NCBI GenBank assembly: GCA_020402865.1
Contig: JADBYT010000004.1
Coordinates: 1-64,000, forward strand
Direction: 5' to 3'
Length of the DNA: 64,000 bases
DNA from: Bacteroidota bacterium
Lineage (GTDB): Bacteria > Bacteroidota > Bacteroidia > Palsa-965
Part shown: positions 1-64,000 of the stretch, piece after piece
Position numbering within the stretch: position 1 is the first letter of the stretch
How the letters are laid out: each line of letters starts with the position of its first letter
Position numbers and translations under genes: made by a program
Notes under the pieces: model-generated
What the model was told of the DNA's origin: nothing
What the model saw: the letters and a program-made list of their open reading frames with translations, nothing else
Databases searched by the model: none

Positions 1-1116
1 GGTTACGTTAGAGCCAAGGTTTACCGAGGGCGCCGGGCTCAGGGTAACCTGTACAGAGTCTGTGCCGCTGCAGCCGTTGGCGTTGCTTACCGTTACGGCA
101 TAGTTGCCGTTGGCGGTTACAGAGGTGATCTGCGTAGTATCGCCTGTACTCCATGCGTAACTCGTGTAGCCTGAAGGTGCTGTAAGCACTACCGTATCAG
201 AACAACTTACCGTGTCGGATACACTTACTACCGGGTTCGGGGTGAAGCCTACTACTACGTTGTCTGAAGCCGTGCATCCCTGCGAAGTAAGCACGGAAAC
301 ACTGTAGCTGCCGGGCTGGGTAACGGTAAGCGTTTGTGTACCGGCACCTGTGCTCCAGAGAAAGCTGCTGCCTGCATTACCCGCATCCAGCAAGGCAGAT
401 GTGCCGCAAACAATGGTGTCGGGGCCCAGATTTACAGCGGGGTTTGGAAATAGTGAAACCAGCACGGTGTCTGTGGCCAGACATCCGTTTGCATCAGTAA
501 GCGTGAGTGTGTACGTGGTTGTGGCCGTGACTGTGGCCGTGGTTTGAGCTTGCGTGGGCACAGCCAGGTTTGTGACGGGTTGCCAGCTGAACGTGTAGGG
601 CAATGTGCCTCCGGAGCCGTTGTTGTTGATACCAATGGTTGCGGTGTTGCCGGCGCAGGCCCCAATGTCGGCCGAAGCAGTAAGCGAGGGCAAACCGGCT
701 CCGGGCGATGTTTTGGTCATTTCCACGAGCCAGGTATCCGCTGTGGTGGTGCAGAAGAAGCGATCAACAAGTACACGTACATACCCGCAAAAAGTGGGTG
801 TAAATGTGGTGGATGAAAGTAATCCGCAAAAATCATCGTTGTAGGCCAGCACTGCGCCGGTTGCGTCGTTGTAAACGGTAATCTGCGAATCAAATGAAGA
901 CGTGCTTGAGCAGGTTGTTACCGTGTAAGCTGCGCCAGCCTCCACAAACGCAAGCATATACTGCCCGGCCGTGATGGTTTGTCCGACAGGCACATTAATT
1001 GCCGTTGGTGTTAAATTTCCGGGCGCAAGTACGTTGTCATTTGCACATTGTGCATTCGTGTTTTTTGCCGCAAACACAAATGCAAGAAAAATGAGCAATC
1101 GTAAAATGTGTTTCAT
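1..1116 (-). CDS. Partial secreted Ig-like/PKD-repeat surface protein (5' end only)
   Basis: The reading frame stays open from an ATG at 1116 down to the window edge (372 codons), so the C-terminus is missing. The first ~22 residues are a signal peptide (MKHILRLLIFLAFVFAAKN...). Next comes a domain of about 130 residues that resembles the beta-sandwich modules of Bacteroidetes surface proteins. At least three Ig-like repeats of roughly 80 residues follow, each ending in a 'Y.V.V....GC...D.V.V' strand pattern (e.g. TYTLTLTDANGC). Such proteins are usually exported by T9SS and end in a sorting domain, but that part is outside the window. Divergently transcribed from the glycosyltransferase at 1225. 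Substrate or adhesive role unknown. Confidence 0.85.
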   Translation of the reverse strand, partial: MKHILRLLIFLAFVFAAKNTNAQCANDNVLAPGNLTPTAINVPVGQTITAGQYMLAFVEAGAAYTVTTCSSTSSFDSQITVYNDATGAVLAYNDDFCGLLSSTTFTPTFCGYVRVLVDRFFCTTTADTWLVEMTKTSPGAGLPSLTASADIGACAGNTATIGINNNGSGGTLPYTFSWQPVTNLAVPTQAQTTATVTATTTYTLTLTDANGCLATDTVLVSLFPNPAVNLGPDTIVCGTSALLDAGNAGSSFLWSTGAGTQTLTVTQPGSYSVSVLTSQGCTASDNVVVGFTPNPVVSVSDTVSCSDTVVLTAPSGYTSYAWSTGDTTQITSVTANGNYAVTVSNANGCSGTDSVQVTLSPAPSVNLGSNVT

Positions 1117-1224
1117 TTTGAGGGAATGTAAAGTTTGGGGGAATTGTTTTAACAAATGTAACGATTCAGGCTAATCAGCGCCGGTTGTTTTTACTTACTT
1201 TTAACACTTCCTGTTGATTAACTT

Positions 1225-3318
1225 ATGTCGAAAAAGAAAAATTCAAACAGTAAAAAAAGCCCGGCTTTGGCAAAACAAGGCTTTGTGCGGCGCCACGGGT
1301 TTTCCCTTGCACTTCTGATTATTACGTTTATCGTTTTCGGCAACGGTATTTTCAATAAATATGCGCTCGATGATGAGTTTTACACGGCGGGCAGCAACAA
1401 GTACACCCAACAGGGAATAAAGGCCATTCCAAAAATTTTTACCACCCGCACATTTTACAACAACGACGGGTCGGGCTATTCGTACCGTCCGGTGGCGCTC
1501 ACGTCTTTTGCCATTGAAATACAGCTGTTCGGCGAGCATCCGGAGGTAAGCCACTTTGTGAATGTGCTGCTCTATGCGTTCACCGTCATGTTATTGTTTG
1601 CATTGCTGCGGCGCTGGTTTCATGCGCAGGGCAACTGGTTTTCGTTTTTTATCGCCTTGCTTTTTCTTTTACATCCGCTGCACACAGAGGTGGTTGACAA
1701 CATTAAATGCCGCGATGAGCTGCTGGCCATTTTGGCTGGTGTGGGCAGCACCTGGCTGTTGTGGCGGTTTATGGAAACCGGCAAGTGGTGGCTGGCGGTG
1801 TTATATCCGCTCACGTTTATGGCGGGCATGCTGGCAAAGGCCACAATCATGCCTTTCTATGTACTCATTCCTCTGGCGCTCTGGTTCTTCAGTGGCCGGA
1901 AATTCACACAAATTGCGCTCTATATGCTCCCGCTGGTAGCGGTGGCCGGACTGGTACTGCTCATTAAAAACGGCGTATTGCCGGAGTCGGTGAGAGAATA
2001 CCAAACCTTTGAAAACCCGATTACCGGCGATACCGGTTTTGTGGCGCGCATGGCTACTGCTGCACATGTGCTTGGCCGCTACCTCTGGCTGCATATAGTG
2101 CCGCATCCGCTGGTGTATTATTACGGGCATAGTTATGTACCGCTGGCAACCTGGGCCGATCCGGTGGCCATTGCCGGTTTGCTCGTACATCTTGGTTTGC
2201 TGGCGCTCGGGCTGTGGCAGTTGCGTAAGCGCACTATTCTCAGCTTTGGTATCTTGTTTTACCTCGTTTCTGTTTTCTTCTATTCCAACCTCATTACCCC
2301 CGCTCCGGGGCTTATGGCCGAACGCTTTGCCTATATTGCCGTGTTGGGTTTTTGCATTGTGCTGGTATGGGGTGTTTTCAAACTGCTCAAACTTGCACCC
2401 GAACAATTTGCCTGGTCTGCAGCACACTCCTCGCGTGTGCGCATGGTGCTGCTGGGGCTTGGCGCGCTGTATGCGCTGCGCACAATGGTGCGCAACGAAG
2501 ACTGGGAAGACAAACACTCGCTTTATGGCAACGATATGGAATACCTTTCCGAATCGGCAAAGGCAAACATGCTTTACGGCTCACTGCTTTCGGCCGACGG
2601 TGCGCGACTTGATTTTGAAGGCAAATCCTATATTGAAAACAGTCGCCGGTCGGGCAATATAAACGAGTTTAATGTGGGGAAAATGAAGCGCGACTCAGCC
2701 CGTACACTCTTTGCACAGGCACGCGATTATTACCGGCAGGCCACCGTAATTGCACCTAAGTATTACACCGCCTGGAGCAACTACGGCACTACGTATTATT
2801 TCCTCGGCGATTTTAAAAGTGCGGTGCCATTGTTCAGGCAGGCGCTTGTACACAAGCCCGATTATACCGAAGGCCTTTTTAACCTGGGCATGTCGTACGA
2901 CAGTTTGCGTAAGCCTGACTCTGCCATGTATTTTCTGCGCAAGTGCATTGCCAGCGACTCGGCCTATTCGGCGGCTTACGATCCGCTTTCAAAACTTATG
3001 TTTGCGGCCGACAGCAAAGCCGAACCAAAGATTATGGCATTGCTCAACCGCGCGGTTGCCAACAACCCGAAATCAGAGCTGCCCTACACGGCCATGATGA
3101 ACGTAAGCATGCTGAAGCGCGATACGGCTGCGGCTGTAGCCTTCATGGACAAAGCCGCCGAACTTAACCCAACCAATCAGATGCGCATGTATCAGCTTGC
3201 CATGTATTATCAGCAACACGGCAATGCCGAACGCGCCGCATACTGGCAAAACAAACTCTCCGAGTTTCAGCGCGAGTCGGGAAAACGCGCAGGGAAAAGA
3301 CGCAGCGCAAATCAGTAA
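1225..3318 (+). CDS. TMTC-like GT-C membrane glycosyltransferase with C-terminal TPR repeats
   Basis: 697 residues. The lysine-rich N-terminus is followed by about ten hydrophobic segments (first at ~26-43), then a soluble C-terminal part from ~500 holding several TPR helices (NYGTTYYFLGDFKSAVPLF, GLFNLGMSYDSLRKPDSAM). An acidic pair (D49-D50, YALDDEF) follows the first membrane segment, as in GT-C transferases that use lipid-linked sugars. HPLHTEVV near residue 150 followed by a CRDE motif matches the loop seen in eukaryotic TMTC O-mannosyltransferases and their bacterial relatives. Inferred role: protein or surface glycosylation across the inner membrane; the acceptor is unknown. Its stop lies 2 bp from the stop of the convergent gene at 3321. 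Confidence 0.75.
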   Translation: MSKKKNSNSKKSPALAKQGFVRRHGFSLALLIITFIVFGNGIFNKYALDDEFYTAGSNKYTQQGIKAIPKIFTTRTFYNNDGSGYSYRPVALTSFAIEIQLFGEHPEVSHFVNVLLYAFTVMLLFALLRRWFHAQGNWFSFFIALLFLLHPLHTEVVDNIKCRDELLAILAGVGSTWLLWRFMETGKWWLAVLYPLTFMAGMLAKATIMPFYVLIPLALWFFSGRKFTQIALYMLPLVAVAGLVLLIKNGVLPESVREYQTFENPITGDTGFVARMATAAHVLGRYLWLHIVPHPLVYYYGHSYVPLATWADPVAIAGLLVHLGLLALGLWQLRKRTILSFGILFYLVSVFFYSNLITPAPGLMAERFAYIAVLGFCIVLVWGVFKLLKLAPEQFAWSAAHSSRVRMVLLGLGALYALRTMVRNEDWEDKHSLYGNDMEYLSESAKANMLYGSLLSADGARLDFEGKSYIENSRRSGNINEFNVGKMKRDSARTLFAQARDYYRQATVIAPKYYTAWSNYGTTYYFLGDFKSAVPLFRQALVHKPDYTEGLFNLGMSYDSLRKPDSAMYFLRKCIASDSAYSAAYDPLSKLMFAADSKAEPKIMALLNRAVANNPKSELPYTAMMNVSMLKRDTAAAVAFMDKAAELNPTNQMRMYQLAMYYQQHGNAERAAYWQNKLSEFQRESGKRAGKRRSANQ

Positions 3319-3320
3319 CC

Positions 3321-4778
3321 TCAGGCCAGCCGCGATTGCAGCCAGATCGTGTAGTTGATTACGTCTTCTTCCGGACTGCGTTTGGCGGCATCAATAAACT
3401 TCTGAATGCTTCGCTGCAGCGGTTTGTCGCGGCGCACACTGCCTTGCAGTTTCATCATAGCGGTAATAATGTTCATGAGTTCCTGCTGGCGTTTTCCGCT
3501 TCGCGTATTCATAAGTGAAGCAAAATCTTTGCGGATCTGAGCCATGCGGCGCTCCAGAAAATCGAAGTCTTCAAGCTCAAAGCGGATAATCAGTTCGGCC
3601 ACCTCAATCTTCATGCGCAGCTGCTCGTCGAGCGTGGGGTAGCCCTGCTCCATTTTAAGGCGGGTAAGGTGGCGAAGCGCCGTCTTGTAATCGGCCTTAT
3701 CAAAATGCAATACCGATAAATTAAAGTAGATGAAAACAAGATAAAACGGCAACTTCTTGATCACAGCACTTTCCTTTGCCTCGTTGAGAATGGCAATGGC
3801 TTTGTCGCGGTCTTTTACCGAATAATTAATTACAAGAATATTGTAATAATACATCAGAAACTTGTCGTGCAGCAAACCGCCATACTCTTTCATTGCCGTT
3901 TGAAGCTGCGCGGCAGTAGCAAGCGACTCGTCGTACTTCTTGTTTTTATACTGGGCGTTGGCCAGATACGTAAGCTGCTGCAGCTTGGTATCGTGGTTGT
4001 TTCTGTTGTACAGTTTGGCAGTGGTAAATTCCTCAACGGTTTGCTGAAGGTATTTTTCGAGCGAAACGAAGTCGTTTTTCTGAAGCAGTACGCGGCTGAG
4101 CGAGTGATAAACCTTGAATCGCAGCTGCGTGCTGGTACGGCCGGCTTTACTGCGCGAGAATGCTGTTGCCTTTTTTCGCAACGTGTCAATCATTCGGTAA
4201 TTTTGCTTCGAAAACCCTTGCGAAATACGCACGTTGTAAACCACCTCGGCCAGAATATCGTCTATCTCCTGAAGCTTGTTAAGCTGCTCCCGGTTCTGCC
4301 TGCGCCTGCGAATATATTCTGCCGGATTCTGCTCTGGCGTTTCCTGCGAAAAACGAATGTATTCGCCATATACCAGATCAAGCAGTTCAAGGCTGTCGAG
4401 TGCCAATGCCTTTCGTTCCGCACGCTGTAAATAATGCAATGCAACCGCTGGCTGCGTCCGACCCACAAACAAACGGGCCAGCGTAAGCAAATGCACCACT
4501 TGCCCGAATTCATTTTCATCAAGATACTGCAACGCCAGACTACGCCCCACATCGTCGAGCAACCGGTTTTTTAACCGGTACAGCGCATTCTTATCTTTAC
4601 CCTTGTAAAGCTTTTGCTGTATGCGCGACTCCTCGTAGTTTTCGTGGTTGTGGCGTATATAATCAAACAGCTCAATATCTTTCCGGTCGTCGCTGGCGTT
4701 GGTGCGGCTCATGTATAGTTTCAGGTGGCGCACCTCCTCCTTGTTCATCGATCCGATAATCTGCTGTAATACCTGCAT
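3321..4778 (-). CDS. Uncharacterised alpha-helical (TPR-like) protein
   Basis: 485 residues, no signal peptide or membrane segment, so probably cytoplasmic. The whole sequence is rich in amphipathic helices with TPR-like spacing (ALHYLQRAERKALALDSLE; LATAAQLQTAMKEYGG), and the N-terminal third is very basic (YKGKDKNALYRLKNRL). I do not recognise a named family; proteins of this size and look occur widely in Bacteroidetes as hypothetical proteins. It is a single gene, convergent with the TMTC-like gene and divergent from 4874. A scaffold role is possible but is only an inference. Confidence 0.7.
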   Translation of the reverse strand: MQVLQQIIGSMNKEEVRHLKLYMSRTNASDDRKDIELFDYIRHNHENYEESRIQQKLYKGKDKNALYRLKNRLLDDVGRSLALQYLDENEFGQVVHLLTLARLFVGRTQPAVALHYLQRAERKALALDSLELLDLVYGEYIRFSQETPEQNPAEYIRRRRQNREQLNKLQEIDDILAEVVYNVRISQGFSKQNYRMIDTLRKKATAFSRSKAGRTSTQLRFKVYHSLSRVLLQKNDFVSLEKYLQQTVEEFTTAKLYNRNNHDTKLQQLTYLANAQYKNKKYDESLATAAQLQTAMKEYGGLLHDKFLMYYYNILVINYSVKDRDKAIAILNEAKESAVIKKLPFYLVFIYFNLSVLHFDKADYKTALRHLTRLKMEQGYPTLDEQLRMKIEVAELIIRFELEDFDFLERRMAQIRKDFASLMNTRSGKRQQELMNIITAMMKLQGSVRRDKPLQRSIQKFIDAAKRSPEEDVINYTIWLQSRLA

Positions 4779-4873
4779 GGCTTGAACACGTAAGATTTCT
4801 CGAAAATTAGGTGTTTTATTTGAATATCCTCGCTTATTTTTGAACTTGTAATAGTTGTAATGCGTTTCGGCCT

Positions 4874-5605
4874 ATGAGTATTCGATCCTTTTTATCTGTT
4901 GGTTCTGCCCGTTTGCTGGCTTTTGCCGGTTTACTATTTCTCCTGTGCGCCATGCCGCGTCAGATGCGTGCGCAGAATTTTATCGGCTTTTATCCCCCGG
5001 TGTTAATTGGTTTGCCCGATACCGTTTCTACCGGCGATTCAATTATTGCCGGGGCCGTGCTCGGAAACCTTAGCCCGCTGTTGTATAACGATACGCTTAC
5101 CATTGCCGGATATGTTGATACGGGTAACGGTAACGTCAACTTTCTTTATCAGGTTTATCCGCAGGCAATCATTAACCCATTTGATACCGTTCCGATCATT
5201 TTTCAGTTTGCAATTCAGCATCCCTCACAACAGGGCGCTTTTCGTATCGGAGGCAATGTAATTGTAATCTGGCCCATTTTATCAGACCCGCAGTTTGATA
5301 CCGGCGATTCGATTGTGGTTCCTGTGTTTGTGCTTGATGGAACCGGCATAAATGAAAATCCGCGCAGCAGACCTTTAGGAATAAAGTGCTTCCCCATACC
5401 CACACGCCAGCATCTGAACATTGAGGTGATTCCCGGCCACCCCTCTCCCGAATACATGCTCATACGCGACGTGCAGGGGCGTATAATTTACCAGTCGCCT
5501 TATGCGCCGCAGCCAGTAAATACAGAGCACTGGGAGTCGGGCATATATATCCTGGAATGTCGTTATGAAGACGGCAGCCGCAATTTTATCCGCATCATTC
5601 GTTAG
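4874..5605 (+). CDS. Small T9SS type A sorting-domain protein
   Basis: 243 residues. A long signal peptide (hydrophobic ~14-27, ending MRAQ) precedes a beta-rich domain of ~120 residues with repeated DTxxxGDSI elements, then a C-terminal sorting domain from ~170: a variant of the usual YPNP start (CFPIPTRQHLNIEV), a central VQGRIIYQ strand, and the closing SGIYILECRYEDG...RIIR. The last ~75 residues would direct export by T9SS and attachment or release at the cell surface. The functional domain is not recognised. A possible -7 box (TATTTTTG, 4835-4842) lies 31 nt upstream of the ATG. The next gene starts 230 bp downstream. Confidence 0.8.
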   Translation: MSIRSFLSVGSARLLAFAGLLFLLCAMPRQMRAQNFIGFYPPVLIGLPDTVSTGDSIIAGAVLGNLSPLLYNDTLTIAGYVDTGNGNVNFLYQVYPQAIINPFDTVPIIFQFAIQHPSQQGAFRIGGNVIVIWPILSDPQFDTGDSIVVPVFVLDGTGINENPRSRPLGIKCFPIPTRQHLNIEVIPGHPSPEYMLIRDVQGRIIYQSPYAPQPVNTEHWESGIYILECRYEDGSRNFIRIIR

Positions 5606-5835
5606 AGAGAGAACCGGCCTGCACGATTGGCAAACACCGTGTACGGCCCTCTCTCGGCGAGTGTCCGGCTCTCTTCTGTTTCTAAGCCTCTTCCTTTTCT
5701 TTGCGCCGCGTATTTTACGCCCGTTTCTGTGTGCATCTCAGCAGGCAATGCCGTGTGAATACGATTAATGCGCCGCACTGTTTGGCCGTATTGTGTGCAT
5801 AACATTAAATTTGGTATTCATCAATACCATTGCGC
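5606..5835. other. Intergenic region with promoter
   Basis: 230 bp between two co-directional T9SS genes. It contains the promoter described at 5781-5813; no hairpin terminator or convincing small ORF is visible in the first 170 bp. Confidence 0.5.
5781..5813 (+). promoter_or_regulatory. Bacteroidetes-type promoter (TTTG-N21-TAAATTTG) for the C10 peptidase gene
   Basis: TTTG at 5781-5784 and a perfect TAnnTTTG -7 box (TAAATTTG) at 5806-5813 with a 21-nt spacer, 22 nt upstream of the ATG at 5836. This matches the known Flavobacterium consensus TTG-N17-23-TAnnTTTG. Confidence 0.6.
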
Positions 5836-7338
5836 ATGATGATACGCCTGCTCTTTGTCTTCGCATGTTCGGCAGCATTTCAGCTGCATGCACAGGTAAG
5901 TCCGTTTATTGCCACCACATGGAATCAGGTATGCTATTACAATGATTCGTGCCCCGCCGTTTCATCGGGCGGGGCGTGCGGAAAAGCATACACCGGCTGC
6001 AACGCCACAGCCATGGCAATGATTTGTAAGTATTATGCGTATCCGGCAACGGGCTTCGGCTCGCATTGCAACAGCAACCTGCCTTCGCAGTGTGTGAATT
6101 TTGCGGCACAGAACTACAATTATGCCGCCATGCCCAACAACGTAACCGGCCCAAATGCCGATGTGGCACAGCTAATGGCACATCTCGGCGCCGCTTGCGA
6201 TATGCAGTACAGCGGAATCAGCTCAAACTCATTTTTCGGCTCCGAAGTATTGAAACGCTATTACCGCTATTCGCCACGCCTGTATTCTTCGGCCACATTT
6301 CTGTTTAATACCACACAGGAACTTATTGATGCGATTAAACTTGAACTCGATGCCGGCCGGCCGGTTTACTGCAAAGGCGGAAATCATTTTTACCTCATCG
6401 ACGGCTATAATTCCTCCAGCCAGTTTCATGTAAACTTTGGCTGGGGCGGACTTTACAACGGTTATTATGCCATTACCAGCGTAACAAATGCACAAGGTAA
6501 TTTCACGCCGTCAAATTTTATGTTCATGATCCGTCCGCTTGCCGGCGATCTTGAAACCGCCGCCGATACAATTACGGTAACCGCAGGCGCTCCGCTTACT
6601 ACGCTGGAATTCTCCTCTACTCTGCCGTGGACAATCACTACATCTGTTTCGTGGATTACGCCTGCTCTTACATCGGGCAGTGCGGGTTACTTTTCCTATT
6701 CAGACGGAAGCACATTTACCCCGCAGGTAAATAATGGCGCTGTGCGTTATGGCTACATCTACGTGCAGAATGCGAACGATACCGACACCGTTGTAATTAA
6801 ACAGGAGGCCTCACCACTCACGGCAGCTCCCGATACGCTCAGCTACACGGCATCAGGCGGCACACTTGTTTCAAACATTACGTACTTCAGCTGGGGCGGC
6901 TGGACAACCAGCAATCCGTTTGCGTGGATTACTGTATCTCCTGCATCGGGCACAGGAAATGCAACGCCATCAATTACCTGTTCACTCAATGTGCTGCCCG
7001 CACCGCGAAACGGCTACGTGGTTGTAAACGCCGGCATTTACAGCGATACCATTTTTGTGTGGCAGGACGGCAGTATCACTACAGCATTATCACAAACCGA
7101 ATCACCTTCATCTTTCACGCTTTATCCAAACCCCGCAAATAGCGAAGTAACCATACAACGACCTGAAAACACCAGGGCCACGCTGTTTGTACGCGATCTT
7201 GCCGGGCGCGAAGTGTATATGCGTACTGTTTCCGGAAATGTGATCGTACTTGACATCAGCCCGCTTCCGCGAGGGGTTTATCTGCTTGAATTACGGAATG
7301 AGGAAGGACGGGGAATGACAAAACTTGTGGTGGAATAA
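5836..7338 (+). CDS. C10 (streptopain-like) cysteine peptidase with BACON-like repeats and T9SS sorting domain
   Basis: 500 residues from the ATG at 5836 (an in-frame TTG lies 6 nt earlier). Domains: signal peptide ~1-20 (ending LHAQ); a papain-fold peptidase ~21-225 with nucleophile Cys55 in TGCNATAMAMICKYY, catalytic His184 in GGNHFYLIDGY and the FHVNFGWGGLYNGYY block typical of family C10; two BACON-like beta domains (~237-415, WITPALTSGSAG and WITVSPASGTG signatures); a T9SS type A domain from ~430 (LYPNPANSEVTIQ ... GVYLLELRNEEG). Predicted to be secreted and to cleave extracellular protein. Unlike streptopain there is almost no room for an inhibitory propeptide between the signal peptide and Cys55, so activity may be controlled another way. 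Confidence 0.85.
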   Translation: MMIRLLFVFACSAAFQLHAQVSPFIATTWNQVCYYNDSCPAVSSGGACGKAYTGCNATAMAMICKYYAYPATGFGSHCNSNLPSQCVNFAAQNYNYAAMPNNVTGPNADVAQLMAHLGAACDMQYSGISSNSFFGSEVLKRYYRYSPRLYSSATFLFNTTQELIDAIKLELDAGRPVYCKGGNHFYLIDGYNSSSQFHVNFGWGGLYNGYYAITSVTNAQGNFTPSNFMFMIRPLAGDLETAADTITVTAGAPLTTLEFSSTLPWTITTSVSWITPALTSGSAGYFSYSDGSTFTPQVNNGAVRYGYIYVQNANDTDTVVIKQEASPLTAAPDTLSYTASGGTLVSNITYFSWGGWTTSNPFAWITVSPASGTGNATPSITCSLNVLPAPRNGYVVVNAGIYSDTIFVWQDGSITTALSQTESPSSFTLYPNPANSEVTIQRPENTRATLFVRDLAGREVYMRTVSGNVIVLDISPLPRGVYLLELRNEEGRGMTKLVVE

Positions 7339-7380
7339 GAGGCTGTTTAAATTCCATCTTTCAGCGCATGTTAGTGCCTG

Positions 7381-8322
7381 TCAGGCAAACACCGTACTGA
7401 AATCTTTTTTTTGCCGCGTGGCGGGATTGAGCTGCTGCTGCCAGAAAGCCTTTGTGGATGAAATGCGGCAGCGCAATGCACCGGCACCGGGCCTCACCGT
7501 AACCGTATTGTTTATGCCCATGAGTTTCATTTCTTCGGAAGAAATAAACCATGAAAGTGCGGGGCGAAACAACGCTGCTGCCAGGCTAAAAATGTAGTGG
7601 TTGAGCGTGTGCGTATGCACGCCCGCCATGCGCAGCAACTGCCCGAAATTATACACGTCTTTACCGCCTGCTTCTACAATGCGCTGCGCGGGTTCAGTGC
7701 TGATGATTTCGGCCACAAGGGTTGCAAAATCGTCGGCGGCGAGGGGTTGTACTTTTGTGCGCAGCACGGTGCCCGGCAGCCAGATGTGTTTGCCCAGCAG
7801 CTGCGCCGCTTTACGTAGTGTACGTATGCGCTGCACCAGCACGGTGCCGGGCGTACACAGTATCGACGGCCGTATCACCCAGGTACGTTCCTGCCCCAAA
7901 ATCACAGCATCGGCAAGCGCCTTGCTGCGCAGAAACGCGGAGGGGTTAGTTCCGTCGGCACCCAATGCCGATACCTGAATGATGGCCGGGTTTCCCATTG
8001 CCGCCCGGTTTTGCAATATGGCCAGCGAGGTGCCGCCGTGTACATGAAGCAATTCTTTCTCGCTGCCACGCAGTGCACCAATACAATTGATAATTACATC
8101 CACCGGCCCCAGCCTCCACGGCTGCCGGTGTATGTCGAATATCACTGAATGCGCACGGCCACCTGCGCCCACACCTTCGAAGTGAAAATGTGCAGCGCGC
8201 ACAGCGCCTATAATTTCGGCCTGGGGAAAATGTGTTTGCAGTTTGCAAAACAGGATGCGGCCGGCCTGACCGTTTGCGCCCAGAATCAGGATGCGCAACG
8301 GATTTCGCTTGCGGGTAGCCAT
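7381..8322 (-). CDS. Atypical SDR / NAD(P)-binding epimerase-like oxidoreductase
   Basis: 313 residues. The Rossmann nucleotide-binding motif LILGANGQAGRIL sits at ~12-24, after a basic N-terminus. VIINCIGALRG and VSALGADG match the atypical SDR group related to the complex I subunit NDUFA9 and NmrA proteins, which often lack the classical YxxxK pair; here a serine/alanine-rich FLRSKALADAVI occupies that place. The C-terminal ~100 residues are partly hydrophobic (HYIFSLAAALFRPALSW). It is the last gene of a six-gene operon and its start overlaps the preceding DUF2071 gene by 37 nt. Substrate unknown; redox modification of a lipid or quinone-like compound is one possibility. Confidence 0.75.
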   Translation of the reverse strand: MATRKRNPLRILILGANGQAGRILFCKLQTHFPQAEIIGAVRAAHFHFEGVGAGGRAHSVIFDIHRQPWRLGPVDVIINCIGALRGSEKELLHVHGGTSLAILQNRAAMGNPAIIQVSALGADGTNPSAFLRSKALADAVILGQERTWVIRPSILCTPGTVLVQRIRTLRKAAQLLGKHIWLPGTVLRTKVQPLAADDFATLVAEIISTEPAQRIVEAGGKDVYNFGQLLRMAGVHTHTLNHYIFSLAAALFRPALSWFISSEEMKLMGINNTVTVRPGAGALRCRISSTKAFWQQQLNPATRQKKDFSTVFA

Positions 8323-8969
8323 GTGTAATCTATTTTTTGATCTACTACAAACGCACCCGCAAACCGGGCCGTTTCAAAGAAATTGGTTTCAAACAAATAG
8401 CCTTCGGCCGGGCGTATGGGCCAGCGTTCACGCAGGATACGCACCATTTGCACACGTCCGTTGTTTACCGAATAAGCGCGGTCAATGGTGGCAATGGTCT
8501 GGCGCAGTTCTTCGTTATCGTTTCCGCTGTGTGCCGTGTCAATAGCCCAGTTCAGAAATTTATCGCCGCTGCGCAACTCAAGCATGTTTTGGATAACATT
8601 GATTTTTGCCGGCGAGAAACGATAGTGTGTAAGCAGATTGCCGCCGGTTTTCATGAGCGGCTTATCGGTAAACGACTCGAGAAAATACACACCCTTTGCT
8701 TCGCCGCCATTGAGTTCCGAATCGTCTATCAGCAAACGAAAACCGGCGTGGTAGTAATTGAAGTCGAGCGCCTGCGGCATAAACGACGCGCGCATGTGTT
8801 GCAGGCTTACATTAATCATTGAAACAAGCGCACGGCCATTAAACAGCCGCAGTTTGAGCGGAGCAGGAAGACGATGCTGCACTTCGGCTGCATCCACATA
8901 AAAATTGATGAGGCGGATCTGATGCAGTTGTCCGCTGAAGGTGATGGGAATGTTTCGCAAGAGGTTCAT
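8286..8969 (-). CDS. DUF2071 (YqjF-like) protein
   Basis: 227 residues from the ATG at 8969; the frame is open much further upstream, but that part is antisense-like in composition and overlaps the DUF393 gene, so the inner Met is chosen. This start forms an ATGA overlap with the stop of the upstream gene (8966-8969), a sign of translational coupling. The sequence (MNLLRNIPITFSGQLHQIRL ..., with PAPLKLRLFNGRALVSMI and GVYFLESFTDKP) fits the DUF2071/acetoacetate-decarboxylase-like fold, whose biochemical role is not established. No signal peptide or membrane helix is visible. It is co-transcribed with a DCC protein and an SDR, suggesting these act in one pathway. Confidence 0.75.
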   Translation of the reverse strand: MNLLRNIPITFSGQLHQIRLINFYVDAAEVQHRLPAPLKLRLFNGRALVSMINVSLQHMRASFMPQALDFNYYHAGFRLLIDDSELNGGEAKGVYFLESFTDKPLMKTGGNLLTHYRFSPAKINVIQNMLELRSGDKFLNWAIDTAHSGNDNEELRQTIATIDRAYSVNNGRVQMVRILRERWPIRPAEGYLFETNFFETARFAGAFVVDQKIDYTWLPASEIRCAS

Positions 8970-9823
8970 ACGCTGTAAATGAAGTGGATGTAATAATATG
9001 TAGTTGCGGCAGCCGAGCTCAGCAGAAGCGCAGCCCAAAGCACTGTCCAGCGTTGCGAAAGGCCCAGCAGCGCAGCACGGCGTATATGTCCGCGAAGCAT
9101 AATGCTGCTGCTGGCAGCTATGCAAACGACAATGGCAACGAGGCCGGAACCCGGTGCGGCAAACAGCCATGCAATGCCGGGCAGCAGCACCAGCACGCCA
9201 AGCAGTTGCAGCATGGCTAAGTGGCCCCAGTAGTCCCACACGCTGCGGCGCAGGCTGGCGAGAGCGGCTGTCATTTGGAGTATCCAGCCTGCGCCGCAGG
9301 CAAACAGCGCGGCAGGCACAGTGTGTGTGGTATTTTGGCCGAGTGCATGCGCAAGACCCGCTCCCAGCGCCGCAGTAATCAACACCGCCGCGCACACGCA
9401 AAACACAATAAAGCGCGCCCGGCTCTGCAGCCTGAATTGCGGCGCACAGCTGTGTGCCAGCGTAGCATAACGGCGGGCCAGAATAATGCGGCGGTTGTCG
9501 GAAATGAATGAATACACGCGGCCGGCCATCCAACGCATCAGGCCTTTGGCAAACACACGCTGCAGCAGCGGCCAGCGGCGGCCCAGCAGATGCAGCAAAG
9601 CATCCACACCGTAAATGGTTGTGCCGCCGTTTACATCCACCAGCGGAATTTCGTTGCCCTGCCGCTGGTTGTCAACCCGGCACATAAACGATTCATTGTG
9701 CAATGAGGAAAACGTGCGGCGCTCATCGGCCTGTAAAATGCCCGCTTTGATGAATGCCGAAGAATAAGCCTCACAAAGCGGGCACTCGGCATCGTAGAGC
9801 AGAATTTTCTTTGCGGTGTTCAT
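8966..9823 (-). CDS. DCC (DUF393) thiol-disulfide oxidoreductase-like protein with membrane domain
   Basis: 285 residues. Residues ~6-130 match the DCC family: LLYDAECPLCEAYSSAF carries the D-x-x-C-x-x-C signature, and VDVNGGTTIYGVDALLHLL is the usual second block. Family members are normally ~120-140 residues; here a second half (~145-285) adds about five hydrophobic segments, so the protein is probably anchored in the inner membrane with the thioredoxin-like part in the cytoplasm. It lies 3 nt after the upstream membrane gene and overlaps the next gene by ATGA. The redox partner is unknown; the CxxC pair suggests dithiol chemistry. Confidence 0.8.
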   Translation of the reverse strand: MNTAKKILLYDAECPLCEAYSSAFIKAGILQADERRTFSSLHNESFMCRVDNQRQGNEIPLVDVNGGTTIYGVDALLHLLGRRWPLLQRVFAKGLMRWMAGRVYSFISDNRRIILARRYATLAHSCAPQFRLQSRARFIVFCVCAAVLITAALGAGLAHALGQNTTHTVPAALFACGAGWILQMTAALASLRRSVWDYWGHLAMLQLLGVLVLLPGIAWLFAAPGSGLVAIVVCIAASSSIMLRGHIRRAALLGLSQRWTVLWAALLLSSAAATTYYYIHFIYSV

Positions 9824-9826
9824 GGC

Positions 9827-10345
9827 TTAGTATTTTACCGTTTGCTGCTGTGCGTAGTACTGCTGGTAGTAATTGTTCCATGCCTGCGCGTTTTCCCATG
9901 CCTGCCGCGCCATTTCGTTTTGATAGGCAATCCAGAGCTGCGCCTGATACTGGCCGCCAAATTGCTGCTGCATGTAACTGGTTTGCTGAAATTGCTGCAG
10001 GCGGCTGTTGCTGTCGGTAAGCGATACAATGAAGTAGCAAAGCATTACCGCCAGCAAGCCAAGCATAACGCGATACGTGATGCCGATTTCGCCGGCAAAA
10101 AGCAACCAGATTGTAGCCACAGCTCCAATACCGGCAAAAATCCAGTAGAGTATATAAAACACAGTGTATCCGCCTTTTTTACCGTTTGCCGCCCGGTCAA
10201 TAGAACTTATAAGCTGGGTAACCAGCAGGCCAAGCATGGTAAACAACGCTAAAGGCGAAAGAATAACCGTGAGCATGAAAAACAAAGAGAGAAACAGCAG
10301 CACGGCCTGCAGCGTGTTTTCTATGGTGGTTTGTGCGGTTTTCAT
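9827..10345 (-). CDS. Small membrane protein, paralogue of the next gene upstream
   Basis: 172 residues with about four hydrophobic segments (~14-48, ~65-85, ~92-112) and a glutamine/tyrosine-rich cytoplasmic-looking tail (QQYYAQQQTVKY). It shares with the 138-residue neighbour at 10373 the same start (MKT...), the LISSIDRAANGKKGGYTVF / LLSAVLRTAESIGKKTNNR region and the order of helices, so the two probably arose by duplication. No family recognised. Part of the GbsR-headed operon; the gap to the following DCC gene is 3 nt. Confidence 0.65.
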   Translation of the reverse strand: MKTAQTTIENTLQAVLLFLSLFFMLTVILSPLALFTMLGLLVTQLISSIDRAANGKKGGYTVFYILYWIFAGIGAVATIWLLFAGEIGITYRVMLGLLAVMLCYFIVSLTDSNSRLQQFQQTSYMQQQFGGQYQAQLWIAYQNEMARQAWENAQAWNNYYQQYYAQQQTVKY

Positions 10346-10372
10346 GGCTTTGGGTTTTATATGCGTTTCTAA

Positions 10373-10789
10373 TTACTTCATCATCTCCGCAAGGCGGTGG
10401 TTTTCTGCTATTTCAATTCTCTCCTGCTCAACTTCCTCGCTTTTATCAATTGTCCTGATTCCGCTGTAGTAATAAACAGCAATCAGAATTGATAGGCCCA
10501 TTTGCGACAGAACACTATCACGGAATGAGGTTTGAGCCCAGATAAAACCGTTGATCATTGCCCACACAGCAACCATAATCCAGTAGGTGAAATAAAACCT
10601 TCTGTTGTTTGTTTTTTTCCCAATACTCTCTGCCGTTCGCAAAACAGCGCTGAGCAGCTGAATCAACGCGAGTAAAGGGAATAAAAACATCAGAAGCATC
10701 CAGCCTAAAACAGTTACGCCCACAATACCGATCAAAACCAATAGAATCAGCTGTAGCGTGCGGTCTGTATCTTTGATTAATGTTTTCAT
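10373..10789 (-). CDS. Small membrane protein, paralogue of 9827-10345
   Basis: 138 residues with about four hydrophobic segments (LQLILLVLIGIVGVTVLGWM first) and a charged C-terminal tail (KSEEVEQERIEIAENHRL). It resembles its downstream neighbour in helix order and in the basic loop after the second helix. No conserved domain recognised. First structural gene after the regulator, 64 bp downstream of it; probably a membrane component of whatever process this operon serves. Confidence 0.65.
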   Translation of the reverse strand: MKTLIKDTDRTLQLILLVLIGIVGVTVLGWMLLMFLFPLLALIQLLSAVLRTAESIGKKTNNRRFYFTYWIMVAVWAMINGFIWAQTSFRDSVLSQMGLSILIAVYYYSGIRTIDKSEEVEQERIEIAENHRLAEMMK

Positions 10790-10853
10790 CTTGTTTCGTT
10801 TTTATGTGAGATATTATACTTTCAATAATTTTTGAACTATTGGGGCAAATTTT

Positions 10854-11360
10854 TTAGCGCATTAATTTCATGATGGTTCCAAGAAACCAGTTCTCGTCGG
10901 CCTTAATCATGGTATCAAGGGTTTTGTCGGCTTTAGTGCCGAGTTTGTAAATGCCTTCAACAGTGTCGTTGAATGCTTTTGCTTCACGGTCACCTTTAGC
11001 GGCCTCCACGTCGCGCAGGGCTTCCAGCGCATGCAGCATGGGCTCAAGCTCGCGTTTGCGGCGTTCTTTAGCTACCTGGCGGAAAACTTTCCAGATGTCT
11101 TTCTCGGCCACAAAAAACTCTTTCCGCTCGCCGGGACGAAGCTCTTTCTGCACCAGCCCCCAGTCGATAAGCGCACGCACATTAAGGTTTGCATTACCTC
11201 GGGAAATACTAAGCTGCTCCATAATTTCCTCGGCACTGAGCGCATCGGGCGAAATGAGCAACAGCGCATGCACCTGCGCCATTGTACGGCTGATGCCCCA
11301 GCTTGATCCGAGGGTGCCCCAGGCCTGTATAAACTTCTCTTTCGCTTCGTCGAGTTTCAT
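10854..11360 (-). CDS. GbsR/MarR-family transcriptional regulator
   Basis: 168 residues. The N-terminal winged helix-turn-helix spans ~20-95 (LLISPDALSAEEIMEQLSIS RGNANLNVRAL region, then GLVQKELRPGERKEFF), matching the GbsR branch of MarR-like repressors; the C-terminal third is helical and probably dimerises. It heads an operon of six same-strand genes (two membrane proteins, DCC, DUF2071, SDR). The promoter just upstream carries inverted repeats, so autorepression is likely. The ATG lies only 4 nt after the -7 box, implying a leaderless transcript. Confidence 0.85.
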   Translation of the reverse strand: MKLDEAKEKFIQAWGTLGSSWGISRTMAQVHALLLISPDALSAEEIMEQLSISRGNANLNVRALIDWGLVQKELRPGERKEFFVAEKDIWKVFRQVAKERRKRELEPMLHALEALRDVEAAKGDREAKAFNDTVEGIYKLGTKADKTLDTMIKADENWFLGTIMKLMR

Positions 11361-11364
11361 GATT

Positions 11365-11406
11365 CAAATGTAAATACGTTTTTTGAACTTTCAAAACTTT
11401 TTGAAA
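11365..11406 (-). promoter_or_regulatory. Promoter with overlapping operator-like inverted repeats for the gbsR-like operon
   Basis: On the minus strand TTG (11394-11392) and a perfect TACATTTG box (11372-11365) are 19 nt apart. Overlapping and just upstream of the -33 element lie alternating inverted repeats: TTTTGA at 11381-11386, TCAAAA at 11391-11396, TTTTGA at 11399-11404. A repressor bound there would block polymerase, which fits autoregulation by the adjacent GbsR-like protein (inference). Confidence 0.6.
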
Positions 11407-11432
11407 ATTATTTTTGTTCCCGGCCCGAAAAC

Positions 11433-11464
11433 AAAACGGCGACCCGTTTGCGGATCGCCGTTTT
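11433..11464 (-). terminator. Rho-independent terminator after the gliding-type protein gene
   Basis: AAAACGGCGA (11433-11442) pairs with TCGCCGTTTT (11455-11464); a 10-bp stem with a 12-nt loop and a T-tract on the minus strand, 20 bp past the stop codon at 11485. Confidence 0.8.
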
Positions 11465-11484
11465 ATATATAAATGTGACTTTGG

Positions 11485-14454
11485 TTAGTTCACACGCTCT
11501 TTGAGCAGGTGTACAAAGCTGGCAAAGTTGTAGGTTTCTTCGTCGTAGCCAACTGCGGTGATCGTGTAGTAGTACACACCATCTTCAGCCATGTTACCTG
11601 CGCCGGTAAGACCATTCCACACGGTAACATCCTGCTGGCCGCCGGGTAAACCGCTCACATTGCCTTCATAAACTTTGTTACCCCAACGGTTGAAGATAAT
11701 TACGTCGATGCTCTTCACCGCGTTTACACTAAGCTGGAACTCGTCGTTGCGGCCATCGCCGTTGGGCGAGAACACGTTCGGAATGGTAATCTGGGCCTGT
11801 TCAACAACAGTAATGTAAATGGCGGTAATTACTTCGCAACCCTGAATATCGTTCCAGCCGGAGAGATACACGGTATATACACCGGGCGAGGTGTAAGTGA
11901 ACGAGGGACTCTGCTGGTTTGAGGTGCTTTGCAAACTGTCGCCAAAGCTCCAGGCATAGTTATTTACACCCGGCGATGAGGTTGCGTTGAAATTAACCGT
12001 GAGCGGAGCCACACCAAAAATAGTGCTGGCATTGGCTTGTACGGTAGCCGTGTTTACAGTATTAATAGTAACCGGACCGCTGTTTACACAGCCGTTTGCA
12101 TCTGTTGTTACTACGTTGTAGGTGCCGCCGGTGAGTCCGGTTATGGGCATACTGTTGTAAGTTTGGTTGTTAACCTGGAAAGTAAACGGACCTGTACCGG
12201 CAAGCACTGCCTGCTGGGTAATGGTGCCGGTGCTGTCGCCACAGTTTGACGGTGTGGTTTCCAGATAAATTTCGGGTAGCGGCAGAATGGTGATGTTTAC
12301 CGTTGCCGTGTCTGTACAACCGTTCGCATCGGTACCGATTACGGTGTAGCTGGTATTGTTGGGCGGGTTGGCAGAAGTCTGACCCGAGTTGGGGTTGCCT
12401 AGGCCAACTGTGGGAATCCACTGGAAGTTGGCTGCGCCAGCAGCAGTAAGGGTTGTGTTTGAACCCGCACATACTGTATTATCTGTGGCAGAGGCCGTAA
12501 CGTTGGGCAACGAGAATACTGTTACCTGAACCACATCGGTAGAAATACAACCGTTGGCCGAGGTTACTGTAACCGAATAAGACGCCGGGCCGGTTGTAGG
12601 TTGAACGGTAACGCTTGAGCCCGTGGTTGAACCCACAATGCCGGGGCCTGTCCACGAATAGGTTGAACCGGCAGCCTGCGGGGGCACACCTATTGTTCCC
12701 TGCGTTCCTGAACAGATAGAGAAGTCGGGGCCGGCGGTAATTGACTGTACCGGGTCAACAACAACAGTTACCGTGTCGGTATCAATACAGCCGTTGGTGT
12801 TTGCAGTAACCACGTAGGTGGTAGTAACAATCGGGTTAACGGTGTATGTGGCGCCGGTAAAGGGTCCGGGAGTCCAGGTGAATGTGGTGCTGCTTTGTGC
12901 GGTGGCCGTGAGTATTGATGTGCCACCAGCGCAGATGGGGCTGGCCGATGCGGTGGCACTTACCTGCGGCGGAGCAGTTACCGTTACTGTTACAAAAGCT
13001 GTATCGCTACAGCCGGCTCCGTTTGTACCCACCAGTGTGTAGGTGGTGGTTACTGTGGGATTAGCTGTGGCGTTGGCCTGTGTAGTTGAACCGAGGATGC
13101 CTGATGCCGGCTGCCAGCTATACGACATGCCGGGCTGGCCGGTGGCAATAAGAATGGTTTGTGAACCCGAGCAGATGCTTACGTTGGGGCTTGCCGTTAC
13201 CTGAGCCGGAGCCACAAATACGGTTACCTGATCATCGTCGTCGCAGCCGAGTGCGTTGGCGGCAATAAGTGTGTAAGTGGTGGTAGCAGAGGGAGAAACG
13301 CTGATGCTGCTGGTGGTCTGGCTGGTTGACCACTGATAGGAGGTACCGCCGGAACCGTTAAGCGTTGCTGTGCCACCGGGGCAAATGGTAATATCGGGCC
13401 CCGCATTGGCTGTGGGCGCCGGACTCACGGTAACCGGAACGATGTTAGACGCTGATGTGCCGCAGCCTGAGCCGTTGGGCCAGCCTGTACCGGTAACAAT
13501 GGCCTGATAGAACAGTGTGGAGCTGATTGGCCCGGTATTATACGTGGGCGAAGTGGCTCCGGCTATTGTAAAGAAGGTGTTCGGCAAACCGGTAGTGGAC
13601 ACATACCATTGCAGGTTTGGCGAAGTGTTTCCCTGAAGCAGAATTTGCGACGTATCGCCTGCACAAATGATGTTCGGGTTTGAAGAGGCCACACCGGCAA
13701 TGGGCGGAGGCCCTACGGTGAGACCCACTGTATCATCGGCAGAAGTAATTGTTACACAACCACCGGTAACTGTTACGGTGTAAGTGATGTTGGTAGCGCC
13801 AAGCACAACCTGCGGGTTTTGCTGGTTGGGCGAACCGATAATGCCCGAAACGGGGGCCCAGGAATACTGGAATGTGGCGCCGGGGCAGCCGCCGGTAATA
13901 TTAGCCTGAAGCTGAATTACATCGCCCGGACAGCCGGCATAAAGACCAGCGCTGGATGCCTGAATGGTAGTTACCGGAGGTGAGCCGGGCGTGGTAAACG
14001 CTACCGCCGTGGACCATGCACTGCCTGTAGTTGCAGAGGCCTCCACAAACTCCCTTATTCGATAGTAATAGGTCGTTCCCGGACACAGCTGTGCGTAAGG
14101 AATAAACACCGGAAAATAAGGCTCGAGGACACAAGCCTCGGCTGACGGTGGATTAAGGGTGGAGTGGTACCACGGATTAGTACCCCATAACGGCGAGTTC
14201 GGAGCCGGGGGGGTTCCAATAAACGACGTGGGAGAACAAGCCACTTCTACTTCCATCCAGTAAGGCCCGCAACCGCAGGTAGCCGGGTCTGAATCGCCCG
14301 TAAGGGTAAGGCCGGTGGGCGATGTGGTTGCTACCACATTTAGAATGGGTAACGCGTGGCAGGCTTTTGCCTGCTGGGCCGCTCCGAAAAGCAATGCCAT
14401 CAGCATAAACAAGGGAAGAAAAAGCCGCCTTGAGGGTTTGTAAGGGTGTTTCAT
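11485..14454 (-). CDS. Large Ig/PKD-repeat surface protein with gliding-motility-associated (T9SS type B) C-terminal domain
   Basis: 989 residues from the ATG at 14454, chosen because it directly opens a signal peptide (MKHPYKPSRRLFLPLFMLMA... ending QAKA); the frame is open 17 codons further up. After a ~150-residue fibronectin-like N-terminal part come seven or more Ig-like repeats of ~75-85 residues (each with an ICxG...L.ASG / CxGS cysteine and a closing T.TVTV strand), then a PKD domain (~810-890, YAWSFGDS), then the C-terminal domain from ~895 (VFSPNGDGRNDEF, IFNRWGNKVYE, DGVYYYTI). Type B domains direct T9SS export and cell-surface attachment. Likely an adhesin or surface fibre; ligand unknown. 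Confidence 0.9.
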   Translation of the reverse strand: MKHPYKPSRRLFLPLFMLMALLFGAAQQAKACHALPILNVVATTSPTGLTLTGDSDPATCGCGPYWMEVEVACSPTSFIGTPPAPNSPLWGTNPWYHSTLNPPSAEACVLEPYFPVFIPYAQLCPGTTYYYRIREFVEASATTGSAWSTAVAFTTPGSPPVTTIQASSAGLYAGCPGDVIQLQANITGGCPGATFQYSWAPVSGIIGSPNQQNPQVVLGATNITYTVTVTGGCVTITSADDTVGLTVGPPPIAGVASSNPNIICAGDTSQILLQGNTSPNLQWYVSTTGLPNTFFTIAGATSPTYNTGPISSTLFYQAIVTGTGWPNGSGCGTSASNIVPVTVSPAPTANAGPDITICPGGTATLNGSGGTSYQWSTSQTTSSISVSPSATTTYTLIAANALGCDDDDQVTVFVAPAQVTASPNVSICSGSQTILIATGQPGMSYSWQPASGILGSTTQANATANPTVTTTYTLVGTNGAGCSDTAFVTVTVTAPPQVSATASASPICAGGTSILTATAQSSTTFTWTPGPFTGATYTVNPIVTTTYVVTANTNGCIDTDTVTVVVDPVQSITAGPDFSICSGTQGTIGVPPQAAGSTYSWTGPGIVGSTTGSSVTVQPTTGPASYSVTVTSANGCISTDVVQVTVFSLPNVTASATDNTVCAGSNTTLTAAGAANFQWIPTVGLGNPNSGQTSANPPNNTSYTVIGTDANGCTDTATVNITILPLPEIYLETTPSNCGDSTGTITQQAVLAGTGPFTFQVNNQTYNSMPITGLTGGTYNVVTTDANGCVNSGPVTINTVNTATVQANASTIFGVAPLTVNFNATSSPGVNNYAWSFGDSLQSTSNQQSPSFTYTSPGVYTVYLSGWNDIQGCEVITAIYITVVEQAQITIPNVFSPNGDGRNDEFQLSVNAVKSIDVIIFNRWGNKVYEGNVSGLPGGQQDVTVWNGLTGAGNMAEDGVYYYTITAVGYDEETYNFASFVHLLKERVN

Positions 14455-14537
14455 GTGTGTTTTTTTTGCCAATAAATACACGACCCATGCCTTGGGTCTG
14501 CGCACCTATAACTACAAAACAAAGAAAAGTTTCTGGT

Positions 14538-14553
14538 TATTTGTTAACAAATA
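14538..14553. promoter_or_regulatory. Perfect 16-bp palindrome in the divergent rnr promoter region
   Basis: TATTTGTTAACAAATA is a perfect palindrome between the divergent starts at 14454 and 14671. It could bind a dimeric regulator or be chance in AT-rich DNA. Confidence 0.35.
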
Positions 14554-14670
14554 TAGAAAAATAGGGATACAAATCTTAGCCTTTAACCCTACTTTTATCC
14601 ACACCTCACTATTAAAATTCTTCTCCGTCTCCTTTCCCGAATTTTTAGATTATTCATTTGTGTTTCTGTA

Positions 14671-16995
14671 ATGGCAAAAAAAAACCGAAAACAACGCCAC
14701 CTTTTTGAAGATATTCTTGAAGTATTAAACAGTCATCCCGGCAAAGCCTGGAATTATAAACAACTCGGAGCCGCACTGGGCGTTACTGAAAAAGAAGAGC
14801 GGCAGGCACTGATTCTGCTGCTCGACGACTTCACAAAAAAAGGGCTTGCCGAAGAAGTGGAACGCGGAAAGTTCCGCAGCAAAACGTCTTCACGCATGGT
14901 GCAGGGCCGGGTGGATATGACCCAGTCGGGCGCAGCGTATGTAATTCCCGAAGAAGGCGGCGAAGATATTTTTGTCCCCGCCCGCTATACCAACAGTGCG
15001 TTTCATGGCGACATTGTAACCGCCAAGGTGTTTCACCGCAAACGTGGCGACGGACGCGAAGAGGGCGAAATTATTGACATTGTAACCCGCGCCCGCACCG
15101 AGTTTGTGGGCACACTGCATATTGAGGCCCGCGTGGCTTTTCTTGTGCCGGATAACCGGAAATTGCCGGATTTTCTGATTCAAAAAGACAAAATCGGGAA
15201 AGCAGCCGAAGGGCAGAAAGTGGTTGTAAAACTTACTGCCTGGGACGATCCTTCTGATTTGCCCCACGGCGAAGTGGTGGCCGTTTTGGGTAATGCCGGC
15301 GACAACAACACCGAAATGCACGCCATTATGGTGGAATACGGCCTGCCGTGGAAATTTCCCGCCGATGTGGAGAAAATGGCCGACCGCATTCCTACGGAAA
15401 TTACGGATGAAGAAATTGCCAAACGCCGTGATTTCCGCCACGTAACCACCTTCACCATTGACCCGGTGGATGCGAAGGATTTTGACGACGCGCTTTCTGT
15501 GCGCAAACTAGAAAACGGACATTGGGAAGTTGGTGTACACATTGCGGATGTGTCGCATTACATGAAGCCGGGCTCGATTATCGACAAGGAAGCCGTAGAG
15601 CGCGCCACATCGGTGTATCTGGTGGATCGCGTGGTGCCGATGCTGCCCGAAATTCTCTCGAATTTTGTGTGTTCGCTGCGGCCCAATGAAGATAAGCTCA
15701 CGTTCTCGGCTGTTTTTGAACTCGACGAAAACGCCACCATTCACAACGAATGGTTTGGCCGTACGGTTATTCACTCGGTGCGGCGCTATGCGTATGAAGA
15801 AGTGCAGGAAATTCTCGAAGGCAAGCCCGGCGATTTCAGCGAAGAACTTTTGCTGCTCGACAAATTGGCCAAGAAGCTGCGCGACGAGCGCATGAAAAAC
15901 GGCTCCATTACGTTCGACCGCGAAGAAGTAAAGTTTCATCTCGATGAACACGGCAATCCGACCGGCGTGTATTTCAAAGTCATGAAAGACTCGAATCAGC
16001 TCATCGAAGATTTCATGCTGCTGGCCAACCGCCGTGTGGCTGAGTTTGTGACGCTGCGCCGCCGCGCGGGCGAAACCGCCGCCGAAAAGAAAAAGCAGGT
16101 ACACGATTTGCGCCGCCCGTATGTATATCGCGTTCACGCCGCACCCGATCCGCAGCGCGTAAAAGAGTTTTCGGAATTTGTGGGCACGTTTGGCTATAAA
16201 CTTCAGACCGGCAACGAGCAGCTCATTTCGCGCTCACTCAACAAGCTGCTGAGTGATGTGAAAGACAAGCCCGAGGCCAATATGATTGAAACGCTGGCCA
16301 TACGCGCCATGGCCAAGGCTATTTACACAACCGACAATATCGGCCACTACGGCCTGGGCTTTAAGTATTACACGCATTTCACCTCACCCATACGCCGCTA
16401 CCCGGATGTACTTGCACATCGCCTGCTGCAATATTATCTGGACGCGGATGCCGGCCGCAAGTCAGACGAGGCGCCCATGGACAGCGCCGTGCTTGAGCAG
16501 CTGTGCAAACACAGTTCCGACCGCGAGAAAATGGCGGCCGATGCCGAACGCTCTTCGATAAAATACAAACAGGTGCAGTTTCTGCAGGATAAAATCGGCG
16601 GACTGTTTGACGGCATGGTGTCGGGCGTTACGGAGTTTGGCTTCTTTGTGGAACTGGCCGAGAGCAAGTGCGAGGGCATGGTACACATCAGAACGCTTTC
16701 GGATGACCGTTACTTTTTTGAGCAGGAGCGTTATTGCTTACGCGGCGTAAGAAGCGGCCGCACGTTTTCGCTTGGCGATAAGGTGCGCATCGTAGTTAAA
16801 ACCGCCGACCTGATTAAAAAACAACTTGATTTTGAACTGGCCGATATGCCGGCGAAAGCGGCTTCGGGCAGCGGCAGCGGGTTTAAAATTACCGGCGGCT
16901 GGGACGAAACAAAACCGCGCAGAAGTGGTGGTAAAAATGATAAGGGAAACAGGCCAAAATCGGGGAAAGGGAAGACCGGCGGGAAGCGGCGGTAG
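14671..16995 (+). CDS. rnr: Ribonuclease R
   Basis: 774 residues, full length for the family. Order: basic winged-helix N-terminus (~1-70), two cold-shock/OB domains (~75-235), the RNB catalytic domain (~245-590) with the metal-binding acidic cluster DPVDAKDFDDAL at ~264-275, an S1 RNA-binding domain (~640-725, FDGMVSGVTEFGFFVELAE) and a basic Gly/Lys-rich tail. RNase R degrades structured RNA 3' to 5' and takes part in rRNA quality control. The ATG at 14671 is preceded by a weak -7 match (TTCATTTG, 14653-14660). The following gene begins 22 bp after the stop. Confidence 0.95.
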   Translation: MAKKNRKQRHLFEDILEVLNSHPGKAWNYKQLGAALGVTEKEERQALILLLDDFTKKGLAEEVERGKFRSKTSSRMVQGRVDMTQSGAAYVIPEEGGEDIFVPARYTNSAFHGDIVTAKVFHRKRGDGREEGEIIDIVTRARTEFVGTLHIEARVAFLVPDNRKLPDFLIQKDKIGKAAEGQKVVVKLTAWDDPSDLPHGEVVAVLGNAGDNNTEMHAIMVEYGLPWKFPADVEKMADRIPTEITDEEIAKRRDFRHVTTFTIDPVDAKDFDDALSVRKLENGHWEVGVHIADVSHYMKPGSIIDKEAVERATSVYLVDRVVPMLPEILSNFVCSLRPNEDKLTFSAVFELDENATIHNEWFGRTVIHSVRRYAYEEVQEILEGKPGDFSEELLLLDKLAKKLRDERMKNGSITFDREEVKFHLDEHGNPTGVYFKVMKDSNQLIEDFMLLANRRVAEFVTLRRRAGETAAEKKKQVHDLRRPYVYRVHAAPDPQRVKEFSEFVGTFGYKLQTGNEQLISRSLNKLLSDVKDKPEANMIETLAIRAMAKAIYTTDNIGHYGLGFKYYTHFTSPIRRYPDVLAHRLLQYYLDADAGRKSDEAPMDSAVLEQLCKHSSDREKMAADAERSSIKYKQVQFLQDKIGGLFDGMVSGVTEFGFFVELAESKCEGMVHIRTLSDDRYFFEQERYCLRGVRSGRTFSLGDKVRIVVKTADLIKKQLDFELADMPAKAASGSGSGFKITGGWDETKPRRSGGKNDKGNRPKSGKGKTGGKRR

Positions 16996-17017
16996 GCGTT
17001 GGCTGCATTTGGTGCAG

Positions 17018-19354
17018 ATGCTTGGGTGCATTTTTGTTTTCGCAGTATATCTGTTGCCTGTTCGTTTGCATGCGCAAGCAGGAGATAGTCTCTCCAATCG
17101 CATTGATACAATTTCAACATCCGGTAATTCGGCGCGCTTTTTTTTATGCAAATGGAATTACACCGGCCAAAATGTATCCGGCATTTCCATTATCGGCTCT
17201 ACAGATTATTACGGACAAAACACATCCGGCTACTGCATAAATGGCCTTGAACTGAGTATTGATGGCGGCGCGAAACAGCTGAATGGCTTGGGAATAGGTG
17301 TGGGTTTACTATCCCCTTACGGAATTGTAAACGGGGTTTTGTTTAACCCGTTCTTTACCACAGCTTCTCATTTGCGAGGAATGGCAGGCCCTTGTTTAGC
17401 AATTGATGTGGATACGCTGGACGGTTTAGCGCCTTTTTCTTTATTTGCAGCAAACAGTAAGCTTAACGGGTTTTCCGCCGCCGGTGTTTGGCAAACCTCA
17501 TCAATTGCTAACGGAGTTGTTTTAAGCGGCATCGGGCATCGATATGATGCTTCGTTTATCGGATTTGCGGGTTGTGGCATTGTGGGTATATACGGCGGGG
17601 ATTTTCAAGGCTTTACTGTTTCAGGAATTGGGAATCATTTTAACGGCAATGCTTCAGGTCTTGCGTTATCTGCAATTTACAACAATGCGTCGCAGGGTTT
17701 TAACGGCTTTTCCGTTTCGCTGCTGCGCAATAAAAGCAGGGGACAATTCAACGGCTTGCAGACCGCAGCGTTCTGCCGGACTGAAAAGCTTTCCGGTGTT
17801 CAGTTTGGATTAATCAATCGCAGCAACCGCGTTTCGGGTGTTCAGTTTGGGCTTATCAATATTATTCATTCCAACCCGAAAGGGCGGCGGGTGCTACCAA
17901 TTGTGAATTGGTGCATTTCGGCGATGAAAGACACTGTTATTTCAGGGCAAAAAGATAGCCTCGCCCGTTATCGTATATATGGACCAGACGGTTTTCTGAA
18001 GCATGAATATTTTTTGAAAAATGGTCTGCTTCATGGTGTGGAAAATTTTTATCTGACAAGGAATAAAATTGAAAGATCGGTTTCGTGGCAGAACGGGAAA
18101 AAACACGGCTGGGAAGTTGATAACCTTGATCCGGATTTAACAGCTTTGTTTTGGGAAAATGACAGTTTGCTTATTATTCGCCATACGATTAAGCTTCCGG
18201 TGCAAGATGAGATAACAATCGGCACCTGGTTTCTGGAAGAACATACAAGCGGAAAGCGAGTGGTGTTTCTTGTAAGAGCTATTCAACAAGACACTATTAA
18301 TCGCATTGTAAATGGGATAAGAGAAGGTCTGCATTTTCTTGGAATAGCGGGGCGTGCCGCTGTTTGGGGAAACTTCTCCTCAGGGAAAATTTGTGGAGTG
18401 TATATTGAGGACCCGTCAGGGAAAAAAATTCCCGGTAAAATCAATGAAACTTTGCCGTTAAATTTTGAAGTAATAATCACAATCCGTGAGAAAACCCTTT
18501 TTGATTATGACGAATATCAATCAAATGCTGTTTCATATGTTTTATATCCCTTTTTCCCTGAAAATTGCAGAATAACGATTTCTCTTTTTAATACCGCTAA
18601 TGAGCTTTTATTTAACGAATGTGTAATTAAAGAAAAAACAAAATTTACACGGCGCGATACGAGTTGCAGCTATTTTAGCACTGAAGAATACAACAACAAA
18701 CAGAAGGTGTATTACTGGAACAGCGATTCTGTAACAAGCACCTACAGAAATGGAAAGTTAGCCTTCTCCCAACTATTGAGTCCCGAAAAAACGACGTCAC
18801 GCGAAAATGGGAGTCGAGTTGTAGTGACAAAATCGGCTACGGTGTATTACAAAAATAATCAGCGTGCCGCTTACCAAACAAAAGACACCTTACTACTATA
18901 TAGCAAGCGAGGCAAGCCTGTATTAAGCATATTGGGCGACTCAACAACCTTTTTTCGAAAAGACGGAAGCGAACTTTTGTTTTACTGCCCGGAGTATAGA
19001 AGATATAGCAGCCGCAGCGGAAAAATAATTGCGGAGCGATTTGGGGATTCGCTTGTAAAATATGATGATGCTGGAGAATTGAGCTACTATGCTCTAATTG
19101 ATCACGATTCTGTTCGTGTGTACGCTGCCGGAGATACTATTGAATCTATTTCAGGACACATCTTCACCGCTAACATGTTCTACATTAAGGAATTTAAGCA
19201 CATTGTCGGCGAGATGGAGATGGTGTGTCTCGTATTAGGCAACTCTGATTTTGAACACTGGTGCGGTAAACAATCAATACGTGTTTACGAAATAAAAAAA
19301 TCTGTTTCTCCCTATTTCAGATGGCCAGAGTGCTATTTTGATTCCTCAAAATAG
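17018..19354 (+). CDS. LA_2272-type surface repeat protein with MORN-like segment and a lineage-specific C-terminal module
   Basis: 778 residues from the ATG at 17018, which starts a signal peptide (MLGCIFVFAVYLLPVRLHAQ) just after the rnr stop; the same frame is open into rnr, so longer forms are possible but unlikely. Residues ~40-310 are repeats with a G.Q.GL.N pattern (LSGVQFGLINRSNRVSGVQF), as in LA_2272-family surface proteins. A MORN/YwqK-like stretch follows (~325-365, YGPDGFLKHEYFLKNG). The remaining ~400 residues are matched by the broken gene at 22189-23478 (shared SGKIIAERFGDSLVKYDDAG versus RGRVISERFGDSLVRYDNAG). The second half is more AT-rich than rnr. Function unknown; probably outer-surface or periplasmic. 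Confidence 0.7.
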   Translation: MLGCIFVFAVYLLPVRLHAQAGDSLSNRIDTISTSGNSARFFLCKWNYTGQNVSGISIIGSTDYYGQNTSGYCINGLELSIDGGAKQLNGLGIGVGLLSPYGIVNGVLFNPFFTTASHLRGMAGPCLAIDVDTLDGLAPFSLFAANSKLNGFSAAGVWQTSSIANGVVLSGIGHRYDASFIGFAGCGIVGIYGGDFQGFTVSGIGNHFNGNASGLALSAIYNNASQGFNGFSVSLLRNKSRGQFNGLQTAAFCRTEKLSGVQFGLINRSNRVSGVQFGLINIIHSNPKGRRVLPIVNWCISAMKDTVISGQKDSLARYRIYGPDGFLKHEYFLKNGLLHGVENFYLTRNKIERSVSWQNGKKHGWEVDNLDPDLTALFWENDSLLIIRHTIKLPVQDEITIGTWFLEEHTSGKRVVFLVRAIQQDTINRIVNGIREGLHFLGIAGRAAVWGNFSSGKICGVYIEDPSGKKIPGKINETLPLNFEVIITIREKTLFDYDEYQSNAVSYVLYPFFPENCRITISLFNTANELLFNECVIKEKTKFTRRDTSCSYFSTEEYNNKQKVYYWNSDSVTSTYRNGKLAFSQLLSPEKTTSRENGSRVVVTKSATVYYKNNQRAAYQTKDTLLLYSKRGKPVLSILGDSTTFFRKDGSELLFYCPEYRRYSSRSGKIIAERFGDSLVKYDDAGELSYYALIDHDSVRVYAAGDTIESISGHIFTANMFYIKEFKHIVGEMEMVCLVLGNSDFEHWCGKQSIRVYEIKKSVSPYFRWPECYFDSSK

Positions 19355-19478
19355 TTGAAAAAGCTCGTTTGTGAAACGCAAATAATGAACTCCCGGTAAT
19401 TCTTGCTTCTTGTATTTTCTAGATTGCAGTAGTTCTTTTCCGTTTTTGTATCTTGCATTGTCCCAACCCCGTTTCTCA

Positions 19479-22013
19479 ATGAAAAAAACTATCCTCGTTT
19501 TCTTCGCCTCGTTTCTGTTTGTGTATGGAAAGGCGCAGTATGTAACCATTCCGGACACTGCTTTTGCAAACTGGCTGCAGACCTACTATCCGTTCTGTAT
19601 GAATGGAAATATGCTTGATACAACCTGCAGCACAATTACCGGAGAGACGGGAATAACCATTTCGAACCCGAACATTGTTAACTTATATGGTCTGCGGTAT
19701 TTCTATTCTTTGATCATACTCGACGTAAGTTACTGCACGTCGCTCACTACGCTGGATAATCTTCCCTCCGGCTTATTTACACTTGGTGCGATTGATTGTC
19801 CGCTGACCACATTGCCGCCGCTTCCACAGGGCTTATCAGATATTACATTGCGGAATGCGAATATTACAAGCTGGCCGGTATTTCCTCAAAGTCTTAGCGC
19901 ATTTATCTGCGATAATTGTGGCCTCACCTCTTTACCTGCTTTACCTGCCACATTATGGCAATTGCGGGTATTTAATAACTCGCTTACGTCTATTCCGCCG
20001 GGCTATAACGGATTGTCTGCGCTTGGTGTGAGTGGCAACCAGCTCACCTCATTGCCGCCGCTTTCTTCTGGCCTTTTAGACCTGAAATGTGCCAACAACC
20101 AGCTTACTTCCATTCCGGCGCTGCCCTCAAACCTGTACGGGCTTGATTGCGCGGGCAATCAGCTTACCGCACTGCCAGCTTTGCCTCCTTTGCTAGGCAC
20201 ACTTATCTGCGACGGCAATAATCTGAATACGCTTCCTGTATTACCGCAGAACTTAGGCGTGCTGTTTGCTTCCGGCAACAACCTTACTTCGCTGCCCTCA
20301 ATTCCGGCATCATTAAGTCAGCTCGATGTTTCATCCAATCAGCTTTCTGCTTTACCTGTTTTGCCAGCGACAATGAGCCTGCTTAAATGCGCAAACAATT
20401 TGCTAACACAGATAGACAGCTTTCCCCGCAATCTTTTTTTGCTCGACTGCAGTTCAAACCAGTTAACCTGTTTGCCTCAGCTGCCGGATCCGGCAGGTTT
20501 TCTGAGCGGTACTGTTTTGCCCAATCCGTTGCAGTGTTTACCCAACTACACCGCCTGGATGACCAGTCAGCCCGCTTTGCTCTCCATGCCTTTGTGCCTG
20601 CCGTCGAACCCGGGCGGCTGTCCGGTGGTGAATGCGGTGTATGGCGCTGTGTATGATGATCTGAATAGCGACTGCATTTTTTCTGTAAGCGACGCGGCCC
20701 TGCAGCATGTTACGGTGCGGCTTTTGAACAGTGCGGGCAGTCCGGTTTATCAGAGCAGCACAACAGCTTCCGGCGCATACGGGTTGCCGTCAGGTTCTCC
20801 CGGTAATTTCACTTTACAGGTTGATCAATCAACCGTTCCGTTTCTTTCTTCTTCGTGTCCGGGAGGCTTTTCGCAAAACATTTCGTTAACCGGAAACAAT
20901 CCGGTAGTTCAGGGGCTTAATGTGGAAGCCGGATGCACGGGAAGTTATGATCCGGCGGTGCTTTCGGTGCTTACAACGGGCATGGTGTTTCCGGCACAAC
21001 TTCATCAGGTGCGGGTGTTGGCTGGCGATCTTTCTTCGTTAACCGGCTTTCCGTGCGGGGCCGGGCAAAGCGGACAAGTAACCGTAACGATATCCGGGCC
21101 GGTGAGTTATGCTGGTATTCTTCCCGGCGCTCAAACTCCGGTGCAAAGCGGAACAACCTTTACCTATACGGTCAGCAATTACGGCACATTTGATCTTGAC
21201 GCTGCCATCGGGCTTGAGTTCCGCACAGATTCGCTGGCGCAGATTGGCGACACGGTTTGTGTTTCAGTAACTGTTACGGGTACCGGAACAGATGTTTCGC
21301 CGGGGAATAATGTGTTGAACTATTGTTATCCGGTTACTAATTCATACGATCCTAACCAGAAAGAAGTGTTCCCCGGCGTGGTTTCTCAGGGTTACAATGG
21401 CTGGTACACCTATACTGTGCATTTTCAAAACAACGGCACTGCTCCTGCCCTTAACATTGCCGTTGCCGATCAGCTCAGCAATCTGCTTGATTCTTCTTCG
21501 TTTCAATTTCTTGCTGCAAGCCATGCATACAACTGGTCGCTTTCGGGTCGTAAGCTGAATGTGTACTTTCCGAATATTCAGCTTACCGACAGTGCCACCA
21601 ACTATGCCGCATCGCAGGGCTGGTTTCAGTTTCGGATAAAGCCGGCAGGTAATTATCCGTTTGGAACGATTATACCAAACTCGGCCGCCATTTATTTCGA
21701 TTTCAATGCGCCGATTATTACCAATACGGCATTGGTTAATTATAACGGGCCTATTGGTATAGCAGAGCCTGTGGTCGAACTGCCGCTGCGGGTTTTCCCT
21801 AATCCGGCCGCCGAAACCATTACGGCTGTTACTTCTGTGGTCGATGGCTCAGAGCTGCGTTTGTATTCGCCGCTGGGAGGTGTGGTGTATGCGCAGCAGG
21901 TAATGGCTTCGGCCACCGAAATAGATTTGCGTGCGCTGGCTGCTGGTGTGTATGTGCTTGAATTGCGCAGCGGAAACGCTGTGCGGCGCGAGAAGGTAAT
22001 TTTGGTGCATTAA
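19479..22013 (+). CDS. LPX-type leucine-rich-repeat protein with T9SS type A sorting domain
   Basis: 844 residues from the ATG at 19479 (signal peptide MKKTILVFFASFLFVYGKAQ); the frame is open 23 codons further up without signal-like sequence. Residues ~60-350 hold about thirteen 20-22-residue leucine-rich repeats of the form LPxLPxxLxxLxCxxNxLTS (e.g. LTALPALPPLLGTLICDGNN), the pattern of YopM/IpaH-type effectors. Next: a cysteine-flanked SdrD-B-like domain (~375-470, VYGAVYDDLNSDCIFSVSD), a repeat domain with DPNQKEVFPG (~620-760) seen in many T9SS proteins, and a sorting domain from ~770 (RVFPNPAAETITAV ... GVYVLELRSGNA). Predicted to be secreted or surface-bound; binding partner unknown. 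It sits between two paralogues of the LA_2272-type C-terminal module. Confidence 0.85.
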   Translation: MKKTILVFFASFLFVYGKAQYVTIPDTAFANWLQTYYPFCMNGNMLDTTCSTITGETGITISNPNIVNLYGLRYFYSLIILDVSYCTSLTTLDNLPSGLFTLGAIDCPLTTLPPLPQGLSDITLRNANITSWPVFPQSLSAFICDNCGLTSLPALPATLWQLRVFNNSLTSIPPGYNGLSALGVSGNQLTSLPPLSSGLLDLKCANNQLTSIPALPSNLYGLDCAGNQLTALPALPPLLGTLICDGNNLNTLPVLPQNLGVLFASGNNLTSLPSIPASLSQLDVSSNQLSALPVLPATMSLLKCANNLLTQIDSFPRNLFLLDCSSNQLTCLPQLPDPAGFLSGTVLPNPLQCLPNYTAWMTSQPALLSMPLCLPSNPGGCPVVNAVYGAVYDDLNSDCIFSVSDAALQHVTVRLLNSAGSPVYQSSTTASGAYGLPSGSPGNFTLQVDQSTVPFLSSSCPGGFSQNISLTGNNPVVQGLNVEAGCTGSYDPAVLSVLTTGMVFPAQLHQVRVLAGDLSSLTGFPCGAGQSGQVTVTISGPVSYAGILPGAQTPVQSGTTFTYTVSNYGTFDLDAAIGLEFRTDSLAQIGDTVCVSVTVTGTGTDVSPGNNVLNYCYPVTNSYDPNQKEVFPGVVSQGYNGWYTYTVHFQNNGTAPALNIAVADQLSNLLDSSSFQFLAASHAYNWSLSGRKLNVYFPNIQLTDSATNYAASQGWFQFRIKPAGNYPFGTIIPNSAAIYFDFNAPIITNTALVNYNGPIGIAEPVVELPLRVFPNPAAETITAVTSVVDGSELRLYSPLGGVVYAQQVMASATEIDLRALAAGVYVLELRSGNAVRREKVILVH

Positions 22014-22188
22014 ATGCCGGCTATTTTGTTCATTCTATTTTTCTACATGCCTGTTACTTTTTCCGCATCCGGCGTTATTGACTTTGTATATAAGACTTAT
22101 AGCGCGCCTTTTACTGATGAATAAGGAGCTGTTCTTTTCCACAAGTCGCACAAAAGTCTGATGTATATTAAATCAATCTTGTCTTTAC

Positions 22189-23478
22189 ATGCGAACCTTG
22201 TTTTCCGTTTTTTTGCTTGGCATGGCCATCCTCACACATGCCCAACCGAAAGATTCTTTAATGGTTTTTGCCTTATCCGCAACAAGCACCGGGCCTTCTT
22301 TAGAGGGTATGATTTACCACATAAACGCACCGGACGGCGTTTCGTGTTCTTTTGTAGTACGGGAAGCACACGGCGATTCGGTAAATCTTACCATTAATGG
22401 AAAAAAACAGGGCCCACACCTGATTTACGAAGGGGCGGCCGATGGTTCGTTGTGGGCTTAGTATGTTACCGATTCGCTGGTTTCTTTTTTTGTAGAAGAT
22501 GACCGGTTTCACAAAAAAATCGTGTCATCCTATCAAAAATCCACCAACCTGTTTGATGTGGATATTACTATTTCCGAGAAATCACTGCGTTACTATGATC
22601 TGTGGGAACCGGAGAAATATGTTATTGCTGCATTTCAAGCACTTAAATCAGGAACCGGCATGCACATTGTCCTTCGCGGCGAAGGGCGCACAGTGTTGTG
22701 CGAGGCTTACGGATTTATATCTGATTCGAGCGTTGTGCTCATTAAATCAGATTCTTCCTATACCCGTACTATTTTTTACAGCAACAAGCTTAGCCGTGAC
22801 GACAAATATTATAAGGTGTTTATTCACAATCGCCGTTCGGCAGATGACATTAGACTGCCGGCTTCTACTCATGTGGTGATTGCCCTGAAAAACGATTCTG
22901 TGTGCGATTTCGGCGGTTTTATGCACACGTCGGACATACTTGCAAAAACTATTTATTATAGGAACGGCAACCCCGCCATTACCGAAACCCACGACAGTAT
23001 CCTGTATTTCAACCGCAGGGGGCTGCCTGTACTGCAAGTTTATACCGATTCTGTTGTTGTTTGCAGAGATAACGGCAGCCGGCAGTTTTTACTTAAACCA
23101 AACTACCGGTGCTACACAAACAGACGAGGGCGAGTTATATCCGAACGATTTGGCGACTCGCTGGTACGTTATGATAACGCAGGTAAGCTTAGGTATTATG
23201 CCCTCACATCCAATGATTCCATACACGTATTTTCGGACAATGGTGTTACACTTTTTTCCGGGCCGCTGATTATGTATATGGGATTTTCAAAGGATGCTCA
23301 TTTTGAAGTGTCGAACAAACGGGAAATAAAATCGGGCGAGGATGTACTGTTTCTGTTTTTGACAGATGAAGTATTATTTACACATTACCGCAATTTTTCG
23401 CCGCGTATTCCCGACATGGAGCATCTTCCGGGCAGTCCTTATCCGTATTTGTATTCGGGGTCTATTTTTGCACATTAA
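22189..23478 (+). pseudogene. Nonsense-interrupted paralogue of the C-terminal module of 17018-19354
   Basis: A signal-peptide ORF (MRTLFSVFLLGMAILTHAQ) runs 90 codons and stops at an in-frame TAG (22459-22461). The same frame then continues as plausible protein (YVTDSLVSFFVEDDRF ...) to 23478, giving 429 codon positions in all. Similarity to the gene at 17018 spans the stop: INGKKQG ... SLWA-stop-YVTDSL aligns with QNGKKHG ... ALFWENDSL, and the far end is clearly alike (ISERFGDSLVRYDNAGKLRYYAL versus IAERFGDSLVKYDDAGELSYYAL, compared in two pieces). A downstream product could still restart at GTG 22522 but would lack a signal peptide. A sequencing error at the TAG is the main alternative. 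Confidence 0.75.
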
Positions 23479-23547
23479 CCTGCGTTTTTGAATAAGGAGC
23501 ACGAGTTTATGCACTATACTTATATTTAGTGCTTTCGTTAAACTGCC

Positions 23548-25227
23548 ATGCTCCGTTACCTTACTGCCTGTTTCCTGTTTTGTTTACTCGCGCTCCTTGC
23601 CACCTGCAAATACGCTCCTTATGTAAAATACTACACCGCCCGCAAAGGCCATCAGCCCCGGTTTTGGCGGCACGACAGACTCATTGGCGCGACCAACGCT
23701 TTCCGCACGTGTTACGATGTAACGCACTACGCACTTAATGTAAAGCCCGACTTTATGCAGCAGCGGCTGGCGGCCAACATGACAATTTCGTTTACCGCGC
23801 TGAATGATTTTGATACGCTGCTGCTTGATCTGCATCCGTGCTACAAAATTTCAACGATTACCGCCCCGGCCGGAAAGGTGCGTTACTACCGCAAGCGTAA
23901 TGCGCTGTTTGTAGTATTCAACACGCGGCAGCAAAAGGGCGCAGCAAACGCAATCAGCATCAGTTACGAGGGCAAACCAATAACGCTGGCCGGGTTTTGT
24001 CCGGTAGTCTGGAACACCGACCGCAACGGTGTGCCGTGGTATGCCACCATTTGCGAAGGAATAGGCGCACACCACCTGTGGCCCTGCAAGGATTTGCTCT
24101 ACGACGAGGCCGACAGCTCGTCGGTTTGCATTACCGTGCAAAACGGCCTTACCGCAGTGAGCAACGGCATACTTGTAAAAACCGAAACGCGCGGCAACGA
24201 AACAACATTTTACTGGAAGGCCTCCAACCCGATAAATGTGTACAACATTTCGTTTGCGGTGGGCAATTACACCAAAGTAACCAAGACTTACGAAAACACC
24301 TCGGGACCACACGAACTGAACTGTTATGTACTTGCCCACCGCGCCGCCGATGCCGAAAAGCACCTGGAGCAGCTGAAAGACATGTTTGCCTTCCTGGAAA
24401 ATACGTTTGGGGAATATCCCTGGTACAACGATGGCTACAAACTGGTGCAAACTCCGGGAGGCGCATCAATGGAGCACCAGACCAGCATTCACTACTCCGG
24501 CATTTTCCGCAACAACGGTATGGGTGTTGACGCGCTGCTGCTCCACGAAACTGCGCATGAGTGGTTTGGAAACAGCATAACCGCTGCCGACTACGGCGAT
24601 TTGTGGCTGCACGAAAGCTTTGCCACCTACTGCGAATGGTTGTACACCGAACATAAATCGAAACCCGAGCATTACACCGCTTTTGTAAATTATCACCTCG
24701 CTAATGCCGGCGGAAAAGTGATTTACAACAAAGCGCCCGTTGCCAAAAAAACCGGTGTGCGTTACATGGCGCTTGTGGCCGACCGCGATCAGGATATTTA
24801 CAACAAAGGCGCGGCCATGCTGCATAGTTTGCGTTGGACGTTTCAAAACGATTCGCTGTTTTTTGGTATGGTGAAAGCGTATTACGCCAAACACAAAAAA
24901 TCGCAAATCACCACCGCCGATTTTATTGCGTATGTAAACAGCTTCACCGGCAAAGATTACGGCTGGTTTTTTAATCAGTATTTGTTTGATTACCGTGCGC
25001 CGGAACTTAACTACTACATCACTGTTGCCGGAAACACACAAACACTGCATTACCGCTGGAAAAATACGGTGCCGGGCTTTGATAAAATGCCGGTACGGGT
25101 AATTTGCGGCGATGAAGCACGATTAATTTATCCTTCGGCGAAAGCGCAAACCGAAACGTTTGGAGGAAATGTGCCGTTGTCGTTTTTCGGGGCGGGGGGG
25201 TATTGTGAGTATCTGAGGAAAAAGTGA
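23548..25227 (+). CDS. M1-family metallopeptidase lipoprotein
   Basis: 559 residues. The lipoprotein signal peptide ends in a lipobox (ALLATC, Cys20). Residues ~50-240 form the N-terminal beta domain of M1 aminopeptidases. The exopeptidase-like motif GGASMEHQT lies at ~307-315, and the zinc site HETAH (333-337) is followed after 18 residues by Glu356 (LWLHESFATY), exactly the HExxH-x18-E spacing of family M1. The catalytic C-terminal region ends with a short beta domain; the long helical fourth domain of classical aminopeptidase N is missing, as in many bacterial M1 lipoproteins. Predicted to remove N-terminal residues from peptides at the outer membrane or in the periplasm. Convergent with the small ORF at 25234. 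Confidence 0.9.
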   Translation: MLRYLTACFLFCLLALLATCKYAPYVKYYTARKGHQPRFWRHDRLIGATNAFRTCYDVTHYALNVKPDFMQQRLAANMTISFTALNDFDTLLLDLHPCYKISTITAPAGKVRYYRKRNALFVVFNTRQQKGAANAISISYEGKPITLAGFCPVVWNTDRNGVPWYATICEGIGAHHLWPCKDLLYDEADSSSVCITVQNGLTAVSNGILVKTETRGNETTFYWKASNPINVYNISFAVGNYTKVTKTYENTSGPHELNCYVLAHRAADAEKHLEQLKDMFAFLENTFGEYPWYNDGYKLVQTPGGASMEHQTSIHYSGIFRNNGMGVDALLLHETAHEWFGNSITAADYGDLWLHESFATYCEWLYTEHKSKPEHYTAFVNYHLANAGGKVIYNKAPVAKKTGVRYMALVADRDQDIYNKGAAMLHSLRWTFQNDSLFFGMVKAYYAKHKKSQITTADFIAYVNSFTGKDYGWFFNQYLFDYRAPELNYYITVAGNTQTLHYRWKNTVPGFDKMPVRVICGDEARLIYPSAKAQTETFGGNVPLSFFGAGGYCEYLRKK

Positions 25228-25233
25228 ACTTGA

Positions 25234-25410
25234 TTAAAAAGATTTACTCTTCAAGATAACCTGAGTAGAAATTTGTTTACGTTGTTCTTCTTTAATTCGT
25301 TGGGCCAATGAAATAACCTTTGCGGTTGGTGTCGCATTTCCATTATCAAAGTCAAGTACGAGTTGCTTATCTATTGACTCTTCGGATTTGTTTTTCTTCT
25401 TCTTAGACAT
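25234..25410 (-). CDS. 58-residue lysine-rich protein overlapping the dCTP deaminase gene
   Basis: The ATG at 25410 lies inside the end of the deaminase gene (8-nt overlap with its stop at 25403), and the frame runs 58 codons to TAA at 25234. The product starts MSKKKKNKSEESIDKQLV and ends in a predicted amphipathic helix (AKVISLAQRIKEEQRKQ). No family recognised. Gene overlap, shared AT-rich composition and lack of an intervening terminator make co-translation with the deaminase likely. It could be an accessory or control factor for the defence gene, but this is inference from position only. Confidence 0.55.
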   Translation of the reverse strand: MSKKKKNKSEESIDKQLVLDFDNGNATPTAKVISLAQRIKEEQRKQISTQVILKSKSF

Positions 25411-26971
25411 TTTTATCTGTTATTCCTGGTAAACCTTTCTCTGTTAATGTGTGAATAGCTTGTTGTTCTAATGTTGTTAATGCTTGTAAAGTTAGCGGAT
25501 TTTTAGGCTTAATTGTCTTTTTATTATGAACAGCTAATTTGCCGCCTTCTTTACGTGGTTTACTGCTAAAGAAAAACTCCTGATACCGTCTTGGTGCTAC
25601 TCCATCGTATATTAATATTTTAACCTTGTCGGACTCTGTTTCTTTTTCTGTTAACGAGTCATTATGGAGTTCTATACACAAACTTTTTACGTAAGGTTCT
25701 ATAAAATACACTTCTTCTATTCCTGCAGCAACAATATGTCTTGCGCAATTATGGCAAGGATATGTGGTGGTAAATAATTTTCCCCCTCTCATCTGGGTTC
25801 CTGTTTTTTGACTCCCTGAAATGATTGCAAGCATTTCTGCATGAACTGATCTTGAAAATTCAATCAGGTCTTTGAGGGGCGACTCTTCCCGAAGTGTTTT
25901 AAGTATGATGTTTCTGATCTCTTGTTTGTCTTTCTCTCCATTGTCTATCAACTCCTGAAATACTTTTGTGTTCAGTATTTTATCGGTTGCTTTTTCAGAA
26001 ATATCATCTTTCCTGGAATCATTAAAGCAAATGCCTTTCTTCCAGCATCTTTGATCCTCTTTACTGTCTTCTCTATATACCCCTCCTTTAAATTGAGGTA
26101 CATCATTCCATCCCTCTGATAATATCCGGTATTCTTTATCAGTTATAGACGCTCCAACCTGTCTTGATAAACAAGCCGAATTAGCAGCCGCTGATTTTGC
26201 CACATACATAGCTGTTTCTTCGGGCAGAGGGGTTACAACAGGTATATCAAATATCAACTCCAGATATCTTTTAATCTTTTCTGGAATTTTATCTTTATTT
26301 TCTTCTGATACCCTTACAAAAAAGTCGGCCTCAATGAATGTGTTTCTTACGTTTTGCCCGTCATTATTGTTTTCGTATTCGTCATGCTCAACTAAATCTA
26401 TTGCCTCCGATTTATTAATCGGTTTTGCTGTAAGATTTTTTATTCTTTGTTCTTTTGGAGAAAAGACACTGAACATATAGAAAATGTCTCTGTACAAGGC
26501 TCGTAAAACCTGTAGTTCTTCTTTATTTTTAATCGAATCTATGATGTAGCATTTTCTTTGACTTGTAAATTCTTCGGGGCTCATTTCTGTTGAGTTGTCA
26601 GGGTGTCGGTCAGAATAAATATCGCGAATTGCATAATCAATTAGTATTGAATTTAACTTATACTTTTTGCGAAATTCATTTCCTCCCCTAATCTTATTCA
26701 TCATTTTTGTGTATTCGGCTGATTTTCCCTTCTCCATTTCGTCAGAGTCTGGTATTCTGTCGCTTACTTTTAAATGAATTACGGTATAGCCATATTCATC
26801 GGAAAGCTGTTTCTTTAACTGTTCTATTACTTCATGTTTCAACGACCCAATCGGCGAGCAAATACCTATCACAATCTCTTCCGTAAGTGTATTCTCTATC
26901 TTCTCCCGGGTTGTTTTGCCCTTATTGTTCTCGTTAGCCCGTTCTGATGAGACATAATTTACTGCTTCCAT
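25403..26971 (-). CDS. Anti-phage dCTP deaminase (DCD/AvcD-like defence protein)
   Basis: 522 residues. An N-terminal nucleotide-kinase-like domain begins with EEIVIGICSPIGSLKHE (P-loop-like, ~31-47) and continues to ~260. The C-terminal domain is a zinc cytidine/dCMP deaminase: His377-Ala-Glu379 in SVHAEMLAII, and Cys406/Cys409 in TYPCHNCARHI as the other zinc ligands. A cysteine-containing insertion lies between them and the N-terminal domain. This two-domain layout matches the defence deaminases that convert dCTP to deoxyuridine nucleotides on phage infection and so starve phage DNA synthesis. The gene is visibly AT-rich compared with its neighbours, suggesting transfer. A strong terminator separates it from the upstream operon, so it needs its own promoter in the ~40 bp before the ATG. 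Confidence 0.88.
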   Translation of the reverse strand: MEAVNYVSSERANENNKGKTTREKIENTLTEEIVIGICSPIGSLKHEVIEQLKKQLSDEYGYTVIHLKVSDRIPDSDEMEKGKSAEYTKMMNKIRGGNEFRKKYKLNSILIDYAIRDIYSDRHPDNSTEMSPEEFTSQRKCYIIDSIKNKEELQVLRALYRDIFYMFSVFSPKEQRIKNLTAKPINKSEAIDLVEHDEYENNNDGQNVRNTFIEADFFVRVSEENKDKIPEKIKRYLELIFDIPVVTPLPEETAMYVAKSAAANSACLSRQVGASITDKEYRILSEGWNDVPQFKGGVYREDSKEDQRCWKKGICFNDSRKDDISEKATDKILNTKVFQELIDNGEKDKQEIRNIILKTLREESPLKDLIEFSRSVHAEMLAIISGSQKTGTQMRGGKLFTTTYPCHNCARHIVAAGIEEVYFIEPYVKSLCIELHNDSLTEKETESDKVKILIYDGVAPRRYQEFFFSSKPRKEGGKLAVHNKKTIKPKNPLTLQALTTLEQQAIHTLTEKGLPGITDKNV

Positions 26972-27012
26972 ATATTTCTTATTATTTTCACAATATACAT
27001 CAACAAAAAGCG

Positions 27013-27050
27013 AAAAATCCGGCTTGGATTTATTTCCAAACCGGATTTTT
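27013..27050 (-). terminator. Terminator of the kinase/LytTR operon
   Basis: AAAAATCCGG (27013-27022) pairs with CCGGATTTTT (27041-27050), extended inwards by TTGG/CCAA. It lies 20 bp past the LytTR stop and insulates the deaminase gene from read-through. Confidence 0.85.
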
Positions 27051-27069
27051 CAACAGATTTAGTTAGGTT

Positions 27070-27822
27070 CTACACCTGATTAATCTTCTTCGCCAGCTCA
27101 TCTTTATACGAGCCGCCAATGGGAATGGGCTTTTTCTCGTCTTCGAGCATCAGGTTGGGTGGCTCGATGGAAACGATTTTATCAATACGCACAATGAACG
27201 AGCGGTGAACGCGCACAAACTCGTTGGGCGAGAGTTTGCGTTCAATGTCTTTCATGGTGGAATGGATGGTGTAGCGGGCGTTTGAGGTGTTGATTACTAC
27301 GTAATCCTTGAGCGCTTCGATGAAGTAAATATCGCGGGTGCGCACTTTTACGAGGCGTGAGTTTGATTTTACGAAGATGATGTCTTTACTGTCTTTGTTT
27401 TCTACAATGGAGTAAAGGAAATCACGCTCTTTGCGCATGTCGCTTTCTTTCTGGTGCTTGTAAAGCGCCATTTCAATGGAGGTGCGCAGATCTATTTCTT
27501 TAAACGGCTTGATGATATAGCCGTAGGGTTCAGTAATTTTTGCCTTGCTCAGCGTGCTTTCGTCGGCGTAGGCGGTAAGGTAAATGATGGGAATGCTGAA
27601 ACGCTCGCGGATTTGCTCGGCGGCTTCAATTCCGCTCATGTTTCCTTTGAGCATAATATCCATCAATACCAGATCGGGTGTGTGCTCTTCTGCGGCGCGT
27701 ATGGCATCTTCGCCATTGGAGCAGATCGCCACTACATTGTACCCCAGTTTGCGCAGGCTCATCTGGATATCTTTGGCTACAATGCTTTCGTCCTCGACGA
27801 TTAGAATATTTGTTTTTGACAT
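27070..27822 (-). CDS. LytTR-type response regulator
   Basis: 250 residues. The receiver domain (~4-125) has the acidic pair E10/D11, the phosphoacceptor Asp55 in DLVLMDIML, and the conserved Lys in IIKPFKE. The LytTR DNA-binding domain (~145-248) contains the IYFIEALKDYVVI and FVRVHRSFIV blocks. Receiver-LytTR proteins bind paired direct repeats upstream of target genes when phosphorylated. It starts 6 nt after the stop of the multi-PAS kinase gene, so the pair is one two-component system; targets are not evident in this window. Confidence 0.93.
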   Translation of the reverse strand: MSKTNILIVEDESIVAKDIQMSLRKLGYNVVAICSNGEDAIRAAEEHTPDLVLMDIMLKGNMSGIEAAEQIRERFSIPIIYLTAYADESTLSKAKITEPYGYIIKPFKEIDLRTSIEMALYKHQKESDMRKERDFLYSIVENKDSKDIIFVKSNSRLVKVRTRDIYFIEALKDYVVINTSNARYTIHSTMKDIERKLSPNEFVRVHRSFIVRIDKIVSIEPPNLMLEDEKKPIPIGGSYKDELAKKINQV

Positions 27823-27828
27823 GCTGAC

Positions 27829-30800
27829 TTACTGATTTGCAGGGATGCTGGTAAATTCGATGGTGAATTTAGCGCCTTTTTTGTTTTCCAGCTTTATTTT
27901 CCCATTGATTTGTTCAACAAGTGTAACTACAAGTTGAAGTCCGAGTGATTCGGTATTACGATAATCCACTGTTTCCGGAAGCCCTGAACCGTTGTCGGCA
28001 ATAACAATTTTGATATTTCCCTTATTTTCAGTGAGGGTGAGGGAGATCTTGCCGTTTTTAGTCTTGCGGAACGCATATTTGAGTGAATTTGACAGCAATT
28101 CGTTGATAATAAGCCCGCACGGAATGGCCGTGTCAAGGTTGAGCTGAATTGGCGCCAGACTAAGTTCAAGCTCTGGAGGCGACTCTGTGCTTGCATACGA
28201 ATGCATCAGGTTCCTTGTTACATTTCCGATGTAGTCGGCAAAATTGATATTGGAGAAATCTTTAGTCTGGTAAAGGCTTTCGTGCACAAAGGCCATTGAT
28301 TTTATCCGGTTCTGGCTTTCATGCAGGAGTTCGAGCGTTTTATTATCGCGTACGTATGCTTTTTGCAGGTTGAGAATGCTGGAAATAACCTGAAGGTTGT
28401 TTTTTACGCGGTGGTGCACCTCTTTAAGCAGCACTTCCTTTTCTTTGAGCGACTGCCGGAGATTTTCGTCAATGGCTTTCTTCTCGGTAATGTCGTGCGC
28501 AATGCAGGAAAGCTCAATGATATCGCCATTTTCGTTGCGAATGGGGTTGAGATAAACTTCGCGCCAGGTTACCTGACCGTTTTTATGCTCGAATTTCGAT
28601 TCGAAATACTGGGGCATTCCGGAAAATGTGGCCTTGAACTTTTCGTCCCAGAAGTTTGAATATGTTTCTCCGGTACGCAGCTTCACTTCTTCGATATCCA
28701 TACCCACGTAAGGCCTAATTCCGTAAGCGCGCATAATCCAGTCCGACTGCTGCTTATTGAACGAGGTCATTCTGTGCTGGCGGTCGGCCGTCCAGATCAT
28801 GTGTGTGCTGCTTTCAATAATGGCATTCAGCTGCTCGGCCTGGCGGTGTATTTTTTCTTGCGCCCTTTTCATTTCAGTTGTTTCGTGGGCAATACAGGAC
28901 ACTTCAATTATTTCGTCGCCGGGTCCGTGAATAGGGTTCAGAAATACTTCTCGCCAGGCCACTGAGCCATCTTTCATGGTAACCGGAAGCTCGAAGTGCT
29001 GTGGGTTTCCGGCAAATGTCTTCTGTACTTTTTCGTCCCAAAACTGTGCATATTCTTCAGAAATGCGTCTCGAGTAGGCAATCATATCGAGTCCGATGTA
29101 AGGCTGGTCACTGTAGGATTTTCCGAACCAGTATGCATAGTTTTTATTAAACGAGGTTAGTACGCTGTTCCGGTCAATAGTCCAGATAATGTGCGAGCTG
29201 GTTTCGATTACGGCATTAAGCTTGGCGGCCTGAATGCGCAGTTTTTCCTCGGCTTTTCGTTTGGGTGTAAGGTCTTCATACACGTACACAAAATGCAGCG
29301 GCTGGTTATCATCGCCACGCACCAGTGTGATGGTAATATTTACATATACCGTTTCTCCGTTTTTGTGGCGGTAGCGGTGTTCGTCCACAATATGCCGGAA
29401 ACCGAGTTTGATAAAGTCTTCACCTTTTGGCAGGCGCGAAAGGTCGCCGGGGAGCTGAAGCTCGTTTATCGACATTTCCAGCAATTCGTTGCGGCTGTAG
29501 CCGAGCATGCTGCACAGGCGTTCGTTTACTTCAATGTAGCGCCCTTTTTGAACACTTACCAGCGCAATACCGGTGTAGGCCTGGTTAAATACGGCGCGGT
29601 ATTTTTCTTCGCGCAAACGTAACTCACGTTCGGCCTGAAGGCGGTCGCTGATATCGCGCGAAATACCCATCGAACCTACTATTTCGCCATCTTCGTTACG
29701 CAGAATGCTGGCCGAAAGGAAGCAGTAAAACTCTTCGCCGTTTTTTCTTTTGTTGATGATTTCGCCGGAGAAAAAGCTGTTTTCTTCTATCAGCTTTCTT
29801 GAAATGCGTTTTCCTTCCTCGTCGTTTTTATAGAGTTCGTTGATATTCATTTTCAGCGCCTCATCGCGCGTGTAGCCAAACGAGCGTTCGGCTGATGCAT
29901 TGAACTCAGTAATATTGCCGTCTTTATCTGAGGCAATAATCATATCTATCGAACTATCAACCAGCAGACGCAGATACTTCTGCGTTTCTACCAGCTGTCG
30001 TTCAAAAGTCTTTCGTTCGGTAATATCTCTCGAAACACCCATGGAGCCGATTACCTCGCCATCTTCGTTGCGAAGCAAACTTGCGGCCAGCAGAGAAGTA
30101 AAGAGTTCGCCGTTTTTGCGCTTGTTTATTACCTCACCCGAATAGTAGCCGTCGGTCTCCAGTATGGCTGTAATTGCCAAGGCCTGCTCTTCGTTACCGC
30201 CAAAAAGTATTGAAAGATGTGCCCCCAGCGCCTCTTCGCGGGTGTATCCAAATGTGCGCTCGGCAGCAGCGTTAAACTCGGTAATATGCCCGTCGCGGTC
30301 GGCCGCTGAAATGGTATCAAGCGAACTGTCGATCAGCAAACGAAGGTTTTTTTGCGTTTCGCTCAACTGTCGCTCTGCCCTGATCCTGTCCTGAATTTCG
30401 ATTTGCAGTTTCTGGTTGTTTTCTTCCATCACCTGCACCCGAAGCTGTTCCTTTTCCAGTTTGCGGAATACGGAAAGATCACGCACAAAAGCAATAATGG
30501 CGGGCCTTCCCTGAAACTGATAGAGCATGGGTTTGGACTCCACCTCCACAATTTCATCGCGTATGTTCCGCACCTGCATAATATTAAACGGCACATGCCC
30601 GCCATTCATTACCTCTTTCAAACGGCTTTTTACCTGCTCATGATATTCGGGCAGGATGTAACTGAAAATATTCTGCCGTAACAATGCTTCTTCTGTTTCA
30701 GTACCGATTATGCGATAAGCGGCAGGATTGGCCGAAAGCAGTTTTCCGCTAAGGTCGAGAAAGATTATTCCGTCGGGCGACTGTTCAATAAGTGTGCGGT

Positions 30801-32166
30801 AAAATTCGCGGCTGGCAAGAATTTCTTCTTCAGCCAGCTTGTTTTGGGTAATATCGCGAGAAATTCCTTCTATCGCAATGGCTTTACCTGTTTCATCGGT
30901 AATAATCTTGTTGCGCGTTTCTACCCATTTTATTTGCCCGTCTTTACAAACCCATCGCACAATAAACGATTTCTCGTCAATAGCCACATTATGTGGTGGT
31001 TTTTTTCCTGCAATAATTTCCTGCGAGTCCACATACGACGTTCTGTCGTCGGGGTGAATTAAATCAAACGCAGCTAGCGGATTAACATAAAAATCTTCAG
31101 GTTGGTAACCGGCAATAGTGTATATCGAAGGACTGATGTATTCGTAATGCGGCTTGGGAAAAAACGATAACCGGAAAATAACATCATCCGCATTCTGGGC
31201 CAGCATTCTGAATCTTTCCTCGCTGGTTCTAAGCCTGTCTTCGGCCTCCTTTTGCTCGGTAATATTTCTGGTAATGCCAAATGCAGTAAGTACATTATTA
31301 TCAGCATCAAACGTTTTTACCACATACTCTTCAAGCCAGAAATACTCTTTCTTTTTCTGGTGCAGAAAACGATAACGATAGATTTTGGGCTGATGGTCGA
31401 TGCGCTGCTGACGCAGCATATTCATTACACCCTGCAAATCTTCGGGATGGCAATACTGGCCGAATTTAAGCGGGTCGTTCTGGTATTCTTCATAATTAAC
31501 CCCAAGCAAATCTTCAATATTCTGACTCAGGTAAAGCACTTTTGGTTTGCTATGCGCTGAAAAATCGAAATGATAAACAACCTGATTAATCGCGTTGAGC
31601 ACATTTTCAAGCGAAGTCTGGCTGCGGCGAAGTTTTATTTCGGCCTCCACCTTTTCAGTCACATCGCGTATCACCCCCAGATTACCAAATACTTTTCCTT
31701 CCTCGTTCTGCTTGGGGTAAACGGTTTCTTCAAGCCATACGTAAGCATTCTTTTGTTTGTGAAAAAACCTGTAGGTGAATGTTTGTGCTGTTTTATTGCG
31801 GAATAAAGCCACCGTTGCACTGCGAATGGCCTCCATGTCCCCGGGGTGAATACTTTGAGCCAGCGCGCCCGCATTGGTCAGATATTCTTCGCGCGAAATA
31901 CCATATATATGTTCAATGTGCGGACTGGCAAACCGTATTTCCCTTTGGCCGTTTTGGTTAATTTCCGCATAATAGACAAACTCTAAAATGCGCGAAAAAA
32001 TGGTTTTCACAAGCTGTGCATCATCGTACCAGCCTTCGTCAAGATTGGTGTCAATACGAATGTTTTCCGCGGGTTTATCCCGTAGTTTTCCATCGTTTTC
32101 AAGTAAACGGCGCAGTCTCGTCAGTTCATCTACAAGATCTTCGCGCGACCAGTTTTCGTAATTCAT
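27829..32166 (-). CDS. Soluble nine-PAS sensor histidine kinase (HisKA_2 type)
   Basis: 1445 residues, no membrane segment. I count nine PAS/PAC units in series (~45-1235), each ending in a DITE/DVTEK-like coil. Units 5 and 6 (~625-870, both with FNAxAERxFGYTRxEAL and GSMGxSRDI) and units 8 and 9 (~990-1235, both with FWDEK, WREVxLNPI and SCIAHxTTE) are recent internal duplications. The kinase core is of the HisKA_2 class: LKEVHHRVKNNLQ puts the phospho-His at ~1251, followed by a HATPase domain (INELLSNSLKYAF, DNGSGLP, LGLQLV). Predicted to sense cytoplasmic small ligands, redox or light through its PAS domains and to phosphorylate the adjacent LytTR regulator. Confidence 0.93.
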   Translation of the reverse strand: MNYENWSREDLVDELTRLRRLLENDGKLRDKPAENIRIDTNLDEGWYDDAQLVKTIFSRILEFVYYAEINQNGQREIRFASPHIEHIYGISREEYLTNAGALAQSIHPGDMEAIRSATVALFRNKTAQTFTYRFFHKQKNAYVWLEETVYPKQNEEGKVFGNLGVIRDVTEKVEAEIKLRRSQTSLENVLNAINQVVYHFDFSAHSKPKVLYLSQNIEDLLGVNYEEYQNDPLKFGQYCHPEDLQGVMNMLRQQRIDHQPKIYRYRFLHQKKKEYFWLEEYVVKTFDADNNVLTAFGITRNITEQKEAEDRLRTSEERFRMLAQNADDVIFRLSFFPKPHYEYISPSIYTIAGYQPEDFYVNPLAAFDLIHPDDRTSYVDSQEIIAGKKPPHNVAIDEKSFIVRWVCKDGQIKWVETRNKIITDETGKAIAIEGISRDITQNKLAEEEILASREFYRTLIEQSPDGIIFLDLSGKLLSANPAAYRIIGTETEEALLRQNIFSYILPEYHEQVKSRLKEVMNGGHVPFNIMQVRNIRDEIVEVESKPMLYQFQGRPAIIAFVRDLSVFRKLEKEQLRVQVMEENNQKLQIEIQDRIRAERQLSETQKNLRLLIDSSLDTISAADRDGHITEFNAAAERTFGYTREEALGAHLSILFGGNEEQALAITAILETDGYYSGEVINKRKNGELFTSLLAASLLRNEDGEVIGSMGVSRDITERKTFERQLVETQKYLRLLVDSSIDMIIASDKDGNITEFNASAERSFGYTRDEALKMNINELYKNDEEGKRISRKLIEENSFFSGEIINKRKNGEEFYCFLSASILRNEDGEIVGSMGISRDISDRLQAERELRLREEKYRAVFNQAYTGIALVSVQKGRYIEVNERLCSMLGYSRNELLEMSINELQLPGDLSRLPKGEDFIKLGFRHIVDEHRYRHKNGETVYVNITITLVRGDDNQPLHFVYVYEDLTPKRKAEEKLRIQAAKLNAVIETSSHIIWTIDRNSVLTSFNKNYAYWFGKSYSDQPYIGLDMIAYSRRISEEYAQFWDEKVQKTFAGNPQHFELPVTMKDGSVAWREVFLNPIHGPGDEIIEVSCIAHETTEMKRAQEKIHRQAEQLNAIIESSTHMIWTADRQHRMTSFNKQQSDWIMRAYGIRPYVGMDIEEVKLRTGETYSNFWDEKFKATFSGMPQYFESKFEHKNGQVTWREVYLNPIRNENGDIIELSCIAHDITEKKAIDENLRQSLKEKEVLLKEVHHRVKNNLQVISSILNLQKAYVRDNKTLELLHESQNRIKSMAFVHESLYQTKDFSNINFADYIGNVTRNLMHSYASTESPPELELSLAPIQLNLDTAIPCGLIINELLSNSLKYAFRKTKNGKISLTLTENKGNIKIVIADNGSGLPETVDYRNTESLGLQLVVTLVEQINGKIKLENKKGAKFTIEFTSIPANQ

Positions 32167-32190
32167 TCGGGGGAAAGAATTGTATTGAAT

Positions 32191-33723
32191 TCAGCTTTTA
32201 TCGGCTTCAAACTTCATCTTTATTCCGTCGTACTTTATTTCTGTGTTGTCTTTATACGTAATTGTCAGAATTAATATCCCTTCTTCTTCATAGTATCTCC
32301 AGTCGCCATCTTTCATGCCATAGGCGAAGGTTCCGGTTTGCCATACTTTTCCGTTTTCGTACCACCACGTATGCTTGCCATCGGGTTGTCCGTTTACATA
32401 ATTTCCTTCAAACCGTTTGTTTCCGTTGGTAAGATAGGTGTGTTTCCAGATCCCCTCACGCATGTCGGCATGATAAACTCCTTCTTCCCTGTAATCATTC
32501 ATCTGAAAAAACCAGGGACCTTCTTTTTGTCCTTCTATAAATTCGCCTTGCGTAATAACGTTTCCTTTCTCATCGTATTCAGTCATTATTCCTTCACGCA
32601 CGCCGTCTTTATAATTTTCTTCCCGCAGCAACTGGCCGTTGTCGTAATACCAGCGCCACGTGCCAACCGGCCGGCCACGGTTGTCATACTTACCTTTCTG
32701 ATCCGTTTTTCCGTTGGGATAATAAAATATCCATTCGCCTACGCGTACACCGTTTTTGTATTCACCTTCCGCACGCAGTTCGCCGGTTTCGTGATATTCT
32801 TTCCAGCGCCCCTGCTGAAGGTTTTTAATGTCGAGTATGCCTTCGGAAACAAGAATTCCGTCTTTGTATTGTTCTGAACCGATAATTACGCCGGTTGTAT
32901 CGTATTGCTTAAATACTCCTTCTGGCACACCGTCTTTATAGTTGCCCACTTCTTTCGGCCTGCCGTTTGGGTGGCGTGTAGTAATGGTTTCTATGGTTGC
33001 CAGTTCGGGCGGGTTTTTAACCAATACGCCATTTTCCCATTTTGTGATAGACAGCAGATTTCCCTGTTGGTTATATTCTTTAAAATAGCCGTTTTTCTTA
33101 TCGTTCAGGTAGCGGCCTTCAATGTGCGTTTTACCGTTCGGATAAAATTCTTTCCACACTCCTTGCCGCAAACCATTTGCATCTCGGCGGTTCAAACGTT
33201 CTGTGTTTTTTACAAAACCGCCTTTGTATTCAATAATGGTTATTACCGTGCCGGTTGTATCGAATTCAAATCCGGTACCATTTTCGCGGCCTTCGGTAAA
33301 GGGAATGGTTTGCTGTACTTTTCCGCTGGTAAAAAACTCGCGCACGGTGCCGTGTATGGTGTCGTTTCTGAATGGTTCTTCGCGTTTCAGCAAACCGTTT
33401 TCATCGAAAATCTGTTTGGGTCCGTCCTTACGCCCGTTTTTGTAGGTATAAAATACCGTGGGAACACCTTTTTCCGAATAAAATTTCCAGGTACTGTCGA
33501 GCTGAAAGTTGCGGCGGTTGCCTTCCGACTTTAATTTGCCGTTAGGATAGTAGGTTTTCCAGTAGCCTTCAGGTTTTTCACTTACAATGCGGCCTTCACT
33601 GTATAGTTTTCCGTTTTCGTAATACAGCCGGGTCAACCGCCCGGTATCAGCAGGTGTTTGGCCAGCAAGAAGAAGACCCGTTAAAAGGGCTGCAAAACAG
33701 AATAAAAACCGAATCTGATACAT
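32191..33723 (-). CDS. Exported YwqK/MORN-variant repeat protein
   Basis: 510 residues. Signal peptide (hydrophobic ~6-20, LLLAGQ) then about eighteen MORN-variant repeats of 20-24 residues with the pattern YYxNGKxxxEGxYxxGxxxGxWxxY (e.g. FYPNGKTHIEGRYLNDKKNG). Such proteins are often called 'YwqK-family antitoxin' in databases, but nothing here indicates a toxin partner. The gene ends 24 bp before the start of the nine-PAS kinase on the same strand, so the three genes (repeat protein, kinase, regulator) may be one operon. Location probably periplasmic or outer surface; function unknown. Confidence 0.8.
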   Translation of the reverse strand: MYQIRFLFCFAALLTGLLLAGQTPADTGRLTRLYYENGKLYSEGRIVSEKPEGYWKTYYPNGKLKSEGNRRNFQLDSTWKFYSEKGVPTVFYTYKNGRKDGPKQIFDENGLLKREEPFRNDTIHGTVREFFTSGKVQQTIPFTEGRENGTGFEFDTTGTVITIIEYKGGFVKNTERLNRRDANGLRQGVWKEFYPNGKTHIEGRYLNDKKNGYFKEYNQQGNLLSITKWENGVLVKNPPELATIETITTRHPNGRPKEVGNYKDGVPEGVFKQYDTTGVIIGSEQYKDGILVSEGILDIKNLQQGRWKEYHETGELRAEGEYKNGVRVGEWIFYYPNGKTDQKGKYDNRGRPVGTWRWYYDNGQLLREENYKDGVREGIMTEYDEKGNVITQGEFIEGQKEGPWFFQMNDYREEGVYHADMREGIWKHTYLTNGNKRFEGNYVNGQPDGKHTWWYENGKVWQTGTFAYGMKDGDWRYYEEEGILILTITYKDNTEIKYDGIKMKFEADKS

Positions 33724-33854
33724 TAGAACAAGCCGGGCACATCATGGCTTTTTGCCAAGCGTTCTAAGATAAGGAAAAACTCCTAGCTGCGATGATTGTG
33801 CATATATGGAATACGGCTACACAAACCGAATTACAAAACGATATGCCTCCGATA

Positions 33855-34292
33855 TCAGCAGCTTATTTTGTTTACCCGGTTGGCATGACGGCCACCTTCA
33901 AAGGCAGTATTTAAAAAAATGTTTATACATGCTTTTGCTTCTTCAACCGAAATAAAGCGGGCAGGAAGGGAAAGAATATTGGCATCGTTATGCAGGCGGG
34001 CCAGTTCGGCAATTTCCGGTTTCCAGCATAAAGCGGCGCGGATGCCGGCATGTTTGTTTGCCGCCATGCTTATTCCGTTTCCCGAACCACATACTAATAA
34101 ACCGAAAACAACTTCGCCTTTTTCTACTGCACTGGCCACCGGATGTGCAAAGTCGGGATAATCCACACTTTGTTCAGTGTGTGTGCCGTAATCAGTTACT
34201 TCGTGACCAAGCGAACGCAGATAGGCAACCATTTCCTGCTTAAGAGCAAAGCCTGCATGATCGGCGCCTGCGGCCAGTTTAAGTTGAGCCAT
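33855..34292 (-). CDS. rpiB: Ribose 5-phosphate isomerase B
   Basis: 145 residues, normal length. Family motifs: AGADHAGFALK (Asp11/His12) near the N-terminus, the active-site Cys68 in LVCGSGNGISMAANK (69-80 phosphate-binding loop), and an HNDANILSLPARFI block near the end. The enzyme interconverts ribose 5-phosphate and ribulose 5-phosphate in the non-oxidative pentose phosphate pathway, in the cytoplasm. A TAACTTTG box on the minus strand (34321-34314) lies 21 nt before the ATG and is probably its -7 element. Single gene; no clear terminator before the next gene at 33723. Confidence 0.95.
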   Translation of the reverse strand: MAQLKLAAGADHAGFALKQEMVAYLRSLGHEVTDYGTHTEQSVDYPDFAHPVASAVEKGEVVFGLLVCGSGNGISMAANKHAGIRAALCWKPEIAELARLHNDANILSLPARFISVEEAKACINIFLNTAFEGGRHANRVNKISC

Positions 34293-34841
34293 TTGTGTGT
34301 GATTTTACGGATGCAAAGTTAGCCGTTTTCCCGACCTTTAACAGCGCAGCAAATACACTTGCCTCCGCGCACGTTAGTTAAGTGAAGATTATGAACAAAC
34401 AAAGTACCATTCAAAAAAATTGATCTTGAAAACGAAGTCATTACAAAGTAGATTATCAACACAAAAACGGTGTGTTATGAATTATTCTGGTTATTAACTT
34501 CCCGAAAAAAGATTTGGTAGTTTCAATTTGAAATCTCCTTAGCAGGAGTTTTGAATCTTCCTACTGCTGTTAAAAAAAAACAAGCACGAAAAAACAAACA
34601 GGTTTTTACTCATTTTTGTAAAGAATTCAATCAACAAAGAGGTGTAAAAAAACCTGTACACAGCTTGTTAATAAACTTGTAACAGGCTGTAAAATAAGCC
34701 TGCACATTTTTACTTTTGTTCATAACGTGTTATTGAGTATTGAAAACTGAGTATTGCAAGCGTTTTCGATGCGAATTATGCACCGTTTGAACAAGCTAAT
34801 AGTAATAACATATATAAAAGAAATAAAATAAAAAGAGAATT
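34293..34841. other. AT-rich non-coding region upstream of nadA and rpiB
   Basis: 549 bp without a credible ORF. It holds the rpiB -7 box, a TACTTTTG box (34711-34718) 123 nt before nadA without a matching -33 element, and several inverted repeats: CAGGTTTTT (34599-34607) with AAAAACCTG (34648-34656), and AGGCT/AGCCT at 34684-34701. The right-hand part would form a long, structured 5' leader for nadA if transcription starts near 34725. I could not match it to a known riboswitch. Confidence 0.45.
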
Positions 34842-35828
34842 ATGAATAATACAGTAGCCGAGAAAGGCTGGCTTAATTTGCCCCCTGATCCCACGCTGGA
34901 TTTGTTTGCTGAAATAAGCCGGCTGAAAAAAGAAAAAAAGATGGTGCTGCTGGCGCATTACTATCAGGATGCCGATATACAGGATGTGGCCGATTTTATT
35001 GGCGACAGTCTTGGGCTGGCGCAGCAGGCTGCTAAAACCGATGCAGAGATCATTGTATTTGCCGGTGTGCATTTTATGGCCGAAACGGCAAAGATCCTTA
35101 ATCCGCACAAGAAAGTGCTGCTGCCCGATTTACGCGCCGGCTGCTCACTTGCGGATTCGTGTCCGCCCGAGGCTTTTGCCGCATTTAAGGCAAAGCACCC
35201 CGATCATATCGTGATTTCTTACATCAACTGCACGGCCGATATCAAGGCGCTGAGCGATATTATCTGCACCTCAAGCAATGCCGAGCAGATTGTAAACAGC
35301 CTGCCGCCCGATCAGAAAATCATCTTTGCGCCCGACCGCAACCTGGGCGGCTACCTGAACAAGAAAACCGGCCGAAATATGCTGCTGTGGGACGGGGCCT
35401 GCATGGTGCATGAAATTTTCTCGCTCGAAAAAATTGCCCGTCTTAAACAGCAACATCCTGAGGCAAAGTTCATTGCTCACCCCGAATGTGAGGCTCCGGT
35501 GCTTGAACTGGCTGATTTTATTGGTTCAACCACGGCCCTGCTCAACTTTACAAAGAAAGACAGCGCCCAGGCCTACATTGTGGCTACCGAAACCGGAATT
35601 CTGCACCAGATGGAAAAATCATCGCCGCAGAAAACCTTCATCCCTGCTCCGCCAAACAACAGCTGCGCCTGCAACGACTGCCCGCACATGAAACTCAACA
35701 CGCTCGAAAAGCTGTATGTGTGCATGCAGTACGAGCTGCCGGAAATCACCATGAGCCCCGAACTGATCGAGAAATCAGCAAAGCCAATTAACCGGATGCT
35801 TGAACTTTCTGCACAATTTGGCCTGTAA
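34842..35828 (+). CDS. nadA: Quinolinate synthase (4Fe-4S)
   Basis: 328 residues. It carries the NadA motifs [17 protein letters not shown] and GDSLGLAQ near the N-terminus and the three cluster cysteines: Cys130 (INCTADIKA), Cys187 (GACMVHE) and Cys277/Cys280 (CNDCPHM). NadA condenses iminoaspartate with dihydroxyacetone phosphate to quinolinate in de novo NAD synthesis; no nadB or nadC is near. The start is preceded by a purine-rich AAAAGAGAAT, but not a clear Shine-Dalgarno. Followed after 73 bp by the M28 peptidase gene, which has its own -7 box. Confidence 0.96.
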
Positions 35829-35901
35829 TTAACAGTTTACCTGTGGATAACCGCTCGTAATGTGTGCATAACGTACACCTTACCTGCGGTTATCTTTGTT
35901 T

Positions 35902-37470
35902 ATGCGCATTTCTGTTCAGGCTGCAATTGGTGCAGCACTTTTTTCATCCGTATTTTTTACCGCCATGCAACCCGATCAGAAAGATCAGGTGCGCATGAAA
36001 TACGCCCAAACCGTCACAGCTGCCGATTTAAGAGCACATCTCCAGGTGCTGGCTTCCGATACCTACGAAGGACGTGAAACGGGCAAGAAGGGCCAGAAAA
36101 TGGCCGCAGAGTACATCAGAAACCGTTTCCGCGAGCTCGGAATTCCCGAACTGCCTTCGGGCGGCTATTACCAGAACGTGCCGCTCGAAGAATTTGTGCC
36201 CGGAAACGGAACAGTAACCGCTGGCAGTCAGTCGTTTTCATTTGGAAACGATTTCTTTTACACTTCGGGCACCACCGATCAGGATTTAACGGCCTCTGAA
36301 ATTGTGCTGGCCGGCTACGGAATTGAAACCAGAAAGTGGAACGACTACGGCAAACAAAAGCACACCGGAAAAATTGTAATGGTATTTGCCGATGAACCGG
36401 TAGATGCCGCCGGAAAATCACGCATTACAAATACCACCGAAAAATCAGACTGGAGCACACAGCGCCGTTTGAAAATAAACAGCGCCCGCGAACATGGAGC
36501 AAAAGCACTTTTCATTATTCTGCCTGATTATGAAAAGCGCAAACAGGAAATGCATCACGGCATTGAAGCCACCACACTTCAGCTCAAAGGCGAAAAGGCC
36601 GAGCAGCGAATGCCTGTGCTGTACATTTCCGAATCAATGGCTAACAGCCTGTTGGGCAAAAAAGCCGATGTAAAACAGATAAGAAATAAAATAAACACCA
36701 AAGGAAAAAGTAAAACACTTGTAAGTAAACAACCGGCCTCAATACGCATCCAGCGCACAAAGCGCGAGATCAACACAGAAAATGTGCTCGGCTACCTCGA
36801 AGGAAGTGATCTGAAAAACGAATTGCTTGTAATTACTGCGCATTATGATCATATCGGTATGGAAGACACCGTGGTGTTTAATGGTGCTGATGATGATGGT
36901 ACAGGAACAGTTACTGTACTTGAACTTGCCGAAGCTTTTGTGCAAGCAAAGAAAGATGGCCACGGTCCGCGACGCAGTATTTTGTTTATGACCGTGTCGG
37001 GCGAAGAAAAAGGATTGCTGGGTTCTGAATGGTACAGCGAACATCCGGTGTTTCCCCTCAGTCAGACCGTGTGCAATTTAAATATTGATATGATCGGACG
37101 TGTGGATCCTGATCATGAAAAAGATACTGCGGCTTATGTGTATGTAATTGGTTCCGACAAGCTCAGTTCGCAGTTAAAAGCAGTGAGTGAGGCAGCAAAT
37201 ACAACCTACTGCGGCATAAAGCTCGATTATCGTTTTGATGCACCGAACGATCCGAACTTCTTCTATTACAGGTCTGATCATTACAACTTTGCGCGGAAAA
37301 ATGTGCCTGTAATTTTTTACTTTAACGGCACGCATGCCGATTATCATAAAGCCACGGATGAAGTAAGCAAAATTAATTTTCCGCTTATGGAGCGCCGCGC
37401 ACGATTAGTGTTTTATACAGCCTGGGAAATTGCCAACCGCGATGCCCGTTTGCAGGTAGATAAAAAATAG
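35902..37470 (+). CDS. M28-family zinc metallopeptidase (exported)
   Basis: 522 residues from the ATG at 35902 (an in-frame TTG lies 6 nt earlier). N-terminal signal/anchor ~1-22, a helical segment with ASDTYEGRETGKKGQ (the usual M28 lead-in), a PA-type insert (~80-270), and the catalytic domain with zinc ligands in TAHYDHIG, GADDDGTGT, the catalytic Glu pair in VSGEEKGLLGSE, DMIGRVD and the final His in RSDHYNFA. Predicted aminopeptidase in the periplasm or at the surface. A TATCTTTG box ends 3 nt before the ATG, hinting at a leaderless mRNA. The lutB-like gene follows after 5 nt. Confidence 0.92.
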   Translation: MRISVQAAIGAALFSSVFFTAMQPDQKDQVRMKYAQTVTAADLRAHLQVLASDTYEGRETGKKGQKMAAEYIRNRFRELGIPELPSGGYYQNVPLEEFVPGNGTVTAGSQSFSFGNDFFYTSGTTDQDLTASEIVLAGYGIETRKWNDYGKQKHTGKIVMVFADEPVDAAGKSRITNTTEKSDWSTQRRLKINSAREHGAKALFIILPDYEKRKQEMHHGIEATTLQLKGEKAEQRMPVLYISESMANSLLGKKADVKQIRNKINTKGKSKTLVSKQPASIRIQRTKREINTENVLGYLEGSDLKNELLVITAHYDHIGMEDTVVFNGADDDGTGTVTVLELAEAFVQAKKDGHGPRRSILFMTVSGEEKGLLGSEWYSEHPVFPLSQTVCNLNIDMIGRVDPDHEKDTAAYVYVIGSDKLSSQLKAVSEAANTTYCGIKLDYRFDAPNDPNFFYYRSDHYNFARKNVPVIFYFNGTHADYHKATDEVSKINFPLMERRARLVFYTAWEIANRDARLQVDKK

Positions 37471-37475
37471 AGTGT

Positions 37476-38858
37476 ATGAGCGACTTTGCCACACGTTTTC
37501 AGCAGGCTGCAGAAGCTAAAGTGTTCGACAGCGAACACCGGAAAAAGCTGCAGTTTAACATTGGCCAGTACAACAAAAAAGTAGTGCAGGGCAAACAGCA
37601 GTTCAGCAACATTGAGCTGGCCCGCACACGTGCAGCAGGCCTTCGCAATAAAGTGGTTGAAAACCTCGATAAATACCTTATTGAGTTTGAAGCCAATTTT
37701 CTGAAACGTGGCGGTAAAATAATCTGGGCTACGGATGCAGCCGAAGCAGCACGTGAAATTGGTCAGCTGCTTGCCAAAAACAACATTACCTCGGTTATCA
37801 AATCAAAATCAATGGTAACCGAGGAAATAGGGCTTAACGAACACCTGAAGAAACAGGGCATTGAGTCGCTCGAAACAGATCTTGGCGAATACATTCAACA
37901 GCTCGATAACGAAGCTCCTTACCACATTGTAACCCCGGCCATGCATAAGTCGAAGGAAGATGTGGCAAAACTTTTTCACGAGAAAAAAGGCACTGCTCCA
38001 GACATGTCGCCGGCACAGGTAATGGCCTGGGTACGCGAGCACATGCGCGAAAAATACATGAATGCCGGTGCGGGAATTACAGGTGCCAACTTCCTCATGG
38101 CCGACAGTGGTACAATTGCTGTGAGCGAAAATGAAGGCAATGCCGTGCTCTCCATGGGTTTTCCGAAACTACATATCGTAATCACCGGCATTGAGAAAAT
38201 AATTCCTTCGCAAAACGATCTCGATTTGTTCTGGCCGCTGCTGTCCACATTTGGTACCGGACAACAGCTTACCGTGTATAATTCCATCATAGGCGGCCCG
38301 CGCCAAAATGGTGAAACCGACGGCCCCGAAGAACTTGTGCTTGTATTGCTTGATAACGGCCGGAGCAATGTGCTTGCTCAAACCGAGCAGCGCCGCGCAT
38401 TAGGCTGCATACGCTGTGGTGCATGCCTCAATGCCTGCCCTGTTTATGAAGGCGTGGGCGGACACGCCTATGATGCCACATACAGCGGCCCCATTGGCTC
38501 TGTACTTATGCCGTGGATGGGTGGCATGGAAAACTACCGCCACCTGAGCAATGCCTCCACGCTTTGCGGAAAATGCACGGAAGTGTGTCCGGTAAAAATA
38601 GACCTGCACAAACTCCTGCTCTACAACCGCCGCGATGCCAACCAGCAAGGCATGGCCACAAAAACAGAAAATGTAATGTGGTTTTTCTGGAAAGGAGCCA
38701 TGCTGAAAAGAAGTAAAATGGAAAAAGGCGGCTCCAAGCTTAAAAACTTTATGCTCCGTCAGTTCTTCCGCAAACAATGGGGCAACCGCCGTGAATTACC
38801 TTCCGTAGCGCCAAAATCATTCAACCAGATCTGGCGCGAACGCAAGGGAATTAAGTAA
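37476..38858 (+). CDS. lutB: LutB/YkgF-like lactate utilisation iron-sulfur protein
   Basis: 460 residues. LUD domain in the first ~300 residues (KSKSMVTEEIGLNEHLK, GITGANFLMADSGTIAVSENEGN in part), then two 4Fe-4S ferredoxin-type motifs: Cys311-314-317-321 (CIRCGACLNACP) and Cys364-367-371 (CGKCTEVCP). In the LutABC complex LutB passes electrons during L-lactate oxidation to pyruvate. lutA and lutC are not in this window, so the complex would have to be completed from elsewhere or this copy serves another redox enzyme. Likely co-transcribed with the M28 gene (5-nt gap); followed by a strong bidirectional terminator. Confidence 0.88.
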   Translation: MSDFATRFQQAAEAKVFDSEHRKKLQFNIGQYNKKVVQGKQQFSNIELARTRAAGLRNKVVENLDKYLIEFEANFLKRGGKIIWATDAAEAAREIGQLLAKNNITSVIKSKSMVTEEIGLNEHLKKQGIESLETDLGEYIQQLDNEAPYHIVTPAMHKSKEDVAKLFHEKKGTAPDMSPAQVMAWVREHMREKYMNAGAGITGANFLMADSGTIAVSENEGNAVLSMGFPKLHIVITGIEKIIPSQNDLDLFWPLLSTFGTGQQLTVYNSIIGGPRQNGETDGPEELVLVLLDNGRSNVLAQTEQRRALGCIRCGACLNACPVYEGVGGHAYDATYSGPIGSVLMPWMGGMENYRHLSNASTLCGKCTEVCPVKIDLHKLLLYNRRDANQQGMATKTENVMWFFWKGAMLKRSKMEKGGSKLKNFMLRQFFRKQWGNRRELPSVAPKSFNQIWRERKGIK

Positions 38859-38869
38859 AAACTTTATAT

Positions 38870-38910
38870 GCAAAAGCGGCGCATTCTTTAGTGGAATGCG
38901 CCGCTTTTGC
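38870..38910. terminator. Bidirectional terminator between lutB and the Pmp3-like gene
   Basis: GCAAAAGCGGCGCATTC (38870-38886) pairs perfectly over 17 bp with its complement at 38894-38910 around a 7-nt loop; A- and T-runs on both sides serve both convergent genes. Confidence 0.88.
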
Positions 38911-38925
38911 ATGAATAACAATTGG

Positions 38926-39528
38926 TTATTTGTTTCTTGAATAGATGATGAGGGCATGAATTACACCGGGAATCCAGCAAAGAATAGAAAGCACCAGGTT
39001 AATCCAGAAATCATTATCGATATCGCCTTTCACGAAATACACGCCCAGCGGCGGAATGAAAATGCAGCAGATAATGATTACTGCTTCCGGCACGTCATCA
39101 GGAAAAGATTTATTGCTCTTTTTTGTGCCTTGTTTTACAACTTCTTTAGCAGCCTGACGTACTTCTTTTTTGGTAAGCGGAGCAGTAACTACCGAAGGTG
39201 TAACGGTATTTTTTGCAGGGCTCGCGGCAACGGTAGCAGCTTTCGGGGCAGGTGTTTGTCCGGCTATGGTTTGTACTTCGCCTTTTACTGATTCGGGTGT
39301 TACTGCTTTTTGTGTAACGCCGGAAGCCTGAGCGGGAGTAATGGTCGGGCGCTCAACAGCTACTTGTTTTTCTTCTGTATTAGCTGATTTTTTATGGTTT
39401 TTAGCTACATAAAAACCATCGCGGTAGCGACGCTTTTCAATGGTAAGACCATCGCCGGTGCTGCACGAAAACAGCATGGCAGCAGCAACTACAGCAGCAA
39501 AGCCAAGTACAAGTTTGTTGTGTTTCAT
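38926..39528 (-). CDS. Lipoprotein with C-terminal YqaE/Pmp3 membrane domain
   Basis: 200 residues. Lipobox at AMLFSCSTG (Cys22), then ~110 residues of low-complexity Ala/Thr/Val/Lys sequence, then a Pmp3-type two-helix domain (~147-197, IFIPPLGVYFVKGDIDNDFW and LSILCWIPGVIHAL). Pmp3 proteins are normally ~50-60 residues and affect membrane potential or stress resistance; the lipoprotein-linker-Pmp3 fusion is characteristic of Bacteroidetes. The topology is unusual because a lipidated N-terminus and two inner-membrane helices occur in one protein. Co-directional with DUF2752 (25-nt gap). Confidence 0.8.
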   Translation of the reverse strand: MKHNKLVLGFAAVVAAAMLFSCSTGDGLTIEKRRYRDGFYVAKNHKKSANTEEKQVAVERPTITPAQASGVTQKAVTPESVKGEVQTIAGQTPAPKAATVAASPAKNTVTPSVVTAPLTKKEVRQAAKEVVKQGTKKSNKSFPDDVPEAVIIICCIFIPPLGVYFVKGDIDNDFWINLVLSILCWIPGVIHALIIYSRNK

Positions 39529-39553
39529 AGGTAATTGTTTTTATTATTGATTA

Positions 39554-39982
39554 TTAAGTGTTTGCAGAAGTCTTTTGCTGTGATGTTTTTACTTTTTTAA
39601 ATACAACAATCCATTGTTTTATCCACCAGAATGCAAGAAGCGGAATAACAATAAATGTAAGTTTATTCATTTCCCATGCACCGGCAAAATCGAAATGCGA
39701 TAAACGCATCGTGCCGCGTGTTAATCCGCAACCCGGACATTCCACACCTGAAATGGCGGTGTAGATGCAAAGTGGCGGGCCACCGTCGAAAAATGTTTTC
39801 GGAAGCACAAATACAAGTACCGGTATCACGGTAAGTACCGCAAACAGTAACAGTATTCCGGGTTTGCTTTCGAAAAAACGGCGCATAATCATGTTTTGAG
39901 CGACTAAAACTACTATTTCACCCATTAAATAACAAAAAAACAGTACTAAACGCCGAGTATTAATTTTTAGATCATTGAGCAT
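39554..39982 (-). CDS. DUF2752 membrane protein
   Basis: 142 residues with three hydrophobic segments (~8-30, ~38-62, ~108-128). The family signature CPGCGLTRGTMRL lies at ~80-92, followed by the usual aromatic/acidic DFAGAWEMN and the last helix. Function of DUF2752 is unknown. First gene of a probable two-gene unit with the Pmp3-like lipoprotein; divergent from the ferritin gene, whose promoter overlaps its 5' end. Confidence 0.85.
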   Translation of the reverse strand: MLNDLKINTRRLVLFFCYLMGEIVVLVAQNMIMRRFFESKPGILLLFAVLTVIPVLVFVLPKTFFDGGPPLCIYTAISGVECPGCGLTRGTMRLSHFDFAGAWEMNKLTFIVIPLLAFWWIKQWIVVFKKVKTSQQKTSANT

Positions 39983-40006
39983 CAGGAAATGATTATACTA
40001 ACTTTG
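39975..40006 (+). promoter_or_regulatory. Promoter of the ferritin gene (TTG-N21-TAACTTTG)
   Basis: TTG at 39975-39977 and a perfect -7 box TAACTTTG at 39999-40006, 18 nt before the ATG at 40025. Spacer 21 nt, within the 17-23 range known for Flavobacterium promoters. Confidence 0.6.
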
Positions 40007-40024
40007 TATATAAATCATTGAACC

Positions 40025-40546
40025 ATGCTATCTACCAAAATTGAAACGGCACTTAACCAGCAAATCGAGCTGGAAGGGGCTTCTTCGCAATATTACCTTG
40101 CCATGGCTTCGTGGGCCGAAACACAGGGCATGAATGGAATTTCCACATTCCTTTACAAGCATTCTGACGAGGAGCGCATGCACATGCTTAAACTGATGAA
40201 GTATGTAAACGAACGTGGCGGCCAGGCCGTTGTACCCACACTGAAAGCTCCGCCCAAAACATTCAAAGGTGTAAAAGAGGTATTTGATCTGGTACTCGAA
40301 CACGAAGTAAAAGTATCCACTGAAATCAATAAACTCGTGGGCATTTGTGTAAAGGAAGGCGATTATACCACACAGAATTTTCTGCAGTGGTATGTGTCTG
40401 AACAAATTGAAGAAGAAGCCCTGGCCCGCAAAATCCTCGATAAACTCAAACTTCTTGGAGGCGATAAAGGTAATCTCTATCTCTTCGACCGCGACCTTGA
40501 AACGCTTGCTGCTGCTGAGGCAGAGGCTGAAGGTGCCGGAGCATAA
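40025..40546 (+). CDS. ftnA: Ferritin (FtnA-type)
   Basis: 173 residues. All ferroxidase-centre residues of bacterial FtnA are in place at the same numbering: Glu17, Glu50 and His53 (DEERMHM), Glu94 (LEHEVKV), Gln127 and Glu130 (SEQIEEE). It should form a 24-mer cage that oxidises ferrous iron and stores it as ferric mineral in the cytoplasm. The C-terminus is alanine/glutamate-rich and longer than usual by a few residues. Single gene with its own promoter and a terminator just after the stop. Confidence 0.96.
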   Translation: MLSTKIETALNQQIELEGASSQYYLAMASWAETQGMNGISTFLYKHSDEERMHMLKLMKYVNERGGQAVVPTLKAPPKTFKGVKEVFDLVLEHEVKVSTEINKLVGICVKEGDYTTQNFLQWYVSEQIEEEALARKILDKLKLLGGDKGNLYLFDRDLETLAAAEAEAEGAGA

Positions 40547-40565
40547 ATTGCAAAGCATAAATGTA

Positions 40566-40603
40566 AAAACAGGCTGCATGAACCAACTCATGCAGCCTGT
40601 TTT
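40566..40603. terminator. Terminator after ferritin (bidirectional)
   Basis: AAAACAGGCTGCATGA (40566-40581) pairs with TCATGCAGCCTGTTTT (40588-40603); a perfect 16-bp stem with a 6-nt loop between convergent genes. Confidence 0.9.
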
Positions 40604-40619
40604 GCATTTGTACAACGCC

Positions 40620-43139
40620 TTACTGTTTCACAAACCGTGATGTACGGGTTATGTTGCCCGTGTTTGTACGTACAAAGTACACGCCGGCGGGCAAAGCGGC
40701 AATATCAATATGATTTATGCCTGCTGTACAACGCAGACTCCGTACTTGCTTACCATTCATATCTACAATAACTGCATCGGCCGCAGTTGGAAGCTCAAGC
40801 TGCAGTGTTTCCTGTGCCGGATTTGGCCAAATACGCAGCAGCTGTGGCAGCGATGTTTCGGCTTCTGTGCCGGTGAGCAATGCGGTGATGGAAATGGTTT
40901 GAATGGAACGTGCAAATGTACCGGCCACCAGCTTTGTACCGGTGTTGTTTAATCCCAGCGAATACACCGGAATCACGGGCATATTATTGCCCACCCGTGT
41001 CCAGTTTACGCCGCCGTTTGTGGTAAAATATACGCCCGCATCAGTAGCCACAAACAACACGTTTTCATTGCCCTGCATAATGACCAGATCGTTAATACCA
41101 AACTGCGGCAAATCACCCGAAATATCCGTCCAGGTTTGGCCGTTGTTGGTTGATTTGTGGATGTGCGGAATGAAATCGTTTGATTTATAGCCCGAATGCG
41201 TTACATAAATAGTATTGAGCATGTTTGGCGATCCTTTCATTGCAGTGACATATCGGTTTGGCAGATTTCCGGTTACGTCTGTCCACGTGCCGCCGTCGTT
41301 GGTGGTTACCCACACATTGCCATCAAGCGTTCCCGCATACAAATGCCCGGCAGCCAGCGGCGATTCATTAAGTGCGGTTATGGTGTGAAAGCGTGGTCCG
41401 TAAATTATTCCATCGGTTAAATCGTTGCTTATCGGCACCGCAGCGCCGTAGGGTGCACCTGTTAATTTGTGCACGCGATGTGTAGCGAGATAAACAACGC
41501 TGGGATCGTGTACACTCAGTAAATACGGCATATCCCAGTGTTTCCGGTCGGTAAAATCGCCAAATGTAAGCGGGTAGTAACTAAAGCCGCCATCATCGGT
41601 AAAATCTACACTTCCGTTCTGTGTTTCCACATACCAGAGCCCACCGATGGAGGGATGAAACCAGGCCTGAAAACCATCGCCGCCATAGATACGTGGCCAG
41701 CTGTTTATGTTTGTGGAATTACCTCCCGATGTACCGTTGTCCTGCATGCCGCCATAATAATCGTTTGGCGAAAACGGATTGGAAGCCACGCGGTAAAACA
41801 TGTTGGCCGGAATGTTTTCTATATCGGTCCAGTTTACGCCATCATCGCTGCTTTGGTATATGCCCCCGTCGGTACATAAAATCAGATCGCCCGCCGAATT
41901 AAAATCAAGATCATGTCCGTCGGCATGCACCTCGTAAGTGTACCAGGGCGGCGTAAAGGTGTTCCATGTTTGTCCGCCATCGGTAGTGCGCCACTGGTCA
42001 ACGCCAAGCATGTAAATGGTATTCGGGTCGTTTGGTTTCACATATATTTTCCCGAAATACCAGCCAAAGCCGCCCAGTGCATTCGGGTCGAGGGAGGCTG
42101 TGGGTAAGGCACTCCACGACGAAGCGGCATTGGTTGTGGTATAAATGCCCTGCAGCTGCAGGGTCGTATCCACCAGCATGGCAAAAAGCTGGCTGGTATT
42201 GCCCGGGTACATGGCTAAACCGATCCGCGAAAAAGCCTGATTGGGAATACCCGCCATGGCCGCATTCCAGCTGGCGCCGCCGTTTGTGGTTTTCCATATT
42301 TTCGATTCAGTACTGTAAATAAATGATTCCTGATTGTTGCGGATGCGGCTCCAGCTGGCGGCATAAAGTATTTGCGGATTCGACGGGTCAAGCACAAGAT
42401 CCGTAACGCCCGTCTGGTTGCTCACAAACAACGATTGTGTCCATGTTTGTCCGCCGTCGGTTGATTTGTATAGTCCGCGATTATTATCGCGCACAAAAGG
42501 CAGGCCCATGGCTGCGGCATAAATAATGTTTGTGTTTGACGGGTCAATAGCAATATCGCTGATGATGTAGGTGTTGCCCAGACCCAGGTTGGTCCATGTT
42601 TGTCCGCCATCTGTAGTTTTGTAAATACCCGTACCGATAAACGGATAACCGCCCACATTGGGGTCGCCGGTGCCTACGTATATGGTTGATGAGCTGCCCG
42701 GTTCAAACACAATGCAGCCAATGGAAAGCGAAGGGTTGTTATCGAACACGGGCAGCCATGTTTGTCCGCCGTTGCTGGTTTTCCAAAGGCCTCCGGTAGT
42801 GCTTCCGGCAAACATTACCTGATTGTTGTTCGGGTCAACTGCCAGACTGTTAAAGCGGCCGCCAATATTGCCGGGTCCTTCTACCGTCCACGATACCGTT
42901 GAACTCATGCGGGCGTTTGCTTCCTGCGTGTAAGCCTGCCGCATGGCTGCCTGATACGCTGCCGCATCGGGCGCTGCATCGGGCCAGCTACGTTGCAACT
43001 CCATCCATTCGTAAGGCAATGCCGGGTTTTCGCCCTCCGTTTTTGGCGCAACAGGGCTTTTTGAGCTTCCGCCCGGCCCCAGAATGGCCAACGCCACAAA
43101 AGAGGCTATTAACATTCCCGGAAACAGAATATAACGCAT
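40620..43139 (-). CDS. BNR/sortilin-like beta-propeller protein with T9SS type A sorting domain
   Basis: 839 residues. N-terminal signal peptide/anchor (~1-24), a short helical segment, then from ~85 to ~750 many beta-propeller strands with the Asp-box/VPS10 signature (TTDGGQTW, TSNGGQTW, TNNGGTWTDV and SNNGQTWTDI, at least ten copies), which fold as a BNR-repeat propeller. The opening GPGNIGGRFNSLAVDPNNN is typical of a widespread Bacteroidetes glycosidase-like or binding family without proven enzyme activity. The last ~75 residues are a sorting domain (IWPNPAQETLQLEL ... GVYFVRTNTGN). Secreted or surface-attached. Confidence 0.9.
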   Translation of the reverse strand: MRYILFPGMLIASFVALAILGPGGSSKSPVAPKTEGENPALPYEWMELQRSWPDAAPDAAAYQAAMRQAYTQEANARMSSTVSWTVEGPGNIGGRFNSLAVDPNNNQVMFAGSTTGGLWKTSNGGQTWLPVFDNNPSLSIGCIVFEPGSSSTIYVGTGDPNVGGYPFIGTGIYKTTDGGQTWTNLGLGNTYIISDIAIDPSNTNIIYAAAMGLPFVRDNNRGLYKSTDGGQTWTQSLFVSNQTGVTDLVLDPSNPQILYAASWSRIRNNQESFIYSTESKIWKTTNGGASWNAAMAGIPNQAFSRIGLAMYPGNTSQLFAMLVDTTLQLQGIYTTTNAASSWSALPTASLDPNALGGFGWYFGKIYVKPNDPNTIYMLGVDQWRTTDGGQTWNTFTPPWYTYEVHADGHDLDFNSAGDLILCTDGGIYQSSDDGVNWTDIENIPANMFYRVASNPFSPNDYYGGMQDNGTSGGNSTNINSWPRIYGGDGFQAWFHPSIGGLWYVETQNGSVDFTDDGGFSYYPLTFGDFTDRKHWDMPYLLSVHDPSVVYLATHRVHKLTGAPYGAAVPISNDLTDGIIYGPRFHTITALNESPLAAGHLYAGTLDGNVWVTTNDGGTWTDVTGNLPNRYVTAMKGSPNMLNTIYVTHSGYKSNDFIPHIHKSTNNGQTWTDISGDLPQFGINDLVIMQGNENVLFVATDAGVYFTTNGGVNWTRVGNNMPVIPVYSLGLNNTGTKLVAGTFARSIQTISITALLTGTEAETSLPQLLRIWPNPAQETLQLELPTAADAVIVDMNGKQVRSLRCTAGINHIDIAALPAGVYFVRTNTGNITRTSRFVKQ

Positions 43140-43317
43140 ATCAATTTGTTTGTGATTGTAAATGATGAAGTTAGCACAAAACAGAGCAAGCGCAAATTAA
43201 TAATGTGTTGAAAACGATTAACAGAAAACAAAAGATGTTTAAAACTCTGGCCTTCAAAATTTGACAAAACACCCCGGTGTTGACGAAATTTGAGAATAAG
43301 CCCAAAATTCCCCTGCC

Positions 43318-43551
43318 ATGACTGTACAGGAATTTTCGTTCATCAATGATCGCCCCTGCCGCTTTAAATTAAAGTCAGGCAAAGAGGTTTTTGGTGTAAT
43401 TACAGAAACCCCGCGCGGTACGGAAAACTATTTCTTCACCACCCTCAGCGAGCGCCACAAATCAGGAGCAGCAGGCATGGGCGTGCTAATCAATCTCAAT
43501 GATGTGGTGGGCGCAGAAATACTGCACGAAGCCGAAACAAAGGTTGGTTAA
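43318..43551 (+). CDS. 77-residue conserved-looking small protein, possibly Sm/SH3-like fold
   Basis: No signal peptide or membrane segment. RPCRFKLKSGKEVFGVITE followed by INLNDVVGAEIL resembles the strand pattern of small Sm-like/SH3 barrels, in which LKSGK.V.G.I forms strands 2-3; this is a guess from pattern. The ATG at 43318 has no Shine-Dalgarno. It is isolated in a 178-bp upstream gap and convergent with the T9SS gene at 43578. Codon use and protein-like composition support a real gene. Confidence 0.6.
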   Translation: MTVQEFSFINDRPCRFKLKSGKEVFGVITETPRGTENYFFTTLSERHKSGAAGMGVLINLNDVVGAEILHEAETKVG

Positions 43552-43577
43552 GGCCGTTTCCCGCGTTGTTATTTCCC

Positions 43578-44975
43578 CTACTCCAATACCCAGCGGAAGC
43601 ATTTCACGGCACCGCTTTCCTCCGTCCATTTAACCAGATATACACCCGGCAAAAGCGGGGTATTAACCAGCAGTTTACCTCCGCTTACAGGAGCCGTGCA
43701 TACCAGCCGTCCGTCGGCCGCAAATATTTCGGCAAGTGTATATTCGGGGATATTTGTGGTATGAAGGACGGGAAAATCGGCATGGCCGGGGTTGGGATAG
43801 GCTATGATGTGCGGCTGCGGCAATTGCAACACATTTGTCCAGCCGGCCGCATCGGCACACAACAACAGGCATTGGTCGTCGAGTCCGGTATTGGTGTTTC
43901 CGGCGGTCAGGAAAAGATTGTTTACTGAAGGAATAATTTCGTAGAGAATAGAAATGCCTGTATCGCGTACAGTGCGCATCCAGAGCATGTTTCCGGCCGT
44001 ATCTGTGCGGGCCAGCACACCGCTTACCGGGCCCGAAAAACCGGAGTTGCTGTAGCCGCAGAGCAAATATCCGCCATATACTTCCAGCACCCCGAACGCC
44101 GCATCGCTGCCCGTGCCGCCAAACACCGAACGCCATTGCGAAACACCGTTCATGCCGATTTTTTCAAGCGAAAAGTCAAAAGACGAAGAGGATGCCGCCG
44201 TGTGTGTTTCGCCGCAAACAATAAAGGTTCCGTCGCTCAACAGTGTAAGGCTCTGGCTGCCGTTGTCGTGTGTGTCGCCAAACGTGTTTGACCAAGCAAC
44301 ATTATCGTTTTTGTCGAGGCGAATTACCAGCACGTCGTAATCGCCCGAAGAAGGATCGCGCGAGTCGGCCACGAGCAGAGAGCCGCTGTCGGGCAAAGCG
44401 CGTATGGCCTGGCCGTAGTCGTTGTCTGAGTTTCCAAGCCCGGTAAGATAAAGCTGATTTCCGGCGGCATCCGTACGCAGCAGCAGCACATCGTTTGTGC
44501 CGGCACCTGCGCTCATAAAACCAGTGGCCACAAAGTTTCCTGTGGCGGTTTGTGTAACCGCCTTTGCCGATTCATTTTGCGGCCCTCCGTACGTTTTTCG
44601 CCAAAGCAGTGAGCCGGTAGTATCAAACAGACAGAAAAAAGCATCCACGCCGTTTGTGGCTGTTTGCGTTTCGCCACATACCAGCAACTGGTTGTTTTGT
44701 GTAACCAGCAAAAACAGGCCGTAATCGCTCAGCGTATCGCCAAAATAAACCGTCCATACCGGCTGCCCGTTAGCATTCAGCTTATGCAAAGTGCCTTCCG
44801 TGTAGGGAGAACCATCTACCGCCGAAAACCCCGCCGCATATACCGAGCCGGAAGCAAGTTGTTTGACCGATCGGATGAAATCGGGCTTCTGGCCCTGACC
44901 CCATACCGTGTGGTAAGGCGAAACCTGGGCACGGGCACATACACATAGCAACAGGGCAAGTACAATTGCACGCAT
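43578..44975 (-). CDS. Delta-60-like beta-propeller T9SS type A protein
   Basis: 465 residues. Signal peptide MRAIVLALLLCVCARAQ, then about seven ~50-residue repeats with the pattern GxxxxxTxxGxxxAxGxT...D..L.K.D..G...W...FG (e.g. FCLFDTTGSLLWRKTYGG), as in delta-60/WD40-like propellers. The sorting domain starts at ~385 (IAYPNPGHADFPVL) and ends GVYLVKWTEESG. Secreted; ligand unknown. A TAACTTTG box on the minus strand (44987-44980) ends 4 nt before the ATG, and the gene is divergent from the GT39 gene. Confidence 0.88.
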   Translation of the reverse strand: MRAIVLALLLCVCARAQVSPYHTVWGQGQKPDFIRSVKQLASGSVYAAGFSAVDGSPYTEGTLHKLNANGQPVWTVYFGDTLSDYGLFLLVTQNNQLLVCGETQTATNGVDAFFCLFDTTGSLLWRKTYGGPQNESAKAVTQTATGNFVATGFMSAGAGTNDVLLLRTDAAGNQLYLTGLGNSDNDYGQAIRALPDSGSLLVADSRDPSSGDYDVLVIRLDKNDNVAWSNTFGDTHDNGSQSLTLLSDGTFIVCGETHTAASSSSFDFSLEKIGMNGVSQWRSVFGGTGSDAAFGVLEVYGGYLLCGYSNSGFSGPVSGVLARTDTAGNMLWMRTVRDTGISILYEIIPSVNNLFLTAGNTNTGLDDQCLLLCADAAGWTNVLQLPQPHIIAYPNPGHADFPVLHTTNIPEYTLAEIFAADGRLVCTAPVSGGKLLVNTPLLPGVYLVKWTEESGAVKCFRWVLE

Positions 44976-45031
44976 GTTTCAAAGTTAACACATCAGAACC
45001 ATTATCTTGGCCCCCAGAAAAACAACGTAAC

Positions 45032-46564
45032 GTGTTCAGTCATTTTTTACCTCAGGATGTAGTATTGCTATGCTGCTCGGCGGCGCTGCTGGTGCTGGCG
45101 GTGCTGCTTTTTCTGCATAAACGCATGGCTGCTGCGATATTGTTACTAACCGCTGCGGCGTTTCTGCTGCGCCTTACCTTTTGTCTTACCGATCCGTTTG
45201 TGTACGACTGGGATGAACAGTTTCATGCGCTGGTGGCCCGCAATATGACAGTGCATCCGTTTACGCCCATGCTTTATCCCGAGCCGCTAATTCCTTTTGA
45301 AATTCACCAGTGGGACCGCAATCACATCTGGCTGCATAAACAGCCGTTGTTTTTGTGGCTCATTGCGCTGTCGGTAAAAATTGGCGGGTTTACGCCGCTG
45401 GCGGTAAAGATGCCGTCGCTGTTGCTTTCCACGGCCATGGTGCCGGCAGTATATCGTATTGGCAAACTCATTTACACGCAGGCCACGGGCTTTTTTGCAG
45501 CACTGATTGTGGCAACCGGCTTTGTGTTTGTAGATGTAATTACCGGAATTATCAATACCGATCACAACGATGTGATTTTTTCGGCCTTTGTACTATTTGG
45601 CATCTGGGCATTTGTAGAGTATGCGGCAGGAAAACGCAAACGCATGCGCACATGGATAGCTGTGTTTGCGGCTTGTGCGGTGCTTACCAAATGGCTGCCC
45701 GGGCTGCTGGTATTTGGTGGCTGGGGTTTGTGGATTTTGCTTAATCCCGAAGAACGCCGCAGCAGGCAGGCATGGATTGATATTGGTTTTTCTGTATTAC
45801 TGGCGGCACTGCTTATCCTTCCCTGGCAAATTTATATTCACTATTCATTTCCGGAAGAAAGTGCCTATGAACTGCGTTTTTCAGCACTGCACTTCACCAT
45901 TCCCATAGAAGGGCATGAGGGGCCGTGGAATTATCACCTGCTTCAGTTGCGCTACAATTTTGGCGATTTGTTTTCGGTGTTGTTTGCGGCTGGCTGGCTG
46001 GTATGGCTTATTGTAGCAAAACAACGCAGTGTAGCACTCTCGCTTTTTGCCATGCTGGTGGTAATGTTTGTTTTTTATACACTGGCCGCCACAAAAATGC
46101 CATTGTTTACACTTCCTGTATATCCTCTGCTTATCATGGCTGGGGCGGTACTTATTGATTTACTGTTGCGCAGGCTGCTCAACCATAATGTACGTAGTTA
46201 TCTTGTTGCTCTTCCCCTTATTTTGCTGAGTACCTGGGGCGTTCTTCGTCTTTCTCGTCTCGAAGCACGGCATACCGCGTTGGCCTATATGCATTTTAAC
46301 CGCGCTGAGCGCCTGCACGACCGGGAGCAGAGTTACAGGTTGCAAAAAGAGCTTGGAAACGGGAAATGGGTAGTTTTTGGATTGGAAACCGCTCCTGCCT
46401 TTTATTTCTACACGGGTATTCCGGCCTACAAGCTTAAGCCGGAATATGCGCAGCTAAAAGAAATACAGCAGAAAGGCTGGAAAGTGGCCGTGTACGACAG
46501 GCAGGTAAAAGACACTTTGCCCGAAGGGGTGTACCGTATCAAAAGGCGGTTTCTGGAGGAGTAA
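45032..46564 (+). CDS. GT39/ArnT-like membrane glycosyltransferase
   Basis: 510 residues from a GTG at 45032; the frame is open back to a TTG at 44966, but that would overlap the divergent gene and its promoter, and the next ATG is inside the first helices. About eleven hydrophobic segments. After the second comes the GT-C acidic motif YDWDEQFHALVARNM, then the extracytoplasmic loop with WLHKQPLFLWLIALSVK, matching ArnT/PMT-type transferases that move sugars from polyprenyl phosphate donors to lipid or protein. A short C-terminal soluble domain (~430-510) follows. Acceptor unknown. Confidence 0.8.
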   Translation: MFSHFLPQDVVLLCCSAALLVLAVLLFLHKRMAAAILLLTAAAFLLRLTFCLTDPFVYDWDEQFHALVARNMTVHPFTPMLYPEPLIPFEIHQWDRNHIWLHKQPLFLWLIALSVKIGGFTPLAVKMPSLLLSTAMVPAVYRIGKLIYTQATGFFAALIVATGFVFVDVITGIINTDHNDVIFSAFVLFGIWAFVEYAAGKRKRMRTWIAVFAACAVLTKWLPGLLVFGGWGLWILLNPEERRSRQAWIDIGFSVLLAALLILPWQIYIHYSFPEESAYELRFSALHFTIPIEGHEGPWNYHLLQLRYNFGDLFSVLFAAGWLVWLIVAKQRSVALSLFAMLVVMFVFYTLAATKMPLFTLPVYPLLIMAGAVLIDLLLRRLLNHNVRSYLVALPLILLSTWGVLRLSRLEARHTALAYMHFNRAERLHDREQSYRLQKELGNGKWVVFGLETAPAFYFYTGIPAYKLKPEYAQLKEIQQKGWKVAVYDRQVKDTLPEGVYRIKRRFLEE

Positions 46565-46569
46565 TCTGG

Positions 46570-47328
46570 TTATTTTGTGACACCAGGAGAAGGCTTTGTA
46601 AAATCAATTTTACGGCGCTTCAGCGATTTCAAAACCTGTTCACTTGTATAAGCAGAATCAATAAACAGCGAATAAATAAGCTGATGATGTTGTTTGTTGG
46701 TGAATGCCATTAAATCGGGGTAAACAGAATCAATTTGATAGCCGTAAGAAATTTCGTCCCCATTGTAATTCTGCCCGATTTGTTCGCCAGACCTTAGCGG
46801 AGCTGTTTTTGATACGCTGGCTTCAGGTGTTTTTGGTTTAGATTTACTTTCCACCGAATCCTTTTCCGGAATAACCGGCACTTGTCCCGGCTTTTCCTCT
46901 TTCACAGAATCGGTTTTTCCTTCCGGCGCATTCAGCATTTCATCGGGAATAAGTGGCGGATGATCTTCGCGTGTTATTTGCACCGCCGTAAGCGCAAAGG
47001 CAATGGCCGAAACGGCAGCCAGCGTGGCCACCGGAATCCACCAGAATTTTTTCAGCCACAATTTCCATTTCGGAATGGCGTTGCGTGTGGGTGTGTAGGC
47101 AGCCAGTGCGGTGGCGCCAACGCCCGCGCCAATTTCGGCCAGCATTTGTTTGAATGCGGCGCGGCCTTCGTCGTGCATTACTTCCTGCGCATTGGTAAGC
47201 CATTCGGCCTCTTCCAGCAGCCCGGGCTCTGAGGCAAGGCGGGCTTCAAACGCGGCAAGTTCGTCGGCGGCGAGTTCGCCCCGGAGCCAGCGTTCAAGCT
47301 GTTCGTATGTGGCTTCGTTCAACGGCAT
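46570..47328 (-). CDS. Single-pass membrane anti-sigma-like protein
   Basis: 252 residues from the ATG at 47328, which overlaps the sigma gene stop by one base (TAATG); a longer frame exists but runs into the sigma gene. N-terminal ~80 residues are acidic-helical (LERWLRGELAADELAAFEARL), the arrangement of FecR/RskA-type anti-sigma N-termini, without a zinc HxxxCxxC motif. One membrane helix lies at ~107-127 (WWIPVATLAAVSAIAFAL), then a Pro/Lys/Asp-rich periplasmic region of ~120 residues. The overlap implies translational coupling to the sigma factor that it probably holds inactive. Confidence 0.78.
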   Translation of the reverse strand: MPLNEATYEQLERWLRGELAADELAAFEARLASEPGLLEEAEWLTNAQEVMHDEGRAAFKQMLAEIGAGVGATALAAYTPTRNAIPKWKLWLKKFWWIPVATLAAVSAIAFALTAVQITREDHPPLIPDEMLNAPEGKTDSVKEEKPGQVPVIPEKDSVESKSKPKTPEASVSKTAPLRSGEQIGQNYNGDEISYGYQIDSVYPDLMAFTNKQHHQLIYSLFIDSAYTSEQVLKSLKRRKIDFTKPSPGVTK

Positions 47329-47882
47329 TACACGTGCGAGATTGATTGAAAGCCCTGCCGCAAACGCTGCAGGCATTTATACTTCTGGTTCTTGGCCGAG
47401 TCGGCACCGGAGTAATTCATTTCGGCCGCAATTTCCTCCATCGTTTTGCGGAAGTAATAGTACAGCAACAGCAGCTTGCGGCAGGGCCCGCCCATGCGGT
47501 TGAGCGCGTCTTTGAGCTGTCGGTGCGCATCGGTGCGGTGCTCGTTTTCGTTGGGCAGTGTTACCGGCTCTACAGGCTCAAAATCGGTAATGCTTACCAT
47601 GCGGCCACGGCGTTCAAGCTGTTTCAGCCAGCGGTTGCGGCACACCGCATACAGCCAGGTTTTGAGCGATGAACGCTGTTCGAATTTTCCGGCACGCAAT
47701 TGCTCATACAAAATCACCAGCGCATCCTGAAACACGTCGTGCGCATCTTCTTCACGGCCATTGTTGTGAAGCACAAAATACCGCACCATGGCAAAATACG
47801 CGACATGCGCCTGCCTGAAAGCCTTGCTCTCGCCGGCGTGTATGCCGGCCAGCAATGCTGCATCTGTTGCGTATTCAATCAT
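47328..47882 (-). CDS. ECF-type RNA polymerase sigma factor
   Basis: 184 residues. Region 2 (~22-90) contains the ECF pattern EEDAHDVFQDALVILYEQL and LKTWLYAVCRNRWLKQLERRG; region 4 (~125-180) contains LPE-like helices ending MEEIAAEMNYSGADSAKNQKYKCLQ (given as a location, residues ~150-174) that recognise the -35 element. It is translationally coupled to the membrane anti-sigma-like gene downstream, so it probably responds to an envelope signal. Target promoters cannot be told from this window. Confidence 0.9.
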   Translation of the reverse strand: MIEYATDAALLAGIHAGESKAFRQAHVAYFAMVRYFVLHNNGREEDAHDVFQDALVILYEQLRAGKFEQRSSLKTWLYAVCRNRWLKQLERRGRMVSITDFEPVEPVTLPNENEHRTDAHRQLKDALNRMGGPCRKLLLLYYYFRKTMEEIAAEMNYSGADSAKNQKYKCLQRLRQGFQSISHV

Positions 47883-48064
47883 TGTTGCCTGTTAATTACC
47901 TGAAGCGGGGAAAGGTAACCTCCACTACAAAGAAAAAGCGAAAATTCTTTCAATGGCGTTTTGTGGATGATAGCGGGATTAAATGTGCGTGGTTATTACA
48001 CAAAAGGACTTTTTGTGTGATGTGCGGATTGTTTTGTGATGATTTGGAAGAGTGATGCGTGAAT
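47883..48064. other. Intergenic region upstream of the sigma factor
   Basis: 182 bp holding the sigma-factor promoter region on the minus strand; no convincing -33/-7 pair and no ORF seen. The tandem repeat begins at 48065. Confidence 0.4.
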
Positions 48065-48307
48065 GCGGATTATTAAAAAATGATCCGCATTGGCAAGCCT
48101 GAAGTCAGAAAGCAAAAGCGGCGCGCTATCGCGCACCGTTTTATTTTCCCTTAGGCGAACGCTCAACCAAGCATGGTTTTCGCCAGCGGATTATTAAAAA
48201 ATGATCCGCATAGGGCAAGCCTGAAGTCAACAAACAAAAGCGAGTCGCTGTCGCGCCTCGTTTTATTTTCCCTTGGGCGAACCCTCAAACAGGCTTGGTG
48301 CTCGCCC
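48065..48307. repeat. Two tandem copies of a 121-bp structured repeat
   Basis: Copy 1 starts at 48065 and copy 2 at 48186. Each contains, in order: a GCGGAT...ATCCGC hairpin (48065-48088; 48186-48209), the block CAAGCCTGAAGTCA, a 20-nt hairpin flanked by CAAAAG and TTTTATTTTCCCTT (stems CGGCGCGC/GCGCACCG in copy 1, CGAGTCGC/GCGCCTCG in copy 2), and a GGCGA...TCGCC hairpin with a 21-nt loop. The stems differ between copies with at least one compensatory base-pair change (A-T to G-C), so structure seems conserved over sequence. No coding capacity. Confidence 0.8.
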
Positions 48308-48351
48308 AAGGGAAAATAAAAAACGCCACTACCGTGGCGTTCTTTTGTTTG
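48231..48351. repeat. Inverted repeat with 50-nt arms, each arm holding a 20-nt hairpin
   Basis: Left arm 48231-48280: CAAACAAAAG, then a 20-nt hairpin, then TTTTATTTTCCCTTGGGCGA. Right arm 48302-48351: TCGCCCAAGGGAAAATAAAA, then a 20-nt hairpin (AACGCCAC/GTGGCGTT), then CTTTTGTTTG. Outer 10 bp and inner 20 bp pair perfectly; only the two middle hairpins differ. Loop 21 nt. The first copy of the tandem repeat has the left half but a truncated right half. Could be a REP- or MITE-like element or a multi-branched RNA. Confidence 0.75.
48322..48341 (-). terminator. Terminator of tRNA-Cys (part of the inverted repeat)
   Basis: AACGCCAC (48322-48329) pairs with GTGGCGTT (48334-48341); on the minus strand a T-rich tract follows. 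It begins 16 bp after the tRNA 3' end. Confidence 0.7.
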
Positions 48352-48356
48352 TATTG

Positions 48357-48427
48357 AGGTCCCGAGCGGATTCGAACCGCTGTAGCAGCTTTTGCAGAGC
48401 TGAGCCTAGCCTCTCGGCCACAGGACC
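48357..48427 (-). tRNA. tRNA-Cys (anticodon GCA)
   Basis: Read on the minus strand: acceptor GGTCCTG pairs with CGGGACC (one G-T), D-arm GGCCGAGAGGC, anticodon stem CAGCT/AGCTG around CTGCAAA (anticodon GCA), T-arm GCGGTTCGAATCCGC. The discriminator is U73, as expected for Cys. The CCA end is not encoded. It has a consensus promoter upstream (48468-48495) and a hairpin terminator downstream. Confidence 0.95.
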
Positions 48428-48434
48428 TTTCGGT

Positions 48435-48460
48435 TGAAAAACAACAATTGTTGTTTTTCA
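48435..48460. other. Perfect 26-bp palindrome between tRNA-Cys and its promoter
   Basis: Two 13-nt halves, TGAAAAACAACAA and TTGTTGTTTTTCA, meet without spacer. It lies in the tRNA 5' leader and downstream of folB on the same strand, so it may be a folB terminator, a processing hairpin or a protein-binding site. Confidence 0.6.
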
Positions 48461-48467
48461 GGGACGA

Positions 48468-48495
48468 CAAAGGTAAGCATTTCGGTGAAAAACAA
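48468..48495 (-). promoter_or_regulatory. Consensus promoter of tRNA-Cys (TTG-N17-TACCTTTG)
   Basis: On the minus strand TTG (48495-48493, inside TTTTG) and TACCTTTG (48475-48468) are 17 nt apart; the tRNA starts 40 nt after the -7 box. Confidence 0.7.
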
Positions 48496-48509
48496 AAGAA
48501 GCTGCAAAA

Positions 48510-48860
48510 TTAACCTTGCACCAGCACCGAAACCTGATCAACAGGGCCGTTCATGGGCGGCACAATTTTTACTACTTCCACCTCAAAGCTGTTTACGGCC
48601 GGATAGCGGTTGCGGAGCTGCGTGACTATGCGGTGCGCCACATGCTCAATGAGTTTTGAGCGTATGGCCATTTCCTGTTTCACCAGGTCAAATACCACGC
48701 AGTAATCCACTGTATCATCAAGCTCATCGCTTTTTACCGAAGGCGTAAAGTCCACATCAATGCGCACGTTTACCACGTAATCGCCGCCAATAATGCCTTC
48801 TTCCGGCAAACAGCCATGATTGGCGCGCACCCTGATGCCATCAACACGGATAATGCCCAT
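48510..48860 (-). CDS. folB: Dihydroneopterin aldolase
   Basis: 116 residues, normal size. Family motifs: NHGCLPEEG near the N-terminus with the catalytic Glu (20/21), SDELDDTVDYCVVFDLV, IEHVAHRI, and the catalytic-Lys strand VEVVKIVPPM near the C-terminus. FolB cleaves dihydroneopterin to 6-hydroxymethyl-dihydropterin and glycolaldehyde in folate synthesis. The ATG follows the gltX stop by 3 nt, so the two are co-transcribed. No other folate gene is near. Confidence 0.93.
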   Translation of the reverse strand: MGIIRVDGIRVRANHGCLPEEGIIGGDYVVNVRIDVDFTPSVKSDELDDTVDYCVVFDLVKQEMAIRSKLIEHVAHRIVTQLRNRYPAVNSFEVEVVKIVPPMNGPVDQVSVLVQG

Positions 48861-48863
48861 GGT

Positions 48864-50417
48864 TTACTTGCCAATGGTGTTTACCGCATTGTGCAAACGG
48901 CGCACAATGGTTTCCTTGCCCAGCAACTCAACCAGTTCAAACAACACCGGCCCGCCGCCCAGTCCGCTTATGCACACGCGGAAAAGCTGCATTACCTGAC
49001 CGGGATTAATGCCGGCGGCTTCTGCTGTGGCTTTGAAGCAGGCTTCTGTGGAAGCGGCAGTCCATTCGCCAAGGCCGCTAAATGCTTCTGCCAGCGATTT
49101 CATAAACGCGGCGTTTTGTTCGTTCCAGCGCTTGGCAATCACGCCCTCGTCGTACGTTGCAGGATCGTTGAAGAAATAGCCGCTCTGGTCGCGGAGCTCG
49201 TAGCTGAACTGCACTTTTTCTTTCAGCAAACGGCAAATGGCTTCTGCAAACGCGGGTGTGGTTTCAATGCCGTTTTCGTTCAGCATAGGCAGCAGTTCGG
49301 CAGCCAGCTCGGCATCGGTGCGTTTGCGCAGGTACTGCTGGTTGAACCACTTTGTTTTCTCGGCATCAAACTTGGCGCCCGACTTGCTCACGCGCTCCAG
49401 CGAAAAGGCTTCGATAAGTTCTTCTTTGGTGAAAAGCTCCTGATTGGAACTTCCGTGCCAGCCCAGCAGCGCCAGCATGTTGATAAAGGCCTCGGGATAA
49501 TAGCCCTTTTCGCGGTAGCCTGTAAACTTCTCGGGCTGTCCGGTTTTCACATCCAGCAGTTCGCCGGTGAGCGGAAACACGGGAAAACCAAGACGGTCGC
49601 CATCGCGCTTGCTGAGTTTTCCGTTGCCGTCGGGGCGCAGAATAAGCGGTAAATGCGCAAACTGCGGCATTACGTCTTCCCAGCCGAGGAAACGGTACAG
49701 CAGCACGTGCAGAGGTGCCGAGGGCAGCCACTCTTCGCCACGTATTACATGCGATATCTTCATCGAGTAATCGTCCACAATATTCGCCAGGTGATACGTA
49801 GGCATGCCGTCGCTTTTGAACAGCACCTTATCATCAAGCTGCGAACTATGCACTACTACCCAGCCGCGGATAATATCGTGGAAACGGATTTCCTCGTTGC
49901 GCGGAATTTTGGTGCGTATTACGTAATGCTCGCCGGCCGCAATGCGCGCCTTTACGTCGTCTTCCGAAAGGGTAAGCGAGTTTTTGAGGTTTTGCCGCGT
50001 AAGCGCATTGTAGGCAAAAGCCTTGCCCATAGTTTCGTAGCGTTTGCGCTGCTCGTCGAGCTCTTCTTTGGTGTCAAACGCATAGTAGGCATGGCCGCTT
50101 TCGATCAGCTGATCGGCGTATTTTGCATACACGCCGGCGTTTTTGCGGTCGCTCTGGCGGTAGGGCGCACACTCGCCATCGCCGAAACCAATGCCTTCGT
50201 TGGGCTCAATGCCGCACCATTTCAGGGCATTGATAATGTATTCTTCGGCACCGGGAACGAGACGTTCCTGGTCGGTATCTTCTACGCGGAGAATGAAATC
50301 GCCGCCGTGTTTTTTGGCAAAAAGATAATTGTACAATGCAGTGCGCACACCGCCCATGTGCAGCGGGCCTGTGGGACTGGGAGCAAAACGTACGCGAACG
50401 CGACGGGTGTTATCCAT
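48864..50417 (-). CDS. gltX: Glutamyl-tRNA synthetase
   Basis: 517 residues from the ATG at 50417 (the open frame extends 27 codons further up, without conservation). Class I synthetase: RFAPSPTGPLHMGGVRTALY carries the HIGH-like motif, LRVEDTDQERL the glutamate/tRNA site and GNGKLSKRDGDRLG the KMSKS-like loop; the C-terminal helical anticodon-binding domain is complete. It charges tRNA-Glu, and probably tRNA-Gln for later amidation. The KLSKRDGDRLGFPVF variant is typical of Bacteroidetes GluRS. Co-transcribed with folB. Confidence 0.97.
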   Translation of the reverse strand: MDNTRRVRVRFAPSPTGPLHMGGVRTALYNYLFAKKHGGDFILRVEDTDQERLVPGAEEYIINALKWCGIEPNEGIGFGDGECAPYRQSDRKNAGVYAKYADQLIESGHAYYAFDTKEELDEQRKRYETMGKAFAYNALTRQNLKNSLTLSEDDVKARIAAGEHYVIRTKIPRNEEIRFHDIIRGWVVVHSSQLDDKVLFKSDGMPTYHLANIVDDYSMKISHVIRGEEWLPSAPLHVLLYRFLGWEDVMPQFAHLPLILRPDGNGKLSKRDGDRLGFPVFPLTGELLDVKTGQPEKFTGYREKGYYPEAFINMLALLGWHGSSNQELFTKEELIEAFSLERVSKSGAKFDAEKTKWFNQQYLRKRTDAELAAELLPMLNENGIETTPAFAEAICRLLKEKVQFSYELRDQSGYFFNDPATYDEGVIAKRWNEQNAAFMKSLAEAFSGLGEWTAASTEACFKATAEAAGINPGQVMQLFRVCISGLGGGPVLFELVELLGKETIVRRLHNAVNTIGK

Positions 50418-50770
50418 AATTCGTAAATCTGTAAATGAGGGCACAAAGATAGCGGTAAACAGGCGTTTGCCTGCCACCGGCAGCGTCTTCCGTGTCAAAA
50501 TCTTTCGTTTTGCACCGCCATGCGGTCTTTAATTAGCAGAAGGGTTTGTTTAGAGCAGATTTAACAGTAACCTGATTGTACCATTTAGATCCGGAGAAGA
50601 TAAATTTTAATGAGAACAAACCTCATTCGAAAACAGGCGAAAGTCTTTAAAAATAAGGGTTTTATCCTGTTTTCGTTTTTTCGGATCAGCAGAGGCAGGA
50701 CCAAAAAGAATTATTCACTTTTGTTTTCAGGCTGTTCTTATTACTTTGGTTTTATTCCAAAACTCAGTCA
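50418..50770. other. Divergent intergenic region with an orphan terminator-like hairpin
   Basis: 353 bp. It contains the promoter of the T9SS gene (50720-50748) and, before it, a hairpin CGAAAACAGG (50628-50637) / CCTGTTTTCG (50666-50675) followed by TTTTTT on the plus strand. No plus-strand gene precedes it, so it may end an unannotated small RNA starting after ~50540. No ORF seen. Confidence 0.45.
50720..50748 (+). promoter_or_regulatory. Promoter of the T9SS protein gene (TTTG-N17-TTACTTTG)
   Basis: TTTG at 50720-50723, 17-nt spacer, TTACTTTG at 50741-50748 (one mismatch to TAnnTTTG), 22 nt before the ATG at 50771. Confidence 0.55.
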
Positions 50771-52957
50771 ATGAAAATAAAACTACTCCGCCTGCTGCCT
50801 GCCGTATTCTTTCTGGTAGCACAACTTAATGCGCAAACCACGCTGGCCACGTATGCCGGAGGTTCGGGCAACGAAACCTTTAACGATGTGGTGCAGGTTT
50901 CGAACGGAAACATTCTTGTGCTGGGCGCTGCTGATAATATTGGCTGGGTGGGCGTTGCTGTTACACAAATTCAGCTTCAAAACCCCGGAATTACCAATAA
51001 TCAGGGCACGAACAAATTTGCGTTTATCTGCGAATTCGACAGTACGCTGCAAACCATGCTGCGGTTTTATTACCTGCCTGCCGGTGCTGCCGAAGATTTC
51101 AAGTTCATCAAAACCACCAACATTCCCGGCACTCCCACGGGCGATGTGTATTTAAGCGGAAACACCGAAGACAGCAACACCGGCGGCTATTTTATTGGCA
51201 AGCTCAACGCCAACTTTGTAAACGGGATTCCGTCGGGATTCAGCTGGGTGTACAATGCAAGTTGCGTGGCCGGCGGCTACCCCGATATTTATCAGCCCTG
51301 GGATGTGGGCAACGACGGATCGGTGGTGTTTGCTGCGGGCGATTCGCATGCCTACAACTGGAGTGTGATTTACAAGCTTGATGCATCGGGCAACCGCACG
51401 GTGGTTGACGACTGGCGTGTGCACTGGCAGGTGGCCGGGGGCGAATATTACGGCGAAGCCTCGCAGCACCCGAATGGCCCGGCGGCTGTTTCCTACAGCG
51501 GCATTGTGTTTAAACGCGATGCCAACCGCTGCGAACTCCGCTCGCCCGACATGGCCGGTTACACCCTGCTTACACCCGACGGAAACGGCGGCATGAAACA
51601 GGGCAAATGGCCGCTCGATGTGCTTTACAATTCGCCCTGCAACCCCGGTCAGCCGGGCAATACTTCAAGCGGCCCGGGCTATACCGGTTACAGTCCGCCG
51701 GGCACGTTTACCTACGGCCCGCAGTCGGTGGCCATCGACCGCCGAACCAACCACATGTACATCGGCTTCAATGCCAAATCGGTTTTGCCCGACGGCAATC
51801 CTGATTTTGAACCCGCAGTGATGGCCATGGACAACAACGGCGCGCTGCTCTGGTGGTCGCGGCTTTATCACGAGCTCCAGCCCAACGGCGACACCGTAAA
51901 TTCAACGCCCGATCAATACATTGATGCCCTTGCCGTTGATTACTCGCTGCCGGCTGCAACCGGCTATCTGGTGGTGCAGGCACGCTGCCACGGCAACAAC
52001 GTCGAAAACTTCTGGGAAGGCAACACCATTGCGGCCAACCCGACGGCCTCAGGCTTTCAAAACCAGTTTACCGGAACCAACGGCAATATTCACATTTCCT
52101 GGCTCGGTAAACTTACACTGACCAACGGCACATTAATGCACAGTACCTATGTAGCCGAATACATTGAAGGAAGCACCAACTTCGGCGCTCCTCACCCCGA
52201 CCCCAATCTCGACAACTGGCCAAACCCCAACAGCGGCTGGGCCAATGTAAACACCACGTATCTCGGCAAAAACATGATGAAGGTAACGGCCAACGGATCG
52301 GTGGTGGTGCTGGGTAAAGGCCGCCGCACCATTACCACGGCCAATGCGTTTCAGAAAATGCCCAAGCCCGGCACCGGCAGCCAGTCGTGCTGGAACGATT
52401 TTGTGCGCGTCTATCAGCCCGATTTCAATGTGCCGCTCTACAGCTCGCTGGTGGTGGGCCAGTGGGACACGCTAAACCAGCAGGGCGGCGACAATGTGCG
52501 GCTGTATGGCGTATGCAAAACCGCACAGGGAGTAATAACCGTGGGTAAACACACCGGGCTTGGCAACCAGATGCCCGTGGCCGGCGTTCCGGCGTGGGGA
52601 AACAGTACATTCAGCAGCGAAAGCGCGGTACTCGTGTATCACCGCGCCGCCAATCTGGTAAACGGGAACGACTCACCGGTGATTATCACATCGGCACAAG
52701 AAACGGGAGACGTTCTTCCTGCATTTTCGCTTTTCCCGAATCCCGCCACGCAGGTGGTAAATATCTATTTCGGCGGACCGGCCGTGAGCGGACAGCTAAC
52801 CGTGCTTAATTTGTTCGGGCAGACGGTGCAGACCAGCGCCATTCAGGGAAGCACAGCGGTATCGGTTGATGTGTCATCGCTCAGTGCCGGGGTTTATCTG
52901 GTGCAATGGACACACAACGGTAAAACGTCCACCACACGTCTTGTGATTCAGCAATAA
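50771..52957 (+). CDS. Large secreted protein with T9SS type A sorting domain
   Basis: 728 residues. Signal peptide MKIKLLRLLPAVFFLVAQLNAQ, then ~610 residues of beta-rich sequence beginning YAGGSGNETFNDVVQVSNGN, an opening also seen in delta-60/SBBP-type propeller proteins; later parts (FKRDANRCELRSPDMAGYT; GFNAKSVLPDGNPDFEPAV) do not match a family I know. The sorting domain starts at ~650 (LFPNPATQVVNIYFGG) and ends GVYLVQWTHNGK. Predicted to be exported by T9SS. Single gene with promoter and terminator. Confidence 0.85.
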   Translation: MKIKLLRLLPAVFFLVAQLNAQTTLATYAGGSGNETFNDVVQVSNGNILVLGAADNIGWVGVAVTQIQLQNPGITNNQGTNKFAFICEFDSTLQTMLRFYYLPAGAAEDFKFIKTTNIPGTPTGDVYLSGNTEDSNTGGYFIGKLNANFVNGIPSGFSWVYNASCVAGGYPDIYQPWDVGNDGSVVFAAGDSHAYNWSVIYKLDASGNRTVVDDWRVHWQVAGGEYYGEASQHPNGPAAVSYSGIVFKRDANRCELRSPDMAGYTLLTPDGNGGMKQGKWPLDVLYNSPCNPGQPGNTSSGPGYTGYSPPGTFTYGPQSVAIDRRTNHMYIGFNAKSVLPDGNPDFEPAVMAMDNNGALLWWSRLYHELQPNGDTVNSTPDQYIDALAVDYSLPAATGYLVVQARCHGNNVENFWEGNTIAANPTASGFQNQFTGTNGNIHISWLGKLTLTNGTLMHSTYVAEYIEGSTNFGAPHPDPNLDNWPNPNSGWANVNTTYLGKNMMKVTANGSVVVLGKGRRTITTANAFQKMPKPGTGSQSCWNDFVRVYQPDFNVPLYSSLVVGQWDTLNQQGGDNVRLYGVCKTAQGVITVGKHTGLGNQMPVAGVPAWGNSTFSSESAVLVYHRAANLVNGNDSPVIITSAQETGDVLPAFSLFPNPATQVVNIYFGGPAVSGQLTVLNLFGQTVQTSAIQGSTAVSVDVSSLSAGVYLVQWTHNGKTSTTRLVIQQ

Positions 52958-52980
52958 ACAAAGCGGCTACAGATTTACAG

Positions 52981-53013
52981 GCGGGCCCGGCATTTGCCGG
53001 AGTCCGCTTTTTT
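52981..53013 (+). terminator. Terminator after the T9SS gene
   Basis: GCGG..CCGGC (52981-52991) pairs with GCCGG..CCGC (52996-53007), imperfect in the middle, followed by TTTTTT to 53013. Confidence 0.7.
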
Positions 53014-53041
53014 ATGGGCATTCTCGTTTATCTTTGCCCCA

Positions 53042-53926
53042 ATGCTTCTGCTCTCACCCACCCGCTGGAAAGATTACGAACTGCTCGATTGCGGCAACTT
53101 CGAAAAACTCGAACGCTTTGGCCAGTACATCACCATCCGCCCCGAACCGCAGGCTGTGTGGCCGCGCACGCTTTCGGAGAAAGAATGGCTGCACATGGCG
53201 CACGTAAAGTTTGTGCCTAAGTCAAGTTCTTCCGGCACGTGGGAAAAGCTCAAAAAAAACATGCCCGACCGCTGGCACATCAGCTACGATTTACCGGGCG
53301 GACAAAGCATTACGCTTCGCATGGCGCTCACCGCATTTAAGCATGTGGGCGTGTTTCCGGAGCAGGCCGTGAACTGGGATTTTATTCAAACCAGCCTGCA
53401 AAAGATGAAAACCCGGCAGCCGCGTTTCCTCAACCTGTTTGCCTACACCGGAGGCGCCACGCTTGCCGCCCGCGCAGCCGGAGCCGATGTAACGCACGTG
53501 GATTCGGTAAAACAGGTGGTGACCTGGGCCAATGAAAACATGACGCTCTCGGAACTCGATAATATCCGCTGGCTGGTTGATGATGCGCTGAAGTTTGTAA
53601 AACGCGAACAGCGCCGGGGCAGCCGCTATCAGGGCATTATTCTCGATCCGCCGGCTTATGGTCATGGCCCGGCCGGCGAGAAATGGAAGCTCGAAGAGCA
53701 GATCAGCGAAATGGTTTCGTCGGTTACCGATTTGCTCGATGAGCGCGAGCACATGTTGATTCTGAATGCCTACTCACTTGGCTTCTCGGCCATGATTCTT
53801 GAAAACCTGTTTGCCCCGCAGCATAAACAGCATCTCACTACCGGCGAGTTGTTTTTGCAGGCCAAATACGGGCCTAAGTTGCCGCTGGGGGTGTTTGGAA
53901 GGCTGGAGAAGATTTCGGGGAAATGA
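53042..53926 (+). CDS. Class I SAM-dependent RNA methyltransferase (RlmI/RlmK-like)
   Basis: 294 residues from the ATG at 53042; the frame is open to 52994 but that part overlaps the terminator. A short N-terminal domain (WKDYELLDCGNFEKLERFG) precedes a Rossmann methyltransferase fold: motif I LNLFAYTGGATLAARAAGA (~136-154), acidic DSVKQ after strand 2, and the catalytic ILDPPAYGHGP (~199-209). The DPPxYG motif points to a base methyltransferase of the RlmI/RlmKL group acting on 23S rRNA, but the PUA domain is absent. A TATCTTTG box ends 5 nt before the ATG. Confidence 0.85.
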   Translation: MLLLSPTRWKDYELLDCGNFEKLERFGQYITIRPEPQAVWPRTLSEKEWLHMAHVKFVPKSSSSGTWEKLKKNMPDRWHISYDLPGGQSITLRMALTAFKHVGVFPEQAVNWDFIQTSLQKMKTRQPRFLNLFAYTGGATLAARAAGADVTHVDSVKQVVTWANENMTLSELDNIRWLVDDALKFVKREQRRGSRYQGIILDPPAYGHGPAGEKWKLEEQISEMVSSVTDLLDEREHMLILNAYSLGFSAMILENLFAPQHKQHLTTGELFLQAKYGPKLPLGVFGRLEKISGK

Positions 53927-54041
53927 AAATCTGTTAAAATCAGTAACGAAAACGGCTTTTCGGCGTTATTAGGTGTATATTTGAAAGTCTGTGCCATTTG
54001 TGGTATGGAAAACTGTTGACCCCGCATTATTGAACGGAGAT

Positions 54042-57000
54042 ATGAGCAGCGCCACCTCTCATTACGACCTGTTGCTGAAAAAACTCGATGAGTTTATCCG
54101 CAAATATTACAAGAACCAGCTCATCCGCGGGTTGTTGTATGCCGGAGGTTTGGTGCTGAGCGGGTTTCTGCTGGTGGCTTTGCTCGAATATTTTGCGCGG
54201 TTTGATACCACAATGCGCACGGTGCTTTTCTGGGGCTTTCTGGTTGCCGCTGGCGCCGTGCTGGCTAGGTTTGTAATGGTGCCGCTGTTCAGGCTCAACC
54301 GCATTGGTAAAATCATTTCACACGAGCAGGCGGCGGGCATTATCGGTACGCATTTTTCAAATGTGCAGGATAAGCTGCTCAACGTGCTTCAGCTCCATCA
54401 GACAGCTTCTGCACCCGGTGTAAGCCGCGAACTGATTGAAGCCAGCATTAACCAGAAAATAAGCGAACTCCGCCCTGTACCGTTTACTGCGGCAATTGAT
54501 CTGCGGCAGAACCGCAGATACGCCAAATACGTGGCCATTCCGGTGTTGATAATCGCGGTTATCTTTTTTACCAACGCAAGTCTGCTTACCGAAAGCACCA
54601 ACCGCCTTGTAAATCACGGGCAGTATTTCGAGAAGGAAATGCCGTTTAAAATTACGGTGCTGAACAAGAAGCTGGAAACGGCCGAAAGCGAAGACTACAA
54701 GCTCGACATAAAGCTTTCCGGAGCCGAAATTCCGGAAACCGTGACCATTCTGCTCGGCGAAAACGAATACAAGCTTAACCGCGAATCCACGCTGAATTTC
54801 AGCTATGTGTTCCGCAACGTACAGAAAACACAGGAGTTCCGCCTCAGTGCCGATGGCTTTACCTCTGCGCCTTACACGCTTAACGTACTGGCCAATCCCA
54901 TTGTGCTGAACTTTGATGTGGAGCTTGTATATCCTGCCTACACCGGCCGCAAAAACGAAACCCTGCGCAACACCGGCGACCTTTCCGTTCCCGCCGGCAC
55001 GCAAATACGCTGGAAATTCAACACCCGCGCCACACGAAACATGCGTGTGCGCATGAACGACAGTCTCTACCAGCTTAATCCATCGGCCGATAACCGTTTC
55101 AGCTTTGCGCAGCGCGTGCTCCAAAGCCGTATTTACACGCTGCACACCAGCAACGAATTTTTGCAAAGCAAAGATTCTATGCGCTACAGCATAAACGTTA
55201 TTCCCGATCTCTACCCCGCCATCAGTGTAACCGAAAAGCGTGACACCGCCTCGGCCCTGCGCCTGCAGTTTACCGGCGATGTGAAAGACGATTATGGCTT
55301 TACCTCGCTCAGTTTCCGCTACCGCACCCTCAATGCTACCGACAGCGCCGGCAAAGCCACCACAGAAGCGTTGCGAAGCGTTACGCTTCCCGTAAACCGC
55401 AACCAGCAGCGCGATCAGTTTTACTATTTCTGGGATCTTTCCCGCCTCGGTATTGAGCCCGGGCAGCAGATTGAATACTACTTTGAAGTGTTTGACAACG
55501 ACGGCGTGTTTGGTGCCAAGTCAACCCGCTCGCAGCGCATGATTTATCAGGCGCCCACCAAACAGCAGCTTTCCGACCTGAATGATGCGGGCAACAAGGA
55601 AGTAGAAAAGGCGCTGGAAGAAAGTCTCAAGGAATCGCAGCAGCTGCAGAAAGACATTGATGAGCTTTACAAAAAGCTCATGGAGAAAAAGAACATGACC
55701 TGGGAAGAGCGCAAAAAGCTCGATGAACTTACCCAGCGCCAGCAGCAGTTGCAGCAGAAGATAGACAAGCTGAAACAGCAGAACCAGCAAAACATAAACC
55801 AGCAGCAGGAGTTTCAGCAAAGCAATCCGCAGCAGGATCAGATGAGCGAGCTTTTCGACCAGCTGAATACCGATGAAATGAAGAAGCTGCTTGACCAGAT
55901 GCAGAAACTACAGCAGCTGGAAATGAACAAGCAGCAAACACAGAAAATGCTTGACCAGATGAAGCAGGAAAACACCGATACCCGCAAGAATCTGGACCGT
56001 ACGCTTGAACTGTTCCGCCAGATGCAGGTGGAACAAAAGCTCGACAATGCCATTAATGAACTGAACGATATTCAGCAAAAGCAGGATTCGCTGGCCAAAC
56101 TCTCGGAGCAAAACAAGGCGCCTGCCGAAGACATTAAGAAAGGCCAGGACAGCCTGAACAAACGTTTTGACGAGCTGCGTCAGGAACTGGATGAATTGCA
56201 GGAGCTGAATGAAAAGCTTGAAAATCCAAACGAACTGCCCAATACCGACGTGCAGGAAATGGAAATCCAGCAGCAGCAGCGCCAGAGCAGCCAGCAGCTG
56301 CAAAACGGAGGCAAGCCGGGCAAAGCATCGCCCTCACAGAAAAAAGCATCCGACCAGATGCAGCAGCTTTCACAGCAACTGCAGCAGGCCCAGCAGGAAA
56401 TGCAGGAAAGCAAAGAGGGCGAAGACATGAAAGCGATTCGCACGTTACTTGATAACCTGCTGCAGCTTTCGTTTGATCAGGAAGCCCTGATGAAAGAAGT
56501 AAAACAGACCAGCGTTAACGATCCGAAGTACCCTGCCCTTGCCCGCAAGCAGAACAAACTGCGCGATGATGCCCGGATGATTGAGGACAGCCTGCTTGCT
56601 CTTTCTAAACGAAACCCAAAGATTTCGCCCAAGATTAATGAGGAGGTTACCAATATAAACAGCAACATGGAGCGCTCCGTGCAAAGCCTTGCCGACCGCA
56701 GTTCGGCCGAGGCGCAAAACCGGCAGCAGCAGGCCATGACTTCGGTAAACAACCTGGCGCTTATGCTCAACGAATCACTTGAGCAAATGATGCAGCAAAT
56801 GAACCAGAGCAAGAGCCAGAAAGAGGGTAATGGTGAGTGCAAGAATCCCGGCGACGGCAAAAAACCCGGTCAGGGCAAAAAGAACAAGCCCGGACAAGGC
56901 AAACAAACCGGCCCCGGCAAAGGCGATGGTAAAGGCCAAGGCGCCGAAGGTATCCGCATGAAACAGCAGTCAATCAATCAACGCATGCAGCGCCTGCAGC

Positions 57001-57455
57001 AACAACAGCAAAACGGCCAGCCCATGAGTGCTGAAGAGCTGGCTCGCCTGGCTGCCGAACAGGAAGCCCTGCGACGTATGCTGGAAGAATCGCTTAAAAA
57101 CGGTAAAGGAAAAGAAACACCCGGTGCCGGTGGTGCCGGCGATCTTCCCTCCAAAATGGAAGAAACCGAGAACGATCTCGTAAACAAACGCATAAACGCC
57201 GAAACTCTTCAGCGCCAACAGGAGATCATTAACAAACTCCTCGAATACGAAAAAGCCGAAAAAGAACGTGAACAGGACGAACAACGCGAAGCCCAGCAGC
57301 CAAAAAATGCCCCGGAAAGTAACCCTGCCGACTTTTTGGAGTATAATAGGCAAAAACAAAAAGAAGCTGAACTTTTGAAGACTGTGCCCCCCGCTCTTTC
57401 CCCGTTCTACAAAGGCAAAGTCAACGAATACTTTAATGGCGTAGAACAGCAATGA
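54042..57455 (+). CDS. DUF4175 membrane protein with long glutamine-rich coiled coil
   Basis: 1137 residues from the ATG at 54042 (preceded by CGGAGAT; a GTG 51 nt upstream is less likely). Three membrane segments near the N-terminus (~30-50, ~58-80, ~165-185), an Ig-like extracytoplasmic stretch (~190-505, with FDVELVYPAYTGRKNE), then ~400 residues of Gln/Lys/Glu-rich coiled coil (~515-930), a Gly/Lys/Pro-rich linker (~940-980) and another helical region to the end. This order is the DUF4175 family, common and uncharacterised in Bacteroidetes. Its stop overlaps the next ATG (ATGA), tying it to the ATPase gene. Confidence 0.85.
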   Translation: MSSATSHYDLLLKKLDEFIRKYYKNQLIRGLLYAGGLVLSGFLLVALLEYFARFDTTMRTVLFWGFLVAAGAVLARFVMVPLFRLNRIGKIISHEQAAGIIGTHFSNVQDKLLNVLQLHQTASAPGVSRELIEASINQKISELRPVPFTAAIDLRQNRRYAKYVAIPVLIIAVIFFTNASLLTESTNRLVNHGQYFEKEMPFKITVLNKKLETAESEDYKLDIKLSGAEIPETVTILLGENEYKLNRESTLNFSYVFRNVQKTQEFRLSADGFTSAPYTLNVLANPIVLNFDVELVYPAYTGRKNETLRNTGDLSVPAGTQIRWKFNTRATRNMRVRMNDSLYQLNPSADNRFSFAQRVLQSRIYTLHTSNEFLQSKDSMRYSINVIPDLYPAISVTEKRDTASALRLQFTGDVKDDYGFTSLSFRYRTLNATDSAGKATTEALRSVTLPVNRNQQRDQFYYFWDLSRLGIEPGQQIEYYFEVFDNDGVFGAKSTRSQRMIYQAPTKQQLSDLNDAGNKEVEKALEESLKESQQLQKDIDELYKKLMEKKNMTWEERKKLDELTQRQQQLQQKIDKLKQQNQQNINQQQEFQQSNPQQDQMSELFDQLNTDEMKKLLDQMQKLQQLEMNKQQTQKMLDQMKQENTDTRKNLDRTLELFRQMQVEQKLDNAINELNDIQQKQDSLAKLSEQNKAPAEDIKKGQDSLNKRFDELRQELDELQELNEKLENPNELPNTDVQEMEIQQQQRQSSQQLQNGGKPGKASPSQKKASDQMQQLSQQLQQAQQEMQESKEGEDMKAIRTLLDNLLQLSFDQEALMKEVKQTSVNDPKYPALARKQNKLRDDARMIEDSLLALSKRNPKISPKINEEVTNINSNMERSVQSLADRSSAEAQNRQQQAMTSVNNLALMLNESLEQMMQQMNQSKSQKEGNGECKNPGDGKKPGQGKKNKPGQGKQTGPGKGDGKGQGAEGIRMKQQSINQRMQRLQQQQQNGQPMSAEELARLAAEQEALRRMLEESLKNGKGKETPGAGGAGDLPSKMEETENDLVNKRINAETLQRQQEIINKLLEYEKAEKEREQDEQREAQQPKNAPESNPADFLEYNRQKQKEAELLKTVPPALSPFYKGKVNEYFNGVEQQ

Positions 57456-57877
57456 ACCTGAATTTTGAAATGCTACAGGAACAGAAACTATCGTTTGCCT
57501 CATCGCCCGAGAACATCACACTCGTTGAAAAACTCGTAAACGAAATCTGTGCAAATTCTTCAATCTCTGAAGACTATTACGGAAACATCCTCGTGGCCCT
57601 CACAGAGGCTGTAAATAACGCCATTACGCATGGCAATAAACTTGATGCGTCGAAACCGGTTGATGTGAGCTGGGCATCGGAAAATGAAAAACTCAAAGTT
57701 ACCGTTACCGACCACGGTACCGGGTTTGATTACAACAACCTTCCCGATCCCACCAATCCGGAGAATCTCGAAAAGCCGAACGGACGTGGCGTATTTTTGA
57801 TGCGCAACCTGGCCGACAACATTGAGTTTTTTGATGAAGGCCGTACCGTACAGCTTGAGTTCAACCTGAAGGCGTAA
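57452..57877 (+). CDS. RsbW/SpoIIAB-like ATP-binding (HATPase) regulatory protein
   Basis: 141 residues. A single GHKL ATPase domain: N-box EAVNNAITHGN (~50-60), G1 box VTDHGTGFDYNN (~86-97), G2 box GRGVFLMRNL (~112-121). Size and motifs fit serine-kinase anti-sigma factors of the RsbW class, but no cognate anti-sigma antagonist or sigma-B is nearby; it could regulate another partner. The ATG overlaps the DUF4175 stop (57452-57455) and ybeY starts right after its stop, so the three genes are translated as one unit. Confidence 0.88.
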   Translation: MNLNFEMLQEQKLSFASSPENITLVEKLVNEICANSSISEDYYGNILVALTEAVNNAITHGNKLDASKPVDVSWASENEKLKVTVTDHGTGFDYNNLPDPTNPENLEKPNGRGVFLMRNLADNIEFFDEGRTVQLEFNLKA

Positions 57878-57878
57878 T

Positions 57879-58307
57879 ATGCCCCCGCAACCGAAGCAGA
57901 TTCTTTTCTTCTCAGACGGAATTCCCTTTGTGCTTCCTGCCAAGGCCGAAACCCGCGCCTGGCTAAACCGCATTGCCCGTAAGCATAAAAAGCAAATCGG
58001 GCAGCTTACGTATGTGTTTGTGTCTGATGAGCAGCTTTGGAAAATGAACAAAGACTTTCTGCAACACAACACCTATACCGATATTATCACCTTCGATTAT
58101 TCAGAGAAGAACACGGTGTCGGGTGAGTTATATATCAGTATTGACCGTGTGCGCGACAATGCGAAAAGTTTCGGTGTGCCAGTGCGCGATGAGTTACACC
58201 GCGTAATGGCGCATGGCCTGCTTCACCTCTGCGGCTTTAAAGATAAATCCACAAAAGAAGCAGCAGTTATGCGTAAACAGGAGGAAATGGCCCTGGCGCT
58301 GCGTTAA
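57879..58307 (+). CDS. ybeY: Endoribonuclease YbeY (rRNA maturation)
   Basis: 142 residues. Conserved blocks NTYTDIITFDYSE and the zinc motif RVMAHGLLHLCGFKDKS: His112 and His116 are present, but the third ligand, usually His six residues on (GYDH), is Asp122 here. This His-to-Asp change is common in Bacteroidetes YbeY proteins as far as I recall, so it is probably functional. YbeY processes 16S rRNA 3' ends and takes part in ribosome quality control. The start lies 1 nt after the ATPase stop (TAATATG). Confidence 0.93.
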   Translation: MPPQPKQILFFSDGIPFVLPAKAETRAWLNRIARKHKKQIGQLTYVFVSDEQLWKMNKDFLQHNTYTDIITFDYSEKNTVSGELYISIDRVRDNAKSFGVPVRDELHRVMAHGLLHLCGFKDKSTKEAAVMRKQEEMALALR

Positions 58308-58372
58308 GCTCTTTTTGCTTGTTGACGAGGTATGTTTATGCTACATTTACAATTACGCATAAACCAACACCC

Positions 58373-58804
58373 ATGAAACACCTTCGCTCTCTTTTTGCCT
58401 CTACCCTGCTCCTCGCGGCCTTTTTCTATGCTAATGCTGAGCCTGCACAAACCGCAACAAAGCCCGTGCAAGCCACGCAACCTACGGCCAAAGCCAAGGC
58501 CCTTTATGGTACGTGGACATTCATCGGTTCCGAAACATTTTCTATGCCGCAGGATCCGAACGACAAGCAAAAGACCGATGTACTTGTGCTGAATGCCGAT
58601 GGCTCATTCAGGTTCGTAATGGATGGTGTGGAGCATCAGGGCAAGTTTATCATTGATGCCGCCGCCACATGGATTACCCTCACCGATGCAACTACAAACG
58701 AAGTATTCAAACTCAAGGTGATTGAAAAAACCGCCACACGGCTTAAGGTCGATTATCGCGATAAGGACGATGTACACAATATCCTTATTTATCAAACGAA
58801 GTAA
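58373..58804 (+). CDS. Exported lipocalin-like small protein
   Basis: 143 residues from the ATG at 58373 (signal peptide MKHLRSLFASTLLLAAFFYANA); upstream codons in frame do not look coding. After a Thr/Lys/Ala-rich linker comes a ~95-residue beta domain with LYGTWTFIGSETF, VLVLNADGSFRFVMDG and LKVDYRDKDD, the pattern of lipocalin-like (DUF4488-type) domains. Periplasmic or secreted; ligand unknown. Convergent with the photolyase gene, sharing a terminator. Confidence 0.75.
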   Translation: MKHLRSLFASTLLLAAFFYANAEPAQTATKPVQATQPTAKAKALYGTWTFIGSETFSMPQDPNDKQKTDVLVLNADGSFRFVMDGVEHQGKFIIDAAATWITLTDATTNEVFKLKVIEKTATRLKVDYRDKDDVHNILIYQTK

Positions 58805-58823
58805 TTACAACACCTAAATAAGT

Positions 58824-58853
58824 AAAACGCCGGACTATTGTGCACGGCGTTTT
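58824..58853. terminator. Bidirectional terminator between the lipocalin-like and photolyase genes
   Basis: AAAACGCCG (58824-58832) pairs with CGGCGTTTT (58845-58853); 9-bp stem, 12-nt loop. Its right edge touches the photolyase stop codon. Confidence 0.78.
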
Positions 58854-60394
58854 TATTGTGAGAATAAGTCGCTTTGTATGGGTTTTGTGTGAGGTTGATT
58901 TTGTGTATGCTCCTCCCCTGTTTCTTCTACCGGGTTTGAAAGTTTTCGTGTAATCCGCCGGGCTTCGTTTTTGTAATTTACTATAGCGCGTATAGCAGTG
59001 AGGCGTTGTTTAGCTTCGCGTAATGTGGTTTCGTGATTTACCAATGGTAATGGATATGTGTTGCCGGGTATGAAATTGTATTCTTTTTGTTCGATTTCTG
59101 TGAGCTTCCACGGTTCGTGAATGAGCTGAGCGGGTAATGCAGCAAGTTCAGGAACCCATTTGCGGATAAAGGCCCCATCGTCATCCTGCTCAAGCGATTG
59201 TTTAACTACGTTGTACATGCGCAGCGTATGTGTGCCTGTAATGGCAGCCTGCATTTGTATTTGCGGGTAATGAATACCCGGTTCATAATCAAGAAACTGA
59301 CGGGCAAGGAAAATGGCGGCATCTTTCCAGTGCTGGTTGAGGTTGTGTACAAAGAACGATACAACCATGGCCCGCATCCTGAAGTTGATCCAGCCCGTAG
59401 CGCATACACAACGCATACATGCATCCACAAGAGGATACCCGGTTTGGCCGTTTTGCCAGGCTGTTATCCAGGCCTCATTCCGTGCAACATCATCATACAC
59501 ATATGCCCTGTTTACCGGGCGGTTTTCCATTTCACACTCCTGCTCAAACTTCTGTATGAAATGGCTCTGCCACCTGAGCCGTGTAAGGAAATTGCCCAAA
59601 GCGAATTTTGTAGTTGGATTGTCAATGATGTGCTGCTGAGTGTACTGATACACCATACGAACTGACAAACACCCATAAGCAATATATGGCGACAACCTGC
59701 TGCAGCTTTGCCGGCTTAATCCTGGTTTTGACAAATGCCGGGAGTAGTTTCTTGACCGAGTACGAAGAAACGATTCAAAGTATCTCCACCCATAGCTTTC
59801 GCCTCCGGGTTGAAACATAGGATTTATGCTTTTCAACTGTCGTATTAGTTCATCAGGTATTGCAAACGTCTCCTCTATTTCCTCATCAACAATAATATCC
59901 TTCCATCGCCCCTCTCCTATTATCAGCTGCGCATCGGCCATGAATGTGTCAAAAGCTTCAATCCAGCCATTCCTGTTTTTCAGCTTACGCGTAATAGGCA
60001 GTTGCCTCTCTTCTATCCAGGGCAATTGTTCCCCGTGGAACAATTTGGTTATTTCACGGTCACGCGCAAAGCTTAATGCATTTCCGGTTTCCTGATGTGA
60101 ATACACCGCGACAACATTGTACCGCTTAAGTATCCATCCAAATACGTTTGCTGTTTTTCCACAACAGAAATACACCCGTTTTTGATATTTCTCTAGTTGC
60201 CTGTTGATATCTGCTATTGATTCATATATAAACCGGTGATGTCTGATGTCTGCATCTTCTGCCTCTATTAAGTCCGGGTCGATTATGTATATGGGTAAAA
60301 CGGCTATTTCACTCTGCAGGGCTCTTGCCAGTGCATAGTTGTCGTGCAAACGCAGGTCGCGTTTAAACCACATTACCACTACCCTGCTTTTCAT
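58853..60394 (-). CDS. Cryptochrome/photolyase-family protein
   Basis: 513 residues. N-terminal Rossmann domain (~5-140, [30 protein letters not shown]) binds an antenna cofactor; the helical FAD-binding domain spans ~200-450 with [29 protein letters not shown] and [11 protein letters not shown]. Where classical class I photolyases have the N-N-x-W region, this protein has [20 protein letters not shown] followed by [11 protein letters not shown], so it belongs to a divergent subgroup; repair versus signalling cannot be decided. Predicted to be light-dependent DNA repair. Co-transcribed with the flavin reductase (3-nt gap). Confidence 0.9.
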
Positions 60395-60397
60395 GCG

Positions 60398-61030
60398 CTA
60401 AATTTGTTCCGGCTGTTTGTTTGGTTTCGCATAGCTGTAGCGTGCTATGCGTGTTGTGGTGTGGTAACTGTCGAGGTTGCTGCTTGTAATGGTTTGTAAT
60501 TGTTCAATGTCTATGTACCCGTCGTTCTTTATCGCCAGCTCATCAATCCACACTTCTTCCACTTTTCCAATTATCATTACAGTCCGGTTTAGTTTTATTT
60601 CTACTTCTTCAGCAAAACGGCAACCTATCCTCAAGCGGCTCTCGGCCACATACGGCGCATTAATTATTGGCGTATGCAATGGTGTTAACCCAACGGCATC
60701 AAACTCTGACGTGTTTCTGTTGTAGCGTGCAGCTGTTTGGTGCGCCTGTTGCGTAATTTCGGGATGTATATGGTTGAGGGTAAACCAGCCTGTTTCTTTA
60801 ATATTCTCATATGTATGTCGTTCTGTTTCCGGTGGTCTAATAATCATTCCCACCAAAGCCGGATTAGCCCCGAGGTGAAACACCTGACTGAATATGGCAA
60901 GGTTTGTTTGCCCTGCTGCGTTCTGTGTGCCCACAAGGTTTACACTTTTAAATCCCCAAAGGCTGTTTACGAAGTTGGTGCGGAATTGCTTTTCGAATGC
61001 TTCTATTTCCTGTTGGTCTATTTTTCTCAT
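60398..61030 (-). CDS. Flavin reductase-family protein
   Basis: 210 residues. Flavin-binding split-barrel fold: [40 protein letters not shown], and [20 protein letters not shown] are the usual FMN-contact blocks. It may reduce FMN or FAD with NAD(P)H. The gene precedes the photolyase by 3 nt on the same strand, so it may supply reduced flavin to that enzyme (inference). Divergent from mnmG; a parS site lies between. Confidence 0.85.
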
Positions 61031-61070
61031 ACACTACATTAACCATCATTCACAGCCTATTGTTTACAGG

Positions 61071-61086
61071 TGTTTCACGTGGAACA
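61071..61086. other. parS site 1 (ParB-binding)
   Basis: TGTTTCACGTGGAACA; its complement TGTTCCACGTGAAACA is identical to the Bacillus parS consensus. Located between the flavin reductase gene and mnmG. Confidence 0.85.
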
Positions 61087-61134
61087 GCATTTCACATTGC
61101 TATTACCTACCTTTGCATAATATTTCTAATTATC

Positions 61135-63000
61135 ATGCTTCAGGATTATGATGTAATTGTGGTGGGGGCTGGTCACGCTGGCTGCGAAGCTGCTGCTGCT
61201 GCTGCAAATATGGGTTCGCGCGTGTTGCTGGTGACCATGAATATGCAAACCATTGCTCAAATGAGCTGCAATCCCGCTATGGGTGGCATTGCCAAAGGCC
61301 AGATTGTGCGTGAGGTTGATGCCCTGGGCGGTTACTCAGGCATTGTAAGCGATAAAACAGCTATTCAGTTTCGCATGCTTAACCGGTCTAAAGGTCCGGC
61401 TATGTGGAGCCCACGTGTGCAGAGCGATCGTTGGCGTTTTGCCGAGGAGTGGCGTCTTATGCTTGAACAGACTCCGAATCTTGATTTCTGGCAGGATATG
61501 GTCTCGCGCCTTTTGATTAAAGATAACCGCGTAGCGGGAATTGTTACCGGTATGGGTATTGAGATACGTGCAAAAGCAGTGGTACTCACTAACGGTACGT
61601 TCATGAACGGTATTATTCATGTGGGGGAGAAGCAGTTTGGTGGTGGTAGAATGGGGGAGAAGGCCTCCACAGGCATTACCGAACAGTTAATTGATATTGG
61701 CTTTGAGTCGGGAAGAATGAAAACCGGAACACCGCCGCGTGTAGATGGTCGTTCACTCGATTATTCGAAAATGGAAGAACAGCCTGGTGATGAAAAACCG
61801 GAAAAGTTCTCGTTTGATACAACTGTAGAGCCAATTACCACTCAGCGTTCCTGTCATATAACCTATACCAGTGATGAAGTACACGATATCCTGCGAACGG
61901 GGTTCGAGAAATCGCCTATGTTTCAGGGACGTATTCAAGGGCTTGGGCCACGTTACTGTCCTTCAATAGAAGATAAGATTAACCGTTTTGCCGATAAAGA
62001 CCGCCACCAGCTGTTTGTTGAGCCTGAAGGATGGAACACCGTTGAGGTTTATGTGAATGGTTTTTCTACTTCGTTACCTGAAGAGGTACAGTACAATGCT
62101 CTGCGCAAAGTGGCGGGCTTTGAAAAGGTAAAGTTCTTCCGTCCCGGCTACGCCATTGAGTACGATTATTTCCCGCCCATGCAACTTGATTTAACGTTGC
62201 AGACTAAGCTTGTGGAGAACCTTTATTTTGCGGGTCAAATAAACGGGACTACCGGTTATGAAGAGGCAGCCTGTCAGGGAATAATGGCAGGAATAAATGC
62301 TCACCTGAAGATTAATGGAAGTGGGCCGTTTATTTTACAGCGTTCTGAGGCCTACATAGGCGTGCTGCTTGATGACCTGGTGACGAAAGGCACTGAAGAG
62401 CCTTACCGGATGTTTACCTCACGTGCTGAATACCGTATTCTGCTTCGTCAGGATAATGCCGATGTGCGGCTTACGCCTAAGGCGCATGAGATTGGTTTGG
62501 CAAGCGGGGCGCGTTACCAGCGTGTGCAGGAAAAAATTGCTAATTCACGGGCAATTACCAAGTATTTTAAAGATTACAGCATTGAGCCTGCCAGGGTAAA
62601 TACCACACTGGAACAGCTTAATTCTTCACCTATTTCTCAGAAGGTTAAATTGTTTGGTTTGTTATCGCGCCCTGGGATTTCTGTGGCTGATTTAGCCGGG
62701 AGTGATGCAGAAGTGAAGGCCTTTCTTTCTCGGTTTGATGCGGAGACGATTGAGCAGGCCGAGATTCAGATGAAATACGAAGGCTACATTCAGCGTGAAA
62801 GCGAAATGGCCGATAAGCTCAGCCGGTTGGAACATATTCAGCTCGATAGCGACTTTAACTACAAGCAGCTTACCTCTTTGTCTATGGAGGCCCGCGAAAA
62901 ACTGTCGCGTATCCGTCCGCTTACACTCGGGCAAGCATCGCGAATAAGCGGAGTAAATCCGTCTGACATTTCCGTTTTGCTCGTGTATTTAGGGCGCTAG
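61135..63000 (+). CDS. mnmG: tRNA uridine 5-carboxymethylaminomethyl modification enzyme
   Basis: 621 residues from the ATG at 61135 (the frame is open upstream but without conservation). FAD-binding [19 protein letters not shown], then [44 protein letters not shown] and the C-terminal [18 protein letters not shown]; complete MnmG. With MnmE it makes the cmnm5 group on wobble uridine of several tRNAs. A TACCTTTG box lies at 61108-61115. mnmG (gidA) often sits near the chromosome origin, which fits the parS sites around it. Followed by a terminator. Confidence 0.97.
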
Positions 63001-63021
63001 GCAATTCCCCAGTTTTCTGAT

Positions 63022-63054
63022 CAGGGCTTCTCATCATCGGGAGGCCCTGTTTGT
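63022..63054 (+). terminator. Terminator after mnmG
   Basis: CAGGGCTTC (63022-63030) pairs with GAGGCCCTG (63041-63049) over 9 bp (one G-T), followed by TTTGTTTT. Confidence 0.75.
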
Positions 63055-63066
63055 TTTATGAGATTT

Positions 63067-63082
63067 CGTTTCACGTGAAACG
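63067..63082. other. parS site 2
   Basis: CGTTTCACGTGAAACG, a perfect 16-bp palindrome that matches the parS core GTTTCACGTGAAAC. Confidence 0.85.
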
Positions 63083-63469
63083 CGCGGAGTAAATAACCAA
63101 CGTTTTGTCAGGGCTTGCGTTCATCATTTTCCGCCTCTTGTCACCGTACATAAATCAGCCTTAATTTAAAAACGACTTGCCTATGGCTTATTTAGCCAGC
63201 TACTAACCCTTTTGTCGTTTCGCATTATTCAATCCTATTCAGTTTTCGTTCGTGCCTTCTGTTTTTATTAAACCCATTTTACAGTCAATTATTCCAGCCT
63301 ATTTCTTTCCGGTCATCATTAGAATTTAAGCCCAAGCACCTCGTTTTTTTCTTTTTCGATTTTCACCCGACTCCCTTTTGAATAAATAACTCAGGCCCTC
63401 ATCTTTTTGGCTTAATACCAACCGCTCGCCTGGGCCATAATTTCATAATCAGCCTTTTTCAGTTCTAAC

Positions 63470-63485
63470 TGTTTCACGTGAAACC
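63470..63485. other. parS site 3
   Basis: TGTTTCACGTGAAACC; one end mismatch to the ideal TGTTTCACGTGAAACA. Confidence 0.85.
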
Positions 63486-63746
63486 ATATTTCAAAACTTA
63501 TTTCGCACCTCAACCAGGCTTAAACCATCTTTTCAACAACAGCCTGTTCCTTGCTTTCCACCCCGGCATGTTCGAAACATGTATTCACGAGTCAGATTTC
63601 GAGCCAGCCAATCGAGTAGCTTTAGTCCTGTGCCTTAACGATACTGTCTGCTATATTTTGGAATTTATCAAATTGGCAAAAATTATGAAATACAGATAGT
63701 TACACTAAAATTAAACAACAATTTATGATAGAATCTGCCATATTTA

Positions 63747-63762
63747 TGTTTCACGTGGAACA
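63747..63762. other. parS site 4
   Basis: TGTTTCACGTGGAACA, identical to site 1. Confidence 0.85.
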
Positions 63763-63855
63763 AATCAAATTTGTAGAACATCTTTGGACAATATTCTTCA
63801 ATAAGAAAATCGTAAAACACTGAAAAACATAGATTAACAAAACTATTTAAAATAT

Positions 63856-63871
63856 TGTTTCACGTGGAACA
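63856..63871. other. parS site 5, containing the probable start codon of the next gene
   Basis: TGTTTCACGTGGAACA, identical to sites 1 and 4; its GTG (63864-63866) is in frame with the following ORF. Confidence 0.85.
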
Positions 63872-64000
63872 ACAGAACAACATCAAAATAGAGGCTTGCC
63901 CGGTATGCGGTGGCCGCACATTTGCCGACATGATTGTGTGCAAGGACTACACCGTAAGCAAAGCCGAGTTTGCCATACAGCAATGTTCGTCTTGCGGCTT
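63864..64000 (+). CDS. Start of a SAM-dependent methyltransferase with N-terminal zinc motifs (partial)
   Basis: The frame is open to the window end. From the GTG at 63864 it reads (M)EQQNNIKIEACPVCGG, then KDYTVSKAEF and QQCSSCG: two CxxC pairs and the DYTVSKxEF block found at the start of class I methyltransferases that commonly follow mnmG in Bacteroidetes. No ATG lies near; a TTG at 63855 is the other option. The start codon lies within parS site 5. Only 45 codons are visible, so the methyltransferase domain itself is not seen. Confidence 0.7.
   Translation, partial: MEQQNNIKIEACPVCGGRTFADMIVCKDYTVSKAEFAIQQCSSCG

Follow-up and report, generated by a model that had tools for sequence, protein, structure and literature searches.

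A tandem structured element downstream of a Bacteroidota tRNA-Cys gene, possibly a tRNA-specific integrative unit

The element at the tRNA-Cys locus

The DNA analysed (the window) is a stretch of 64,000 nt from a Bacteroidota bacterium (Palsa-965), and corresponds to positions 1–64,000, forward strand, of contig JADBYT010000004.1 of the assembly GCA_020402865.1. The window carries a tRNA-Cys gene on the minus strand, and the element described here is therefore located downstream of the tRNA. A gene encoding a sigma-70-family factor (47328–47882, minus strand; Pfam Sigma70_r2) marks the other flank. Two tandem units of 121 bp (48065–48185 and 48186–48306) align end to end with one small gap, and the second runs on into an inverted repeat featuring its own hairpins. 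This layout had been proposed in an earlier, sequence-only reading of the window, and is confirmed by alignment and folding. The inner arms of the inverted repeat are perfect over 20 nt, as then described, and the outer arms measure 11 nt, rather than 10. Coordinates are given in Table 1. The same order, a complete unit and a truncated one, is found in another genome (G080, locus L192).

Table 1. Features of the tRNA-Cys locus and of the downstream element
Feature	Position	Strand	Evidence or remark
tRNA-Cys (GCA), T-stem AGCGG/CCGCT	48356..48427	-	ARAGORN and Rfam RF00005
Outer arm, tRNA side	48342..48352		11 nt, pairs with 48230-48240
hp1, hairpin of the tRNA-Cys intrinsic terminator	48322..48341	-	terminator scan and fold; followed by T-rich TTTTATTTT on the minus strand
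Inner arm, tRNA side	48302..48321		20 nt, perfect complement of 48261-48280
Inner arm, distal side	48261..48280		20 nt, perfect complement of 48302-48321
hp2, second terminator-like hairpin	48241..48260	+	folds and sequence; TTTTATTTT next on the plus strand
Outer arm, distal side	48230..48240		11 nt, pairs with 48342-48352
Conserved linear segment TTGACTTCAGGCTTGCCCTAT (family form TTGACYYYAGGCATGCCC)	48210..48230	-	models R1/R2 and alignment
T-arm-like hairpin GCGGATCAT-TTTTTA-ATAATCCGC, complete unit	48186..48209	-	
Second unit, truncated, without its hp1 half	48065..48185	-	
Truncated unit: short hairpin GGCGAA...TTCGCC	48154-48184	-	
Truncated unit: inner-arm remnant	48139-48158	-	
Truncated unit: hp2 homologue	48119-48138	-	
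Truncated unit: linear segment	48089-48107	-	
Truncated unit: T-arm-like hairpin	48065-48088	-	
Candidate decayed third T-arm-like hairpin, GCGGATTGTTTTGTGATGATTTGG	48024..48047		15/24 identical, shuffle p ~0.02; weak

The private hairpins had been said to differ in sequence while preserving pairing. Those of copies 1 and 2 show partial homology (CGGCGCGCTATCGCGCACCG and CGAGTCGCTGTCGCGCCTCG), with one compensated pair; the hairpin starting with AACGCCAC is unrelated to both. In the T-arm-like hairpin, a G-U wobble on the strand opposite to the tRNA corresponds to a C-A mismatch on the tRNA strand. The folding energy of the region 48060–48355 lies below that of dinucleotide shuffles by 10.8 s.d. 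on the plus strand and 10.6 s.d. on the minus strand, and none of 200 shuffles was as stable. According to a terminator scan, AACGCCACGGTAGTGGCGTT followed by TTTT on the minus strand is the intrinsic terminator of tRNA-Cys. Judged from its sequence, the hairpin 48241–48260, with TTTTATTTT after it, reads as a terminator for the opposite strand. An internal intrinsic terminator is found on each strand, and would be met before a full cloverleaf RNA is complete.

The element is not repeated elsewhere in the genome. Whole-genome searches made with the element and three named blocks, mismatches allowed, identified no other copy in 4.9 Mb. No further exact copy of CAAGCCTGAAGTCA was found in the genome, near matches being no commoner than for a reversed control, and the two units in the window are the only genomic matches of R1, a covariance model of the motif made by the linear segment and the T-arm-like hairpin. 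REP elements are palindromes tagged by GTAG or CGTC (PMC3733652). The element shares with them a short hairpin with an internal, conserved mismatch, and occurs in tandem copies, features that suit the suggested REP/MITE-like dispersed mobile repeat, inserted by chance at the tRNA terminator, of which further copies would be expected. In contrast to REPs, the element is site-specific and resides at a single locus. No GTAG or CGTC tag adjoins either of its hairpins in the flanks, no REP transposase gene was seen next to it at the locus, and the matches found in other genomes (see below) are at tRNA-Cys alone. The dispersed-repeat origin was rejected because the element occupies one locus only in the genome, and is regarded as highly improbable.

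In Rfam searches the gathering score was reached by the tRNA only, other matches being weak and at chance level, and membership of a known RNA family was accordingly rejected. The element had no match in a phage search. In a plasmid search the motif from locus L124 was unmatched, and the unit from L193 gave short, partial matches only; a phage or plasmid origin was discarded on these outcomes. In viral contigs, pattern matches stop short of the hairpin and resemble coding sequences, and are thus attributed to chance. Neither a recombinase gene nor a duplicated tRNA 3' end was found near the window's copy, and the window yielded no decayed remnant of a tRNA 3' end above chance level. The tRNA 3'-end part present in the window's units is limited to AATCCGC(T), and is full in L124.

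A perfect 26-bp palindrome (48435–48460, TGAAAAACAACAA/TTGTTGTTTTTCA) lies directly upstream of the tRNA-Cys gene. Palindromes with arms of at least 9 nt were found in 3 of 57 regions upstream of tRNA-Cys, the window's included.

Recurrence in other Bacteroidota and conservation of pairing

A nucleotide search made with the element across 39 related genomes gave no match, and the regions downstream of tRNA-Cys were therefore retrieved through the neighbouring gene folB, the comparison set including one genome per species. The same parts in the same order, spelled with different letters, were found in a genome of the same genus (G003), in one of the same family (G011), and in the MAG of a more distant member of the Bacteroidia (L124). 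The shared order is outer arm, terminator hairpin, T-rich inner arm, loop, inner arm, second hairpin (weak in G003 and L124), outer arm, TTGACYYYAGGCATGCCC, GCGGATCAT..ATAATCCGC. Members of several Bacteroidota families share the architecture, next to tRNA-Cys itself or next to a copied tRNA-Cys 3' end.

Covariance models built from these sequences extended the set. Outside the sequences used to build them, model R1 matched in G080, G319 and G153, model R2 in G395, G080:C26 and L126. All these matches lie within about 150 nt from tRNA-Cys or from a copy of its 3' end, except G080:C26, found at a contig end where placement relative to tRNA-Cys is impossible. Leaving this one unplaced, strong motif matches in the searched genomes are at tRNA-Cys only. 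A weak match in G339 was discarded, as neither the tRNA nor the unit is present there. Ordinary sequence searches miss the element because its conservation is confined to its shape and some 40 nt. Its presence is patchy within the genus, and in five genomes, belonging to four genera, the motif hairpin starts 142–146 nt away from the end of the tRNA. A class-wide model search had low sensitivity and missed the window's own copies, so absence in that search carries no meaning. A strict pattern search of 395 genomes of the class matched G011 alone, the pattern being too strict.

Of 59 regions downstream of tRNA-Cys, 8 adopt a closed fold with three branches. Branches measure about 20, 60 and 20 nt in seven (the window, L126, L128, L192, L193, L194, L196), and have other sizes in L158. 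The cloverleaves of G003, G011 and L124, recognised by eye, are additional to these eight. Among 783 kb of fetched DNA, 42 folds of the general cloverleaf type were detected; the five distinct folds at or below -50 kcal/mol are all at tRNA-Cys or at a copy of its 3' end. Ordinary tRNA-Cys tails are far less folded than the element; the tail in L071 resembles it and lacks the outer helix.

Arms have little sequence in common between different genomes, and pairing is kept. Between G319 and G395, two members of one genus, the inner helix of 20 pairs keeps 10 as they are, differs on a single side at 2 and on both at 8, and no pair is broken. Among the cells of the motif hairpin 95.6% pair, with both-side changes at two pairs, and the covariation score was higher than in any of the 500 shuffles or any slid control, though the alignment was fitted to that structure. 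As regards the selection on structure first surmised from the window's hairpins, comparison with other genomes supports a selection-like covariation. Part of it could be produced by quasi-palindrome correction, without selection.

The latter process is central to an explanation in which no function is selected: template switching at hairpins would duplicate the terminator region of tRNA-Cys, and quasi-palindrome correction would mimic covariation. Mismatched arms can be converted to matched ones by template switching, the arms match the host's own terminator and vary between genomes, and the tRNA 3' end and terminator are tandemly duplicated in several genomes. The linear segment and the T-arm-like hairpin, common to several families, are not derived from the terminator; this, the recurrence of the branch sizes, and the confinement of the most stable branched folds of the 783-kb scan to tRNA-Cys make such an origin unlikely.

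The main rival to the integrative unit discussed below is a structured element that resides at the locus and is inherited vertically: a small RNA gene convergent to the tRNA, or the processed tail of the tRNA-Cys transcript. Selection would maintain its structure, and tandem copies would be gene duplications. The small RNA would consist of a 5' hairpin, a conserved GGGCATGCC..GTCAA, and hp2 as terminator. The maintenance of structure despite sequence turnover and the constant distance from the tRNA fit this view, as do the G-U wobble, rather than C-A, on the anti-tRNA strand, the quality of hp2 and its T-tract as terminator, and the fact that the motif-plus-hp2 part is what is duplicated in the window and in G080. 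The branched non-coding RNA listed among the early guesses corresponds to this view, and is weakened by the terminators met on both strands ahead of the full cloverleaf, and by the promoter survey, in which the Bacteroidota-type sequence TAnnTTTG was found upstream of the motif at none of 10 loci, so that a small-RNA promoter was discarded at motif loci. The lack of any Rfam family at gathering score and the patchy distribution also count against a resident element, which leaves the abutting copies of the tRNA 3' end unexplained. This possibility is considered doubtful.

The T-arm-like hairpin and copies of the tRNA 3' end

The last hairpin of the unit resembles the T-arm of tRNA-Cys (AGCGG..CCGCT). 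In G395 the T-stem of the tRNA is GCAG/CTGC, and the motif hairpin, GCAGATCAT..ATAATCTGC, features the same change; in its congener G319, CCGCT is found in the copy of the tRNA 3' end, and GCGG in the motif hairpin. Few variant T-stems exist among all the tRNA-Cys compared, and G395 is the sole genome informative on whether the hairpin follows the T-stem. Across genomes the loop of the hairpin ranges in length between 3 and over 20 nt, and an attachment site, if one, would more likely be recognised in hairpin form than as a duplex core with fixed spacing.

Fragments of tRNA genes are already known in prokaryotic genomes (PMC9897764). In L124, a 197-bp unit is found between tRNA-Cys and a second AATCCGCTCGGGACCTC, into which the motif hairpin passes directly, and which is followed by another good terminator; the unit thus looks inserted between the tRNA and its terminator. 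A 170-bp unit in L128 ends with ATAACCCGCTCGGGACCTC, and a degenerate tRNA 3' end, TCGGGGCCGTC, follows the motif in L194. Five motifs, repeated cloverleaves and further copies of the tRNA-Cys 3' end are clustered within 2.4 kb from tRNA-Cys in G011 (L091). In G319, the only case of an integrase beside this site, a gene encoding a 402-aa tyrosine integrase is found next to a copy of the tRNA-Cys 3' end that directly adjoins the unit; the unit itself is on the chromosomal side and not part of the integrase-bearing island. At several other loci the tRNA-Cys 3' end is duplicated within 73–185 nt, and no such duplication appeared with a reversed control.

The 2.4-kb array in L091 (5838–8192) includes a gene for a ParE-family toxin with an upstream partner gene, likely the antitoxin, and a truncated metallophosphoesterase-like ORF. 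The array looks like a small genomic island or a cassette array.

A putative integrative unit and its relation to known systems

We favour, with a probability of roughly 0.45, the view that the window hosts a small integrative unit specific for tRNA-Cys, present as a complete copy and a truncated one in tandem, and probably immobile now. From the tRNA outwards, the unit (about 145–200 bp) would comprise a cloverleaf terminator, a linear segment and a T-arm-like hairpin. The first part may work as a bidirectional terminator, made by the outer helix, hp1 serving the tRNA, the T-rich inner stem, and hp2 stopping traffic from the far side. The second would be the conserved segment of 18–20 nt, the third a hairpin imitating the T-arm of the host tRNA-Cys, which in the best-preserved copies runs on into the 3' end of the tRNA. 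A recombinase acting in trans, of which a tyrosine integrase attacking tRNA-Cys 3' ends is the likeliest kind, would join the T-arm-like end of the unit to the T-arm or 3' end of the tRNA. The tRNA would be regenerated, with the terminator of the unit replacing the displaced one, and repeated events could generate tandem units and at times trap cargo.

This account is the simplest one to cover site specificity, T-arm likeness, tandem copies, patchiness and the tRNA 3' ends that adjoin units. Of the three early guesses, a recombination site at the tRNA terminator is also the best supported, since the motif occurs at tRNA-Cys alone and units elsewhere abut duplicated tRNA-Cys 3' ends. On the other side, arms wholly different even within a genus better fit a long residence under structural constraint, the variable loop would break the standard double-stranded core of tyrosine recombinases, which has fixed spacing, and several copies of the 3' end may have arisen by plain tandem duplication. 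The lack of a recombinase gene and of a duplicated tRNA 3' end near the window's copy, the position of the G319 unit relative to the island, and the single variant genome behind the T-stem match also count against it. No sign of current mobility is seen in the window's copies, which look immobile.

If the integrative unit is real, mobile DNA can enter an essential tRNA gene leaving its 3' end and termination intact, insertion is achieved by very small units that copy the T-arm of the tRNA itself, and the element is a new structured one, absent from Rfam. A bolder version, rather unlikely in our judgement, is that the units form a hitherto undescribed class of minimal, site-specific tRNA-Cys cassettes (about 150–200 bp), in which the T-arm mimic would be the attachment end, read as a single-stranded DNA hairpin, and the cloverleaf terminator would preserve tRNA function, longer versions gathering cargo (such as a toxin-antitoxin pair) in integron-like arrays with a tRNA gene as anchor.

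The attC sites of integrons are recombination sites recognised as single-strand hairpins, with conserved stems and variable loops, arrayed beside a fixed anchor, and carry the boxes RYYYAAC and GTTRRRY. The element similarly features a hairpin with a conserved stem and a variable loop, in serial copies beside a fixed anchor. In contrast to attC, the anchor is a tRNA gene, and inspection by eye of the element sequence detected no RYYYAAC or GTTRRRY boxes of the R/L type; nor was an integron integrase gene (intI) noticed. The 178-bp tyrT repeats of E. coli, associated with rtT RNA, likewise follow a tRNA gene in tandem, and each finishes with a portion of its 3' end. They differ in tRNA and phylum, Rfam searches reported no sequence similarity, and a cloverleaf is not known in that family. 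The Riemerella 10K island at tRNA-Arg is targeted to the tRNA 3' end with a duplicated attachment sequence (PMC6764341). The 53-bp repeat described there looks terminator-like in sequence, ending in a hairpin plus T. Such tyrosine-integrase islands share with the present units an attachment sequence duplicated at a tRNA gene. The present units measure 85–200 bp, are mostly geneless and tied to no recombinase, and add the cloverleaf terminator and the T-arm-like hairpin with a variable loop. In a limited literature search, the combination of cloverleaf and T-arm mimic was not found described.

Two minor observations concern other tRNA-Cys loci. Downstream of tRNA-Cys in L090, L103, L148 and L152, short duplications of the 3' end carry a hairpin apparently in place of the T-loop, as in GCGGTTCGTACCGATGACTATCGGGACCGC|TCGGGACCTC in L152; a second family of T-arm-like ends is possible. 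In L194 (1235–1300), a partial pseudo-tRNA-Cys split by TCCCGATAGCTATCGGGA is found close upstream of the intact gene, and palindromes similar to TCCCGATAGCTATCGGGA recur near the motif in G011.
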